Assembly: GCA_945787655.1 (NCBI GenBank)
Contig: CALZIJ010000007.1
Location: 1-47,379, forward strand
Source: Nitrospiria bacterium
Lineage (GTDB): Bacteria; Nitrospirota; Nitrospiria; SBBL01; JAADHI01
DNA: 47,379 nucleotides
Direction of reading: 5' to 3'
Of the stretch, positions 1 to 47,379 are shown one piece after another (the stretch's first letter is position 1; each line of letters starts with the position of its first letter). The notes beneath the pieces were generated by a model. The model had not been told where the DNA came from. It saw only the letters and a program-made list of their open reading frames with translations, and ran no database searches. The position numbers and the translations under genes were made by a program.

Positions 1-21
1 GCTCTGCGCGCTGATCGAGGC

Positions 22-474
22 CTACCGCTGGCTCCCCAAAGACGCGTCGGTCCGTGTATGTCCCGCGGCCGAAAGCGCGCGGATACGCTCCAAAATGGCA
101 TCTAAATCGGGGCCTTCCCGTAACCCCCACCAGGCCACCACCACCCCGAAGGCTTCGGCATTGTGTCCGGCCGCCGCCTTGGCTTCTGAAACCAGCTTTT
201 CAGACGAGGTTAAAGGGTAGGTATCAATTGCGGTTCCGTGATAGGCCGACTGGGAACAGAAACTGCAATTTTCTGAACAATTCCCTGATTTTGCATTTGA
301 GATTGAACACAGATTCACTTGATCCCCACAAAAATGCTGCCGAACCCGATTTGCCGAAGAAATCAGGTCAATAATATCTGGCCCTTCCGCCTGGATTAAA
401 CGGCAGCCTTCTTCATAAGACAAACGTTCATTCTTGATTGCCTTGTCTTCCATTTTCCGTATAAAATTACGCAT
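22..474 (-). CDS. bioB: Biotin synthase BioB, N-terminal part, interrupted at window edge
   Basis: Radical-SAM biotin synthase catalyses sulfur insertion into dethiobiotin. The visible ~150 residues carry the radical-SAM cysteine cluster (SGNCSENCSFCSQS, pattern C-x3-C-x2-C, about residues 65-78), preceded by the BioB-typical NLCSISNAK. An ATG at 474 is the best start: it follows an AGAGG-type ribosome site and the open frame begins only two codons earlier at a GTG. Full-length BioB is usually 310-350 residues, but this frame ends at a TAG (22-24) just after DASLG, where family members normally continue with the rest of the TIM barrel. The frame is therefore broken by a frameshift, a real truncation or an assembly join at the window edge. 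Identification as BioB is secure; intactness is not. Confidence 0.85.
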   Translation of the reverse strand: MRNFIRKMEDKAIKNERLSYEEGCRLIQAEGPDIIDLISSANRVRQHFCGDQVNLCSISNAKSGNCSENCSFCSQSAYHGTAIDTYPLTSSEKLVSEAKAAAGHNAEAFGVVVAWWGLREGPDLDAILERIRALSAAGHTRTDASLGSQR

Positions 475-508
475 GGACACCTCTTTTAAAGACTTAAAAT
501 TTTTTGAG

Positions 509-538
509 ATTCTAGCACAGAGGCGGCTTGAATGTCAT
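509..538 (-). promoter_or_regulatory. Putative sigma-70 promoter of bioB
   Basis: On the minus strand, ATGACA (533-538) is followed after 18 nt by TAGAAT (509-514), each one base from consensus. Transcription would start near 502, giving a leader of about 28 nt before the bioB ATG. A short hairpin (CAGTC/GACTG, 546-560) lies just upstream and may end the preceding transcript. Confidence 0.55.
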
Positions 539-591
539 TTTAATTCAGTCCCCGTGACTGAAGAAAAACGATGCTTTAATGAAGAAAAGAC

Positions 592-792
592 TTATTGGAA
601 TAAATTAAAAAACCCGGTAAAAAAATGCGGGACACACAAAAGCAGCGCCCCGCCCAATCCCAATACCAGGCTGAAGGGCAAAAGAAGAGCCGCATAGGTG
701 TCATAGGGAGACTTCAGGGTACTTTGCCCCCAAAATCCAAAAACAATACCGAATAATCCGGCCATCGTGGCAATACTATAAACTATTGTCAT
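592..792 (-). CDS. Small membrane protein with two hydrophobic segments, unknown function
   Basis: A 66-residue protein with no recognised family. It is almost entirely hydrophobic, with two likely transmembrane helices (about residues 3-20 and 33-57) separated by a short polar loop (GQSTLKSPYDTY). It starts 6 nt after the stop of the 219-residue membrane protein and ends at a possible terminator, so it is probably the last gene of the ABC-2 transporter operon. It may be an accessory subunit of that transporter; this rests on position only. Confidence 0.6.
   Translation of the reverse strand: MTIVYSIATMAGLFGIVFGFWGQSTLKSPYDTYAALLLPFSLVLGLGGALLLCVPHFFTGFFNLFQ
603..631 (-). terminator. Weak intrinsic terminator overlapping the last gene of the ABC operon
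   Basis: Minus-strand CCCG and CGGG (613-631) can pair around an A/T-rich loop and are followed directly by six T residues. It overlaps the last codons of the small membrane protein gene. The stem is only 4-5 bp, so termination is plausible but not certain. Confidence 0.4.
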
Positions 793-798
793 GATTCT

Positions 799-1458
799 CT
801 AGGCTCTGGCCATCCCGATAATCCAAAGCGCATAAAAAATAATAATGACACTCCCCCACTTTATACTCTGCCGCAAAATCAGCTGAGTGCCCTCTTTTTT
901 AAAGGCAAACCAGATAAACAGGGACACCCCGGAAACCCATCCGATAAAACCGATTCCCAATGCGATTGACCAAAATGTATCCGGCTTCATCGGTTTGTTT
1001 AATATCGCCAGTGCTTCTTCTGTTTTTTGCGCAAGGCTTTTATTTCGGTCTTCCTCGGAATAGAGGGTTTCCTCCGCCATTAAATGGGCAATTTTAACAT
1101 TGGCACGATCAATCCAGTCTTCTCCGGGGGTATAGAAGCTTCGCGTCGCATAAAAGCCGCTGCGCAAAGCCCGGTAAGCTTCCAGCGCACCTTTTTTATC
1201 GGTCGGCTCCAGGGTTTCGGCAATATGCCACAACTTTTTTGCGGCGTCTTGAACAGATCCGCCGATTGGCAAATACCAAAGTATCGCCCGCTCATAATGA
1301 CGGACCGCTAATGAATAATCCTTGTTGTTAAAGGCCGCTTCCGCCTGCTGGAATTGTTGTCGAGAAGAAAACGCGACTTTCAAATAAATGAGTCCAATCA
1401 TCAGCAGTATACACATCACGATAGAGATGATTTTTTTCTTCAATTCCTGGTTTTCCAC
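799..1458 (-). CDS. TPR-like membrane protein of the ABC-2 transporter operon
   Basis: A 219-residue protein. It has an N-terminal membrane helix (about residues 10-27), a TPR-like pair (QQAEAAFNNKDYSLAVRHYE, with a second weaker unit after it) facing one side of the membrane, and one or two C-terminal helices (about 160-215). The start is GTG at 1458, overlapping the permease TAG stop by one base, which indicates translational coupling. The enzymatic role is unknown. Similar TPR membrane proteins often accompany ABC-2 exporters in this sort of operon, and a scaffold or coupling role with the permease is the simplest guess. Confidence 0.65.
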   Translation of the reverse strand: MENQELKKKIISIVMCILLMIGLIYLKVAFSSRQQFQQAEAAFNNKDYSLAVRHYERAILWYLPIGGSVQDAAKKLWHIAETLEPTDKKGALEAYRALRSGFYATRSFYTPGEDWIDRANVKIAHLMAEETLYSEEDRNKSLAQKTEEALAILNKPMKPDTFWSIALGIGFIGWVSGVSLFIWFAFKKEGTQLILRQSIKWGSVIIIFYALWIIGMARA

Positions 1459-2225
1459 TACTTAAAATCTCTCCTTTCAAAACTCAGGGTGGATAAAACC
1501 ATGAGCGTTGAAACATAGAGCAATCCGTAGAGCACAGTTAAAATTACTTTTTCAGGTTCGATGGGCAGATGATAAACGGCTTCAGCCTTAAAATTAAATC
1601 GTTCCAAATCGGGCAAAACATAATAAAAAAAAGTGGCGGCTTGCTCAAAAAAAGCATTGCCGGAATCCCGGCCAAATTGCTTAAGATAGGGTGTTAAATG
1701 ACCAATAATAAAAATGGCAAAGGTAAACATGCCACTTAGAAATGGCGATGAAAAAGAAGAGAAAAAAATAGCAACAGCCGACACGACAGTCAGTTCGATA
1801 AATATGGTCAATAATGACACCGTCAGATAAAAGTCAATGCGGCCTTCATAGACAAACACCAGTAATAATAAAAAGCATGACATGAGCACGGTTTCTACAA
1901 ATAAGGTCAGCACGATACCGAGATATTTTCCAAAGAGAAACTGTACGCGCCTGACCGGTTTGGCCAGCAGCGGATAGATCGTTCTTTTTTCAATTTCCTG
2001 GTATACCAGATTAATGCCAACGATAATCGCGATAATGGCCCCAAATAAATTAATGCTGCCAAGGCCCATATCCTTTATGATTTTATTTCGCTGTCCAACC
2101 GTGGCCTGATCCAAAAACAATGAAACCAACATCATCACAAAGGCGAAAAAAATCAGACTGTACAAAATTTTATTCCGGATCGCCTCTTTAAAGGTATTCA
2201 TTGCAATTGCACGTATCGCTTTCAT
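1458..2225 (-). CDS. ABC-2 type transporter permease
   Basis: About 255 residues with six predicted membrane helices. It has the layout of ABC-2 permeases: a soluble amphipathic N-terminus (AMNTFKEAIRNKILYSL), a first helix, then the cytoplasmic EIEKRTIYPLLAKPVRR segment that is characteristic of the family and contacts the ATPase. An ATG at 2225 fits an AAGGTGAG ribosome site better than the ATG seven codons upstream. The cognate ATPase is probably the gene at 3094-4026, with a methyltransferase gene lying between them. The substrate is unknown; nearby glycan genes make a surface polymer or a lipid-linked product possible. Confidence 0.85.
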   Translation of the reverse strand: MKAIRAIAMNTFKEAIRNKILYSLIFFAFVMMLVSLFLDQATVGQRNKIIKDMGLGSINLFGAIIAIIVGINLVYQEIEKRTIYPLLAKPVRRVQFLFGKYLGIVLTLFVETVLMSCFLLLLVFVYEGRIDFYLTVSLLTIFIELTVVSAVAIFFSSFSSPFLSGMFTFAIFIIGHLTPYLKQFGRDSGNAFFEQAATFFYYVLPDLERFNFKAEAVYHLPIEPEKVILTVLYGLLYVSTLMVLSTLSFERRDFK

Positions 2226-2293
2226 TATTTGCTCACCTTCAATCATTCATATTCAGTATAGAGCTTTCACTATTGGAGCAGTGTCCGCCCGCA

Positions 2294-2998
2294 TCATATT
2301 TTTTCAAAAACACAGGTATAACCCAGGGCAAATATTTTTTCTCGATCTGTTATCTGATCAAGAAAATAAACCCCTCTCACCAACATATATTTATTTAAGA
2401 CCCATGACACACTTCTTAAAAGTGGGATATTCCAGGTTAAACACAACAGGATGGTAGACAGTTGGTGCCCCAGAAATGAAAACAACCCACCGCGCGGGAT
2501 AATTGAAATCACCTTAAACCCTGCATGTTCAAACAAGGACCGAATGCCATATTTTGTATAACGAAAATAATCATGGGGCACTTCGTGCAAACGGCTTAAA
2601 TGAGGGACAGAACAAACCAGTTTTCCTTTTTTCTTTAATATACGGCAGATTTCTGAAATCGCAATATTCGGGTCGGAAACATGCTCAAGCACTTCGAGGC
2701 ACATTGCAGAGTCGTAACTCTGGTCGGAAATCATGCTCATATCCTGAACCGTCCCGATAAATTGGACATCGGCCGTCCGTTTTTCAACATCAATCGAATC
2801 ATACTCTCTTACATATTTCTGAATCAGCGGTTTAAAGGGCATATCTCCGCAGCCAATATCCAAAAACTTCCCGGAAAGTGCCGAGCAAATCGCGGGTACC
2901 GTCACCTTCACATGCCCATAGTTTGCCGGAGAGAGTTCTTTTCTTGTTTCAAAGGTTTGATATTGCCTGTTTATTTTTTGATAGTTATGCTTAAACAT
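2294..2998 (-). CDS. Class I SAM-dependent methyltransferase (type 11)
   Basis: A 234-residue Rossmann-fold methyltransferase. Motif I is FLDIGCGD (about residues 46-53), an acidic residue of motif II follows in DSIDVEK, and CLEVLEHVSDP is the usual post-motif of the UbiE/type 11 group. It probably methylates a sugar or lipid-linked glycan rather than a quinone, judging by the sugar-assembly genes nearby. It lies between the ATPase and permease of one ABC transporter, with gaps of about 68 and 95 bp. Those gaps are larger than elsewhere in the operon and suggest insertion into an existing transporter operon. Confidence 0.8.
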   Translation of the reverse strand: MFKHNYQKINRQYQTFETRKELSPANYGHVKVTVPAICSALSGKFLDIGCGDMPFKPLIQKYVREYDSIDVEKRTADVQFIGTVQDMSMISDQSYDSAMCLEVLEHVSDPNIAISEICRILKKKGKLVCSVPHLSRLHEVPHDYFRYTKYGIRSLFEHAGFKVISIIPRGGLFSFLGHQLSTILLCLTWNIPLLRSVSWVLNKYMLVRGVYFLDQITDREKIFALGYTCVFEKI

Positions 2999-3093
2999 CT
3001 TGTATCAACATCATTTCTGCTCTACCTGGCGGCCAAACTCTGATGGTCTTATTCTCTCAACCAGGGCCTTTTCGTAAAATCAAGTCGTTCTTA

Positions 3094-4026
3094 TCAGGCC
3101 TTCACCGCATTAAATTCTTCCATAAACATATCTTCCAATGTTTCTTTTCTTGGGGTAATGGACACAATTTTTCCGGATTCCTGATGAACCCAATCCATCA
3201 ACCTTGATAATTTTCCTTCATTTTCCAAAGAAAGGAGAAGGGTATGCTCATACACTTTTACAGGGGTGGACACAAAATCAAGGGCGCCAATTTGTTGTTC
3301 GGTCACATTTTGAAGACAAACATCAATAGAGGTCACTTTTGGGTTCAACAAGGTTTCAAGCTTGCCCTGATTTTTTAATTTTCCCTGAATTAAAATCGCC
3401 ACCTGATCGCAGATCAACTCGGCGTCCGAAAGAATATGCGTACTGAAAAAGACGGTCTTTCCCATCTCTTTTAAAAGAAGCATAATATCCCGGACTTCTT
3501 TCCGGCCCACCGGGTCCAACCCGGACATCGGTTCATCCAAAATCACAATTTCCGGATCATTGATCAAGGCCTGCGCCAAACCAATACGCTGCAACATGCC
3601 TTTTGAATACCGTCTTAACTGTCTTGTTTCCAGGCCCTTCATCTGAACAAGTTCGAGCAAAGACTCTATTTTTTGTATGCGGTCTGTCTTATTCATCCCG
3701 TGAAGCTCTCCACAAAAATGCAAAAACTCCAAGCCGGTAAGGTATTCGTAAAAATACGGCCGTTCAGGTAAAAACCCTAACCGGGTTCTTACAGAAACAT
3801 CCTGAATGGGTTTTCCCAGTATTTTACCTTCTCCGGATGTGGCGCGAATCAGACCGGTTAATAATTTAATGGTCGTCGTTTTTCCAGCCCCGTTTGGCCC
3901 TAAAAATCCAAAAATACCGCCAGAGGCCACTGTTAGATTCAAGTCAGACAAGGCCTGCGTTTCTTTCAGTAAAAAACCGGATTTGAATGTTTTACTTAAA
4001 TTTTGGGTCTCAATGGCTGTTTGCAT
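3094..4026 (-). CDS. ABC transporter ATP-binding protein
   Basis: A 310-residue ABC ATPase. The Walker A is GPNGAGKTT, the Q-loop region reads [16 protein letters not shown], the signature is YSKGMLQR (a variant of LSGGQ), Walker B is PEIVILDEP and the switch histidine sits in STHILSD. The C-terminal ~80-residue extension matches the CcmA/NatA class of ABC-2 exporter ATPases. It overlaps the upstream TPR protein gene by 17 bp. It should energise export by the permease at 1458-2225. Confidence 0.9.
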
Positions 4027-4708
4027 TGCTCTTCTCCACGGCTAAAAGCGTTTCAATTTTTTCCGCGATTTTTTCCCGAATATTTTCATCCTGGGTATTT
4101 TCATAGGCCTGCCGAAAAAAGGCCAGAGCTGCATCCTGGTCTTGGGTCTTGGCATAGATCGTGCCGACCATGGATGTTAAAAATTCCGGGGCGCCCGGCA
4201 GTACCGCGGCCCGTTCAAGGTAAGGGAGCGCCTTTTCAGAATTCCCTTCGTGGTAATAGTGATTAAAACCAATATAAAAAGGATATTCCCATTTATCAGG
4301 ATAAGCCTGGATACCCCTTTCGAGAATCGTATTGGCCTTGTCTCGCTGAGAGGCTTCGAGAGAAAGAATAATGCCGCCAAAATAATAGGGAAAATCAAAC
4401 ATCGGATCGAGATCAATGATCAAAGTTAGCATGTGATAGAGCCAGGGGTAGTTTTGATCTGACATGTAATGGCTTCCAAAATAAGACAGGGTTTGAATCC
4501 ATAACAGATCAGCCACCACCTGATGATAACCCAGTACAAGCGGCTTCAAATAATCTCCAGAAGGGAGATACAAATAAGACTCCGGCACCTCAGATGTATA
4601 CTGCCCCAGCTTTTTATGGACAGACAACTGGCTGACCAGCAAAATTACAATCAATATGCTCATCAGGATTGTTGTATTGATTTTAAACGGCATCACTTTT
4701 TCAGACAT
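4010..4708 (-). CDS. Membrane-anchored TPR protein
   Basis: A 232-residue protein with one N-terminal membrane helix (about residues 12-28) and TPR-like helical pairs toward the C-terminus (for example EKALPYLERAAVLPGAPEF and DAALAFFRQAYENT). The conserved-looking middle (LGYHQVVADLLWIQTLSYFGSHY) resembles a domain seen in other ABC-linked TPR proteins, though I cannot name a family. It starts 20 nt after the asnB stop and overlaps the ABC ATPase, so it joins the glycan genes and the transporter in one transcript. It likely acts on the periplasmic or cytoplasmic face as a partner of the transporter. Confidence 0.65.
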   Translation of the reverse strand: MSEKVMPFKINTTILMSILIVILLVSQLSVHKKLGQYTSEVPESYLYLPSGDYLKPLVLGYHQVVADLLWIQTLSYFGSHYMSDQNYPWLYHMLTLIIDLDPMFDFPYYFGGIILSLEASQRDKANTILERGIQAYPDKWEYPFYIGFNHYYHEGNSEKALPYLERAAVLPGAPEFLTSMVGTIYAKTQDQDAALAFFRQAYENTQDENIREKIAEKIETLLAVEKSNANSH

Positions 4709-4728
4709 GTTACCACCAGGATTTAATA

Positions 4729-6645
4729 TCAGCAGGAAGACCGGTCTTGATTTTCATGCCACATCTGAAACATCAAGACCGACCATAAAAAATATTGATG
4801 GTTCTGTTTTTTTAAACGATGTTCTTCCCATTTTTCGGAAATATATCCGGTATTAAAATATCCGTCTTCCTTTAGTCTCTTTTCCTCCAACAACCCTTCC
4901 GCCCATTCTTTTAGGGGACCTCGAAGCCATGCGCCGATCGGAACGCCAAATCCCATTTTTGGACGTTGAAATAACGCTGGCGGGACATATTTCTCCAAAA
5001 CTTTTTTCAGCAAATACTTGGGTTCTCCACCTTTCATATGGGATGAAAAAGGCACTGCCCAAGCGTATTCAATCACCCGTGGGTCCAAAAAAGGACTTCG
5101 TGATTCCAGACTGACAGACATGCTGGCCCGGTCCACCTTCGTGAGAATATCCTCAGGCAAATAGGACATCGTATCGAGGTACATCATTTTTTGAACCCTG
5201 TTTTGGGTGTCTAACCATCCTTCAGCATGATTAAAAATCGTATCCGGCTCTTTTGCGTTCAACACGACATCTTGACGGGGACTCACAGTTGAAATCAGTT
5301 CCTGATACATCTTTTCCGTATCGTGATGTTGCAAAAAATCATCTATCTTCCTTATTTTAGCACTAGATTGAAAGAACGGCAGGAATCGCGAGCGGATTAA
5401 TTTTGAAAAAATCCTGCGGCCAGACGAGGGCAGAAAAGCTGCGGCCTTAAATATCGAACTCCCGGAAAAATAGCGCGGGTAACCGCCAAATATTTCATCA
5501 CCCCCATCTCCGGAAAGACTCACGGTGACTTGACTCCGTGCCAGCCTGGAAACCAGCAGTGTGGGAATTTGAGAAGGATCCGAGAAGGGTTCATCATAAA
5601 TTTGAGGTAATAAGGGAATTACCGACATGGCTTCCTCAGGTCGGACATAGTGCTCGGTATGCTCTGTCCCCAAATGCGTGGCGATTTTCCCGGCTTCTTC
5701 CGCCTCGTTAAACCCTTTTTCGTAAAACCCCATCGTAAAGGTGCGCACCCGTCGTTTGCTTTGTGCCTGCATTAAAGCCACGATAAGGGAAGAATCGATC
5801 CCACCCGAAAGAAAGGCCCCGATCGGCACATCCGCTTCCATTCGCAGCTTGACGGCATCTTTCAGCACAATTTCCAACTGGTTCACGTAATCTTCTTCGG
5901 TCAATAGAGCGGGCTCTAACAAGCCGGCTTCTGCCACTGATTTGAAAGACCAATAAGAAGAGATCACTGGCGCCGTTTTTTTATCGGCCTCCAGAGAAAG
6001 ACATAAGAAGGAAGCGCTCGGAAGTTTATGGATATTTTGATAAATCGAATGAGGAGAGGTGATGTAACCGTAACGAAGATAAAGGGCAAGCGCACCCCGT
6101 TGAATTTCAGATTTAAAATTCGCATGCCGCCGCATACTTTTTAATTCAGACGCGAATAAAAAAGTATCGCCCATCCATCCGTAATACAATGGTTTTTCAC
6201 CCAGACGGTCTCTTGCCAGGTAGAGTTTGCGGTCTTTAACATCCAACAGGGCCACCGCAAACATCCCGTTTAATTTTTTTAAAGCCGGCACCACCCCCCA
6301 TCGGCTGATGGCGGCCAGCATCACTTCCGTATCTGAATCCCCTTTGAAATAATCTCCTTTTTCAAGAAGGGTTTGTTTCAATTGCCGGTAATTATAAATT
6401 TCTCCGTTAAAAACCGTGATATATCGTCCACAGTGGGAGACCATCGGTTGGCGGCCTTTTTCGGACAAGTCAATCACGGACAGGCGCCGGTGGCCCAAAG
6501 CCACCCCTATTTTAGGATCGGCCCAGGTTCCGCTGGAATCCGGCCCGCGATGAACCAAAGCATCCGCCATCTGCCTGACAACGGACACCATCTGGCTGTG
6601 CGGCATTTCATTTGAACACTCAAAAAACCCGGCTATGCCGCACAT
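4729..6645 (-). CDS. asnB: Asparagine synthase-type amidotransferase (copy 1)
   Basis: A 638-residue class II glutamine amidotransferase. The true start is the ATG at 6645, because the mature nucleophile must be Cys2 (MCGIAG); the open frame reaches 17 codons further upstream. The N-terminal glutaminase domain has RRLSVIDLS and the oxyanion-site NGEIYNY. The C-terminal synthetase domain has the PP-loop SGGIDSS and the SGDGGDE pyrophosphate-binding segment. In surface-glycan clusters such enzymes often amidate uronic acid carboxylates rather than aspartate. This inference is supported by a second copy in the same operon. Glutamine is the ammonia source and ATP the activator. Confidence 0.9.
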   Translation of the reverse strand: MCGIAGFFECSNEMPHSQMVSVVRQMADALVHRGPDSSGTWADPKIGVALGHRRLSVIDLSEKGRQPMVSHCGRYITVFNGEIYNYRQLKQTLLEKGDYFKGDSDTEVMLAAISRWGVVPALKKLNGMFAVALLDVKDRKLYLARDRLGEKPLYYGWMGDTFLFASELKSMRRHANFKSEIQRGALALYLRYGYITSPHSIYQNIHKLPSASFLCLSLEADKKTAPVISSYWSFKSVAEAGLLEPALLTEEDYVNQLEIVLKDAVKLRMEADVPIGAFLSGGIDSSLIVALMQAQSKRRVRTFTMGFYEKGFNEAEEAGKIATHLGTEHTEHYVRPEEAMSVIPLLPQIYDEPFSDPSQIPTLLVSRLARSQVTVSLSGDGGDEIFGGYPRYFSGSSIFKAAAFLPSSGRRIFSKLIRSRFLPFFQSSAKIRKIDDFLQHHDTEKMYQELISTVSPRQDVVLNAKEPDTIFNHAEGWLDTQNRVQKMMYLDTMSYLPEDILTKVDRASMSVSLESRSPFLDPRVIEYAWAVPFSSHMKGGEPKYLLKKVLEKYVPPALFQRPKMGFGVPIGAWLRGPLKEWAEGLLEEKRLKEDGYFNTGYISEKWEEHRLKKQNHQYFLWSVLMFQMWHENQDRSSC

Positions 6646-6711
6646 AATCTCTCGTTTAATCCTGTTTTGGATGGTTTTGATGTCATCTGTCTTCAACCCA
6701 CTGAATGTGCG

Positions 6712-7452
6712 TCACTTCTGGACAGAAAAATAGATACTGGTCGTCAATAGTTTTGACCCCAGCTTTCCGCGCACCAGGTAGACCAGGTTTTTTATTTTCC
6801 GGAAAAGAGGCTCATTCAGAAAAGAGACAAAGGCCGTCGTTTTGATCGTCATCCTTTTAAAAAAAGGGCTGAATTCAAGACGGATGTCCGAACAATCAAA
6901 AGACCTCTGGTGGCCCCAACGATTAAAAATATCTCCGCATTTAGGACAAACCACCTCGTTTAAAAACAAATCTTCACAATAAGGAACCGTACCGATGAAA
7001 TATCCATCCTCTTTAAGAATACGTGCAATTTCTTTTAACCCTTGTTTTCGTTGATCATCTGTCAAATGTTCCAGAACTTCCGAAGCCACCACAAAATCAA
7101 AGGTATGATCCGAAAAAGGCGTATGTTCAATAGAGCCGCAATGCCCCTTGACCCCCTCATCAATCATCCTTGTAATGACTTCTTCGTTAGGATCGAGAGA
7201 ATAAATATCCCAGCCGATCTTTTTAAAAGAATATTCCAGGTATCCGTCTCCTGCTCCGATGTTTAATATACTCGGCCGTTTATTTTGCTTATTTCTAATA
7301 ATCTGTTTGACAATATAATCCAGCCGAGGCTTTGCCCCTTTAAAGGATTCCGGCGCACGATTTTGAAAATGATCCCAAATGCGTTGTTGATTATTCTGAT
7401 CGTCACAGACAGTACTGGAGTGATTCTGATCGATTTTTGAATGATTAGACAT
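6712..7452 (-). CDS. SAM-dependent methyltransferase
   Basis: A 246-residue class I methyltransferase. Motif I is ILNIGAGDGYLE (about residues 70-81), followed by DIYSLDPNEE (acidic end of strand 2) and the post-motif VASEVLEHLTDD. A cysteine pair (VCPKCGD) in the second half could be a small metal site or simply structural. It overlaps the downstream end of the GT4 gene by 8 bp and precedes asnB copy 1, so it belongs to the glycan operon. Substrate unknown, probably a sugar of the assembled glycan. Confidence 0.8.
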   Translation of the reverse strand: MSNHSKIDQNHSSTVCDDQNNQQRIWDHFQNRAPESFKGAKPRLDYIVKQIIRNKQNKRPSILNIGAGDGYLEYSFKKIGWDIYSLDPNEEVITRMIDEGVKGHCGSIEHTPFSDHTFDFVVASEVLEHLTDDQRKQGLKEIARILKEDGYFIGTVPYCEDLFLNEVVCPKCGDIFNRWGHQRSFDCSDIRLEFSPFFKRMTIKTTAFVSFLNEPLFRKIKNLVYLVRGKLGSKLLTTSIYFSVQK

Positions 7453-8530
7453 TGACCTGATTTCCTTTTAAAGCGTCGATCAAAACACACTCCCACATTT
7501 CGATGACTTTATTTTGTTCAAAACGTTTCGCCACTTGAATACTTTGCTTTGAAAGTTTTTCTCGATCCACTTCACTGGACATGAGCCGGGCCATCGCTTC
7601 GGCAAGCCCTTCAATATCTTCATTTTCAACAAGAATGCCGTCCACACCATCTCGAATAATTTCTCTCGGCCCGCTCGGACAATCCGTTGCAATCACAGGC
7701 AAGCCCATCACCATGGCCTCGCACAAGGCATTAGGAAATCCCTCAAACCGCGAAGGCATGACAAAAAGATCTGCCTGTTTCAAAATACTGTGCGGATTTT
7801 TAAACTGACCCGGCAGACGGGCCTGCTTTCCTAATCCAAGTTGCTCTGCCAATCTTTCAAGCTCAGGCCGGAGGGCACCGTCACCAACGATCACCAATGT
7901 CCATTCAGGATAACGGTCTTTGATTAAGGCAAATGCCCTGAGTAGAAGGTCAAATCCCTTTTGAGCGTGGAACCGACCCAATGCCATCACCGAAGGCCGG
8001 GATATCTTTATGGGTGCCGGAGATTGATTTTTGGGAATAATGATTGGATTGGGAACAATACATGCCGTGGATTGAAATTGCGGCAAAAAATATTCCAGCG
8101 CCCTGGAAGTTTGCACAACAATACGGGCCGCAAAGGGATAGGTCCATCGCCGGAGCATCTCCCAGATCAGTCCAATACGATACCGGCTTGGGTCAATCCG
8201 TTCTGAAACCACGACAGGTATTTTTAATCGCCTTGTTGAGATTAAAGTCATGATATTGGTCGTATCGATAAAAGAAACCACCACATGCGGCTGACTAGAC
8301 TGGATGACCTTTCTCAAAGTCATGACTCCCGGAATCGCCTGTAACAAGCCGCGAATCCCAAGCGCCATCCGCGCCACACCTTTTGGTGTTTCAAAAAAGT
8401 CTTCTTCTGTGCCATTCAGGGTAATCACAGTGACATGATGGCCGCGATGAGATAACGCTTCAGTCAATATCACCAACACCCGTTGCGCCCCTCCTGCAGC
8501 CAAGGAGCTGATAACAAAGGTAATTCTCAT
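7445..8530 (-). CDS. GT4 family glycosyltransferase
   Basis: A 361-residue GT-B glycosyltransferase. The N-terminal domain begins with the typical MRITFVISSLAAGGAQRV, the acceptor-side signature of GT4 enzymes. The donor domain has SVMALGRFHAQKGFDLLLRA, VGDGALRPELE and the E-x7-E motif in EGFPNALCE (about residues 255-263). It adds a nucleotide-activated sugar to a growing glycan on the cytoplasmic face. It overlaps the downstream methyltransferase gene and follows another methyltransferase by 14 bp. Sugar specificity cannot be read. Confidence 0.88.
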   Translation of the reverse strand: MRITFVISSLAAGGAQRVLVILTEALSHRGHHVTVITLNGTEEDFFETPKGVARMALGIRGLLQAIPGVMTLRKVIQSSQPHVVVSFIDTTNIMTLISTRRLKIPVVVSERIDPSRYRIGLIWEMLRRWTYPFAARIVVQTSRALEYFLPQFQSTACIVPNPIIIPKNQSPAPIKISRPSVMALGRFHAQKGFDLLLRAFALIKDRYPEWTLVIVGDGALRPELERLAEQLGLGKQARLPGQFKNPHSILKQADLFVMPSRFEGFPNALCEAMVMGLPVIATDCPSGPREIIRDGVDGILVENEDIEGLAEAMARLMSSEVDREKLSKQSIQVAKRFEQNKVIEMWECVLIDALKGNQVNV

Positions 8531-8544
8531 AAATTAAATATACC

Positions 8545-9330
8545 TCAATTATCCGGAATTGACCGATCACGCGTAATAAATATATGGCAAGAAGCGCCGA
8601 ATAAGCAGGACATTTTTTGACGGGTTTTGAAAGACAGGTTTTTAAAAATACTGTATCCCGTGTAAAATAACCCATTGCTGGAATGATGCATGATCTCAAA
8701 TTGGTTCTCTTCAAATACAGATATCCATCGCCTTTGACTAAAATAGTATAACTCTGAAAACGCACTGGGGTATTCGCCGTGGGGCCCTTCCCACAACGCT
8801 TTTTTGATTAAGGTCGGAATGGACTGCCTTTTGAGTAACTGAGAGCCATTCCCCTGTTTTTGAAGGTCCGGCTGACGGGAAAACCGCCCGATTAGATAAA
8901 TGGGTAGATAAATATAATGTGAAAGGCTGGTCCAAAACCGCCAGGCGGGGGTGGGTAAAATATGGATCGCCATTCCGGAAGGTTTGAGCACCCGTTTCAT
9001 TTCTAAAAAAAGAGGAGAGAGTTTTCTGACATGTTCCAGAACATTGGAAGAGAAAACAAGATCAAAATAATGATCTTTAAACGGAATATGAACACCGTCA
9101 TAAGATTTGACTGAAAAGTAGAGTTTAGGCGGGTCTGGTCGATTTTCAATATCGATCGAGTAGACCTCGCAACCGAATGACGACATCAGACTGGCTTGGA
9201 AACCGCTTCCTCCCCCGATTTCCAAGACCCGCATGCCCGGCTTAAACCAGGGTTTCACCTCTTCGATTTCAGCCGCTCGGATCTTTTTCAAATGCGTTTC
9301 AGCACGGCTTTCGTGAATTTCCTCAGACAT
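8545..9330 (-). CDS. SAM-dependent methyltransferase
   Basis: A 261-residue class I methyltransferase with motif I VLEIGGGSGFQASL (about residues 35-48), the strand-2 segment VYSIDIENR and the post-motif LVFSSNVLEHVRK. The C-terminal half is basic and aromatic-rich. It overlaps the 3' end of the flippase gene by 8 bp, so its expression is coupled to lipid-linked glycan export. It is the second of three unrelated-looking methyltransferases in the cluster. Substrate unknown. Confidence 0.8.
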   Translation of the reverse strand: MSEEIHESRAETHLKKIRAAEIEEVKPWFKPGMRVLEIGGGSGFQASLMSSFGCEVYSIDIENRPDPPKLYFSVKSYDGVHIPFKDHYFDLVFSSNVLEHVRKLSPLFLEMKRVLKPSGMAIHILPTPAWRFWTSLSHYIYLPIYLIGRFSRQPDLQKQGNGSQLLKRQSIPTLIKKALWEGPHGEYPSAFSELYYFSQRRWISVFEENQFEIMHHSSNGLFYTGYSIFKNLSFKTRQKMSCLFGASCHIFITRDRSIPDN

Positions 9331-10708
9331 TGACCTCCCCCGCCATGCTCTCTCTTGCTTTTAATTGCTGATAAAGTGCTAAAAATGAAAGAAGGGTTGA
9401 AATCACGTACACGATGCTTGTGGAAAGTCCAATACCCGCGACTCCCCAATATTCCATAAAAATATAATTACCAATGATATTGGCTATAAAATTCAGTCCC
9501 CCGATCGTCATTAAAACATGGTTTTTCTTTAACGCACTTAACATCCGGACGAACAGTATTCCCAATATATAGAATGGGATCTGCAGCAAATAAAGGCCCT
9601 GAACTTTTCCAACCACCACCGTATCCTTCGGGAGAAATGCCCCTCGTTCAAAAACCAACCGGATAAGAGGTTCTGAGTAAATAAAGAGCACAGTGGTCAC
9701 CGGGATCGTAACCAGTAATATTAAGGCGGAATACATCTTCAAGGTATTTATAATGTTGCGCCAGCTCTCCTCGGCAACCATTTTTGAAAAATGAGGAAAG
9801 ATCGCTGTACTTAAAGAGACTGTACTTAAGCCCAATATAAACTGTACGACCTTACTCCCGTAGTTTAAGGTAGAGACACTGCCCGGCCCAATGGTTGCCG
9901 CCATCGCCTGATCAACAAAAGCCGTTCCACTCACTAACAACAACCCCAGAATCATGGGAGAAAATTGCTGAATGATATTTTTTGTTGCCTCGCTCATTTT
10001 TCCCAATCGAGGCAAAAAAAGATATCCTTGAGACCTTAACCCTGATACGAGTACGATAGCCTCCAATATAATCCCGGCCAGGATGCCTGCCGCCAAAGCA
10101 TAAATACCAAAATGACCTCCAAATCCTAATAAGGCAAGCATGGATAAAAGGGGTATGATTACAGGAGAAAAAGACGGCAGAAAAAAATGTTCTCCAGCAT
10201 TTAAAATGCTTCCACAGGCCTTAATCACACCATAAAAAATAACCGTCGGAACAAATAACAAAAACAAATTACGGGAGAGAAATAATTTTTCCGAATTAAA
10301 ACTTGTTCCGAGCAAAGGAAGAATGACTGACGAAAAAAAAACCATTACAACACATAAGGATAAAAGGAGAAGTAAATACCAGGCTAAAATATTGGACAAT
10401 AAGGCACTGGCAGCTGCACGCCCTTGTTGTTCACGAACCTTTATAAATTCCGGAATAAAGGCGACATGGAAAGCCCCCGTCACAATATTAATCACCAATG
10501 TCGGCAAGAGATTGGCGATCAGAAAAGCATCCATCTCATCGCCTGTTCCAAATTGGTTTGCGATGAATAAGTCCTTTCCCACCGCAACAAATGAGACAAG
10601 GAAATGGACAGATCCAATGGTCAGTATCGATCTGAATATTTTCAGATTAATGGATTCTTCGCAAATATCGACCCATCGACCTAAATATCCTTTCCATAAA
10701 TGGATCAA
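9323..10708 (-). CDS. murJ: MurJ/MviN-type lipid-linked oligosaccharide flippase
   Basis: A 461-residue polytopic membrane protein of the MOP superfamily, with about 13-14 hydrophobic helices. The N-terminus (GKDLFIANQFGTGDEMDAFLIANLLP) matches MurJ, including the region around the substrate-portal arginines and acidic residues. MurJ flips lipid II across the inner membrane. In an operon full of glycosyltransferases it more likely serves as the flippase for the lipid-linked glycan made here, in the role of Wzx. It is somewhat shorter than housekeeping MurJ proteins (about 510-530). A second, housekeeping copy elsewhere in the genome is expected but not visible. Confidence 0.85.
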   Translation of the reverse strand: MIHLWKGYLGRWVDICEESINLKIFRSILTIGSVHFLVSFVAVGKDLFIANQFGTGDEMDAFLIANLLPTLVINIVTGAFHVAFIPEFIKVREQQGRAAASALLSNILAWYLLLLLSLCVVMVFFSSVILPLLGTSFNSEKLFLSRNLFLLFVPTVIFYGVIKACGSILNAGEHFFLPSFSPVIIPLLSMLALLGFGGHFGIYALAAGILAGIILEAIVLVSGLRSQGYLFLPRLGKMSEATKNIIQQFSPMILGLLLVSGTAFVDQAMAATIGPGSVSTLNYGSKVVQFILGLSTVSLSTAIFPHFSKMVAEESWRNIINTLKMYSALILLVTIPVTTVLFIYSEPLIRLVFERGAFLPKDTVVVGKVQGLYLLQIPFYILGILFVRMLSALKKNHVLMTIGGLNFIANIIGNYIFMEYWGVAGIGLSTSIVYVISTLLSFLALYQQLKARESMAGEVNV

Positions 10709-10731
10709 TTAAAAACCTCATTTACCTGTTT

Positions 10732-11904
10732 TTACGACAAGGATGCCTTATGAATATCAACAATCTTTTCATCCCAATCAAAAATAAACGCTTTTCTGAC
10801 TTCATCGGACAATTCACGGACTCGCCCCAGATAACGTTTATCAAGCATCACATGATTAATTTTATCAGATAAATTCGTGACGTCTTGCGGGTCAAAAAGC
10901 AGATGGTCGGATTTTAAGAGTTCACGGATTTCAGGAATATCACTTCCGATACAGGGAAGGCGGTATGACAAGGCTTCAAGGAGTGCATTCGGACATCCTT
11001 CATGCCTGGAAGGGAAGACAAATAAATCGGCGGCCTTAAAATAGGGGCTGACCTCTTCTTGCCATCCGGTAAAAATGATGTTTGTCTTCCCTTTAATCTT
11101 TTGGGACAAAGCCTCCAGATTTGTTCGCTCTTGTCCATCCCCGACCACCAGAACGACACATGGGGTTTTAAGTAGAGGGAGGGCTTTTAATAAAATAGCG
11201 ATATTTTTTCTGGGATCTAGCACCGCGGCCGTGAGGATCACAAAGGCTTGTTCATCCAAACCCATTTTTCGGCGGCATAATCTCTTTTCATCATCAAGCA
11301 TTGAAATATCCCGAATGTCGTTATACAAGACCTCTATTTTTTCCGGTTTGATTCGATATCGGGAAATCATAATATGCCGAAGCTGTTTACTAACCGTGAC
11401 CACACGATTTGCTGATTTAAAGCCGATTGCCATCAAAATCTCCTCAAAAAATATCCGCAGGATAAAACGATGATGGAGCCGACTGATTTCAAGGACGTCC
11501 GCACGGGCCAGCGCAATAAGCGGTTTACCCAGAATAACCTTGATTGGAAGGCTTAAAAAGCCGTAGATGCCGCTAAATACAGAAACCAGGTTGATCTGAT
11601 ATCGGAAAGCGATGAAAAAGGCATACACAGGACTCGTCAAAATAAAATAGGTCCAAAAAAAAAGCCCTTCTCTTTTCTTAAAAGGCGTCCATAAAAGATG
11701 AGGAAAAATTTTAGGATGCTTGATCGGAAAAGTCTCGACCGCAATATAATGGATTTCCCCGCCTTGCTTAATCCAGGCGTCAAACATCCTGTACATTCTC
11801 TTACACAAGCCGCCGGGTTTGTGTTTGTAATACAGGGTGAGTATTTTTTTGTTGAACGCAGCGCCTGGTGAAAGATGTATATTTTTTTTGGAGGCGCTAT
11901 ACAT
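10732..11904 (-). CDS. GT4 family glycosyltransferase
   Basis: A 390-residue GT-B enzyme. Its N-terminal domain is less typical, opening with LTLYYKHKPGGLCKRMYR, where the GG motif marks the GT4 acceptor loop. The C-terminal domain has AAVLDPRKNIAILLKAL, VVGDGQERTNLE and the E-x7-E motif EGCPNALLE (about residues 305-313). A hydrophobic stretch (about 85-130) may attach it to the membrane. It overlaps asnB copy 2 by 8 bp and lies 23 bp before the flippase gene. Donor and acceptor are unknown. Confidence 0.85.
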   Translation of the reverse strand: MYSASKKNIHLSPGAAFNKKILTLYYKHKPGGLCKRMYRMFDAWIKQGGEIHYIAVETFPIKHPKIFPHLLWTPFKKREGLFFWTYFILTSPVYAFFIAFRYQINLVSVFSGIYGFLSLPIKVILGKPLIALARADVLEISRLHHRFILRIFFEEILMAIGFKSANRVVTVSKQLRHIMISRYRIKPEKIEVLYNDIRDISMLDDEKRLCRRKMGLDEQAFVILTAAVLDPRKNIAILLKALPLLKTPCVVLVVGDGQERTNLEALSQKIKGKTNIIFTGWQEEVSPYFKAADLFVFPSRHEGCPNALLEALSYRLPCIGSDIPEIRELLKSDHLLFDPQDVTNLSDKINHVMLDKRYLGRVRELSDEVRKAFIFDWDEKIVDIHKASLS

Positions 11905-13774
11905 TCATCGCCACACTTTCTTCCCACAGAAAAAAGACCAGCAGCAGCCAAAGTTTCTGACTGTGGTCACGACGCCCCTCTTGATGTTCTTGAAATAACT
12001 TACGTATATATTGGGCATTCAACAAACCAAATCGATCCTGTTTCAATAATACTGATTCAAGCAGTGGTTTCCATTCCCCCTTAAACCAATCTCCCAAAGG
12101 CAGCATGAATCCATGTTTTTTTCTGTTTAATATTTCTGAGGGAACCAGACTGGAAAATGTTTTTTTAAGAATATATTTTTCCTGAAATCCATTTAATTTT
12201 AGATTGATCGGCATTTTCATCGCAAGATCCACCACCTCTTGATCCAAAAATGGGGACCGTATTTCAAGACCATGGGCCATACTCATTCGGTCGACCTTAA
12301 CGAGGATGTCATCCGGCAGATAAGAATGAAAATCCACCCACATCATCTGAGAGACTTCGTCTAATCCTGCACCTTCCGCCCTGTACTTTTCCATATGATG
12401 GTTTTTTGATTTTTTAAGGGCTTCAGCCACATGTGGCAGATAAAGCGCGTCCAGTTCAGTTCTTGAAAATGTTTCCGGAATCAGATCAAAGGGGTCACGA
12501 TCCAATCGATTTGAAAAATCGATAAAAAGCTTCATTTGTTTTACAAAACTCTCTCGATAATAAGCGGTATTTTCAGGAAGACGACTGAGGAACCGCTCAA
12601 TAAAAGTCGTGCGAATGCTTTTTGGAATGAAGTGATAATATTTGAGGAATTTTCTGGCGACATATCTTCGGTAGCCCGAAAAAAGTTCATCACTCCCGTC
12701 CCCGGACAGAGCCACCGTCACGGATTTCTTGGTGTTTTCTGAAAGTTGATACACGGCAAGGGATGAGGCATCGCCAAAAGGCTGGTCAAAGTGTTCTATC
12801 ATGCGTGAAAGGAATCCTTCTGCTTCAACATTCATCAGCTTACTTTGATGTTCAGTTTGATAATAGGCTGCGGCTGCATTGGCAAAGGGCGTTTCATCAA
12901 AGCTTTCAGCCTTAAATCCGATGGAAAATGTTTTCAGGTCATTAACGCCCTCATTTCTCATTAACGCGACAATCAAGGAAGAATCCAGACCTCCGCTTAA
13001 AAAAGCCCCCAACGGTACATCACTAATCAGCCGAAGTCGAACCGCTTCACTTAAAGTCGATCTCAGCGCTTCACAGTACTCTTTTTCATGCATGTTGGCG
13101 TCCGTGGCTGTGGATGGAGACCAGTAGGCTTTCAATTCTGAACCCGCGGCATCCAGGGTGATGCAGTGTCCGGGCGGTAAGGATTGAATGTCCTCGTAGA
13201 TCGTTTCCGGACCCGTGATAAACTGGTTTTTAAAATAAAGATCAAGTGCAGTATAGTTGAGTGCCGAGGTCACCCCTCCGGCCAAAAGCGCCCTGATCTC
13301 AGACGCAAAAAAAAAGTGATTTTCAGTCTGATGATAATACAGGGGTTTTTGGCCCACACGGTCCCGTGCGAGAAAGAGTTTTTTTTCCCGTTGATCCCAA
13401 AGGGCAAATGCAAACATGCCACGAAGCTCTTTAACGCAGTCTATCCCAACTTCTTCGTAAAGATGAATGATGGCCTCTGTATCACTCTGGGTTATAAACG
13501 AATACTGATCTTGAAGAGACCGGCGCAATTCCTTGTAATTATATATTTCCCCATTAAATACGAGTGCAATCCGCTTGTCCGTGTTAAACATCGGTTGCGC
13601 GCCTCCTGCCGCATCTATCACCGCCAAGCGGGTGTGCACCAGTCCGATGGGGCCATTGATATAATGCCCGGAACCATCCGGCCCACGGTGCTTCAAGCGA
13701 TCTCCCATGGCGAGCAAGGCCCTCGAATCCACCGTATGTTGATTTATGTGATAACGTCCTGCGATTCCGCACAT
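11897..13774 (-). CDS. asnB: Asparagine synthase-type amidotransferase (copy 2)
   Basis: A 625-residue paralogue of the enzyme at 4729-6645. The start is the ATG at 13774 giving Cys2 (MCGIAGRYH); the frame extends five codons upstream without need. The glutaminase domain has LKHRGPDGSG and FNGEIYNYKEL; the synthetase domain has the PP-loop SGGLDSS and SGDGSDE. All catalytic residues seem present, so both copies should be active. The gene overlaps the upstream GT4 by 31 bp. Two diverged amidotransferases in one glycan operon suggest two amide-bearing sugar positions, or one enzyme acting on free aspartate. Confidence 0.9.
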   Translation of the reverse strand: MCGIAGRYHINQHTVDSRALLAMGDRLKHRGPDGSGHYINGPIGLVHTRLAVIDAAGGAQPMFNTDKRIALVFNGEIYNYKELRRSLQDQYSFITQSDTEAIIHLYEEVGIDCVKELRGMFAFALWDQREKKLFLARDRVGQKPLYYHQTENHFFFASEIRALLAGGVTSALNYTALDLYFKNQFITGPETIYEDIQSLPPGHCITLDAAGSELKAYWSPSTATDANMHEKEYCEALRSTLSEAVRLRLISDVPLGAFLSGGLDSSLIVALMRNEGVNDLKTFSIGFKAESFDETPFANAAAAYYQTEHQSKLMNVEAEGFLSRMIEHFDQPFGDASSLAVYQLSENTKKSVTVALSGDGSDELFSGYRRYVARKFLKYYHFIPKSIRTTFIERFLSRLPENTAYYRESFVKQMKLFIDFSNRLDRDPFDLIPETFSRTELDALYLPHVAEALKKSKNHHMEKYRAEGAGLDEVSQMMWVDFHSYLPDDILVKVDRMSMAHGLEIRSPFLDQEVVDLAMKMPINLKLNGFQEKYILKKTFSSLVPSEILNRKKHGFMLPLGDWFKGEWKPLLESVLLKQDRFGLLNAQYIRKLFQEHQEGRRDHSQKLWLLLVFFLWEESVAMNV

Positions 13775-14937
13775 ATCTTTTGATAACACTCTTGGTATTG
13801 TAAGGCCGTTTGATCCCAGCTCATATTCATCTCTAATATGAGCTTTCGGGCATTTTCCCCTAACTTCGTACGCAAATGTTGGTCCGATATTATTCTTGAT
13901 AGCGCTTTTGAAAGGTCATCCACATTTCGAGCTTGAAACAATAAACCATTTGACTCCGGCGTGATCAGTTCTCGAATACCCGGCAAGTCGGAAGCAACTA
14001 CAGAAAGACCGCAGGCCATGGCCTCCAAAACCACATTGGGTGTGCCTTCCCAAAGACTGGGGAGCACAAGACAATCGGATTGAGCCATTTCCTGAAATGT
14101 TTGATCCGGAGGCAGCATTCCGGTAAAGCGGACCTTGTCATTTAAATTGAATTGATCAACCTGCCGTTTGAGTGAGTCCGCTTCGGCCCCGTCTCCCACA
14201 ATGGTCAGTGAGTAGTCCAATTCAGCAATATGTGTTTGTGAGACCGCCCGGATCAGCGTATCCACCGATTTTCTTGGAATAAGGCTGCCGACAAAAAGAA
14301 GTCGACAGCTTGTTTCCGCTTTTTTAGCCGATGGCATCGGAACGCCCTGAACACCGTTTCGGATAAACCTCACACGCTCCGGCGGTATGCCCTGTTCAAT
14401 CACCCACTCCCTCAGATAAAGATTCACTGTTGTAATGACTGCAGCCCGCTTTAGTATCCAAAGTGAAATTAGATAGGATATTTTCCCTTTTTGGGCCCTT
14501 TGAACATCACTCCCACGCAGGGTCACAATAAAAGGAATACCCCGAAAAATTTGAACGGCCCATGCGATCATTCCGACAAAAATCCAGTTGGCATGAAGCA
14601 CGTCCGCGCCGCGCGAAACACGCAGGGTTTTTATAAAAAACATAAACATGAAAAAAGGGGCTTGCAGTATTAACCAGGGACAGCGATTTAAATTGGCCGG
14701 AATTCCCCCGCCTTCTCCATAAGCCAGCTTCTGCCAGCGAGCAGGGAAAAAATAAGAAAACCGATGGACTTTGATCCCCTCCATCTCTTCACTAAAAACG
14801 TCCTCATAATCAGCAGGCGCGACAACATCAACTTCAGTTTTGTGGGAAACCAGGGTACGGCAGAGCCGGTAGATAAAAACACTCGAGACATCCTCCAAAC
14901 TGCGAGGGAAGGAGGTCGTCATCATGCAAACCTTCAT
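13744..14937 (-). CDS. GT4 family glycosyltransferase
   Basis: A 397-residue GT-B glycosyltransferase opening with MKVCMMTTSFPRSLED, as in many exopolysaccharide GT4 enzymes. The middle ITLRGSDVQRA resembles the HG(S/D)D motif of the family. The donor domain has LFVGSLIPRKSVDTLIRA, IVGDGAEADSLK and the E-x7-E motif EGTPNVVLE. It has a 4-bp ATGA overlap with the GT2 gene upstream and a 31-bp overlap with asnB copy 2 downstream, so translation of the three is coupled. Confidence 0.88.
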   Translation of the reverse strand: MKVCMMTTSFPRSLEDVSSVFIYRLCRTLVSHKTEVDVVAPADYEDVFSEEMEGIKVHRFSYFFPARWQKLAYGEGGGIPANLNRCPWLILQAPFFMFMFFIKTLRVSRGADVLHANWIFVGMIAWAVQIFRGIPFIVTLRGSDVQRAQKGKISYLISLWILKRAAVITTVNLYLREWVIEQGIPPERVRFIRNGVQGVPMPSAKKAETSCRLLFVGSLIPRKSVDTLIRAVSQTHIAELDYSLTIVGDGAEADSLKRQVDQFNLNDKVRFTGMLPPDQTFQEMAQSDCLVLPSLWEGTPNVVLEAMACGLSVVASDLPGIRELITPESNGLLFQARNVDDLSKALSRIISDQHLRTKLGENARKLILEMNMSWDQTALQYQECYQKICAESQDVIT

Positions 14938-15896
14938 TGATCCTTTCCACGAAGGTGCTTGTTATATTCCATATCAAACCACATCGCGAAAAAAAGGGAT
15001 TGAAGTCCCGTAATAAACAGGAAGGCGGCAAACATGGCTTCGGTCGGCATCGCACGAATACCGGCCAAACGCCTGAAGAACAAGTACAAACCAAAAACCG
15101 ATCCGATTGGGGTTAAAGATAATCCCATAAAATAAAAAAAGACCAAAGGATGAAAATCCTGAATGACATACTTCCGTGCCATCCTTTTAAAAAAACTTTT
15201 GAAAAGCAGCCAACTGATACCGGGAATCACTTTCCAGAGGCGGATGCCGGATTTTTCACCAATGTTATAAATTGGGCGAACAGAGACATCTTTGACACGA
15301 AAGTTACAGATATTCAGTTTAATTAAAATATCGTTCGGCATACCATACTGTAAATAAATATCATCAAGATTAATGGCACGCAAGGCGATTAGTGAAATCG
15401 CGGTGTATCCTGATTGCGAGTCTGCAATGTGCCAATATCCCGAAGCAATCTTTGTGAGCAGGGATAACACCGAATTTCCAAGATAGCGGTGATGCGGGAT
15501 CATCTCCCAGGATTCACCTCTAAAAAGGCGGTTGCCTTTCACATAGTCCGACTCTCCATTTACAATCGGCATGACAATCCGGTCGAGATCAGCAGGGTCC
15601 ATCTGGGCATCACCATTCATCACCACGGTCACATCCATTTTTTCCGACAAGGCCATTTTATAACCCATTTTCACACCCCAGCCGACTCCTTCATTTTTGG
15701 TATTTTGGACCAGCACAACACGGTGCGGTTCTTTTTCAACATATTTTTTAACCACATCAGCGGTCCGGTCCGTACTATAATCATCCAGAATAAAGATGCG
15801 ATCCACGAAAGATGGGAGCGTTTCGATCACCTGACCGATGAGCAGTTCTTCGTTATGCGCAGGCACGACAACCGCGATGCGTTTATTTCGGATCAT
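14934..15896 (-). CDS. GT2 family glycosyltransferase, polyprenyl-phosphate sugar synthase-like
   Basis: A 320-residue enzyme. The GT-A domain spans about residues 1-225, with VVVPAHNEELLIG, the nucleotide-binding ILDDYSTDRT and a metal-site segment VVMNGDAQMDP comparable with the DGDGQHDP of dolichol-phosphate mannose synthases. Two hydrophobic helices at the C-terminus (about 245-300) anchor it. The family moves a sugar from a nucleotide to polyprenyl phosphate. The lipid-linked sugar is the donor that GT-C enzymes use on the far side of the membrane, and a GT-C gene sits 1 bp upstream. The pairing is the strongest functional clue in the cluster. Confidence 0.85.
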   Translation of the reverse strand: MIRNKRIAVVVPAHNEELLIGQVIETLPSFVDRIFILDDYSTDRTADVVKKYVEKEPHRVVLVQNTKNEGVGWGVKMGYKMALSEKMDVTVVMNGDAQMDPADLDRIVMPIVNGESDYVKGNRLFRGESWEMIPHHRYLGNSVLSLLTKIASGYWHIADSQSGYTAISLIALRAINLDDIYLQYGMPNDILIKLNICNFRVKDVSVRPIYNIGEKSGIRLWKVIPGISWLLFKSFFKRMARKYVIQDFHPLVFFYFMGLSLTPIGSVFGLYLFFRRLAGIRAMPTEAMFAAFLFITGLQSLFFAMWFDMEYNKHLRGKDQ

Positions 15897-15897
15897 A

Positions 15898-18039
15898 TCA
15901 GGACTCGTTCAACAGGATTGCAATTTTAGCTTTGGCTTCCTGGTTATTCGGGTTAATAGTTAAGACTTGCCGGAAATAATGGAGACTTTTTTCTTGATTT
16001 CCATCTTCAAAACTGATGTTGCCTAATAAATACAAGGTATTTTCATGATTTGGATAAATTCTCAATACCTGGGTTAAATAATATTCTGATTTTTGATGAT
16101 TGCCTTCATGCAAATATATTTTGGCCAAATTTAAATACGGGATATAATTGTTTGGGTTCAGAGAAATAGATTCTAAGAACAAGGTTTCAGCTTCTCTGTA
16201 ATTCTCCAAATTTGCGTATGAAATTCCCAATGCATTGATATAGTCTGGCTGATTCGGCATCATTGAAAGGGCTAAATGAAAATGCTCCCGTGCAATATCA
16301 TTCACCCCACGCGTCATGAAAAAATACCCTAAACTCATCACGACTTCTGAAATAAGCAAGCGCTCCTCGTGATTATCCGAGACTTCCTCAAATTGGATTT
16401 GAGATCCCAGATTTTTAAAATAGGCTTGAATGTCTTCGTTTGTAATTTCAGACGGTGTTGCACTGACTTTAAGAAAGAACCCGTCAAGCTCCAGGTATTT
16501 TTCAACCAAATAATCCTGCATTCCGGCGGTTTCCCAATAGATCGGGTAACGGTTCACATTCTCTGATAAAAAGGCAGAACCGAATTCATTGCCTGACACC
16601 CCCTCCTTAGGAATAACGATATTCTCAAACTTCGACTGTTCCAGTTTTGAAAAAAAATCAGGCGCTATAAAACTGCTTAGACTCACAATCGAAACATCCG
16701 GACGATACCCTTCCGCTTGCTGAATATAACTCAACATAAACCAGGTCAAGGTAGAAATGACGATGGCATTTGGCGGAAGATCATTGATTAAATTGCGGGA
16801 GACGGATCGGGTTTTCCAGTAATTTCCATTATTATTTTCTTTATAATGATTCTGGAAAAGCATCAGCATTTGAATCCCGAGTAACAAGACAACCAGCTTT
16901 AGAGAAATTGTACTCATCTGTTTTTGTTTAAAGAAATTCATTGCAGAAAAATAAATCACGAAAAATCCCACCCCCATTAATATATCAAAGATTAAAAAAT
17001 TCGAGAGAAATGCAGACGGTTCTCCCCAATATGGAATAAAGAATAAAAAAGGCGGGAAAAAGATCACCGAAAGAAACAACAACAGTTTTTTCTCTCTGTA
17101 GTAAATCAGTGCCGCAAGCCCTGTAAATCCCACAATAAGACCCAGGTACGAAAAATCTTCTATAAAAAACTGTGAATACATTGAAAGTTGTCTTGGCATG
17201 ACATCTTCAGGGACAGCAAAGTGGTAGGATGCCGTTTTTCGGTCGCTGGTGTGAATGAGCAGGTTTTCAATCGTTTCCGGATTGCCCCAGTCATAATAAG
17301 GGTTTTGGCTTGAACGAATTGGAAGATAGAGGTAGATAGAGAACCCAATCAGAAAAAAGAATGAACATATCGAAGCCACCTTTAAGACCGAAAAGGAAGG
17401 GTTTCTCCACCAAACCCAATAAACCCAAAAAAATAAAAATGGAACATATAAAACCAAAATCGCATGAGATCCTAAACCCAGTCCAAGTATAAATAATAAC
17501 AGGCAGTGCCACTTAAACTGGTTATGATTATCATGCTCGTTCTTATTGAATCGTTTCTGTTCCACTTTTAAAAAAATAAAAATAAAGGCCGCTGTAAAAA
17601 CATGTTGAAGGGTATAAACCTCAGGCACAGTCGCATTCTCCCAAAGGGCATTAGAAAAAGAAAAAAGAAGCGTCGTCATCAATGAAATCAAAGCAAGGTG
17701 TTTTTTTGAACAATGTTCATTTTTGTGCCGGGACAGATGTTCAAGAATATATAAAAGAATATAATAGGTGAGGACAGAAATCACTGCTCCGAAAAAGCAG
17801 GAAACCAATGTTACTTTAAAAGCGATGCTGCCAAAGGGGATAAATGTAAAAAGTTTTGCGATGACGGCGTACAGGGGAGAACCTGCGGGATGGGCAATAT
17901 CCACCAAAAACCCAATGGCCTGGAATTCTGGCGCATCACGCCAGTATATTGACGGAAGGGCTGTAAAAAGATAAACAGAAAAAGAGCTTATAAACAAGAT
18001 ATGAGGAAACAGAGAGACCATCCTGCTCCATACATACAA
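15898..18039 (-). CDS. GT-C (DUF2723) O-glycosyltransferase with C-terminal TPR repeats
   Basis: A 713-residue protein. Residues ~10-400 form about 10-11 membrane helices of the DUF2723 / protein O-mannosyltransferase-like GT-C fold. The first periplasmic loop has the expected acidic motif (YWRDAPEF) followed by DIAHPAGSPLY. A soluble segment follows, then about four TPR units (residues ~575-710; e.g. YINALGISYANLENYREAE, NPNNYIPYLNLAKIY). Such enzymes transfer a sugar from polyprenyl phosphate to a protein or glycan outside the inner membrane. The start could be codon 1 (18039) or codon 7 (18021, behind GGAGCAGG). It is more A/T-rich than genes downstream. It lies just after pilA, so pilin is a candidate acceptor (inference). 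Confidence 0.8.
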   Translation of the reverse strand: MYVWSRMVSLFPHILFISSFSVYLFTALPSIYWRDAPEFQAIGFLVDIAHPAGSPLYAVIAKLFTFIPFGSIAFKVTLVSCFFGAVISVLTYYILLYILEHLSRHKNEHCSKKHLALISLMTTLLFSFSNALWENATVPEVYTLQHVFTAAFIFIFLKVEQKRFNKNEHDNHNQFKWHCLLLFILGLGLGSHAILVLYVPFLFFWVYWVWWRNPSFSVLKVASICSFFFLIGFSIYLYLPIRSSQNPYYDWGNPETIENLLIHTSDRKTASYHFAVPEDVMPRQLSMYSQFFIEDFSYLGLIVGFTGLAALIYYREKKLLLFLSVIFFPPFLFFIPYWGEPSAFLSNFLIFDILMGVGFFVIYFSAMNFFKQKQMSTISLKLVVLLLGIQMLMLFQNHYKENNNGNYWKTRSVSRNLINDLPPNAIVISTLTWFMLSYIQQAEGYRPDVSIVSLSSFIAPDFFSKLEQSKFENIVIPKEGVSGNEFGSAFLSENVNRYPIYWETAGMQDYLVEKYLELDGFFLKVSATPSEITNEDIQAYFKNLGSQIQFEEVSDNHEERLLISEVVMSLGYFFMTRGVNDIAREHFHLALSMMPNQPDYINALGISYANLENYREAETLFLESISLNPNNYIPYLNLAKIYLHEGNHQKSEYYLTQVLRIYPNHENTLYLLGNISFEDGNQEKSLHYFRQVLTINPNNQEAKAKIAILLNES

Positions 18040-18057
18040 CGGCGAAAAAATGGCGGT

Positions 18058-18103
18058 ATAAACAAAGGGGAAGTGTTGATATCAACACTTCCCCTTTGTT
18101 TAT
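18058..18103. terminator. 46-bp perfect palindrome, likely bidirectional terminator after pilA
   Basis: Bases 18058-18103 are an uninterrupted palindrome: each 23-base arm is the exact reverse complement of the other, with no spacer. Each arm has a GGGGAAGTGTTGAT-type core flanked outside by an A-rich (or, on the 3' side, T-rich) tract, the layout of an intrinsic terminator in either direction. It starts 10 bp after the pilA stop and ends 18 bp before the GT-C gene, leaving no obvious room for a separate promoter. Confidence 0.85.
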
Positions 18104-18113
18104 CGATACGTGC

Positions 18114-18512
18114 TTAGCTGTTAAAGTCGCTGTTGACAACGTCTCTTAAAAATTTTCCTTCGTTGATCCGCCACTCATCACCGATAACACGGCCACCGGT
18201 TCCCAAGGCTCTTGCCGTGAATCCGCTAGCAGTCATAGCAGTCAATGAATAGGCATATCGAGGTGTGCCTGAGGTTGTGAAGCCAATCGCCCCCAAACTA
18301 GCACCGACATAACCTGTTGTCCCTTCTGCGGCATAGGCTGTGATATTCGTGTAGATCGCACCAAGATTCGCTTTGGCTTCAGCCTGCTGGGACTTTGCCT
18401 GATAATTTAAAAAGTTCGGGATGGCGATAGCCGCCAAAATACCGACAATGGCCACCACAATCATCAACTCAATCAATGTAAATCCCTTGTTTTCTTTCAG
18501 TTTGTTGAACAT
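18114..18512 (-). CDS. pilA: Type IVa major pilin PilA
   Basis: A 132-residue prepilin. The leader peptide ends K-E-N-K-G, cleaved before F ([17 protein letters not shown]), with the conserved Glu5 of the mature protein. The hydrophobic alpha-1 helix runs on into [16 protein letters not shown]. There is no C-terminal cysteine pair, so the usual disulfide-bounded D-region is absent, as in several deltaproteobacterial pilins. Ser/Thr-rich segments ([18 protein letters not shown]) offer possible O-glycosylation sites. The start is ATG 18512, 7 nt after a strong GGAGGA; an ATG four codons upstream overlaps that site. It follows a sigma-54 promoter. Confidence 0.93.
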
Positions 18513-18587
18513 AACATCCTCCATTCTCGTTAAACGCTATAAAGAAACCATGTAGGCCTAAATCGCTGAATCACACTGGAATCTATA

Positions 18588-18603
18588 TGCAGAATGAATG
18601 CCA
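18588..18603 (-). promoter_or_regulatory. Sigma-54 promoter of pilA
   Basis: Minus-strand TGGCATTCATTCTGCA keeps the -24 TGGCA and -12 TGCA elements with the exact GG-to-GC spacing of the sigma-54 consensus TGGCACG-N4-TTGCW (mismatches only at positions 6, 7 and 12). It lies 75 nt from the pilA ATG. pilA is classically RpoN-dependent through PilS/PilR, so this is likely functional. Confidence 0.8.
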
Positions 18604-18661
18604 CAAGCTAAAAAAATAAAACATCTTTTATTTCAGTAACTTAGGGCCTAAAAAATAGAAA

Positions 18662-18701
18662 GGCATTTTTAGTGAAGACTAAAAAGGGCATTTTTAGTGA
18701 A
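18662..18701 (-). repeat. Two 15-bp direct repeats upstream of the pilA sigma-54 promoter
   Basis: The plus-strand word GGCATTTTTAGTGAA occurs at 18662-18676 and again at 18687-18701, 25 bp apart. Between them ACTAAAAA and TTTTTAGT also form an 8-bp inverted repeat (18678-18698). The pair lies 58-98 bp upstream of the -24 element, the usual location of an activator (enhancer) site for sigma-54 promoters. It could alternatively form a terminator for the upstream pilin gene. Confidence 0.6.
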
Positions 18702-18706
18702 AAGAG

Positions 18707-18721
18707 ATGACATTTTTTGTC
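18707..18721. promoter_or_regulatory. TGACA/TGTCA inverted repeat, candidate activator site
   Basis: TGACA-TTTTT-TGTCA is a perfect 5-bp inverted repeat with a 5-base spacer, about 104 bp upstream of the pilA -24 element and 11 bp after the stop of the second pilin gene. It may be bound by the sigma-54 activator (PilR type), or help terminate the second pilin transcript. No binding evidence can be read from the sequence. Confidence 0.4.
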
Positions 18722-18732
18722 AAATATCGCCC

Positions 18733-19131
18733 TTATTGATTAAAGCGCTCTGGATCGAGATCAACCAGTTCCCGATCTTGATCAATTTCCCAGACATCCC
18801 CGGCAATCTGCCCGCTTATGCCATTCGCACGGGCCTTGAATGTATTCACAGATACCGAAACCAGCGTATAACGGTATCGGAAAGCGCCATTTATCTCAAA
18901 ACCAATTTTTTGAAGCGTTGCGCCTTCATAGCCGGTCATGACCTTCGCGCTTTTGGGAGGCCGATAGGACAGCATTCCGACATATATCGCACCCAGATTT
19001 GATTTGGCTTCGGCTTGTTGTGCTTTGGCCAGATAATTTAGATAATTCGGAAATGCAATGGCGGCCAGAATAGAAAGGATAGCCAGGGTAATCAAGAGTT
19101 CAATCAAGGTAAAGCCGTTAGTGTCTTTCAT
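18733..19131 (-). CDS. Second type IV pilin-like protein
   Basis: A 132-residue prepilin with a short leader (MKDTNG) and the processing site GFTLIELLITLAILSIL, including Glu5. Its alpha-1 helix (YLAKAQQAEAKSNLGAIY) is close to PilA, but the C-terminal domain has diverged (GFEINGAFRYRYTLV, GDVWEIDQDRELVDL). A GTG immediately precedes the ATG at 19131. No good ribosome site or sigma-54 promoter is visible, so it is probably expressed more weakly than pilA, as a minor or alternative pilin. It lacks cysteines. It lies 38 bp from the TPR protein gene. Confidence 0.88.
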   Translation of the reverse strand: MKDTNGFTLIELLITLAILSILAAIAFPNYLNYLAKAQQAEAKSNLGAIYVGMLSYRPPKSAKVMTGYEGATLQKIGFEINGAFRYRYTLVSVSVNTFKARANGISGQIAGDVWEIDQDRELVDLDPERFNQ

Positions 19132-19172
19132 CACTATCTTAGAAAAGAGAGGCGTTCTTGGATAAGAAGGGC

Positions 19173-21095
19173 TTAGTTCGTATCCTGGACTGGCGTTTTT
19201 ATTCTTTGAGCTGAGTTTTCAATACTTGGCGTGCCAAAACCTGCAGCTATAAATCGGGCAATAAGGGCATCATTTTCAGGGTCAAGTGACAATGAACGCT
19301 CCCAAGCCTCCTTGGCAAGATGGGTTAACTCTTTTTTCAGGTAAACTTCCCCCAGGTGTTCATAAATCACTGGATCGGTCGGAATGAGCGAAACGGCCTT
19401 TTCGAGCAACCGGAGGGCATCTTCCAAATTTCCCTGCCGATAATAGGCCCAGGCCAAGCTGTCGATATAGTACCCATCCTCCGGCTTGACGCTCAAGGCC
19501 CGGTTAATGAGATCTATGGCTTCATTAAGACGAACCCCTTTATCCGCAAAAGTATAGCCTAAGTAATTGAGGGCATTGGCGTGGGTTGGTGCCAAACGAA
19601 TGGCCTGTTCCATAGCGATGACCATGTCGTCAAAACGATCGAGTTTGTCATAGGTTGCGCCCAGATGAAAATAAAGGTCTGGAACTTTAGGGTTCTTTTC
19701 AATACCGGCGGAAAGCGATTGGACCGCTTCTTCGTAACGTTCCGAGTCATGATGAATTAACCCGGTAAACAAGTAGGATTCCGCACGCTGAGGATTAATT
19801 TTTTTAGCCAGCTCCCCCTGAGCCAGTGCATCTTCCGGCTTATTAAGTTTATAAAAATAAAGAGACCCCAATCGAATCCGCACGTCATATTCACTGGGGC
19901 TTTGCTCCAATACGGCCTGATAGGCCAAGCGCGCTTTTTCAAGATCATCATTTTCTTCATAGAGCGTCCCCAAATACACTTGAAGCCGTGTATCACCAGG
20001 CCTGACCTCCACTACCGCTTCCATAACTTCAATCGCATTCTTGAAATCTCTCTTTTCCACAAAAACCCGCGATAACTGAAGCGCAATATCAAGACTGGAG
20101 GGATTGTTACGGGACAGACGAATCAAAAGATTCAATGCCTCATCCAATGCACGTTTTTGTACTAATAACTGAACAAGACGATTGACGGCCTGCTGATTTC
20201 TGGGATTGATGCGGTTTACGACATGCCGATAAACATTGATTGCGGCTTGCCCATCCCCCTGACGCTCGTAAATATTGGCAATGGCCATGTGTGCCGGTTC
20301 AAAATAGGGATCCAGAGACAAGGATTCCCGAAATAGATCGAGGCCTTGGTCAAGGGCACTCTTTTCTAGCGCCAACATGCCAAGGTAGTAATGAAAAAAA
20401 GGAGAAGGCGGACCGACTTCCATCCCTTTGTAAATAATTTCTTCTGCCGCCTCAAGCTTACCCTGATCTGCATAAATCCCTGCAATCTTAAAATAAATAT
20501 CCCGGATATTTGGGACAGCGTCGAGGGCTTTCTGATACAACTCAAGCCCTTTTTCCTGATTTCCGGAAACCAGGTAGACATCACCCAACAACATAAGCAA
20601 TTCACCATTATCCGGCTCCAGTTGCTGGGCCCTTTCGGCGTAATGAAGCGCATCTTCCTGGTTCCCCAGTCGGCTGTACAAAATCGCAATCCGTTTCAGA
20701 AGAAAAAAAGCGTTTGGATCATAACGAAGTGCGATCAAATATTCTTTAAGCGCCTTCTTATCAGATTCTATCGGGGTGTCAAAATCACGATTATCTTCAT
20801 ACTGGAGCCCCAGAATTGTATGATAATAGGACTCTGGATTCGGTGAAGGTTTGGCTGACAGCGCCTCAGGTTGACTCATTGTTTCGACTTTAGTCTGTTT
20901 TTTGACTTCTGCCGCCTGAGTAAGCACTGGCGTATGTTCTGGCAAGGCCGCACAAGACATCATCAAGGCAGGAAAAACAAGGCCGTAGATCAGTTGAGTG
21001 GTCGCGTATTTTAACTGGGGAAAAGCTTGGGGGGGAGATTTCAGGTTTTTATTAGACAGATCATTCAACAAGATTCTGATGAAGTTGTTACCCAT
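19173..21095 (-). CDS. Large TPR-repeat protein, probable lipoprotein
   Basis: A 640-residue protein made of about 15 tandem TPR units (residues ~95-620), each with the W/L-G-Y-A-P pattern, for example EDALHYAERAQQLEPDNGEL and EAIDLINRALSVKPEDGYY. The N-terminus has a hydrophobic segment ending LMMSC (about residues 44-48), a plausible lipobox, preceded by an unusually long basic region. The true start may therefore lie nearer the hydrophobic stretch. It resembles outer-membrane TPR lipoproteins that help assembly of secretins or polysaccharide exporters. It lies between tatA and the pilin genes, so a pilus-assembly role is possible but unproven. Confidence 0.75.
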   Translation of the reverse strand: MGNNFIRILLNDLSNKNLKSPPQAFPQLKYATTQLIYGLVFPALMMSCAALPEHTPVLTQAAEVKKQTKVETMSQPEALSAKPSPNPESYYHTILGLQYEDNRDFDTPIESDKKALKEYLIALRYDPNAFFLLKRIAILYSRLGNQEDALHYAERAQQLEPDNGELLMLLGDVYLVSGNQEKGLELYQKALDAVPNIRDIYFKIAGIYADQGKLEAAEEIIYKGMEVGPPSPFFHYYLGMLALEKSALDQGLDLFRESLSLDPYFEPAHMAIANIYERQGDGQAAINVYRHVVNRINPRNQQAVNRLVQLLVQKRALDEALNLLIRLSRNNPSSLDIALQLSRVFVEKRDFKNAIEVMEAVVEVRPGDTRLQVYLGTLYEENDDLEKARLAYQAVLEQSPSEYDVRIRLGSLYFYKLNKPEDALAQGELAKKINPQRAESYLFTGLIHHDSERYEEAVQSLSAGIEKNPKVPDLYFHLGATYDKLDRFDDMVIAMEQAIRLAPTHANALNYLGYTFADKGVRLNEAIDLINRALSVKPEDGYYIDSLAWAYYRQGNLEDALRLLEKAVSLIPTDPVIYEHLGEVYLKKELTHLAKEAWERSLSLDPENDALIARFIAAGFGTPSIENSAQRIKTPVQDTN

Positions 21096-21132
21096 AAAGT
21101 ACCAAATGCCCTGATAACAAGTAAACCTGCAC

Positions 21133-21315
21133 CTACTGTTTCTTTTTCTGTTGATCAGGAGTCACGTCAATTTCGTCCTGTTCAGAGACCCCTTTTTTAA
21201 AACCACGGATTGCTTTTCCCAAGCCAGACCCTATCTCGGGGAGCTTTCCCGCCCCGAAAATAACAAGCACAATCACGAGCAAAATAATTAATTCCGGGAT
21301 ACCAATTCCAAACAT
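21133..21315 (-). CDS. tatA: Twin-arginine translocase subunit TatA/E
   Basis: A 60-residue Tat pore protein. It has a short N-terminal membrane helix ([16 protein letters not shown]), the hinge [10 protein letters not shown], an amphipathic helix ([14 protein letters not shown]) and a polar lysine-rich tail. It forms the oligomeric pore that exports folded proteins with twin-arginine signals. There is no tatB or tatC beside it, so these must be encoded elsewhere. It sits 36 bp before the TPR protein and follows a consensus sigma-70 promoter. Confidence 0.93.
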
Positions 21316-21395
21316 TTAAATCATTGCCTTAAGACATAAACTATAAAAAATTGGTATTATTACCCCAACTTTCACTTATATAGTAGACTTTTGAA

Positions 21396-21424
21396 ATTAT
21401 AGGGCGAATCCAAGTCATTGTCAA
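21396..21424 (-). promoter_or_regulatory. Consensus sigma-70 promoter upstream of tatA
   Basis: Minus-strand TTGACA (21419-21424), a 17-nt spacer and TATAAT (21396-21401) match the sigma-70 consensus at every position. Transcription should start near 21389, giving a leader of about 74 nt. In the leader, a small GGTA-ATAA-TACC hairpin (about 21352-21365) followed by a T-run resembles a weak attenuator. Confidence 0.85.
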
Positions 21425-21430
21425 ATTGAA

Positions 21431-21462
21431 AACGATAAAAACCAAGCAGATGACATCTGCTT
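21431..21462 (-). terminator. Intrinsic terminator after dnaB
   Basis: AAGCAGATG and CATCTGCTT (21444-21462) form a 9-bp inverted repeat around one base; pairing of the outer 6-7 bp is expected. On the minus strand it is followed by GGTTTTTATCGTTTT. It lies about 30 bp after the dnaB stop and immediately before the tatA promoter. Confidence 0.7.
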
Positions 21463-21493
21463 CGCGCCCTTGTATTGAAAAAGGAAAAGCAGC

Positions 21494-22891
21494 CTATTCC
21501 TCTCGAAAACGCCTGGGATGATCATGTGAAAGGTCTTCGAAGCGCGTATATCGGTTAATAAACGCCATGGGAACATCACCAATGGGGCCATTTCGTTGTT
21601 TTCCGATGATAATATCAGCCACGCCCCGTTTTCCACAGATACATTCCCCTTCTTGCGAGCATTTACAAGGATCGTACACCTCTTCACGATAAATAAAAAG
21701 GACAACATCTGCATCCTGTTCAATAGCGCCTGACTCCCTCAAATCGGCCAAAATCGGTCTTTTTTTCTTTTCAGGGCGAGACTCAACAGCCCTTGAAAGC
21801 TGTGAAAGTGCCACAACCGGAATCTTCAGTTCCTTGGCTAAAGCTTTCAAAGACCTTGAAATATCAGAAATTTCTTGTTCACGGCTATTTGCATCTCCAC
21901 GTCCCCGCATGAGTTGAAGATAATCCACAATAATCAGGCTCAAGTCATGTTCCGCTTTTAAACGCCGCGCCTTTGCCCGCATTTCCAAAATCGTCATTGA
22001 CGGCGTATCATCAATAAAAATCGGCGCCTCATTCAATCGGCCTGCCGCGTCAATAAGCCGACGCCAGTTATCATTACCGGGCTGCCCCAGAAAACCAGAG
22101 CGCAGCTTATGGGCATCCACTCGCGCTTCAGAACAAAGCATTCTGAGGACCAACTGTTCCTTGGACATCTCCAAACTGAAAATCCCCACGGTTTTATTTT
22201 GATTCAGGGCAATATTCTGGGCCATACCCAAGGCAAAAGCCGTTTTACCCATGGACGGGCGGCCTGCAACAATCACTAGGTCGGAGGCTTGCAGGCCGGA
22301 AGTCATTTTATCCAGATCCTTGTATTTACTCGGTAAGCCCGTAAGCTGCTGATCGGACAGCTTTTCAATAATCTCAAAACCCGCTTTGACCAACTCTTTC
22401 ATTGGCGTAAAGGTCGCCCGCATGGATTTATCGGAAAGTGCAAAGATATTCCGTTCTGATTGATCGAGCAAATCTTCGACTTTTCCGTCATTTTCATAGC
22501 CTTGCGAAACGATATCCGTTGCGATACGAATCAGATCCCGCAACAAGGCCTTTTCATGAACAATTTTGGCATGTAAGCGGACATTTGCAGAAGTGGCGAT
22601 GCTGTTTAAAAGTTCTGTTAAATAGGCATCTCCCCCGACAGCGTCAAAATGCTCATTGGCCCGAAGCTTGTCAGAAAGTGTAATTAAATCAATGGCTTCA
22701 CTAATGTCGTTTAAATCGAGCATTGCCGCATAGATTTTTCGGTGACTTTCCCGATAAAAATCCTCACGGTTTAAGACTTCAACAACGCGGTTGATCGCCT
22801 GATTATCAATCAGTATTGCCGCGAGCACGGCCTGCTCGGCTTCAATATTTTGAGGGGGCAGTTTTTTAAGGGAAAAATCCTCGGAAGACAC
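21494..22891 (-). CDS. dnaB: Replicative DNA helicase DnaB
   Basis: A 465-residue hexameric helicase with the N-terminal DnaB domain (LPPQNIEAEQAVLAAIL) and the RecA-like C-terminal domain: Walker A GRPSMGKTAFA, Walker B LIIVDYLQLM, and the DnaB-typical LSQLSRAVESRPEKKK and GKQRNGP. The best start is GTG 22891, 8 nt after GGAGGGG; an in-frame ATG further upstream would overlap the hisZ stop and lacks such a site. Unusually, about residues 409-419 carry four cysteines (CKCSQEGECIC) in the loop before the GKQRNGP motif, where most DnaB proteins have a short acidic stretch. Adjacent to hisZ, 16 bp apart. Confidence 0.95.
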   Translation of the reverse strand: MSSEDFSLKKLPPQNIEAEQAVLAAILIDNQAINRVVEVLNREDFYRESHRKIYAAMLDLNDISEAIDLITLSDKLRANEHFDAVGGDAYLTELLNSIATSANVRLHAKIVHEKALLRDLIRIATDIVSQGYENDGKVEDLLDQSERNIFALSDKSMRATFTPMKELVKAGFEIIEKLSDQQLTGLPSKYKDLDKMTSGLQASDLVIVAGRPSMGKTAFALGMAQNIALNQNKTVGIFSLEMSKEQLVLRMLCSEARVDAHKLRSGFLGQPGNDNWRRLIDAAGRLNEAPIFIDDTPSMTILEMRAKARRLKAEHDLSLIIVDYLQLMRGRGDANSREQEISDISRSLKALAKELKIPVVALSQLSRAVESRPEKKKRPILADLRESGAIEQDADVVLFIYREEVYDPCKCSQEGECICGKRGVADIIIGKQRNGPIGDVPMAFINRYTRFEDLSHDHPRRFREE

Positions 22892-22907
22892 GAGCGTTTC
22901 CCCTCCG

Positions 22908-24218
22908 TTACGTGATCGTTTCATTAGAATCAAGCCGTGAAATCAGATTTTCTTGATTACAGGTTTCACACTTTCCGGTGAGGACATCAAAGAGTTGAAC
23001 AGTGGACATTCCCGCTTCTTCGGGCAACAACGCCACTTTTGATATAGATTGTCCAGCGGCTTCCTCAAGTACAGCCTCTTTCAAGGGTAAGGGATTAAAG
23101 CTTTTTTGAATCACCCGGTAACCGCGTTTCCGAATGTCTTTCGCCAGGGCAATCGCCCGTTTTAGATCATCCGGAGAATGGACCAATAATAAATCGACTC
23201 CATTTGGGGTTCCGTTTCTTAGTGATGATTTTTCAATTGCGGACTGAATCCGCTCAATATATAACGCGAACCCGGTTGAAGGGGAAGGCGCTCCGAATTT
23301 TTCCAGAAGATGATCGTATCGGCCCCCGCCGCCCAATTCAGAACCAACGCCCTCGGTAAAAATTTCAAAAATCGTTCCCGTATAATAATCGAAACCGCGC
23401 ACTTCACCCAGATCGAAGATAATATATTCCTGATGGCCCGCAGATTTTAAAAGCGCATAGACCGCTTCGAGCCGTTCAAGGCTTTGACGGCAAGCGGCGT
23501 CATCCGTCAAGCGAGACGCCCGTTCCAAAACCGCTTCACCCCCAAACAGGTCCAAAAGGCTCAAGACTTCTTTTTGAGTTTTTTGATCGACAGATTCCTG
23601 TTTCAGCCATTGCTCCAGTTGAGACGCTTCTTTTTTGGCCACGTAATGCAGAATCTTTTTATAAAATGCGGGAGAGGCCATAAAAGGTCGAAGCAGTCCT
23701 CGTGTAAATGCCATCTGCCCCAGCGTAATTCGAAAATCCCTTAAACCCAAACCCTGCAACACCTCAATGCTGAGCGCAATCATTTCTGCGTCGGCTTCCG
23801 CATCTGAAAAACCAATCAGCTCTCCACCAATCTGAAAAAGCTCCCGTTCCCGTCCGGCGTGCTCTTCCTGATGACGAAAAACATTGGCCGAATAACACAA
23901 GCGCAAGGGACGGGCCTGACCGGATAAAAGCGTGGACGCGATTCGCGCAATCTGAGGTGTGACATCGGGTCGAAGCACCATGATGCGGCCCGTGGCTCGG
24001 TCAACAAATTTGTAGGCACTGTCCAGGATTTCTTCGCCCACTCCTAAAGAAAAAACATCCAGATACTCGAAGATTGGCGGCGTGACTTCCTGATATCCCC
24101 ATCGAGAAAAGGAAGACAGGATTTCTTTCTCGATCAATCGGCGGTGTGACGTCCCGTCCGGAAGGAGGGTGGCCACCCCCTTTGGAATCATCGTTTTTGG
24201 TTTACCTGAAAAAGTCAT
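22908..24218 (-). CDS. hisZ: ATP phosphoribosyltransferase regulatory subunit HisZ
   Basis: A 436-residue class II aminoacyl-tRNA-synthetase paralogue that forms a complex with short-form HisG in the first step of histidine synthesis. HisZ-type motifs are LRPDVTPQIARI and RLCYSANVFRHQEEHAGRERELFQIGGELIG in place of the tRNA-charging motifs of HisRS. RGFDYYTGTIFEIF is retained. A C-terminal domain of about 100 residues with a CETCNQE segment is present, longer than in many HisZ proteins. A histidyl-tRNA synthetase is unlikely because the HisRS motif 1 and 2 loops do not match. No ribosome site is evident. Confidence 0.85.
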   Translation of the reverse strand: MTFSGKPKTMIPKGVATLLPDGTSHRRLIEKEILSSFSRWGYQEVTPPIFEYLDVFSLGVGEEILDSAYKFVDRATGRIMVLRPDVTPQIARIASTLLSGQARPLRLCYSANVFRHQEEHAGRERELFQIGGELIGFSDAEADAEMIALSIEVLQGLGLRDFRITLGQMAFTRGLLRPFMASPAFYKKILHYVAKKEASQLEQWLKQESVDQKTQKEVLSLLDLFGGEAVLERASRLTDDAACRQSLERLEAVYALLKSAGHQEYIIFDLGEVRGFDYYTGTIFEIFTEGVGSELGGGGRYDHLLEKFGAPSPSTGFALYIERIQSAIEKSSLRNGTPNGVDLLLVHSPDDLKRAIALAKDIRKRGYRVIQKSFNPLPLKEAVLEEAAGQSISKVALLPEEAGMSTVQLFDVLTGKCETCNQENLISRLDSNETIT

Positions 24219-24249
24219 CGGCCTAGAATAAAAGAAAGGAATTTATGGG

Positions 24250-24301
24250 AAAACAAATGGTGTGGACATACAGCCCATCACAGACGGTAAATCCACACCA
24301 T
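24250..24301 (-). terminator. Terminator after serA
   Basis: A 10-bp inverted repeat (ATGGTGTGGA / TCCACACCAT; 24257-24266 and 24292-24301) encloses 25 bases that can form a smaller inner hairpin. On the minus strand the stem is followed by TTGTTTT. It lies 7 bp past the serA stop and should separate serA from hisZ. Confidence 0.65.
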
Positions 24302-24308
24302 AAATGAG

Positions 24309-25889
24309 TTATATCTTTACTTGCTTGACCGCAATAATGTGGGGCAGCCCTTTGATCTCTGCTAAACCCGCAGAATCTATCTCTGAATCAATCCCCACAA
24401 CCGAAATGGCTTTTCCACCTGATTTTTCACGACCCAGCTGCATGCTTGAAATATTCACCTGATTTTTTGCCAGAAGCTGCCCCAAACTGCCAATCACACC
24501 CGGTTTGTCTTCGTTAAACAAATACAACATCACCCCTTCCGGAATGACTTCAAGCGCCATTTGATCAATTTGAACCAGACGCGGTTCGTTTTTGTTGAAA
24601 ATCGCGCCTGTAACGGATCTCTCCTGGCCTCCCGCTTTGACCTTCAGAGATAAAAGGGAAGAAAAGTTTCCTGAATCAGAACGTTTTGACTCATTCACTA
24701 CAATGCCGCGCTCCTTGGCGATGCTGGGGGCGTTCACATAATTCACCTGAACTTCCAGAATAGGACTTAACAGGCCTTTTAACACTGCAACAGAAATTGG
24801 CGCCGTATCTAAATCTGCCGCTTCTCCGCTATAGGTAATGGTGATTTCTTCAACGCCGCCCTCTCCAGTTTGGGCAATAAATGAGCCCATCTTTTCAGCG
24901 AGATCGATGTAAGGCTGAAGTTTTGGCAGCAAATCTGGAGAGACAGAAGGCAGGTTGACCGCAAAACGGGCAAGGTCATGGACCAGATAGTCTGCGATCT
25001 GGTTGGCCACGGCAATCGCAACATTCTCTTGCGCTTCGTGCGTAGACGCCCCAAGGTGGGGTGTGCAAATAAAGTTTTCAAGAGTCAATAATGGGTGTGC
25101 AGGATCAACGGGCTCTTTTTCAAAAACATCCAGTGCCCCCCCGCCCACTTTTCCGCTCTTTAGCCCTTCGTATAAGGCATTTTCATCCACAATACCGCCG
25201 CGCGCACAATTTATAATCCGGACTCCCTGTTTCATCTTTTCAATTGCGGCAGCGTTAATCATGTGTCTGGTTTCATCAGTCAAGGGCGCATGAATCGTAA
25301 TGACATCTGCACGGGTAATCAGGGTTTCGAAATCGACGACTTCAACGCCCATCGCGCTTGCTTTTTCCGGAGAAAGGTACGCATCATACGCAATCACGTT
25401 CATCATCATGCCTTGCGCAAGCTTTGCAAAATGGCTCCCAATCGCTCCCATCCCGATGATGCCCAGGGTTTTGTTAAAAAGCTCCATCCCCATGAACTTT
25501 TTCTTTTCCCATTTCCCGGACTTGGTCGATGCATCGGCCTGAGGCACACGGCGGGCCATGGCTACCATCAATGCGAAAGCATGCTCGGCGGTGGTCACGG
25601 TATTGCCTCCGGGCGTATTCATCACCACAATCCCGTGCTTGGTGGCTTCCGGAATATCCACGTTATCCAATCCGGAACCGGCACGCCCCACGACTTTCAA
25701 GTTGCTGGCTGCGGCAATCACCTCTTTTGTCACTTTTGTCGCACTGCGAATGACCAGACCGTCATACGCCGGAATTTCCCTGATCAGCTCTTCCGGGCTC
25801 AGACCTGTTTTCACGTCCACTTTCAAACCCGCTTTTTTTAAGATCTCTACGCCCCGCTCTGCAAGAGCATCACTCACTAAAACACGCAT
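24309..25889 (-). CDS. serA: D-3-phosphoglycerate dehydrogenase SerA
   Basis: A 526-residue long-form enzyme that oxidises 3-phosphoglycerate to 3-phosphohydroxypyruvate using NAD, the first step of serine synthesis. The catalytic domain has the nucleotide motif [16 protein letters not shown], the catalytic arginine in [10 protein letters not shown] and the His/Glu pair in FEKEPVD...TPHLGAST. An ASB domain follows (about residues 320-450) and then a C-terminal ACT domain ([16 protein letters not shown]) for serine feedback. The ATG start is preceded by AGGAGGAACA. It is 60 bp downstream of the aminotransferase gene, probably in one operon. Confidence 0.96.
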
Positions 25890-25949
25890 TGTTCCTCCTG
25901 AACCTTCTATTCATCCCCATAACCCAATGGCCCATATGGGGGAATATCC

Positions 25950-27089
25950 TTACTTTTTGAGCAATATTTCCTGGGCAACACCCACACCTGCACCCAATTT
26001 TAATGGATGCCCCATGCCTTTCAATACCATCTCGATTGCCGCCACGGCCGTAATCGTATCAAAAGTATCCAAATATCCCATGTTTGAAATACGAAACACT
26101 TTTCCTTTTAGATGATCCTGGCCTCCGGCGGCGGTAATCCCGTAGTTGACACGAAGATTTTTATAAATTTCCTGTCCGTCATATCCCTCGGGAGCTGAAA
26201 TCGCCGTTACGGAAACACTCGGAGATTCTTTTGGAAACGGCGCCAGGCCGATGGCCTTCATTCCTTCGGTCAAGGCCTGGGCCATCATGGCCCGACGGGC
26301 AAAAATAGGCTCAAGGCCTTCTTCTTTCATCATTCTGAGTGATTGCTCCAGACCAACAATCAATGAAACCGCCGCAGTATAGGCTGTTTGGTTTTTCTGT
26401 ATGGCATCACGTTCTTTTTTAAAGTCAAAATAAAACTTCGCATTGCTCGATTTCTCGGCTTGCCGCCACCCTTTTTCGGATACCGAGACAAAAGCCAAAC
26501 CGGGAGGGAGCCCCAAGGCCTTTTGGGAGCCACTCACGACCACATCCAATCCCCAGGCATCGGTTTTTACATCAAAAACACCCATGGCCGAAATGGCATC
26601 CACCACCATCAGACAATCTTCATAGCCACGGACAATTTCAGCCACTTCTTTTACAGGATGGGCCACCCCTGTTGAAGTTTCGGAAGCCTGTATAAATACC
26701 GCCTTAATTGACGGGTCTTTTTGAAGGGCGGCGGCGACATCGGCCGGATTGACCACACATCCCCACTCCACTTTAATTTCTTCAGTCAACACCCCGTAAT
26801 TTTTGCAGATTTTCCCCCAGCGTTCACCAAACTTTCCACCGTTAATGAAAAGCGCCTTGTCGCCCGGTGAAAGAAAGTTTGAGACAGATCCTTCCATTCC
26901 TCCCGTTCCGGTCGACGCAATAATCAACACATCATTTTGTGTTTGAAACAACCACTTCAGGTCTTCTTTTACCCGCTTCAACAATTCGACAAATTCCGGC
27001 GCGCGATGATGGAGAATCGGTTGCGCCATGGACAAAAGCACTTCCGGGGAAATCGCGGTCGGACCCGGGGCCAAAAGGTATTTCTTCAC
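25950..27089 (-). CDS. Class V PLP-dependent aminotransferase (serine/alanine-glyoxylate type)
   Basis: A 379-residue enzyme of the alanine-glyoxylate / serine-pyruvate aminotransferase family. The N-terminus is LLAPGPTAISPEV, the cofactor-phosphate site is GTGGMEGSVSNF, the Asp that holds the pyridine nitrogen is in MVVDAISAMGVFD, and the lysine that forms the aldimine is in SGSQKALGLPPG. It starts with GTG, 9 nt after AAGGAG. Next to serA, it may transaminate 3-phosphohydroxypyruvate in place of SerC or interconvert serine and hydroxypyruvate. Family members differ in substrate, so the phosphoserine role is inferred from context. Confidence 0.85.
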   Translation of the reverse strand: MKKYLLAPGPTAISPEVLLSMAQPILHHRAPEFVELLKRVKEDLKWLFQTQNDVLIIASTGTGGMEGSVSNFLSPGDKALFINGGKFGERWGKICKNYGVLTEEIKVEWGCVVNPADVAAALQKDPSIKAVFIQASETSTGVAHPVKEVAEIVRGYEDCLMVVDAISAMGVFDVKTDAWGLDVVVSGSQKALGLPPGLAFVSVSEKGWRQAEKSSNAKFYFDFKKERDAIQKNQTAYTAAVSLIVGLEQSLRMMKEEGLEPIFARRAMMAQALTEGMKAIGLAPFPKESPSVSVTAISAPEGYDGQEIYKNLRVNYGITAAGGQDHLKGKVFRISNMGYLDTFDTITAVAAIEMVLKGMGHPLKLGAGVGVAQEILLKK

Positions 27090-27152
27090 GTTATTTTTCT
27101 CCTTCTTTGGTCTTTATGGTAAAACTTGCTTAAGTATATGGTGGCTTCTGGG

Positions 27153-27220
27153 GCTAACGTTACATTCTTATCTGCCTGCTAAAGAAAGTGACGTTAGCAT
27201 AGCGCTTTAAAATATGTCAA
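27153..27220 (-). promoter_or_regulatory. Putative promoter and inverted repeat ahead of the serine-pathway pair
   Basis: Minus-strand TTGACA (27215-27220) is followed after 18 nt by TAACGT (27191-27196), a weak -10. Overlapping the -10, an 8-bp perfect inverted repeat (GCTAACGT / ACGTTAGC; 27153-27160 and 27191-27198) extends to 11 bp with one mismatch and encloses about 30 bases. The placement fits an operator or a leader hairpin. I recognise no known riboswitch in it. Confidence 0.45.
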
Positions 27221-27318
27221 GGATTTCGACCGCGTTGCAGCGCCTTTCTTCAGGATCTGCCCGACTGTTTACAATCCTCGTAAAAATACGGTAGAGTAAG
27301 ACATTGCCTAAGGAAACC

Positions 27319-27738
27319 ATGATGCTTTCCCGTCTCCTCTTTTTATTTATTGCAGTCCCCCTGATTGAGATTATGCTATTAATCAAAATGGGGGAACAAA
27401 TCGGCTTTTGGCCCACTGTTTTTATTCAGGTGGGCACAGGAATTTTGGGCGCAACCCTCGCCCGTCTACAAGGGTTGTTGGTCTGGAATAAAATCACCCG
27501 GGAACTGCAGTCCGGCCGAATTCCAACTCAGGATATGATTAATGGCATGCTTATTTTTGCAGCCGGGATTGTTCTAATGACGCCCGGTCTTTTAACAGAT
27601 CTCGCCGGCTTTGCCATGCTGATTCCGTTTACACGCAACCTGTTTAAAGCGTGGATGCGCCAACAGTTCGAAAAAAACGCTGCACATTATCAAAATGCCT
27701 CAAAACCTGGCGATTATATCGACATTCATTCAGAATAA
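27319..27738 (+). CDS. fxsA: FxsA family membrane protein
   Basis: About 139 residues with three to four hydrophobic helices (residues ~3-20, 24-43, 72-100). It shows the family's opening LFLFIAVPLIEIMLLIKMG and the central LMTPGLLTDLAGFAMLIP. FxsA in E. coli overcomes F-exclusion of phage T7; its general role is unknown. The start is ATG 27319 or 27322, just after AAGGA at 27310; a TTG five codons upstream is less likely. It is divergent from the aminotransferase gene and 102 bp before tadA, with a promoter between. Confidence 0.88.
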   Translation: MMLSRLLFLFIAVPLIEIMLLIKMGEQIGFWPTVFIQVGTGILGATLARLQGLLVWNKITRELQSGRIPTQDMINGMLIFAAGIVLMTPGLLTDLAGFAMLIPFTRNLFKAWMRQQFEKNAAHYQNASKPGDYIDIHSE

Positions 27739-27761
27739 AAAAACAAAACAGATCCCGAACC

Positions 27762-27790
27762 TTGACAATAAAAAACGGTTGCCATAAAAT
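27762..27790 (+). promoter_or_regulatory. Sigma-70 promoter of the tadA / tRNA-Ser / SRP RNA run
   Basis: TTGACA (27762-27767), a 17-nt spacer and TAAAAT (27785-27790): a perfect -35 and a one-mismatch -10. Transcription should start near 27797. The tRNA-Ser gene begins only 10 bp after tadA, so this promoter may also feed the RNA genes. Confidence 0.75.
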
Positions 27791-27840
27791 TCCGCCACAG
27801 TTTTGGCAGGACCACCTTTGCATGGAAAATTCTTAGCGGC

Positions 27841-28287
27841 TTGAACAATCGGTTCATGCGACAAGCCCTTGAGGCGGCTCAAAAGGCCCTCTTGGCAGGG
27901 GAAGTGCCCGTTGGGGCCGTATTGGTGTGTGATGATGCGACCACATTTATTGCACACAATTTACGAGAATCCCGAAAAGATCCGACGGCGCATGCAGAAA
28001 TACTTGTCCTTCAGGAGGGCGCACGAAAACTGGGACGATGGCGATTGGGTGGAACCTTGTACAGCACACTGGAACCCTGTGTGATGTGTGCGGGTGCGTT
28101 GGTACAGGCACGAATAGAACGTCTTGTATACGGGGCGGCAGACCTGAAGGCCGGAGCTTGCGGCTCGGTTTTAGATGTTGTGCGGGATGCACGATTTAAC
28201 CATGAAATTGAGGTCATCCGAGGTATTTATGCGGAATCCTCAACCAAGTTGCTTCAGGCCTTTTTCAAGCAGCTTAGACGGAAATGA
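27841..28287 (+). CDS. tadA: tRNA-specific adenosine deaminase TadA
   Basis: A 148-residue zinc deaminase that converts A34 to inosine in tRNA-Arg(ACG). The zinc and catalytic residues are in HAE (about residues 44-46) and PCVMCAGAL (about residues 80-88), spaced as in the family. The core PVGAVLV, RWRLGGTLYSTLEPC and a long C-terminal helix are intact. The start is probably TTG 27841: family members have several residues before FMRQALEAA, so the ATG at 27856 would be too short. No ribosome site is clear for either. Two tRNA genes follow directly. Confidence 0.93.
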   Translation: MNNRFMRQALEAAQKALLAGEVPVGAVLVCDDATTFIAHNLRESRKDPTAHAEILVLQEGARKLGRWRLGGTLYSTLEPCVMCAGALVQARIERLVYGAADLKAGACGSVLDVVRDARFNHEIEVIRGIYAESSTKLLQAFFKQLRRK

Positions 28288-28297
28288 ATCTTTTTCA

Positions 28298-28389
28298 GGA
28301 GAGATGGCCGAGCTCGGTTGAAGGCGCCTGACTCGAAATCAGGTGTGGGGGCAACTCCACCGGGGGTTCGAATCCCTCTCTCTCCGCCA
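28298..28389 (+). tRNA. tRNA-Ser(CGA)
   Basis: A class II tRNA of 92 nt with encoded CCA. The acceptor stem GGAGAGA pairs with TCTCTCC, followed by discriminator G. The anticodon loop CTCGAAA gives CGA (reads UCG), and a long variable arm (GTGGGGGCAACTCCAC) identifies serine. The T loop is GTTCGAATC. Confidence 0.97.
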
Positions 28390-28428
28390 GGTGCGGTAAA
28401 GGGAATGATCGCTTGTTAACAAAGTATT

Positions 28429-28521
28429 GGAGAGGTGTCCGAGCGGCTGAAGGAGCACGATTGGAAATCGTGTAGGCGGTTTGTAGCTGCCTCGGGGGTT
28501 CAAATCCCCCTCTCTCCGCCA
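28429..28521 (+). tRNA. tRNA-Ser(GGA)
   Basis: A class II tRNA of 93 nt with encoded CCA. The acceptor stem GGAGAGG pairs with TCTCTCC through one G-T wobble. The anticodon loop TTGGAAA gives GGA (reads UCC and UCU). The long variable arm is serine-type and differs from that of the CGA gene 39 bp upstream. A T6 run follows three bases after the CCA. Confidence 0.97.
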
Positions 28522-28550
28522 AACTTTTTTGTATTCCGGTTTTATGTATT

Positions 28551-28695
28551 GTTTTATGATCTGTTTATTGGAGAGTCCGGGCCCTGTGCAACAGGATCTT
28601 ATAAACCCCGTCAGGTCCGGAAGGAAGCAGCGGTAAGTAGGCGCTCCTGTGTGCCGCAGGTATACCTGGGCTCTCCACCAAGCAGATCATAAAAC
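28551..28695 (+). repeat. 15-bp complementary arms flanking the SRP RNA gene
   Basis: GTTTTATGATCTGTT (28551-28565) can pair along its entire length with AGCAGATCATAAAAC (28681-28695); the only non-Watson-Crick pair is one G-U. The arms sit 4 nt outside either end of the SRP RNA stem and would extend it by 15 bp. No T-run follows, so this is a processing stem rather than a typical terminator. Confidence 0.8.
28570..28676 (+). ncRNA. ffs: Signal recognition particle RNA (4.5S, small bacterial type)
   Basis: About 107 nt with the diagnostic apical sequence GTCAGGTCCGGAAGGAAGCAGCGGTAA, whose GGAA tetraloop and symmetric loop bind Ffh. The ends pair (GGAGAG with CTCTCC), and the upper stem is capped as in 4.5S RNA. 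No Alu domain is present, as in most Gram-negative bacteria. It lies between tRNA-Ser and dnaX, the same order as in Bacillus and many other bacteria. Confidence 0.97.
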
Positions 28696-28772
28696 AGCTC
28701 CATATTACAATTTCACGCCATTTCATTTTTGATGGAGACCATAAAACCGGTCATGGAAACAATAACGCCTTA

Positions 28773-30572
28773 ATGGATTACCAGGTTTCCGCCAGGAAAT
28801 GGCGGCCACAGACATTTGAAGAAGTTATCGGCCAGAAACATGTCACGACTTCCCTAACCAATGCCATCCGGCACAATAAAATTGCTCAAGCCTATCTCTT
28901 TTCGGGGATTCGAGGAGTTGGCAAAACCTCGCTGGCCCGGATTTTGGCAAAAGGCGTGAATTGCAAAAAAGAAGGCACATCCATCCCCTGTAACCAATGC
29001 GAATCCTGCCTGGAAATCACACAAGGTCATTCGGTGGATGTCATTGAAATAGACGGTGCCTCCAATACCGGAGTGGATGACGTTCGTGAACTTCGCGAAA
29101 ACGTGAAGTACCTTCCGCTTCGAGGACAATACAAAGTGTACATCATTGATGAAGTTCACATGCTGTCCAACGCCGCCTTTAATGCCTTGCTTAAAACCCT
29201 TGAAGAACCGCCGCCACATCTCATTTTTATTTTAGCCACCACGGAATCCCACAAGATACCCGGAACGATTCTTTCCCGTTGTCAGCATTTCACCTTTCGC
29301 AGAATGACTGCCTCTGAAATTGGGGTTCAACTCCGGCTTATAATCGAAGAGAAGAACATCCAATTTACGGAACGCGGACTAAACCTGATCGCCCGTGCGG
29401 CAGAAGGCAGCATGAGAGATGCGCTCAGTCTCCTGGACCAAGCCATTTCTTTTGGGGGCGAATCTGTCACAGACGATGATCTGTTTATACTGCTTGGACG
29501 GATGGACAGTGTCATATTCCACCGCCTTATTCATGCCATTCATGAAAAAAATGCTGAAGATGCCCTCTCTGTCGCCAGGGAAATTGCGGACCACGGCTGT
29601 GATCTACGGCAGTTTCTCACAGATTGGCTCGAATATTTAAGAAACTTAATTGTTGCGCAAAATGTTCCAAGCGTCGAAAATTGGGTTGACCTTTCAAAAG
29701 AAGAAGTCGATACCCTGCAAAAAGAAGCCGACCTTTTTTCCAGGGAAGCCTTGCAGCGTCTCTTCAGCCTATTTTCACGTCTGCTTTCAGAAATTCGAAC
29801 CGCTCCTCAGCCTGCCCTTTTATTCGAAGTCGCCCTCATGAAATCCTTGCTGCTGGCAGATACCCAATCTGTAGAATCCATCATTGAAAAACTGGAAGCC
29901 ATTTCCTCAGGAAAACCGGCACTTCAAACAACAAATGCCAAGACCTCAAAACCCAGTCCCCAAAACACACGGGATACGATTGCGCCTCCAAAGGAAAAAC
30001 AGGAAGGAACGCCGGATCTTACCAAATCACCGCCTTCTAATATATCATCCGCTCCTTCTTCTCCGCGCCCTCAATCCAGCATGTCCTCACCCCAGATGAC
30101 TTCTGAACAAAAGCCTCGAACGACGGTCTCTCGTGACAAGGCCGGGTGGCAGTCCTTATTAAAGCAGATCAAGGAAAAACGGCCCAACGTCGGTTCATAC
30201 CTTGCTGAGGGGACATTGGATCATTTTGATCAGCATGAAATCCGCATTGCTTTTTCGAAGAACAGCGCATTTCTAATTACCTTGATCCAAAAAGCGGATT
30301 CACAAGAATGGTTGCGCGTATTCATCAAAGACCAGCTTGGTGACCCCGTTCAACTTGTTTTCATTGAAAAAAAAGAAGAAAAAATAAAAACACAAACGGA
30401 AAAAACGCCAAAACCAAGCTCCCAAAATGATACACTCCAAACGAGGACAGAACATCCTCTCATTCAGGAAGCGCTCAACATTATGGGAGGGACCATCATT
30501 GAGACAAAACGTGTACAGGATGATTCAAAAAGTAAAGAAAACAAACCTTACCTAGATGAGGAGAAACCATGA
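28773..30572 (+). CDS. dnaX: DNA polymerase III subunit gamma/tau DnaX
   Basis: A 599-residue clamp-loader ATPase. Walker A is [12 protein letters not shown] (about residues 44-55), the zinc module is C-x8-C-x2-C-x2-C ([16 protein letters not shown]), the Walker B region is [10 protein letters not shown] and the sensor/SRC motif is GTILSRCQ. A clamp-loader lid and collar domain follows to about residue 370. Then comes a low-complexity Ser/Pro/Lys linker (about 375-455) and a tau-specific C-terminal domain. An A8 run at 30367-30374 in domain V might allow slippage. It has a 4-bp overlap with ybaB. Length fits tau rather than gamma. Confidence 0.95.
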
Positions 30573-30895
30573 CAGGACGGAAAATGTTTGGCGGCATGAT
30601 GAAACAGGCTCAGGAACTTCAGGAACGGATGGCCAAAATGCAGGAAGAAGCCGCAAAAAAAACAGTGGAAGCCAGCGCTGGCGGGGGGATGGTGACAGTC
30701 GTTATTAACGGACGGCAACAAGTGCTTTCCATTAAAATCGACCCTGAAGTGGTCAATACGGATGATATCGACATGTTGCAAGACCTGATCATGGCGGCTG
30801 TAAATGACGGCATTCGAAAAACACAAGAATCGATGGCGGAAGAAATGAAAGGGATGACTGGAGGAATGAATATTCCCGGTCTTTTTGGAACATGA
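30569..30895 (+). CDS. ybaB: YbaB/EbfC nucleoid-associated protein
   Basis: A 108-residue DNA-binding dimer. The N-terminal helix ([22 protein letters not shown]) and the core with [25 protein letters not shown] are typical. The dnaX-ybaB-recR order is conserved across bacteria. The ATG overlaps the dnaX stop (ATGA) and follows a GAGGAG site; its own stop overlaps the recR start in the same way. Its role is general nucleoid organisation, perhaps in DNA repair with RecR. Confidence 0.95.
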
Positions 30896-31506
30896 GTCAA
30901 CAACAAGGCATTTTCAACCATCTGATCGAACAACTCATGGCCTTGCCGGGAGTGGGTAGAAAATCAGCCCAACGCCTGGCCTTTTTTATTCTCAAAATGG
31001 AACCCGAAGCGGCAAAAAAGATCGGACAGGCCATTATTGATGTCAAAGACCGGCTGGCCTTTTGTGAACAATGTAACAACATCACCGAACATGCCCTGTG
31101 TGATATCTGCGCAAGTCCTAAGCGGGAAGGGCACAAAATACTGGTAATCGAAGAGCCCAGCACACTGCACGTCATTGAACGAACAGGGGAATACCAGGGG
31201 CTTTACCATATCCTGCTCGGCGCGCTGGCCCCGCTTCCCGGAACCAACTCTGTTGCCCCTTCCATACAAAACCTCATTGAACGCCTTGAAAAAGGCACTG
31301 TGACAGAGGTAATTATCGCCACCAATCCCACCATCGAAGGAGAAGCCACCGCCATTTATCTCACCCGCCTCATTCAACCGCTTGGGGTGAAGGTCAGCCG
31401 CATTGCCTTTGGTATTCCAGTCGGTATTGATTTGGAGTATGCCGATGAAGTCAGTCTGGTGAAGTCTTTACAAGGCCGAAGAGAGATTGAAAAACTTTCT
31501 TCCTGA
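30892..31506 (+). CDS. recR: Recombination mediator RecR
   Basis: A 204-residue protein of the RecFOR pathway that helps load RecA at gaps. It has the helix-hairpin-helix start ([18 protein letters not shown]), a zinc finger C-x2-C-x8-C-x2-C ([16 protein letters not shown]), and a Toprim domain ([26 protein letters not shown]) with the E and DxD-like acidic region. The C-terminal Walker-B-like segment is also present. It is the last gene of the plus-strand run and converges on pyrE with a 41-bp gap; I see no clear terminator there. Confidence 0.96.
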
Positions 31507-31547
31507 TACAACGAAAACCATTCATCTGCTTTGAATTAGGCCATCCT

Positions 31548-32117
31548 TTAGGGAGAACGGGGTTTAAAATCGTCAAGGGTAAACAGGCTTTCAAAGGCCA
31601 CGCCTGTTTTGGAAATGGCTTCCGTTCCACCTTCTTTACGATCGACCAAAGCAATCACTTTTAAAACAGGATGACCCACCTTTTTAAGAATCTCCAGCGT
31701 GCGAAGCGTCGATCCGCCTGTGGTCACCACATCTTCCACGACCACGACCTTGGCCTTATTAGCAAGCTTGCCTTCTATCTGTTGGCGGCTCCCGTGGCCT
31801 TTCGGTTCCTTTCGTACGATAAAAGCCGGAATAGGATGTTTTTTATAAAAGCTGACCACAGAAACGGCGGTGGCAATCGGGTCTGCACCCAATGTCATTC
31901 CGCCGACACCTTCCACCGGGAGGTCTTTGATACGCTCAAAAATCGCCGCGCCAATTAAAGCCGCCCCTTCAGCATTCAGAGAAACTTTTTTGCAATCAAT
32001 GTAGTACGCTGTTTTCTTTCCGGAAGTCAGCTGGAAAGCCTGATCAGGACTATATCGAAACGCATCTCGAAGCAGCAACGATAAAAGACGTTGTCGGTTT
32101 TGATTATCAAAAAACAT
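31548..32117 (-). CDS. pyrE: Orotate phosphoribosyltransferase PyrE
   Basis: A 189-residue PRTase that makes orotidine monophosphate from orotate and PRPP. The PRPP-binding loop is VVVVEDVVTTGGSTL; a flexible loop (RKEPKGHGSRQQIEG) carries the catalytic lysine. The start is ATG 32117. No ribosome site is visible. A TTGACA (32148-32153) is centred about 34 nt upstream of the ATG, so the message may be leaderless or nearly so. The -10 (TAGGCA) is poor. No pyrimidine attenuator is seen. Confidence 0.93.
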   Translation of the reverse strand: MFFDNQNRQRLLSLLLRDAFRYSPDQAFQLTSGKKTAYYIDCKKVSLNAEGAALIGAAIFERIKDLPVEGVGGMTLGADPIATAVSVVSFYKKHPIPAFIVRKEPKGHGSRQQIEGKLANKAKVVVVEDVVTTGGSTLRTLEILKKVGHPVLKVIALVDRKEGGTEAISKTGVAFESLFTLDDFKPRSP

Positions 32118-32189
32118 GGGCTTATGCCTAACGGATCAGTGTTTTTTTGTCAAGAAAAACATACATATTTCCAAATGAACCGGCATGAA

Positions 32190-35027
32190 TCACATAAAAC
32201 GGGATGCCCCCCCCGCAATGAGTTTTTCCGTAATCTCCCGGTCTGAAATCGGTTTGCAAAAATAAAACCCCTGCATTTCATCACAGCCATTTGATTTCAA
32301 AAAAGAGACTTGCTCGCCGGTCTCCACCCCTTCTGCGGTCACATGAAGTTTCATACTGTGGGCCATGGCAATAATGGCTTGAGAAATCGCGGCGTTGCTG
32401 GGCTCTGTTGTGATATCGTGGACAAATTGACGATCAATTTTTAATTGGTCAATGGGAAAACGTTTCAAATAGCTCAGTGAAGAATAGCCCGTACCAAAAT
32501 CATCGATTGCGAGATGCACGCCCATTAATTTGAGTATTTTCAATGTCGCCACCGCGCCGTTGACATCCTCCATGATCATACTTTCTGTAATTTCCAAACC
32601 CAGATAATTAGCATCCAGGCCCGTTTCGTTTAGTATGCGGGCCACCATGGAAGTAATGCCCTGTTGCGAAAACTGACGCGGTGATAAATTTACGGCGACA
32701 CGAAACATGGGAAAACCCAGTTGCATCCAGTAACGGGCCTGATTGCAGGCTGTTCGCATCACCCACTCCCCGATCGGAATAATTAAACCGGTCTCTTCCG
32801 CCAACCGGATAAACTCAGAAGGCAAGATTAATCCACGCTCAGGATGACGCCATCTCAGTAAACATTCCACACCGGTAATTTTTTTTTCAACCACGCCAAT
32901 TAAGAGCTGATAATATAGCTCCAATTCATTTTGTTGAATCGCGCGTCTTAAATCCTCTTCCATGATCAATCGCTTGATTACGCGCGTGTTCATATCTTCT
33001 GTGTAAAATTGAAACCCATTCCTCCCGGCTTCTTTGGCCCGATACATTGCGGTATCCGCATTCTTTAATAATGATTCAGGATCACTTCCGTCCTTGGGAT
33101 AAAGGCTGATTCCCAAACTGGCTCCGATAAAAAAATCATGTCCATTCAAATCAAACGGAGGAGGCAAGCTGTCCAGTATTTTCTGGGCCACAGCCGCAAC
33201 GGCTTCTTCTTCGATCACGCCTTCCAATATGACAACAAATTCATCACCACCCAATCGCGCGATCGTGTCCTCTGTTCGGGCAATGATCTTTAATCTTTCA
33301 ACCACTTTAATCAGAAGCAAGTCACCAGTGGAATGTCCAAAACTATCATTTACTTTTTTAAAATCATCCAGGTCAATAAAAAGCACCGCCACTTTCTTAC
33401 TTTTTCGATGTGCTTTTTCAATTGCGTGCTCAAGTCGATCCAATAATAAATAACGGTTTGGCAATTCGGTTAAGGCGTCATGGGTGGCTTGAAACTCCAT
33501 CCGTCGGGTGGCTTCGCGTACCTGGGTTAAATTATTAAAAGCAATAGCGATACCGGCAACTCCCCCGCTACGGCCCTGTATGGGTGTGGCTGAGATATGG
33601 ACTGTATACTCTTGACCAGAACGATTCCTTAGTATCGCTGATTCCGGATGCCTTAGTTTTTTTTCATTTAAAATGCTTTGGGTCAGAGGATAAAAAACCC
33701 GCACGCCGGAAAGCTCGTCTGCCGCATAAAAAATCGTATCAAACGAGCACCCCTTTGCTTCTGATATACCATAACCCAGTAATTCCTCCGCAACAGGATT
33801 CATGTATTCCACAATGCCGTTCTTGTCGGTGGTGACGACCGCATCCCCAATTGAATGCAGGGTCACCTGAGCGCGTTCTCTTTCCTCGAATAATGCCTGG
33901 CCCGCCGCTTCCAATCGAAACCAGCTCCATAAAGGCGCATTTAATCCAAGCGCAATCATTGCCACCGCAGGAGGGAACCAATAATGCGAAGTCAGTAATA
34001 AAATACTGCTGAACAGCAACGTCAAACCCAGCATCATTCCGGTCACCCAGAGACTCATTTTAGGACAAAATTTGATCTGTACGATAAACGGGATCATCAC
34101 GAGTAAACTGGTTAGCATAAAACGTAAATATCCGTTGAGGTATTGATAGGTCCGGCCCGAACGAATGGATTCGAGAACACTTGCATTGATTTCCACACCC
34201 GACATCTGCCGATTGAGGTGCGTAAAAGGCGTGGCAAAAGTCGGCGTCAAACCCATTGCGGTCACGCCGACTAAAACATACTTGTCCTGAAAAAAGTCCG
34301 GTTCAAACCGGTGATTAATCACATCGACATAGGAAACGCGGGTATACTGATCCCCCGGGCCGGAAAATGCCGTCAATCGATAATCTTCGCCTACCCAGAC
34401 ATAAGGCGGGTTATTTTGATGGTCCCGGTTTTTAGAAACAACCCGTGTCGGAACATGGACACCTGAAACCTCCAGCATGGCCATAGGGAAGGCCGACCAA
34501 TGAGGACTGCCGATCCCCCCTTTTAAAAACAATCCGCGGTTCACTCCATCTTCATCCAGGAGAATATTGACATGCCCCATTTTTTCAACAACCTCAGACA
34601 ATAAGGGAAGGGGTAATATTTCAGTCAGCCCAATGGGTGAAACCTGTTCATAAGCCACCGGCAATACTGTTTGACCGTTTTTTTTGATGGCATTGGCCAA
34701 TAAAATATCTCCTACGGGATCTTTCGTATCCGGTTCCGTAAATAGAATATCCAGGCCGATCGCCTGTACATCACTTTTGGAAAGAATATTAATTAATTCC
34801 GCATGCCGCCTTCGCGGCCAGGGCCATCGACCAAAGGCTTTCAGGCTTTTTTCATCGACTGAAACGATTACAATATCCTTGGAAGGTTCATGCGCATCCA
34901 TTTGGATGACTACATCATAAATCCAGTAATCCCAGCGTTTTAACCACCCCACATTGATCAATAAAATGACGAGTCCCACCATAACCACCGGGAATAATAA
35001 TCGTGTTGAAAAAATTTTCAGTCGCAT
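32190..35027 (-). CDS. CHASE2-PAS-GGDEF-EAL cyclic di-GMP regulator
   Basis: A 945-residue membrane sensor. An N-terminal membrane helix is followed by a periplasmic CHASE2 domain (about residues 40-290; DIVIVSVDEKSLKAFGRWPWPR), then three membrane helices (about 300-365). After a PAS domain (ALFEERERAQVTLHSIGDAV) come GGDEF (ARLGGDEFVVIL) and EAL domains. The GGDEF has an intact active site and the RxxD inhibitory site five residues before it (RTED-TIARL). The EAL motif reads ECLLR; DDFGTGYSSL and the ExxE/K-type catalytic segments are present, so both activities look possible. It lies 10 bp after the FecR/LysM gene. Confidence 0.92.
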   Translation of the reverse strand: MRLKIFSTRLLFPVVMVGLVILLINVGWLKRWDYWIYDVVIQMDAHEPSKDIVIVSVDEKSLKAFGRWPWPRRRHAELINILSKSDVQAIGLDILFTEPDTKDPVGDILLANAIKKNGQTVLPVAYEQVSPIGLTEILPLPLLSEVVEKMGHVNILLDEDGVNRGLFLKGGIGSPHWSAFPMAMLEVSGVHVPTRVVSKNRDHQNNPPYVWVGEDYRLTAFSGPGDQYTRVSYVDVINHRFEPDFFQDKYVLVGVTAMGLTPTFATPFTHLNRQMSGVEINASVLESIRSGRTYQYLNGYLRFMLTSLLVMIPFIVQIKFCPKMSLWVTGMMLGLTLLFSSILLLTSHYWFPPAVAMIALGLNAPLWSWFRLEAAGQALFEERERAQVTLHSIGDAVVTTDKNGIVEYMNPVAEELLGYGISEAKGCSFDTIFYAADELSGVRVFYPLTQSILNEKKLRHPESAILRNRSGQEYTVHISATPIQGRSGGVAGIAIAFNNLTQVREATRRMEFQATHDALTELPNRYLLLDRLEHAIEKAHRKSKKVAVLFIDLDDFKKVNDSFGHSTGDLLLIKVVERLKIIARTEDTIARLGGDEFVVILEGVIEEEAVAAVAQKILDSLPPPFDLNGHDFFIGASLGISLYPKDGSDPESLLKNADTAMYRAKEAGRNGFQFYTEDMNTRVIKRLIMEEDLRRAIQQNELELYYQLLIGVVEKKITGVECLLRWRHPERGLILPSEFIRLAEETGLIIPIGEWVMRTACNQARYWMQLGFPMFRVAVNLSPRQFSQQGITSMVARILNETGLDANYLGLEITESMIMEDVNGAVATLKILKLMGVHLAIDDFGTGYSSLSYLKRFPIDQLKIDRQFVHDITTEPSNAAISQAIIAMAHSMKLHVTAEGVETGEQVSFLKSNGCDEMQGFYFCKPISDREITEKLIAGGASRFM

Positions 35028-35037
35028 GATTATGGGT

Positions 35038-36678
35038 TCACAATAAAATCAAGAGGCCGAGCAGTCCAAGGGAAAAACTCAACCAACAATTTTCACAGGG
35101 GATTTTAAAGGATCGCACGGGACTGATCGTTCCTGCAAGCCCTTCTTTCTCAACAGTCCGGACACGCACAAAATAATCGCCTGCATAGGGAATCACGATA
35201 TGCATTTCAGAAGAGCGGGTTTGTTGTTTCAAAACGACATCGGCAAACTCAGGGTCTTTTGCAATGTGTACATCATAATGTTTTTCCGGTGTATTTGCCT
35301 GCCATTTAATCCAATAGTGGTCTTCTTGAAAAACAACCGGGGAAAGATCGATGTAAAAAGGTTTTTCCAAAATACGCAAAGTCGACGGCGGACTAAATGC
35401 ACTGTATATGCCCGATGGATTGGAGGCCGCGACCCGCCAATAATATTCACCGGGATCTAATGGAACATCCAAGAGATATTCCGTTTCGGGAAGGGGTTTT
35501 TCATCGACAATCAATGTATCAAAGGTGGTGGTCCTGGAAAGTTGAAAATGATAGGCTGTGGCTTGATCCGATTTTTCCCACCGAAAGACAGGCCGATCAT
35601 TTAAAACCGGGTGATCGGGTTCGGGAGAAACAGGGCCGGGCGCATCAGGAACCGGTTTGACTTCAACCTTAAAATGATGGCTGGCATTCATTCCCTCAAG
35701 TCCCAAGTCATCGATCCCCCTGATCCGGACAATATATTCTCCGTTTTTAAGGTCCGGCACGAAAAAATCCGGGGCATTCACAAGAAAATCTTCACTAAAA
35801 TGTTGATGCTTTTCTTTTTTAGCAAGTTGCACGCGGTATTGGAGTGCGCCATTCAATTCAGGCCATTGGAAGGCTGTGGGCAAGATGATCAGGTTTTTGG
35901 GCAGACCGGAGAGGTCCGGAGAAGGCAACAAGCGCTTGGGGGGTCGGGGCGGCTGATTAAACTTCATCACCGTGCCAAACCCTCCAGGCACTTCAATGGT
36001 TTGACCCGACGCAATGACATCCAAAACACCGGATAGGACTTCTGTCCGCGCCACTTCTTGCTCAATGTTGCTCATCACCCTTAACTTTGTGCCGCGTACC
36101 GAAGAAATCGCGCCGGGAGTATGAATTTCAAACCGGTCGCCGGGTCCAATTTCCATAGGGTTTACTTCACTATCCACCCGGCCGTTTTTAAGCCGAAGTC
36201 TTGTATCCACCATGCCGGTTTCCCCATAGATATTCACGACGTCAAGCTTTAAAACGCTTTCGGATTGCAGTAAAAGCTGAGAACCATCAGCAAAATGAAT
36301 CAGCACACTGCTGTCCGGACCTGTTATCAGTTCATCTTGAATATGGAGCAGTTGGTGCACTTCAGCAGGAGCAGGAGGTCCCCCTTGTGCTGATTTGACA
36401 GTGACTGTCCCCGAAACAGCAAGAACACGAACAGGAACAGGCTGAATTTTAAGCCACTTCAGGGGAAATCGGATACGGGTTCCAGGAATAAGATGTTTGG
36501 GATTTTGAATTTGATTGAGTTTTTGCAGGTCGTCATGGAATTGCATTGAACTTAAATAGGTTTCACTTAAATCCCATAGGGTATCACCGGGACGGACCGT
36601 ATAAACCCATTCTTGCGGTTCTGCCCTCACAGGAGTGGCCAGAAATAAAATTCCGATTATGAATAAAATCCGCCCCAT
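35038..36678 (-). CDS. Exported LysM/FecR-domain protein with C-terminal membrane anchor
   Basis: A 546-residue protein with signal peptide (about residues 1-19, cleavage near VRAEP), one LysM domain (EWVYTVRPGDTLWDLSETYL, about 23-75), and a FecR domain (about 95-235; SGTVTVKSAQGG, DELITGPDSSVLIHFADGS, PGAISSVRGTKLRV). Two or three fibronectin-III-like repeats follow (FQWPELNGALQYRVQLAK; FRWEKSDQATAYHFQLSR; IKWQANTPEKHYDVHIAK). The end is a hydrophobic helix after PCENC. The LysM domain should hold it to peptidoglycan. FecR/LysM proteins are often paired with CHASE2 receptors, and here the two genes are 10 bp apart, suggesting a common signalling module. Confidence 0.85.
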   Translation of the reverse strand: MGRILFIIGILFLATPVRAEPQEWVYTVRPGDTLWDLSETYLSSMQFHDDLQKLNQIQNPKHLIPGTRIRFPLKWLKIQPVPVRVLAVSGTVTVKSAQGGPPAPAEVHQLLHIQDELITGPDSSVLIHFADGSQLLLQSESVLKLDVVNIYGETGMVDTRLRLKNGRVDSEVNPMEIGPGDRFEIHTPGAISSVRGTKLRVMSNIEQEVARTEVLSGVLDVIASGQTIEVPGGFGTVMKFNQPPRPPKRLLPSPDLSGLPKNLIILPTAFQWPELNGALQYRVQLAKKEKHQHFSEDFLVNAPDFFVPDLKNGEYIVRIRGIDDLGLEGMNASHHFKVEVKPVPDAPGPVSPEPDHPVLNDRPVFRWEKSDQATAYHFQLSRTTTFDTLIVDEKPLPETEYLLDVPLDPGEYYWRVAASNPSGIYSAFSPPSTLRILEKPFYIDLSPVVFQEDHYWIKWQANTPEKHYDVHIAKDPEFADVVLKQQTRSSEMHIVIPYAGDYFVRVRTVEKEGLAGTISPVRSFKIPCENCWLSFSLGLLGLLILL

Positions 36679-36968
36679 CCGGGAACCCTGTTCCTGTGGT
36701 TCAATTAATGAAAGAATTCGGGATAATTGAGAAATGGACTCAACGCTCAGAATACGAACAGGATGCTATAGCCTGCCGCCATCGTGATTTATACTTTAGC
36801 TAAAGAAGATGAGTCTGCTAAAAACAACTGTAATTCGAGTGATGACCACTTTAAACACTTGAAAATATATATAGAATCACACGCATAAACCAAGTTACCC
36901 CCGCCATTGTATAACGCAATCGGCATTTTTTAGCAATATGATAATGGGTGTGGTTTTTTGAAAGGAAA
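36679..36968 (-). other. Intergenic region between ruvA and the FecR/LysM gene
   Basis: No coding sequence or RNA gene was seen. It should contain the promoter of the FecR/LysM-CHASE2 operon. Candidates are TTGCTA-N18-TATACA on the minus strand (about 36909-36938) and a TATAAA next to the 12-bp palindrome CTTTAGCTAAAG (36794-36805). Neither is compelling. No clear terminator for ruvA is visible. Confidence 0.35.
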
Positions 36969-37577
36969 TTATTTTACTTTCGACAAACTTTTTAATCCCT
37001 GACGAATCAGATCTTCCACAGATACCCCTGATTCTTCTTGTAAAATTTTCCCAATCTCTCGCTTCGCATCTGAACGGTTGTACCCCAAGTTCACCAATGC
37101 AGAAAGCGCATCGTGCTGTGCGGCCTCCTCAGGGCTGGAAGCGGCGTCCTCCGGTATCGCATTGACCACGTTTATTTGAGTAATTTTTTCTTTGAGTTCG
37201 AGAATAAGCCGTCCAGCCATTTTGGGCCCCACACCGGGAATGGCCTTTAAGCGTAGAGTCTGCCCTTCTCGAATGGCCTGAATTAATTCTTGAAGTTCAA
37301 TGCCGGATAAAATATTTAATGCCAGTTTGGGGCCAACACTGGATACCCCCAAAAGCAGGAGAAAGACCTCTTTTTCTTCTCCTGTTAAAAATCCAAAGAG
37401 CTGCAGCGCATCTTCCCGAACATGGGTATGAATATGCAGCGCCACTTGTTCTTTTTCTTCCGGCAAACGGTAATAGGTTGTCAGCGGGGTCAATACTTGA
37501 TACCCGACGCCGCTGACATCCACAACAAGGGCCGTCGTTGATTTTTGAATTAACACACCATTTAAAGAGGCAATCAT
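36969..37577 (-). CDS. ruvA: Holliday junction branch migration protein RuvA
   Basis: A 202-residue protein that binds four-way junctions and loads RuvB. The N-terminal OB-fold domain (MIASLNGVLIQKSTTALVVDVSGVGY) is followed by tandem helix-hairpin-helix motifs (LLGVSSVGPKLALNILSG and LKAIPGVGPKMAGRLILEL) and a C-terminal RuvB-binding domain (ALVNLGYNRSDAKREIGKIL). The gene begins 2 bp after ruvC; ruvB is not in this window. Confidence 0.96.
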   Translation of the reverse strand: MIASLNGVLIQKSTTALVVDVSGVGYQVLTPLTTYYRLPEEKEQVALHIHTHVREDALQLFGFLTGEEKEVFLLLLGVSSVGPKLALNILSGIELQELIQAIREGQTLRLKAIPGVGPKMAGRLILELKEKITQINVVNAIPEDAASSPEEAAQHDALSALVNLGYNRSDAKREIGKILQEESGVSVEDLIRQGLKSLSKVK

Positions 37578-37579
37578 AT

Positions 37580-38095
37580 TTATTTCCCGCTTTGAGAGCG
37601 GTCCACCTGGCGATTAAAACGGGCTGAATGGGCATGGCAAATCGCGACCGCAGCAGCATCGGCACAATGCTCTGAGTGCAAGGGTTTTTCAAGGTGAAGA
37701 AAATGTTCCACCATTTGTTGCACCTGGGCCTTGCTTGCCCCACCGTAACCCACGACCGCCATTTTCACGGCTGTCGGAGAATATTCATAAACGGGAAGGC
37801 CGCGAAATGCGGCAGCGAGGATTGCGGCTCCCCTCGCCTGCCCTAATTTAAGCGCTGATTTGACATTTTTTGAGACAAAGGTGTCTTCAAGTGCAACTGC
37901 AGTGGGATGATCGGTATCAATCACCACCAGTATTTCATCAAATATTTTTTTTAGACGATTAGAAAACGGGGCTTTTGTATGGGTCCGCACATCACCAGAA
38001 CGGCGATAGGTCAACTGACCTGATCCATCCTCATCCAGAATGGAAAACCCGGTAACGGCAATGCCGGGATCAATCCCTAAAATAGGCATGTTCAC
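37580..38095 (-). CDS. ruvC: Holliday junction resolvase RuvC
   Basis: A 171-residue endonuclease that cuts Holliday junctions symmetrically. Acidic active-site residues can be seen in ILGIDPGIAVTGFSI (Asp), VALEDTFVSKNVKSALKLGQARG (Glu) and in EHCADAAAVAICHA (Asp pair). The frame begins at GTG 38095, but the ATG two codons later (38089) is probably the start, because an AAGAG site precedes it and family proteins begin close to MPILGIDPG. It lies between yebC and ruvA in the commonly found order. Confidence 0.95.
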   Translation of the reverse strand: MNMPILGIDPGIAVTGFSILDEDGSGQLTYRRSGDVRTHTKAPFSNRLKKIFDEILVVIDTDHPTAVALEDTFVSKNVKSALKLGQARGAAILAAAFRGLPVYEYSPTAVKMAVVGYGGASKAQVQQMVEHFLHLEKPLHSEHCADAAAVAICHAHSARFNRQVDRSQSGK

Positions 38096-38155
38096 TCTTA
38101 CACACTGGAATCAACCATAATAAATTGATCCATCTGTTAAAGCCGGGTACATCAT

Positions 38156-38908
38156 TTAAACAGAGATTTTTTCCATCTCTTCATCCGAAATATCAAAATT
38201 GGCATAAATATTCTGGATGTCATCATGTTCCTCAAGTATATCCATCAAGCGAATCATTTGCTCCGCATGTTTTCCTTGAAGCGCAACGGTGGTTTGCGGC
38301 AAAAAAGTCACTTCTGCATAGTTGGGTTTATAGCCCGCTTTTAAAATGGCTTCATGCACCGACTCAAACTCATTGACCTCTGTAATGACATCAAAAGATT
38401 TCGGATCATCCGTTCGGAGATCTTCCGCACCGGATTCCAGGACCAGGGTCATCAGCTCTTCTTCATCGACCCCTTCCTTGGGAATCAGGATCATGCCCTT
38501 GCGGTCAAACATCCATGCTACCGCACCAGCTTCCGCCATATTACCGCCATATTTTCCAAGAAGATGACGAACTTCTGCAACGGTCCGGTTCTTATTATCC
38601 GTCAAAATATCCAGCAGCAAGGCCACGCCGCCCGGCCCATAGCCTTCATACGTGGTTTCTTCATAATTCACGCCGGGCAGTTCCCCCGTGCCTTTTTGAA
38701 TGGCTCGCTTTATATTGTCCGCTGGCATGTTGGATTCCTTGGCCTTCGAAATGACCATGCGAAGCCGTGGATTGCCGTCGGGATCACCCCCGCCAATTTT
38801 TGCTGCAACGGTAATCTCCCTGATAATCTTGGTGAAGGCCTTGCCCCGCTTGGCGTCTGCGGCTGCTTTTTTATGTTTTGTGGTTGCCCACTTTGAATGA
38901 CCTGACAT
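38156..38908 (-). CDS. yebC: YebC/PmpR family protein
   Basis: A 250-residue protein of the YebC family, first known as transcriptional regulators and more recently linked with relief of ribosome stalling at proline runs. The sequence opens with the family signature [23 protein letters not shown] and contains [25 protein letters not shown]. All three domains of the family appear present at the usual length. It is the first gene of a yebC-ruvC-ruvA operon and has a sigma-70 promoter upstream. Confidence 0.95.
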
Positions 38909-38959
38909 GGGAACTCCATCCTCATGATATATTGAAAAAACTTGCTTAAAAGACTGAAT

Positions 38960-38989
38960 TTATTAGCACAAATTCAGAAGAAGTGTCAA
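38960..38989 (-). promoter_or_regulatory. Sigma-70 promoter of yebC-ruvC-ruvA
   Basis: Minus-strand TTGACA (38984-38989), 18-nt spacer, TAATAA (38960-38965). GAATTT/AAATTC (38956-38975) makes an inverted repeat over the -10 that might be an operator. No LexA box is apparent, so SOS control of the ruv genes at this promoter is not supported. Confidence 0.6.
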
Positions 38990-39023
38990 TTTGTGTTTGT
39001 GTTGAGGAGAATGGATTTATGGC

Positions 39024-39759
39024 TTAACGACGACGCGGGGGAGGCGCTGTGGACGGGAAATCAGTCGATATTCCGCTCGACATCGAATCAAAACCCGCCC
39101 CTCCCCATCGGTCCCAGTTAATAGGGGATAACTGAAAATCATCAGAATCATGCAATGGAATGCCAGGACGCGACCGGGCGACTGAGCCGGTTCCGGATGA
39201 ACAACCGCCCCTAGTGCCGTTATCACTAAAAAAATGGTCTTCCAAATCATCCGATGCATCACCAAAATCGCTGCATCGGCTAAAATTAAGCAGGGCATTT
39301 GTCGCAGCATTCCGAATGGTCACCACTTCAAGATCCCCCCAATAGGTGATTTCTCCTCCCCCAGAAGTCGCAACTGTGTGAGAAAGATCCCCTGGGCCCA
39401 ATAAACAGCTCTTCATCATCTTCGGCACGTTCCAGATCGTCGGCATGTACTCCGTCAAAACTGGTGACCCAGACCCCAATATCTTGCCGAATATTGACCT
39501 TCCCTTGAAAAAAATCCGGACCCTGCATCACGTCTTCAACGATCAGACCGGGTACTGTTTCAGAATAGTTTTCCCAGGGCGCAGGCGCCTCTGAAGCGAG
39601 ATGGGTCACAGAGGCCGCCGAGAGTATTCTGGAAATATTGCCTCCATCTCCGCCACCGCCTCCTCCGCCAAACTGAGTATAAACAGGCGTTTCAGAGAGG
39701 GAGAGGAAAAAGAAAGGGAAAATGAATGCACCTTTAATACATGTAATCATCCTGAACAT
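39024..39759 (-). pseudogene. Exported glycine-rich protein of unknown function, frameshifted
   Basis: Two minus-strand frames make one protein of about 245 residues if a single base is removed. The first (39759 to ~39390) has a good start 8 nt after GGAGGA, a signal peptide (CIKGAFIFPFFFLSLSETPVYT), a run of seven glycines (QFGGGGGGGDGG) and the segment VWVTSFDGVHADDLERAEDDEELF. The second continues with DLSHTVATSGGGEITYWGDLEVVTIRN and ends APPPRRR. The break lies at the G4 run (39389-39392 on the plus strand, as C4). It may be a pseudogene, a sequencing error or a phase-variable gene. I recognise no family. It is divergent from a lipoprotein gene that is broken likewise. Confidence 0.6.
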
Positions 39760-39996
39760 TTTTCATGTCCTCCGGCTTCTTACACATGCAATACGGGCTC
39801 TTCTATAAATTTTAAACTGCTTGATCCAAGGTAATCATTTTCAAGTTTAACGCGAATAAAAAAACATATAAGTAAATTCGTTATTTTTAGAGATCATATT
39901 GCATACAATCGCTTATGTTGTTGGTTGTTTTTATTTTATTGTTCGTTCAAAGAGTTCTTAGAAAATGCACGTGATATTCACAAGGGCTTTTTAGTC

Positions 39997-40970
39997 ATGA
40001 ATCAAACTACCTTCAAAATATTGATTTCCCTACTTTTTCCTGTATTCCTATCGGCTTGTTCGGGAGGAATATTACCCGCATCGTCTCCCGAAGCAAATAT
40101 CACTCTGAATTCTGACATTCCTTCAGGAGATCCGCGTTGCCTTAACGGGGGAATTCAGACTGACACGGGAGTGGACCTGAACCAAAACGGTCAGCTCGAC
40201 CTTGACGAAATCAAAAACACGGCAATCTCCTGTTTTAAAAAAGTTTCCCTTGTTTCGGATGAGCCACCCTCTTTATGGTCTCTCCAACCGGCGCAGGACA
40301 TAAGAAATTGAATTTATCCTTAACCGGGCAAGGGGATGTTTTGCGCTTTGAGATTTCTCCGGACAGCACCCGCATTGCGTACCTCGCCGATGCAGAAACG
40401 GACGAAACATTCGAGCTTTATTCGATCCGTTTAGAGGGAATGGAGCAAACAAAATTAAGCCAGACCCTGGTCGCAAGTGGAGATGTCCATAACATCCCGA
40501 ATGAACCCGCAAGTTTCATCTGGTCTGCGGATAGCCAGTTTATCGCCTATCTGGCGACACAGGAAAAGGCCGACCAGGTTGAATTGTTTACGACATCCGT
40601 ATTGGACCTTTCCAATCAAAAACTAAACATCGCAATGAATACCAATGGCGACGTCACCGATTTTTCCTGGTCTCCTGATAATACCCGGATTGCCTATTTA
40701 GCCGATCACAACATCGATGGCATTTTTGAACTTTTTTCGGTTCGGAAAGATGGAAGCGATCAACAAAAAGTCAATAAGAACCCACTGCCCGCCCAGTCCT
40801 ATATTTCAGGCTTTACCTGGTCTCCAGACAGCATGCGCATCGCCTATTTAGGGGACCAGAATACCTTTGACGTCGATGAACTGTTTACAAGTTTTCCTGA
40901 TGGCACAGGCAACACAACCGTGAGTGATACGCTGATTAACGGCGGTCATGTTGTCGACTTTTCATGGTAA
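39997..40970 (+). pseudogene. Lipoprotein with DUF7151-like and TolB-like propeller regions, frameshifted
   Basis: Two plus-strand frames join into a lipoprotein of about 325 residues if one base is added in a C3 run at 40267-40269. The start is ATG 39997, with AAGGG 10 nt upstream. A signal peptide ends in the lipobox LSAC (SLLFPVFLSACSGG). A short domain CLNGGIQTDTGVDLNQNGQLDLDEIK follows, with the EF-hand-like loop D-L-N-Q-N-G-Q-L-D-L-D-E (the DUF7151 pattern). The second frame has at least four TolB/PD40 propeller repeats (FEISPDSTRIAYLAD, FSWSPDNTRIAYLAD, FTWSPDSMRIAYLGD). Its end lacks further repeats, so the propeller is incomplete. Role unknown. Confidence 0.65.
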
Positions 40971-41004
40971 ACTCACAAACCCACTCACGACATACCCACC
41001 GCAA

Positions 41005-42324
41005 CTAACGCCGCGACCGTTCCTTTAACTTAATCCGAATCGGTACGCCCAGAAACCCAAAGGCGCGGCGCAGCTGATTTTGAATATATCGAAGGTAATT
41101 TTCTGGCACCCCTTTGGGCGCATTGGTGAAGATCACAAAATTCGGAGGGGCGGTTCCTGTTTGGGTAATATAATAAAGATGAACGGGTTTTCCCCTGTAA
41201 GGGGATGGCGGATTCATCCCGAGGATTTTTTCAAAAAACCGGTTGAGGTCTCCAGTCGTTACCCGGGTATGATACCCCTCGAAAACCTTGTCGATTTTAC
41301 GAAAAAGGCGTGACACTCCCTTGCCTTCCATGGCCGAGATATACATGGTTTGTAAATCGGATACAAAAGGAAACCGGCGCAATAATTGTTGTTCTATTTC
41401 TTTTTCTCCCCCTTCTTTTTTTTTGACAAGATCCGATTTATTGACCAACAAAATCAAACCCCGTCCCGCTTCCAGCACCATGCCTGCCAGTTTGGTATCC
41501 TGTTCTGTAATCCCTTCATTGCCATCGACCAGCAATAACACAACATTCGCACGCTTAATCGCGCTTTGAGCACGGGAGACGCTGTACTGCTCGACCCCCC
41601 ACACCACCTTTCCGCGCCTTCGAATGCCTGCGGTATCAATAAAAAGATAATCTTTGCCTGCATGGGTCACCAAAACATCAATGGTATCGCGAGTCGTCCC
41701 CGCTCTTTCACTCGTCAGGATGCGCTCCTCTTTTAGAACCGCATTGATTAATGTGGATTTCCCCACATTAGGCCGTCCCAACAATACCACCGTTGGGCCT
41801 TCTTTCGGAGCTTCGTGTTCCGCAGGACAAAAGTGTGGATAAAGCACATCCAACATATCGGAAAGGCCGGTATTATGTTCCGACGATATTGGATACAATT
41901 CCGCACCGAGCGTATAAAACTCCTCAAGCCGTGCCGCCCCCCTGCCTTCGGTTTTATTAATAATGTGAAAAACCGGTTTCTCGGATTTTCGGAGCAGATT
42001 TTGGACGGCCTCGTCCACAGGCGTCACGCCCTCCAGCGCATCCAGGACAAAAAGAATGACATCAGCGTCGGCAATGGCTTTTTCAGATTGTTTCTGTACC
42101 GAGGCGCTAAAGAAGGCATCCTCCTCACCCAGCATGCCGCCCGTATCCACGAGAATATATTCACGGTCCCGGTAATGACATAAGGCTTCATTCCGATCCC
42201 GTGTAATCCCCGGCTCATCCTGAACGATGGCCTGTCTTCGTCCAACCAGCTTGTTAAACAGCGTTGATTTACCCACATTCGGGCGCCCGATAATCGCAAA
42301 AACGGGCCTTTTACCTACCCCCAA
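41005..42324 (-). CDS. der: Ribosome biogenesis GTPase Der (EngA)
   Basis: A 439-residue protein with two GTPase domains in tandem and a C-terminal KH-like domain (about residues 355-430; FFEKILGMNPPSPYRGKPVHLYYITQ). Domain 1 has GRPNVGKSTLFNKL and DTGGM; its G4 motif reads NKTE in place of NKxD. Domain 2 has GRPNVGKSTLINAVL, DTAGIRRRGKV and NKSD. It acts in assembly of the 50S subunit. It is the last gene of the minus-strand cluster that includes cbbQ and cbbO, and its start overlaps the 144-residue gene by 10 bp. Confidence 0.96.
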   Translation of the reverse strand: MGVGKRPVFAIIGRPNVGKSTLFNKLVGRRQAIVQDEPGITRDRNEALCHYRDREYILVDTGGMLGEEDAFFSASVQKQSEKAIADADVILFVLDALEGVTPVDEAVQNLLRKSEKPVFHIINKTEGRGAARLEEFYTLGAELYPISSEHNTGLSDMLDVLYPHFCPAEHEAPKEGPTVVLLGRPNVGKSTLINAVLKEERILTSERAGTTRDTIDVLVTHAGKDYLFIDTAGIRRRGKVVWGVEQYSVSRAQSAIKRANVVLLLVDGNEGITEQDTKLAGMVLEAGRGLILLVNKSDLVKKKEGGEKEIEQQLLRRFPFVSDLQTMYISAMEGKGVSRLFRKIDKVFEGYHTRVTTGDLNRFFEKILGMNPPSPYRGKPVHLYYITQTGTAPPNFVIFTNAPKGVPENYLRYIQNQLRRAFGFLGVPIRIKLKERSRR

Positions 42325-42749
42325 CGACTTCCTGCCTCCTTTGCCTCTTTTTCTTTATTTTTGGCAACGATTTCGCGCCACAGTTCTGGAATGGATTCAT
42401 CTTCATGCTTTACTTTAAAATTACGGGTGGCCACAAAAGTCAAACCATGATACAGATTGATCTTGTATTTTCCACGGCCATAATTCTTTTCAAGATAAGC
42501 CATCAACGCCGGTAATTCGATCAACTCGGTTAACTCCGCTGTGGTTCGGCTTTCAAGATCATTAAACACCACAATCATGCCGACTTTTTCTTCCACCAGA
42601 ATCTTGATGGACGCATCGGGGAAAATTTCCAGATACTTCTCCCGCATGACAGAAAGCTCCGGTGCACCGGTTGAAGCCGTCCGCCGAATTTTACGGACAT
42701 ACTCTTTAAACATGTCCCATAACCAACCTTTCATTGGAATATCTGCCAT
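42315..42749 (-). CDS. Conserved-looking protein of unknown function, 144 residues
   Basis: I do not recognise a family. The protein is soluble, charged, mixed alpha/beta: IPMKGWLWDMFKEYVRKIRR, then VMREKYLEIFPDASIKILVEEKVGMIVVFNDLESRTTAE, then EKNYGRGKYKINLYHGLTFVATRNFKVK and a Lys/Glu-rich tail. There is no signal peptide, membrane helix or metal-binding motif. A GGGAG ribosome site precedes the ATG. It lies 60 bp downstream of the VWA-domain gene and overlaps der by 10 bp. Placement suggests a partner of the CbbQ/CbbO pair or of Der; nothing in the sequence decides between them. Confidence 0.65.
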   Translation of the reverse strand: MADIPMKGWLWDMFKEYVRKIRRTASTGAPELSVMREKYLEIFPDASIKILVEEKVGMIVVFNDLESRTTAELTELIELPALMAYLEKNYGRGKYKINLYHGLTFVATRNFKVKHEDESIPELWREIVAKNKEKEAKEAGSRWG

Positions 42750-42809
42750 TCTATTCTCTCCCTTTATTTCAAAGCCTTTTCATTGTAGATAAAATATCGA
42801 GTCGGTTTG

Positions 42810-45800
42810 TTATGTCGTAAGCCGCTTGTAAATCCTCGGCAAGCGTGCCGGAAGGGTTTCCACCTGATCGATCACCATGTAGGCCACATCACCATACATC
42901 CCTTTTAAATATGTCTCCCCTTCCCGGTCTACTGTAATACAATAGGGATGAATGCCCATATTTTTGGCCTCCTGTAACGCCGCCTTGGTATCCGCAGCGG
43001 CATAGGAGCCGCGGTATCCATCATCCAGCGGCTTACCATCACTCATAAGAACAAGTATTCGGGTTTTGCAGGCTTGTGCGGACAATTTTGTAACCGCATG
43101 CCGAATGGCCGCACCATCCCGGTTTTGAATCGACGGGGTCATTTGACCAATTCTTCGATCAATTGTATGCCTATAATTTTCATCAAATTCTTTTAAAACA
43201 GAAAAATCAACAGCATCTTTTCCACGGCCGGAAAAACCGTAAATTGCAAAAGCATCCCCAATCGCATCAACTGCCCGGGACATGAGTACCAATGCTTCTT
43301 TTTCAACCTGTAGAATACTCTTTTCTCGATTGGGAAGCAGCTGCTGAGTTGACCCGCTCATATCCACTAAAAAGGCCACTGCAACACTCCGGTCTTTTTT
43401 TTGATGCGCAATGTATATGCGGTTTGAAGGGGTCATGCCGGACTTCATCTCCACCCGCGAAGCCAGGAGCGCATCCAAATCCAGGTCATCCCCATCCGGA
43501 GCCCCCTTAATCCGTTTGAACCCTTCAGGACGCAAGAGCTGAAAGGCAGAGGTGATGGAATGAATCATGCCGTGGTATTCGTTTAAAATATCCTGAACGG
43601 TTTCACTCTCCCCTTCCGCCGCGATAGACTCAACGACACGGCACCATCTAGGTAAATATTGATCCTCCTCACAATGCCACTCATCATAATAAAAGGTGCG
43701 CTTTTTCTCGCGATTTCCCTGATCCGGCTTCTCCGGGATCAAACGGTCCGCCAAGGGTTGGACTTGATCGGCAGGATCACTCTCCCGAATGCTTTTAAAA
43801 GTCACCTCCCCGTCTTCAACGGATTTTGACAGGGCAGCCGCCGCCGCTTCACTCGACAAATCCAGTCCGGCCGTCTTCAATTTTTCAATCAGTGCATCCG
43901 TATATTGCTGCTTGATGGCTTGAGTTTCTTCCACACGTTTGGGGTCGAGCATGCCCCGGGTTGAAGGCCGAAGCGCTCCGGAGTCCTCTCCCTTGCCCTC
44001 TGCCCGAATCCCTTCTTCTTCAAAAGCCTCCATCGGCCCGGTCATATCCTCCGGATGTTCTTCTCCCTCATAAAGATATTCAAAGGCGGTCGCGGCAACC
44101 TGCATTGACGTTGCGACCGTTGCCGACGGGTCATTCACAGCACCCAAAATTTCACAAAGATCAAACACTATTTTTTGAAGTGTATTGGGAATCTCTTCCT
44201 TCGTTTTTCCAGAGATGGAAATTTGAAGCAGCAATTCCAGCACCACCCCGCGAGGGCTTAAGCCAACAAGAGAGGGACGGCGATCCAAATCATGCACACG
44301 CATTCGGTTCATGGCCTGACGAAGCCCCGGGTATTCCCGTCGAAGCGCCGCTTCGACCCGTGCCCCCTCTGCAATTTCAAACAAACTGGAAATCAATGCC
44401 GGTTCGGGAACAAGAGAAAAGAATGACGTCAAGCTCGAAAACCCGCCCCTTTTTTTATATTTAATTTGCAGTGATTCGATCAAATCCACCGTTTCGTTGA
44501 TCTTTGGGAAAAAGGAATTGTACTCCAGGTAACCCGCCTGAAAAGCCGTCGCGACTTTGTACCATTCAAAATTGAGCGAATCCTGGGCAAAGTAGCGGAT
44601 GTGTGCCGGCAAAAAAATCGTTTCTCCATCCGTGGTCGGCGCATCGGGATATTTTGAGGCACTCTCTTCTGGCTCCGAGGACGGCTCATCCCCGGTTATT
44701 CTTTGAGATGTCGGTTTAATGGCCACGGGTTTACCGGAAAGCGCCTCTGCAAAAATCTTCAGGGTTTTTGAAATTGACACAAGAGAAACACCGCCCCGCA
44801 TCCGCTCCATCACATCGTAGCCCGCACGGCCCTTTAACTCAAAATACCCCTTTGCAGAGGACCCTTTTTTGAGCAGGCCAATGCCTTCATCCACCCAGGC
44901 AGGAAACTGATCCGCAATTTCTTTCAATGCTTTTATAATATTAGGCCCGTTCAAAAACAGGCTGCTCGCCAAGGCGGCATCGTATTTTGCAATTTCTATC
45001 GCTTTGACCATCAAAACGTTTTGCAAGCCGAGCACTTGAAAAGGGGGTAATACATTAATGGAATCAATAAACAATTGCCCGGCCAGTAACGGGTTTTGCC
45101 ACGAGACTTCTTCGACCAGGTCAAGTAACTGCTCCTTTTCCGCATCGGACACCAGCTTTGAAAAAATTTCGGGGCTGTGCCGCATAAAAAGCAGTGTGGG
45201 CAACAGTTTCTCCGTCGCGAGGTTTTGCCCGACATCGATCCATTTTGGCACAAGGGACATCGGGAAATGTGGCAAAAGGTCGGGCGTAATGCGGAAATAT
45301 TCAATCGCAAGCGTATAATCTTCCCGACACAGCATGCGGCCGGTTTCTACCCACTGCGAAAAACCGGCACCATTCAAGGTGGTGTTGGCCAGAAGTGACG
45401 GCGCCTGGCGGTAATATTCCACAGCCAGGTTGAAATTCTCCTCCGCAATAGACAAACCCAGCTCGATAAACCGCTGTCGCTGTGCGCTTGAAGATATTTG
45501 AGAGAAAATACGCGGGCCTTCCTTGAAAAAGCGGATGCCGGAGGCTGCGGATTCCTGGCTAATTTTAATGCCCAGGCCAACCCAAGCCATCAATTCATCA
45601 ACAGAAATTGCCTGTAATACGTCCGCCACCACCTGAAAATACGCGGCTGCCGCCTTTTTAGAATAGTCGGAAAGGATCAGGCCAACATTGAGGGCAACAG
45701 GCCGGACGCCCGTTTCGACCCGTTCAAATGCCGACACAATGTCTTCGATTTCATCGGTATCCAGCGTGGGCTCAAATAAGGACCGGAGGGTATCAGAGGG

Positions 45801-45815
45801 AGATGGGGCGCTCAT
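42810..45815 (-). CDS. cbbO: CbbO/NorD-like VWA-domain protein
   Basis: A 1001-residue protein. The C-terminal VWA domain (about residues 800-995) has MIDAS motifs D-x-S-G-S ([11 protein letters not shown]), a Thr/Asp-containing loop ([10 protein letters not shown]) and MSDGKP. The N-terminal ~300 residues consist of about six degenerate helical repeats of 38-42 residues (e.g. [51 protein letters not shown]). The middle contains acidic segments. CbbO acts with CbbQ as an activator that removes inhibitors from RuBisCO; the related NorD works on nitric-oxide reductase. This copy is longer than most CbbO (about 750-800). No RuBisCO or nor genes are in the window. ATGA overlap with cbbQ. Confidence 0.85.
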
Positions 45816-46624
45816 TCAAAAAAACTCTGCGTAATTTCAATCAAGCTGCGGCGCATTTCAGAATCGTCTGTTAATGCATCGGCGATGGTCGCCTGGCAAG
45901 CCAAATGAATGGGAATGCCTTTACCGATCAGTTGGCCTGCATAAATCAAAAGCCGGGTGCTGATCCCTTCTTCAAGGCCATGGTTTTTCAGGTTTCGGAC
46001 CTTTTGACCGATCGACACCAGCCGGCCAGCGGTTTCCCGGTCGATTCCGGCTTCTCGAGACACAATTTCAATCTCGAGGTCACGGGAAGGATAATTAAAA
46101 TCCACTGCAATAAACCGCTGACGGGTGCTTTGCTTCAGGTCTTTCAGCAAGGATTGATAACCGGGATTGTAGGATATGACGATCATGAAATCGTCTGAAG
46201 CCGGAATCACTTCTCCTTTTTTTTCTATGGGCAATATCCGCCGGTCATCAGTGAGCGGATGAATCACGACAGTGGTGTCTTTTCTGGCCTCAACCACCTC
46301 ATCGAGATAGCAGATCGCCCCGTACCTTACAGCAAGCGTAAGCGGGCCGTCGGACCAAATGGTTTCATCCCCTTTGAGTAAGTAACGCCCGACCAAATCG
46401 GAAGCGGTGAGATCTTCATGGCAGGCCACAGTAATCAATGGTCTTTTCAGTTGGTACGCCATGTGGGCCACAAAACGGCTTTTACCGCATCCCGTTGGCC
46501 CTTTCAACAACAAAGGCCGCTTTGAATCATAGGCCGCTTTAAAAAGGGCAACTTCCTCTCCAACAGGTTGATAAAACGGCTCTTTATCCAGATAAAATGA
46601 AGCCATGCTTGACTGCTGATCCAT
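45812..46624 (-). CDS. cbbQ: CbbQ/NorQ-type MoxR-family AAA+ ATPase
   Basis: A 270-residue AAA+ ATPase. Walker A is [13 protein letters not shown], Walker B is [15 protein letters not shown], followed by [15 protein letters not shown]; sensor 1 is [12 protein letters not shown], and the arginine finger is in TRQRF. The CbbQ C-terminal part includes the [16 protein letters not shown] segment. The start is ATG 46624, behind AAAGGAG at 6 nt; an ATG eleven codons upstream lacks this. It uses ATP to remodel a client protein recruited by the VWA partner. The promoter at 46677-46705 drives the operon. Confidence 0.9.
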
Positions 46625-46676
46625 CAAAACTCCTTTATTAAATTCAAAATGATTCAAACATCAAAGAATGCGCCGG

Positions 46677-46705
46677 ATTATACCCCGTCCGATGGGATAA
46701 AACAA
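46677..46705 (-). promoter_or_regulatory. Sigma-70 promoter of cbbQ
   Basis: Minus-strand TTGTTT (46700-46705), 17-nt spacer and perfect TATAAT (46677-46682). Transcription should start near 46670. Just upstream of the -35 is the 6-bp inverted repeat CGAATC-CT-GATTCG (46713-46726), a possible operator. Confidence 0.65.
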
Positions 46706-46760
46706 TTCCAGACGAATCCTGATTCGGGGCCATATATTGACACAGACTCCATTTCAATGC

Positions 46761-46790
46761 TTTAAATCCGAATAATAGCTGTGGTATACT
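46761..46790 (+). promoter_or_regulatory. Putative promoter of tRNA-His
   Basis: TTTAAA (46761-46766), 18-nt spacer and TATACT (46785-46790, one mismatch). The tRNA begins 21 bases after the -10. A stray TTGACA at 46738 has no matching -10 and is probably not part of it. Confidence 0.5.
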
Positions 46791-46810
46791 GCACCCAAAT
46801 TGAAATTGGT

Positions 46811-46886
46811 GGTGAGTGTAGCTCAATGGTAGAGCACTGGTCTGTGGCTCCAGTGGTTGAGGGTTCGATTCCCTTCATTCACCCCA
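46811..46886 (+). tRNA. tRNA-His(GTG)
   Basis: 76 nt including the extra 5' G (-1) typical of tRNA-His, opposite discriminator C73, and an encoded CCA. The acceptor GTGAGTG pairs with CATTCAC (one G-U). The anticodon loop CTGTGGC gives GTG, and the T loop is GTTCGATTC. The bottom pair of the anticodon stem is a U-U mismatch. Confidence 0.96.
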
Positions 46887-46953
46887 GTAATATTCGGGTG
46901 TACGGAGTTCTTCCGTCAAAAAGACCCTCAAAATCATGTTATCGAGGTTATTT

Positions 46954-47280
46954 ATGTCAGAAAAAAAAATAAACAAAAAAACAAGCGCGTTACTTGCCCT
47001 GGAAGCAAAAATGATTGAAAAAGAGCAAGAAATCTACAGTCTTGAAACCTATATCCCTGACATGTTTTCTGAAATAGAAGAGGTGCTTGCGACTGAACAA
47101 CCGGAGCGTCTTTTGGATGAAGTCGAGTTAAAAACCTTTCAAACACTGATTCATGAACACACCGGTGGTGAACGCAGAAAAAACCGTGACCGTCGTTCAG
47201 ACGATAATCAAGCATCAAAAGAAAATCGGCGAAATTCGGACCGCAGATGGCTGGGGAAACCCCGAAACTCAAGCGATTAA
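46954..47280 (+). CDS. Small charged protein of unknown function
   Basis: A 108-residue protein, unrecognised. The N-terminal half is a predicted helix (SALLALEAKMIEKEQEIYSLE). The C-terminal third is strongly basic with a repeated RR motif (GGERRKNRDRRSDD, ENRRNSDRRW), reminiscent of nucleic-acid- or membrane-binding tails and of the E-R-R-x4-D-R-R pattern found near PilZ-type proteins. An ATG at 46954 follows GAGG by 6 nt and is preferred to one six codons upstream. It lies 67 bp after tRNA-His, with a tRNA-Arg 62 bp downstream. Confidence 0.65.
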   Translation: MSEKKINKKTSALLALEAKMIEKEQEIYSLETYIPDMFSEIEEVLATEQPERLLDEVELKTFQTLIHEHTGGERRKNRDRRSDDNQASKENRRNSDRRWLGKPRNSSD

Positions 47281-47342
47281 GGTCTTCTTAGCCCAAATAT
47301 TACGGGGACACCTTCCTGGAAATTCACAGACGATCCATTCTT

Positions 47343-47379
47343 GCGCCCATAGCTCAGCTGGATAGAGCACTTGGCTTCG
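47343..47379 (+). tRNA. tRNA-Arg(TCG), 5' part, cut by window end
   Basis: The first 36 canonical positions of a tRNA: acceptor GCGCCCA, D arm GCTC-AGCTGGATA-GAGC, anticodon arm CTTGG, loop C-T then TCG, which is the anticodon itself at the last base of the window. TCG reads the CGA codon (arginine). The 3' part lies outside the window. Confidence 0.85.

What the first reader, a model, noticed from the sequence alone, without database searches (positions are those of the whole stretch)
39024..40970. Adjacent divergent exported-protein genes each broken by one base at a C/G run
Both genes have good starts and signal peptides and read as single proteins if one base is removed (gene at 39024-39759) or added (gene at 39997-40970). 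The breaks lie in short C/G runs. No such break is seen in about 40 other genes, so random sequencing error at two neighbouring genes is less likely than decay, or on/off switching of surface proteins.
Basis: partly seen in the sequence, partly recalled or inferred. Interest (0 to 1): 0.5.

Follow-up and report, generated by a model that had tools for sequence, protein, structure and literature searches.

The report
Two neighbouring exported-protein genes in decay
Two neighbouring genes for exported proteins in an environmental Nitrospirota bacterium are broken mainly by internal deletions that an intact relative lacks, which is ordinary gene decay and not an on/off switch.

Summary
The frame breaks are present in the assembled sequence, but their description needs correcting. 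The syntenic relative G003 (same genus; yebC and der on either side) holds both genes intact (337 and 631 aa). Against it, gene 1 (39759-39024, -) has lost 306 nt in frame near 39504, and has a 2-nt gap beside, not inside, the C/G runs near 39400. Gene 2 (39997-40970, +) has lost a net 922 nt at 40258-40263; that loss is itself the frame change, so no one-base event is needed. There is no tandem repeat and no long C/G run at the breaks, so phase variation is not supported. The genome looks cleanly assembled: 43 ABC_tran matches, 38 near full length, none with an internal stop. Two open paralogues of gene 1 lie elsewhere in the genome, and G001 carries another decayed family copy. Gene 1's 5' part changed 4 of 8 family-invariant residues, its 3' part 1 of 28. 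Best reading: recent stepwise pseudogenisation. No reads were available, so an artefact, above all in gene 1's 2-nt gap, is not excluded. Low interest.

The parts
39328..39759 (-). Gene 1, 5' frame: ATG, signal-peptide-like start (by eye), Gly-rich linker, then sequence matching the family up to about 39403
39496..39510 (-). Gene 1 internal deletion junction: 306 nt (102 codons) present in both relatives is missing here; short imperfect similarity (AAGGTC / AAAGTA) at the two ends in G003; a run of seven T on the coding strand lies beside it
39389..39405 (-). Gene 1 frame change: aligns as a 2-nt gap against both relatives, beside C/G runs of 3-4
39024..39479 (-). Gene 1, 3' frame: conserved C-terminal part (in use from about 39400 down), 83% identical to the two orthologues
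39997..40311 (+). Gene 2, 5' frame: lipoprotein-like start (by eye) and one DUF7151 domain; homology ends at about 40260
40256..40268 (+). Gene 2 deletion junction: a net 922 nt present in the G003 orthologue is missing; this is also the frame change
40275..40970 (+). Gene 2, 3' frame: PD40/TolB-like beta-propeller repeats (homology begins at about 40263)
39760..39996 (.). Divergent intergenic region, 237 nt; the sigma-70 consensus scan of 38900-41050 found no site

Best explanation
Both genes are recent pseudogenes in this one lineage. Gene 1 belongs to an exported-protein family seen, in what I searched, only in this Nitrospirota order. It first lost 102 codons in frame by an internal deletion, and the shortened product tolerated changes in its N-terminal part. 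Later a 2-nt loss broke the frame ahead of the still well-kept C-terminal part. Gene 2, a lipoprotein-like protein with DUF7151 and TolB-like propeller repeats, lost about 922 nt in one internal deletion, which itself shifted the frame. Gene 1's loss is probably tolerable because two open paralogues remain in the genome; no such reason is known for gene 2. Shown: the deletions relative to G003, the frame switches, the open paralogues and orthologues, and the localised loss of invariant residues. Inferred: the order of events, illegitimate recombination or replication slippage at short similar sequences, and redundancy as the reason.
For: Syntenic intact pair in G003:C71 between the same neighbours, and intact gene 1 in G001:C23. 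Net losses of 306 nt and 922 nt. Window gene 1 groups with these two orthologues (support 1.0) and has the longest branch of the three, 0.35 against 0.15 and 0.15. In gene 1's 5' part after the Gly-rich linker, 4 of 8 columns invariant in 15 other members are changed, against at most 2 of 10 when each of the 15 is left out in turn; 0 of 7 in the middle piece; 1 of 28 in the 3' part, against at most 3 of 31. Open paralogues at G000:C57 and G000:C8. A second decayed family copy in G001 (L084), also with an internal loss and frame changes. Own-genome control: 43 ABC_tran matches, 38 near full length, none with an internal stop; the 5 partial matches were not followed up.
Against: No reads and no second genome of the species were available. 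Apart from gene 1's 5' part the remnants still look constrained: dN/dS is 0.08, 0.09 and 0.18 in the three window-orthologue comparisons where dS could be computed; in the others dS is saturated. Any non-functional time is therefore short. Gene 2 has only one complete orthologue for comparison, so a shorter ancestral repeat array cannot be fully separated from loss of repeats. The similarity at the deletion ends is short and imperfect.
Confidence: 0.8

Rival explanations
1. Assembly or consensus artefact: the genome is a draft of 168 contigs and the true genes are intact.
For: Draft of 168 contigs; the remnants are well conserved; gene 2 is repetitive in the relative; the 2-nt gap in gene 1 is small.
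Against: The two large losses have only a few nt of similarity at their ends, much less than an assembler needs to collapse repeats (inference). None of 43 ABC_tran matches in this genome has an internal stop, 38 other window genes are open, and invariant residues are substituted in gene 1's 5' part.
Confidence: 0.12
2. Phase variation: slippage at short runs turns the two surface proteins on and off.
For: Both genes look exported by eye, and the breaks are near C/G runs.
Against: No tandem repeat at minimum score 30; C/G runs at the breaks are 3-4 nt; large deletions in both genes are not reversible by slippage (inference); gene 2's frame change is the deletion itself.
Confidence: 0.02
3. The pieces are separate working genes: the short DUF7151 lipoprotein, and the C-terminal part of gene 1 or the propeller, are translated from internal starts or by programmed frameshifting.
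For: The 3' part of gene 1 keeps its invariant residues and an ordinary rate.
Against: By eye the 3' frames lack an export signal and an evident ribosome-binding site; the relatives make one protein (gene 1 in G003 and G001, gene 2 in G003); constraint before the breaks would explain the conservation.
Confidence: 0.05

Closest known systems
Bacterial pseudogenes formed by internal deletions between short similar sequences (general knowledge, recalled)
   Same: Large internal deletions with short similarity at the ends, frame loss, intact orthologues, and for gene 1 intact paralogues
   Different: Nothing essential; two adjacent divergent genes happen to be hit
Phase-variable (contingency) surface-protein genes (recalled)
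   Same: Exported proteins with a frame break
   Different: No hypervariable tract; large deletions that slippage cannot undo
PD40 / TolB-like propeller proteins with DUF7151 (Pfam PF07676, PF23657)
   Same: The gene 2 pieces match both domains; the intact relative has two DUF7151 stretches and the repeats
   Different: The window copy is interrupted and lacks one DUF7151 and part of the repeats present in G003

Membership tests
Pseudogene | Intact orthologue at the same locus in a relative | tested here: met
   G003:C71 holds both genes open between yebC and der
Pseudogene | Disabling lesion (frame change or truncation) relative to it | tested here: met
   306 nt and 2 nt in gene 1; net 922 nt in gene 2; frame switch in codon usage
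Pseudogene | Relaxed constraint after the lesion | tested here: inconclusive
   Gene 1 5' part: 4 of 8 invariant columns changed; middle 0 of 7; 3' part 1 of 28. Low dN/dS with high or saturated dS. Gene 2 has a single complete orthologue
Pseudogene | Lesion confirmed by reads or in several isolates | not testable with these tools
   No reads; no second genome of the species held
Phase-variable gene | Hypermutable repeat tract at the break | tested here: not met
   No tandem repeat; C/G runs of 3-4 at the breaks
Phase-variable gene | Mixed lengths in a population | not testable with these tools
   No reads
PD40/TolB-like propeller protein (gene 2) | PD40 repeats above the Pfam cut-off | tested here: met
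   3' piece, PF07676 50 bits against a cut-off of 20.9
TolB of the Tol-Pal system (gene 2) | NCBIfam TIGR02800 equivalog score | tested here: not met
   The intact relative scores 67.3 bits against a cut-off of 343.15

The most novel reading that the evidence does not exclude
Gene 1 is the decayed member of an undescribed exported-protein family of the Manganitrophus-type Nitrospirota order that evolves by birth and death, and the divergent gene 1/gene 2 pair, which also stands head to head in G001 at another place, is a functional unit that was lost together in this lineage.
Probability: 0.3. Interest if true: 0.3.

Novelty: new member of a known kind. Interest (0 to 1): 0.13.

Why it matters
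It is ordinary gene decay. The small lasting value is a lineage-restricted exported-protein family (matches in 10 of 18 genomes of the order) for which three members found no Pfam or NCBIfam model, in a group that includes the manganese oxidiser Ca. Manganitrophus (titles; listing). Two decayed copies show turnover. It also shows why a frame break read from sequence alone as 'one base' should be compared with an intact orthologue.

Tried and rejected
Structure prediction of gene 1's intact orthologue with ten family members gave a poor model (mean pLDDT 45.7, pTM 0.34). It hints at many beta strands but was not used, and no fold search was run. dN/dS was tried, but dS is high or saturated (1.4 to beyond computing) even for the control genes yebC, der, ruvC and ruvA of window against G003, so I relied on invariant-column counts. 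That count used 15 of the 17 members found: one cut by a contig end (L028) and one with a long altered C-terminal tail (L049) were left out beforehand.

The search for the yebC-der interval in 11 genomes found the two genes beside each other only in the window's own genome and G003. In G013, a single contig, they lie about 290 kb apart; in the other eight they lie on different contigs. Gain or loss at this locus in the wider family could therefore not be polarised. The G001 copy of gene 2 runs off its contig, and its propeller was not found elsewhere in G001, so G001 gives no second comparison for gene 2's deletion.

Flags against 'intact' that I checked: marks one TGA inside the G001 match and one TGA inside the G003 match. 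By coordinates both matches run past the natural stop codon shown. The window's 3' piece of gene 1 has a weak HIF-1 match (13.1 bits, cut-off 27), disregarded. Short two-copy repeats in the region do not coincide with the junctions and were not pursued.

Considered and rejected: phase variation; programmed frameshifting; one-base errors in C/G runs. The paper search for Manganitrophus, secreted protein or paralog (any one term) listed nothing relevant in the 15 rows shown, and the pseudogene search was not used.

Full report
What is there. The window is a whole 47,379-base contig (C7) of a 3.04-Mb genome in 168 contigs, 98.3% complete. Two divergent genes lie between yebC (38156-38908) and der (41005-42324); the names yebC, der, ruvA and ruvC are my recall from the proteins. 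Gene 1 reads from ATG at 39759 (minus strand) to 39328 in one frame, and 39479-39024 in another. Gene 2 reads 39997-40311, and then 40275-40970 in another frame. A codon-usage score built from 38 window genes changes frame between about 39300 and 39420 and at about 40260, though it is weak in gene 2's 5' part and negative at gene 1's extreme 5' end. The breaks are there in the assembled sequence.

Relatives. In G003, same genus, the same interval holds both genes as single frames: gene 1 at 337 aa and gene 2 at 631 aa. In G001, gene 1 is open at 340 aa, and a head-to-head gene 2 start runs off a 3,036-base contig. The record titles name Nitrospirota MAGs OFTM211 and OFTM336, whose contigs have the same lengths as G003:C71 (18,419) and G001:C23 (3,036). 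A listing ties the label OFTM to a paper whose abstract concerns the Oslofjord subsea tunnel. The wider family includes Ca. Manganitrophus and Manganitrophaceae records. The window genome itself is not named.

What differs. Against G003 and G001, gene 1 lacks 306 nt (102 codons, in frame) at a junction near 39504. It also lacks 2 nt beside the C/G runs near 39400; the exact place of so small a gap is the aligner's. Against G003, gene 2 jumps from its first DUF7151 into the later propeller repeats. Between matched landmarks the distance is 26 nt in the window and 948 nt in G003, a net loss of 922 nt, which is not a multiple of three. The protein alignment resumes at 40263 and continues to the end (56% identity over 236 columns, one gap). 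The frame change in gene 2 is therefore the deletion itself. Both junctions lie at short, imperfectly similar sequences, as in slippage or illegitimate recombination (inference).

Error or decay? No reads were available. Three things argue against error. First, in the same genome none of 43 ABC_tran matches has an internal stop; 38 are near full length, and the 5 partial ones were not followed up. 38 other window genes covering 88% of the window are open (my selection). Second, large losses with a few nt of similarity at their ends are not what an assembler's collapse of long repeats gives (inference). Third, gene 1's 5' part after the Gly-rich linker has substituted 4 of 8 columns that are invariant in 15 other family members. 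When each of those 15 was left out in turn, none had more than 2 of 10. The middle piece changed 0 of 7, and the 3' part 1 of 28, against at most 3 of 31 in leave-one-out. The 15 are those used of 17 found. Window gene 1 also has the longest branch of its orthologue group, 0.35 against 0.15 and 0.15 (its row was merged from the pieces).

Against long decay. The remnants are still conserved. dN/dS is 0.09 and 0.08 for gene 1's two parts in the one orthologue comparison each where dS could be computed, and 0.18 for gene 2's 5' part. It could not be computed for gene 2's 3' part or for the other window-orthologue comparisons. Controls window against G003 gave 0.08 (yebC), 0.05 (der), 0.06 (ruvA) and no value (ruvC); G003 against G001 gave 0.12 and 0.15 for the same parts of gene 1. 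Three-point arithmetic on pN gives a window branch of about 0.15 for gene 1's 5' part (signal peptide included), against about 0.06 for G003. For the 3' part the window branch is about 0.07, against about 0.06 for G003. The likeliest order is an older in-frame deletion with relaxed N-terminal constraint, then a recent frame loss.

Redundancy and turnover. The own genome has two open paralogues of gene 1, on C57 (359 aa) and C8 (370 aa). The family has matches in 10 of 18 genomes of the order. In the 58-genome search with gene 1's 3' piece it matched 9, all of the 18 of this order, and none of the 40 outside it. A further copy in G001 (L084) is broken too: one frame up to family position 205, another from 258, another near the end. 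Gene 2 is different: only distant propeller matches were found elsewhere in the own genome, so redundancy does not explain its loss.

Switching. There is no tandem repeat at score 30 or more. The C/G runs at the breaks are 3-4 nt, and 20% of the window lies within 3 nt of a C/G run of at least 3. Large deletions cannot be reversed by slippage. Phase variation is not supported.

Function. Three members of gene 1's family have no Pfam or NCBIfam match at E up to 0.1. The family has a signal-peptide-like start (by eye), a Gly-rich linker in most members and two invariant cysteines. Gene 2 is a lipoprotein-like DUF7151 + PD40 propeller protein, but its relative is not TolB by the NCBIfam cut-off. 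The structure model of gene 1's orthologue was too poor to use.

Verdict. Ordinary, recent pseudogenisation of two adjacent exported-protein genes.

Noticed in passing
L084:2965-3542: Decayed additional copy of the gene 1 family in G001, 76-96% identical in three pieces to that genome's C65 copy, with an internal loss and frame changes
   Followed up: partly
L037:3-212: The G001 gene 2 homologue is cut by the end of a 3,036-base contig, and its propeller part was not found elsewhere in that genome
   Followed up: no
L005:3613-5041: Two further proteins with signal-peptide-like starts (216 and 242 aa), without Pfam match, lie beside the C8 paralogue of gene 1 and share loosely similar Gln/Phe-rich motifs by eye
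   Followed up: no
G004:C14:8519-9810: The der homologue in G004 matches in two separate pieces with query residues 279-325 missing between them, perhaps a frame break or assembly fault in that genome
   Followed up: no
window 28298-28674: Two serine tRNA genes and the small SRP RNA lie together in a stretch without a protein gene on my list
   Followed up: no
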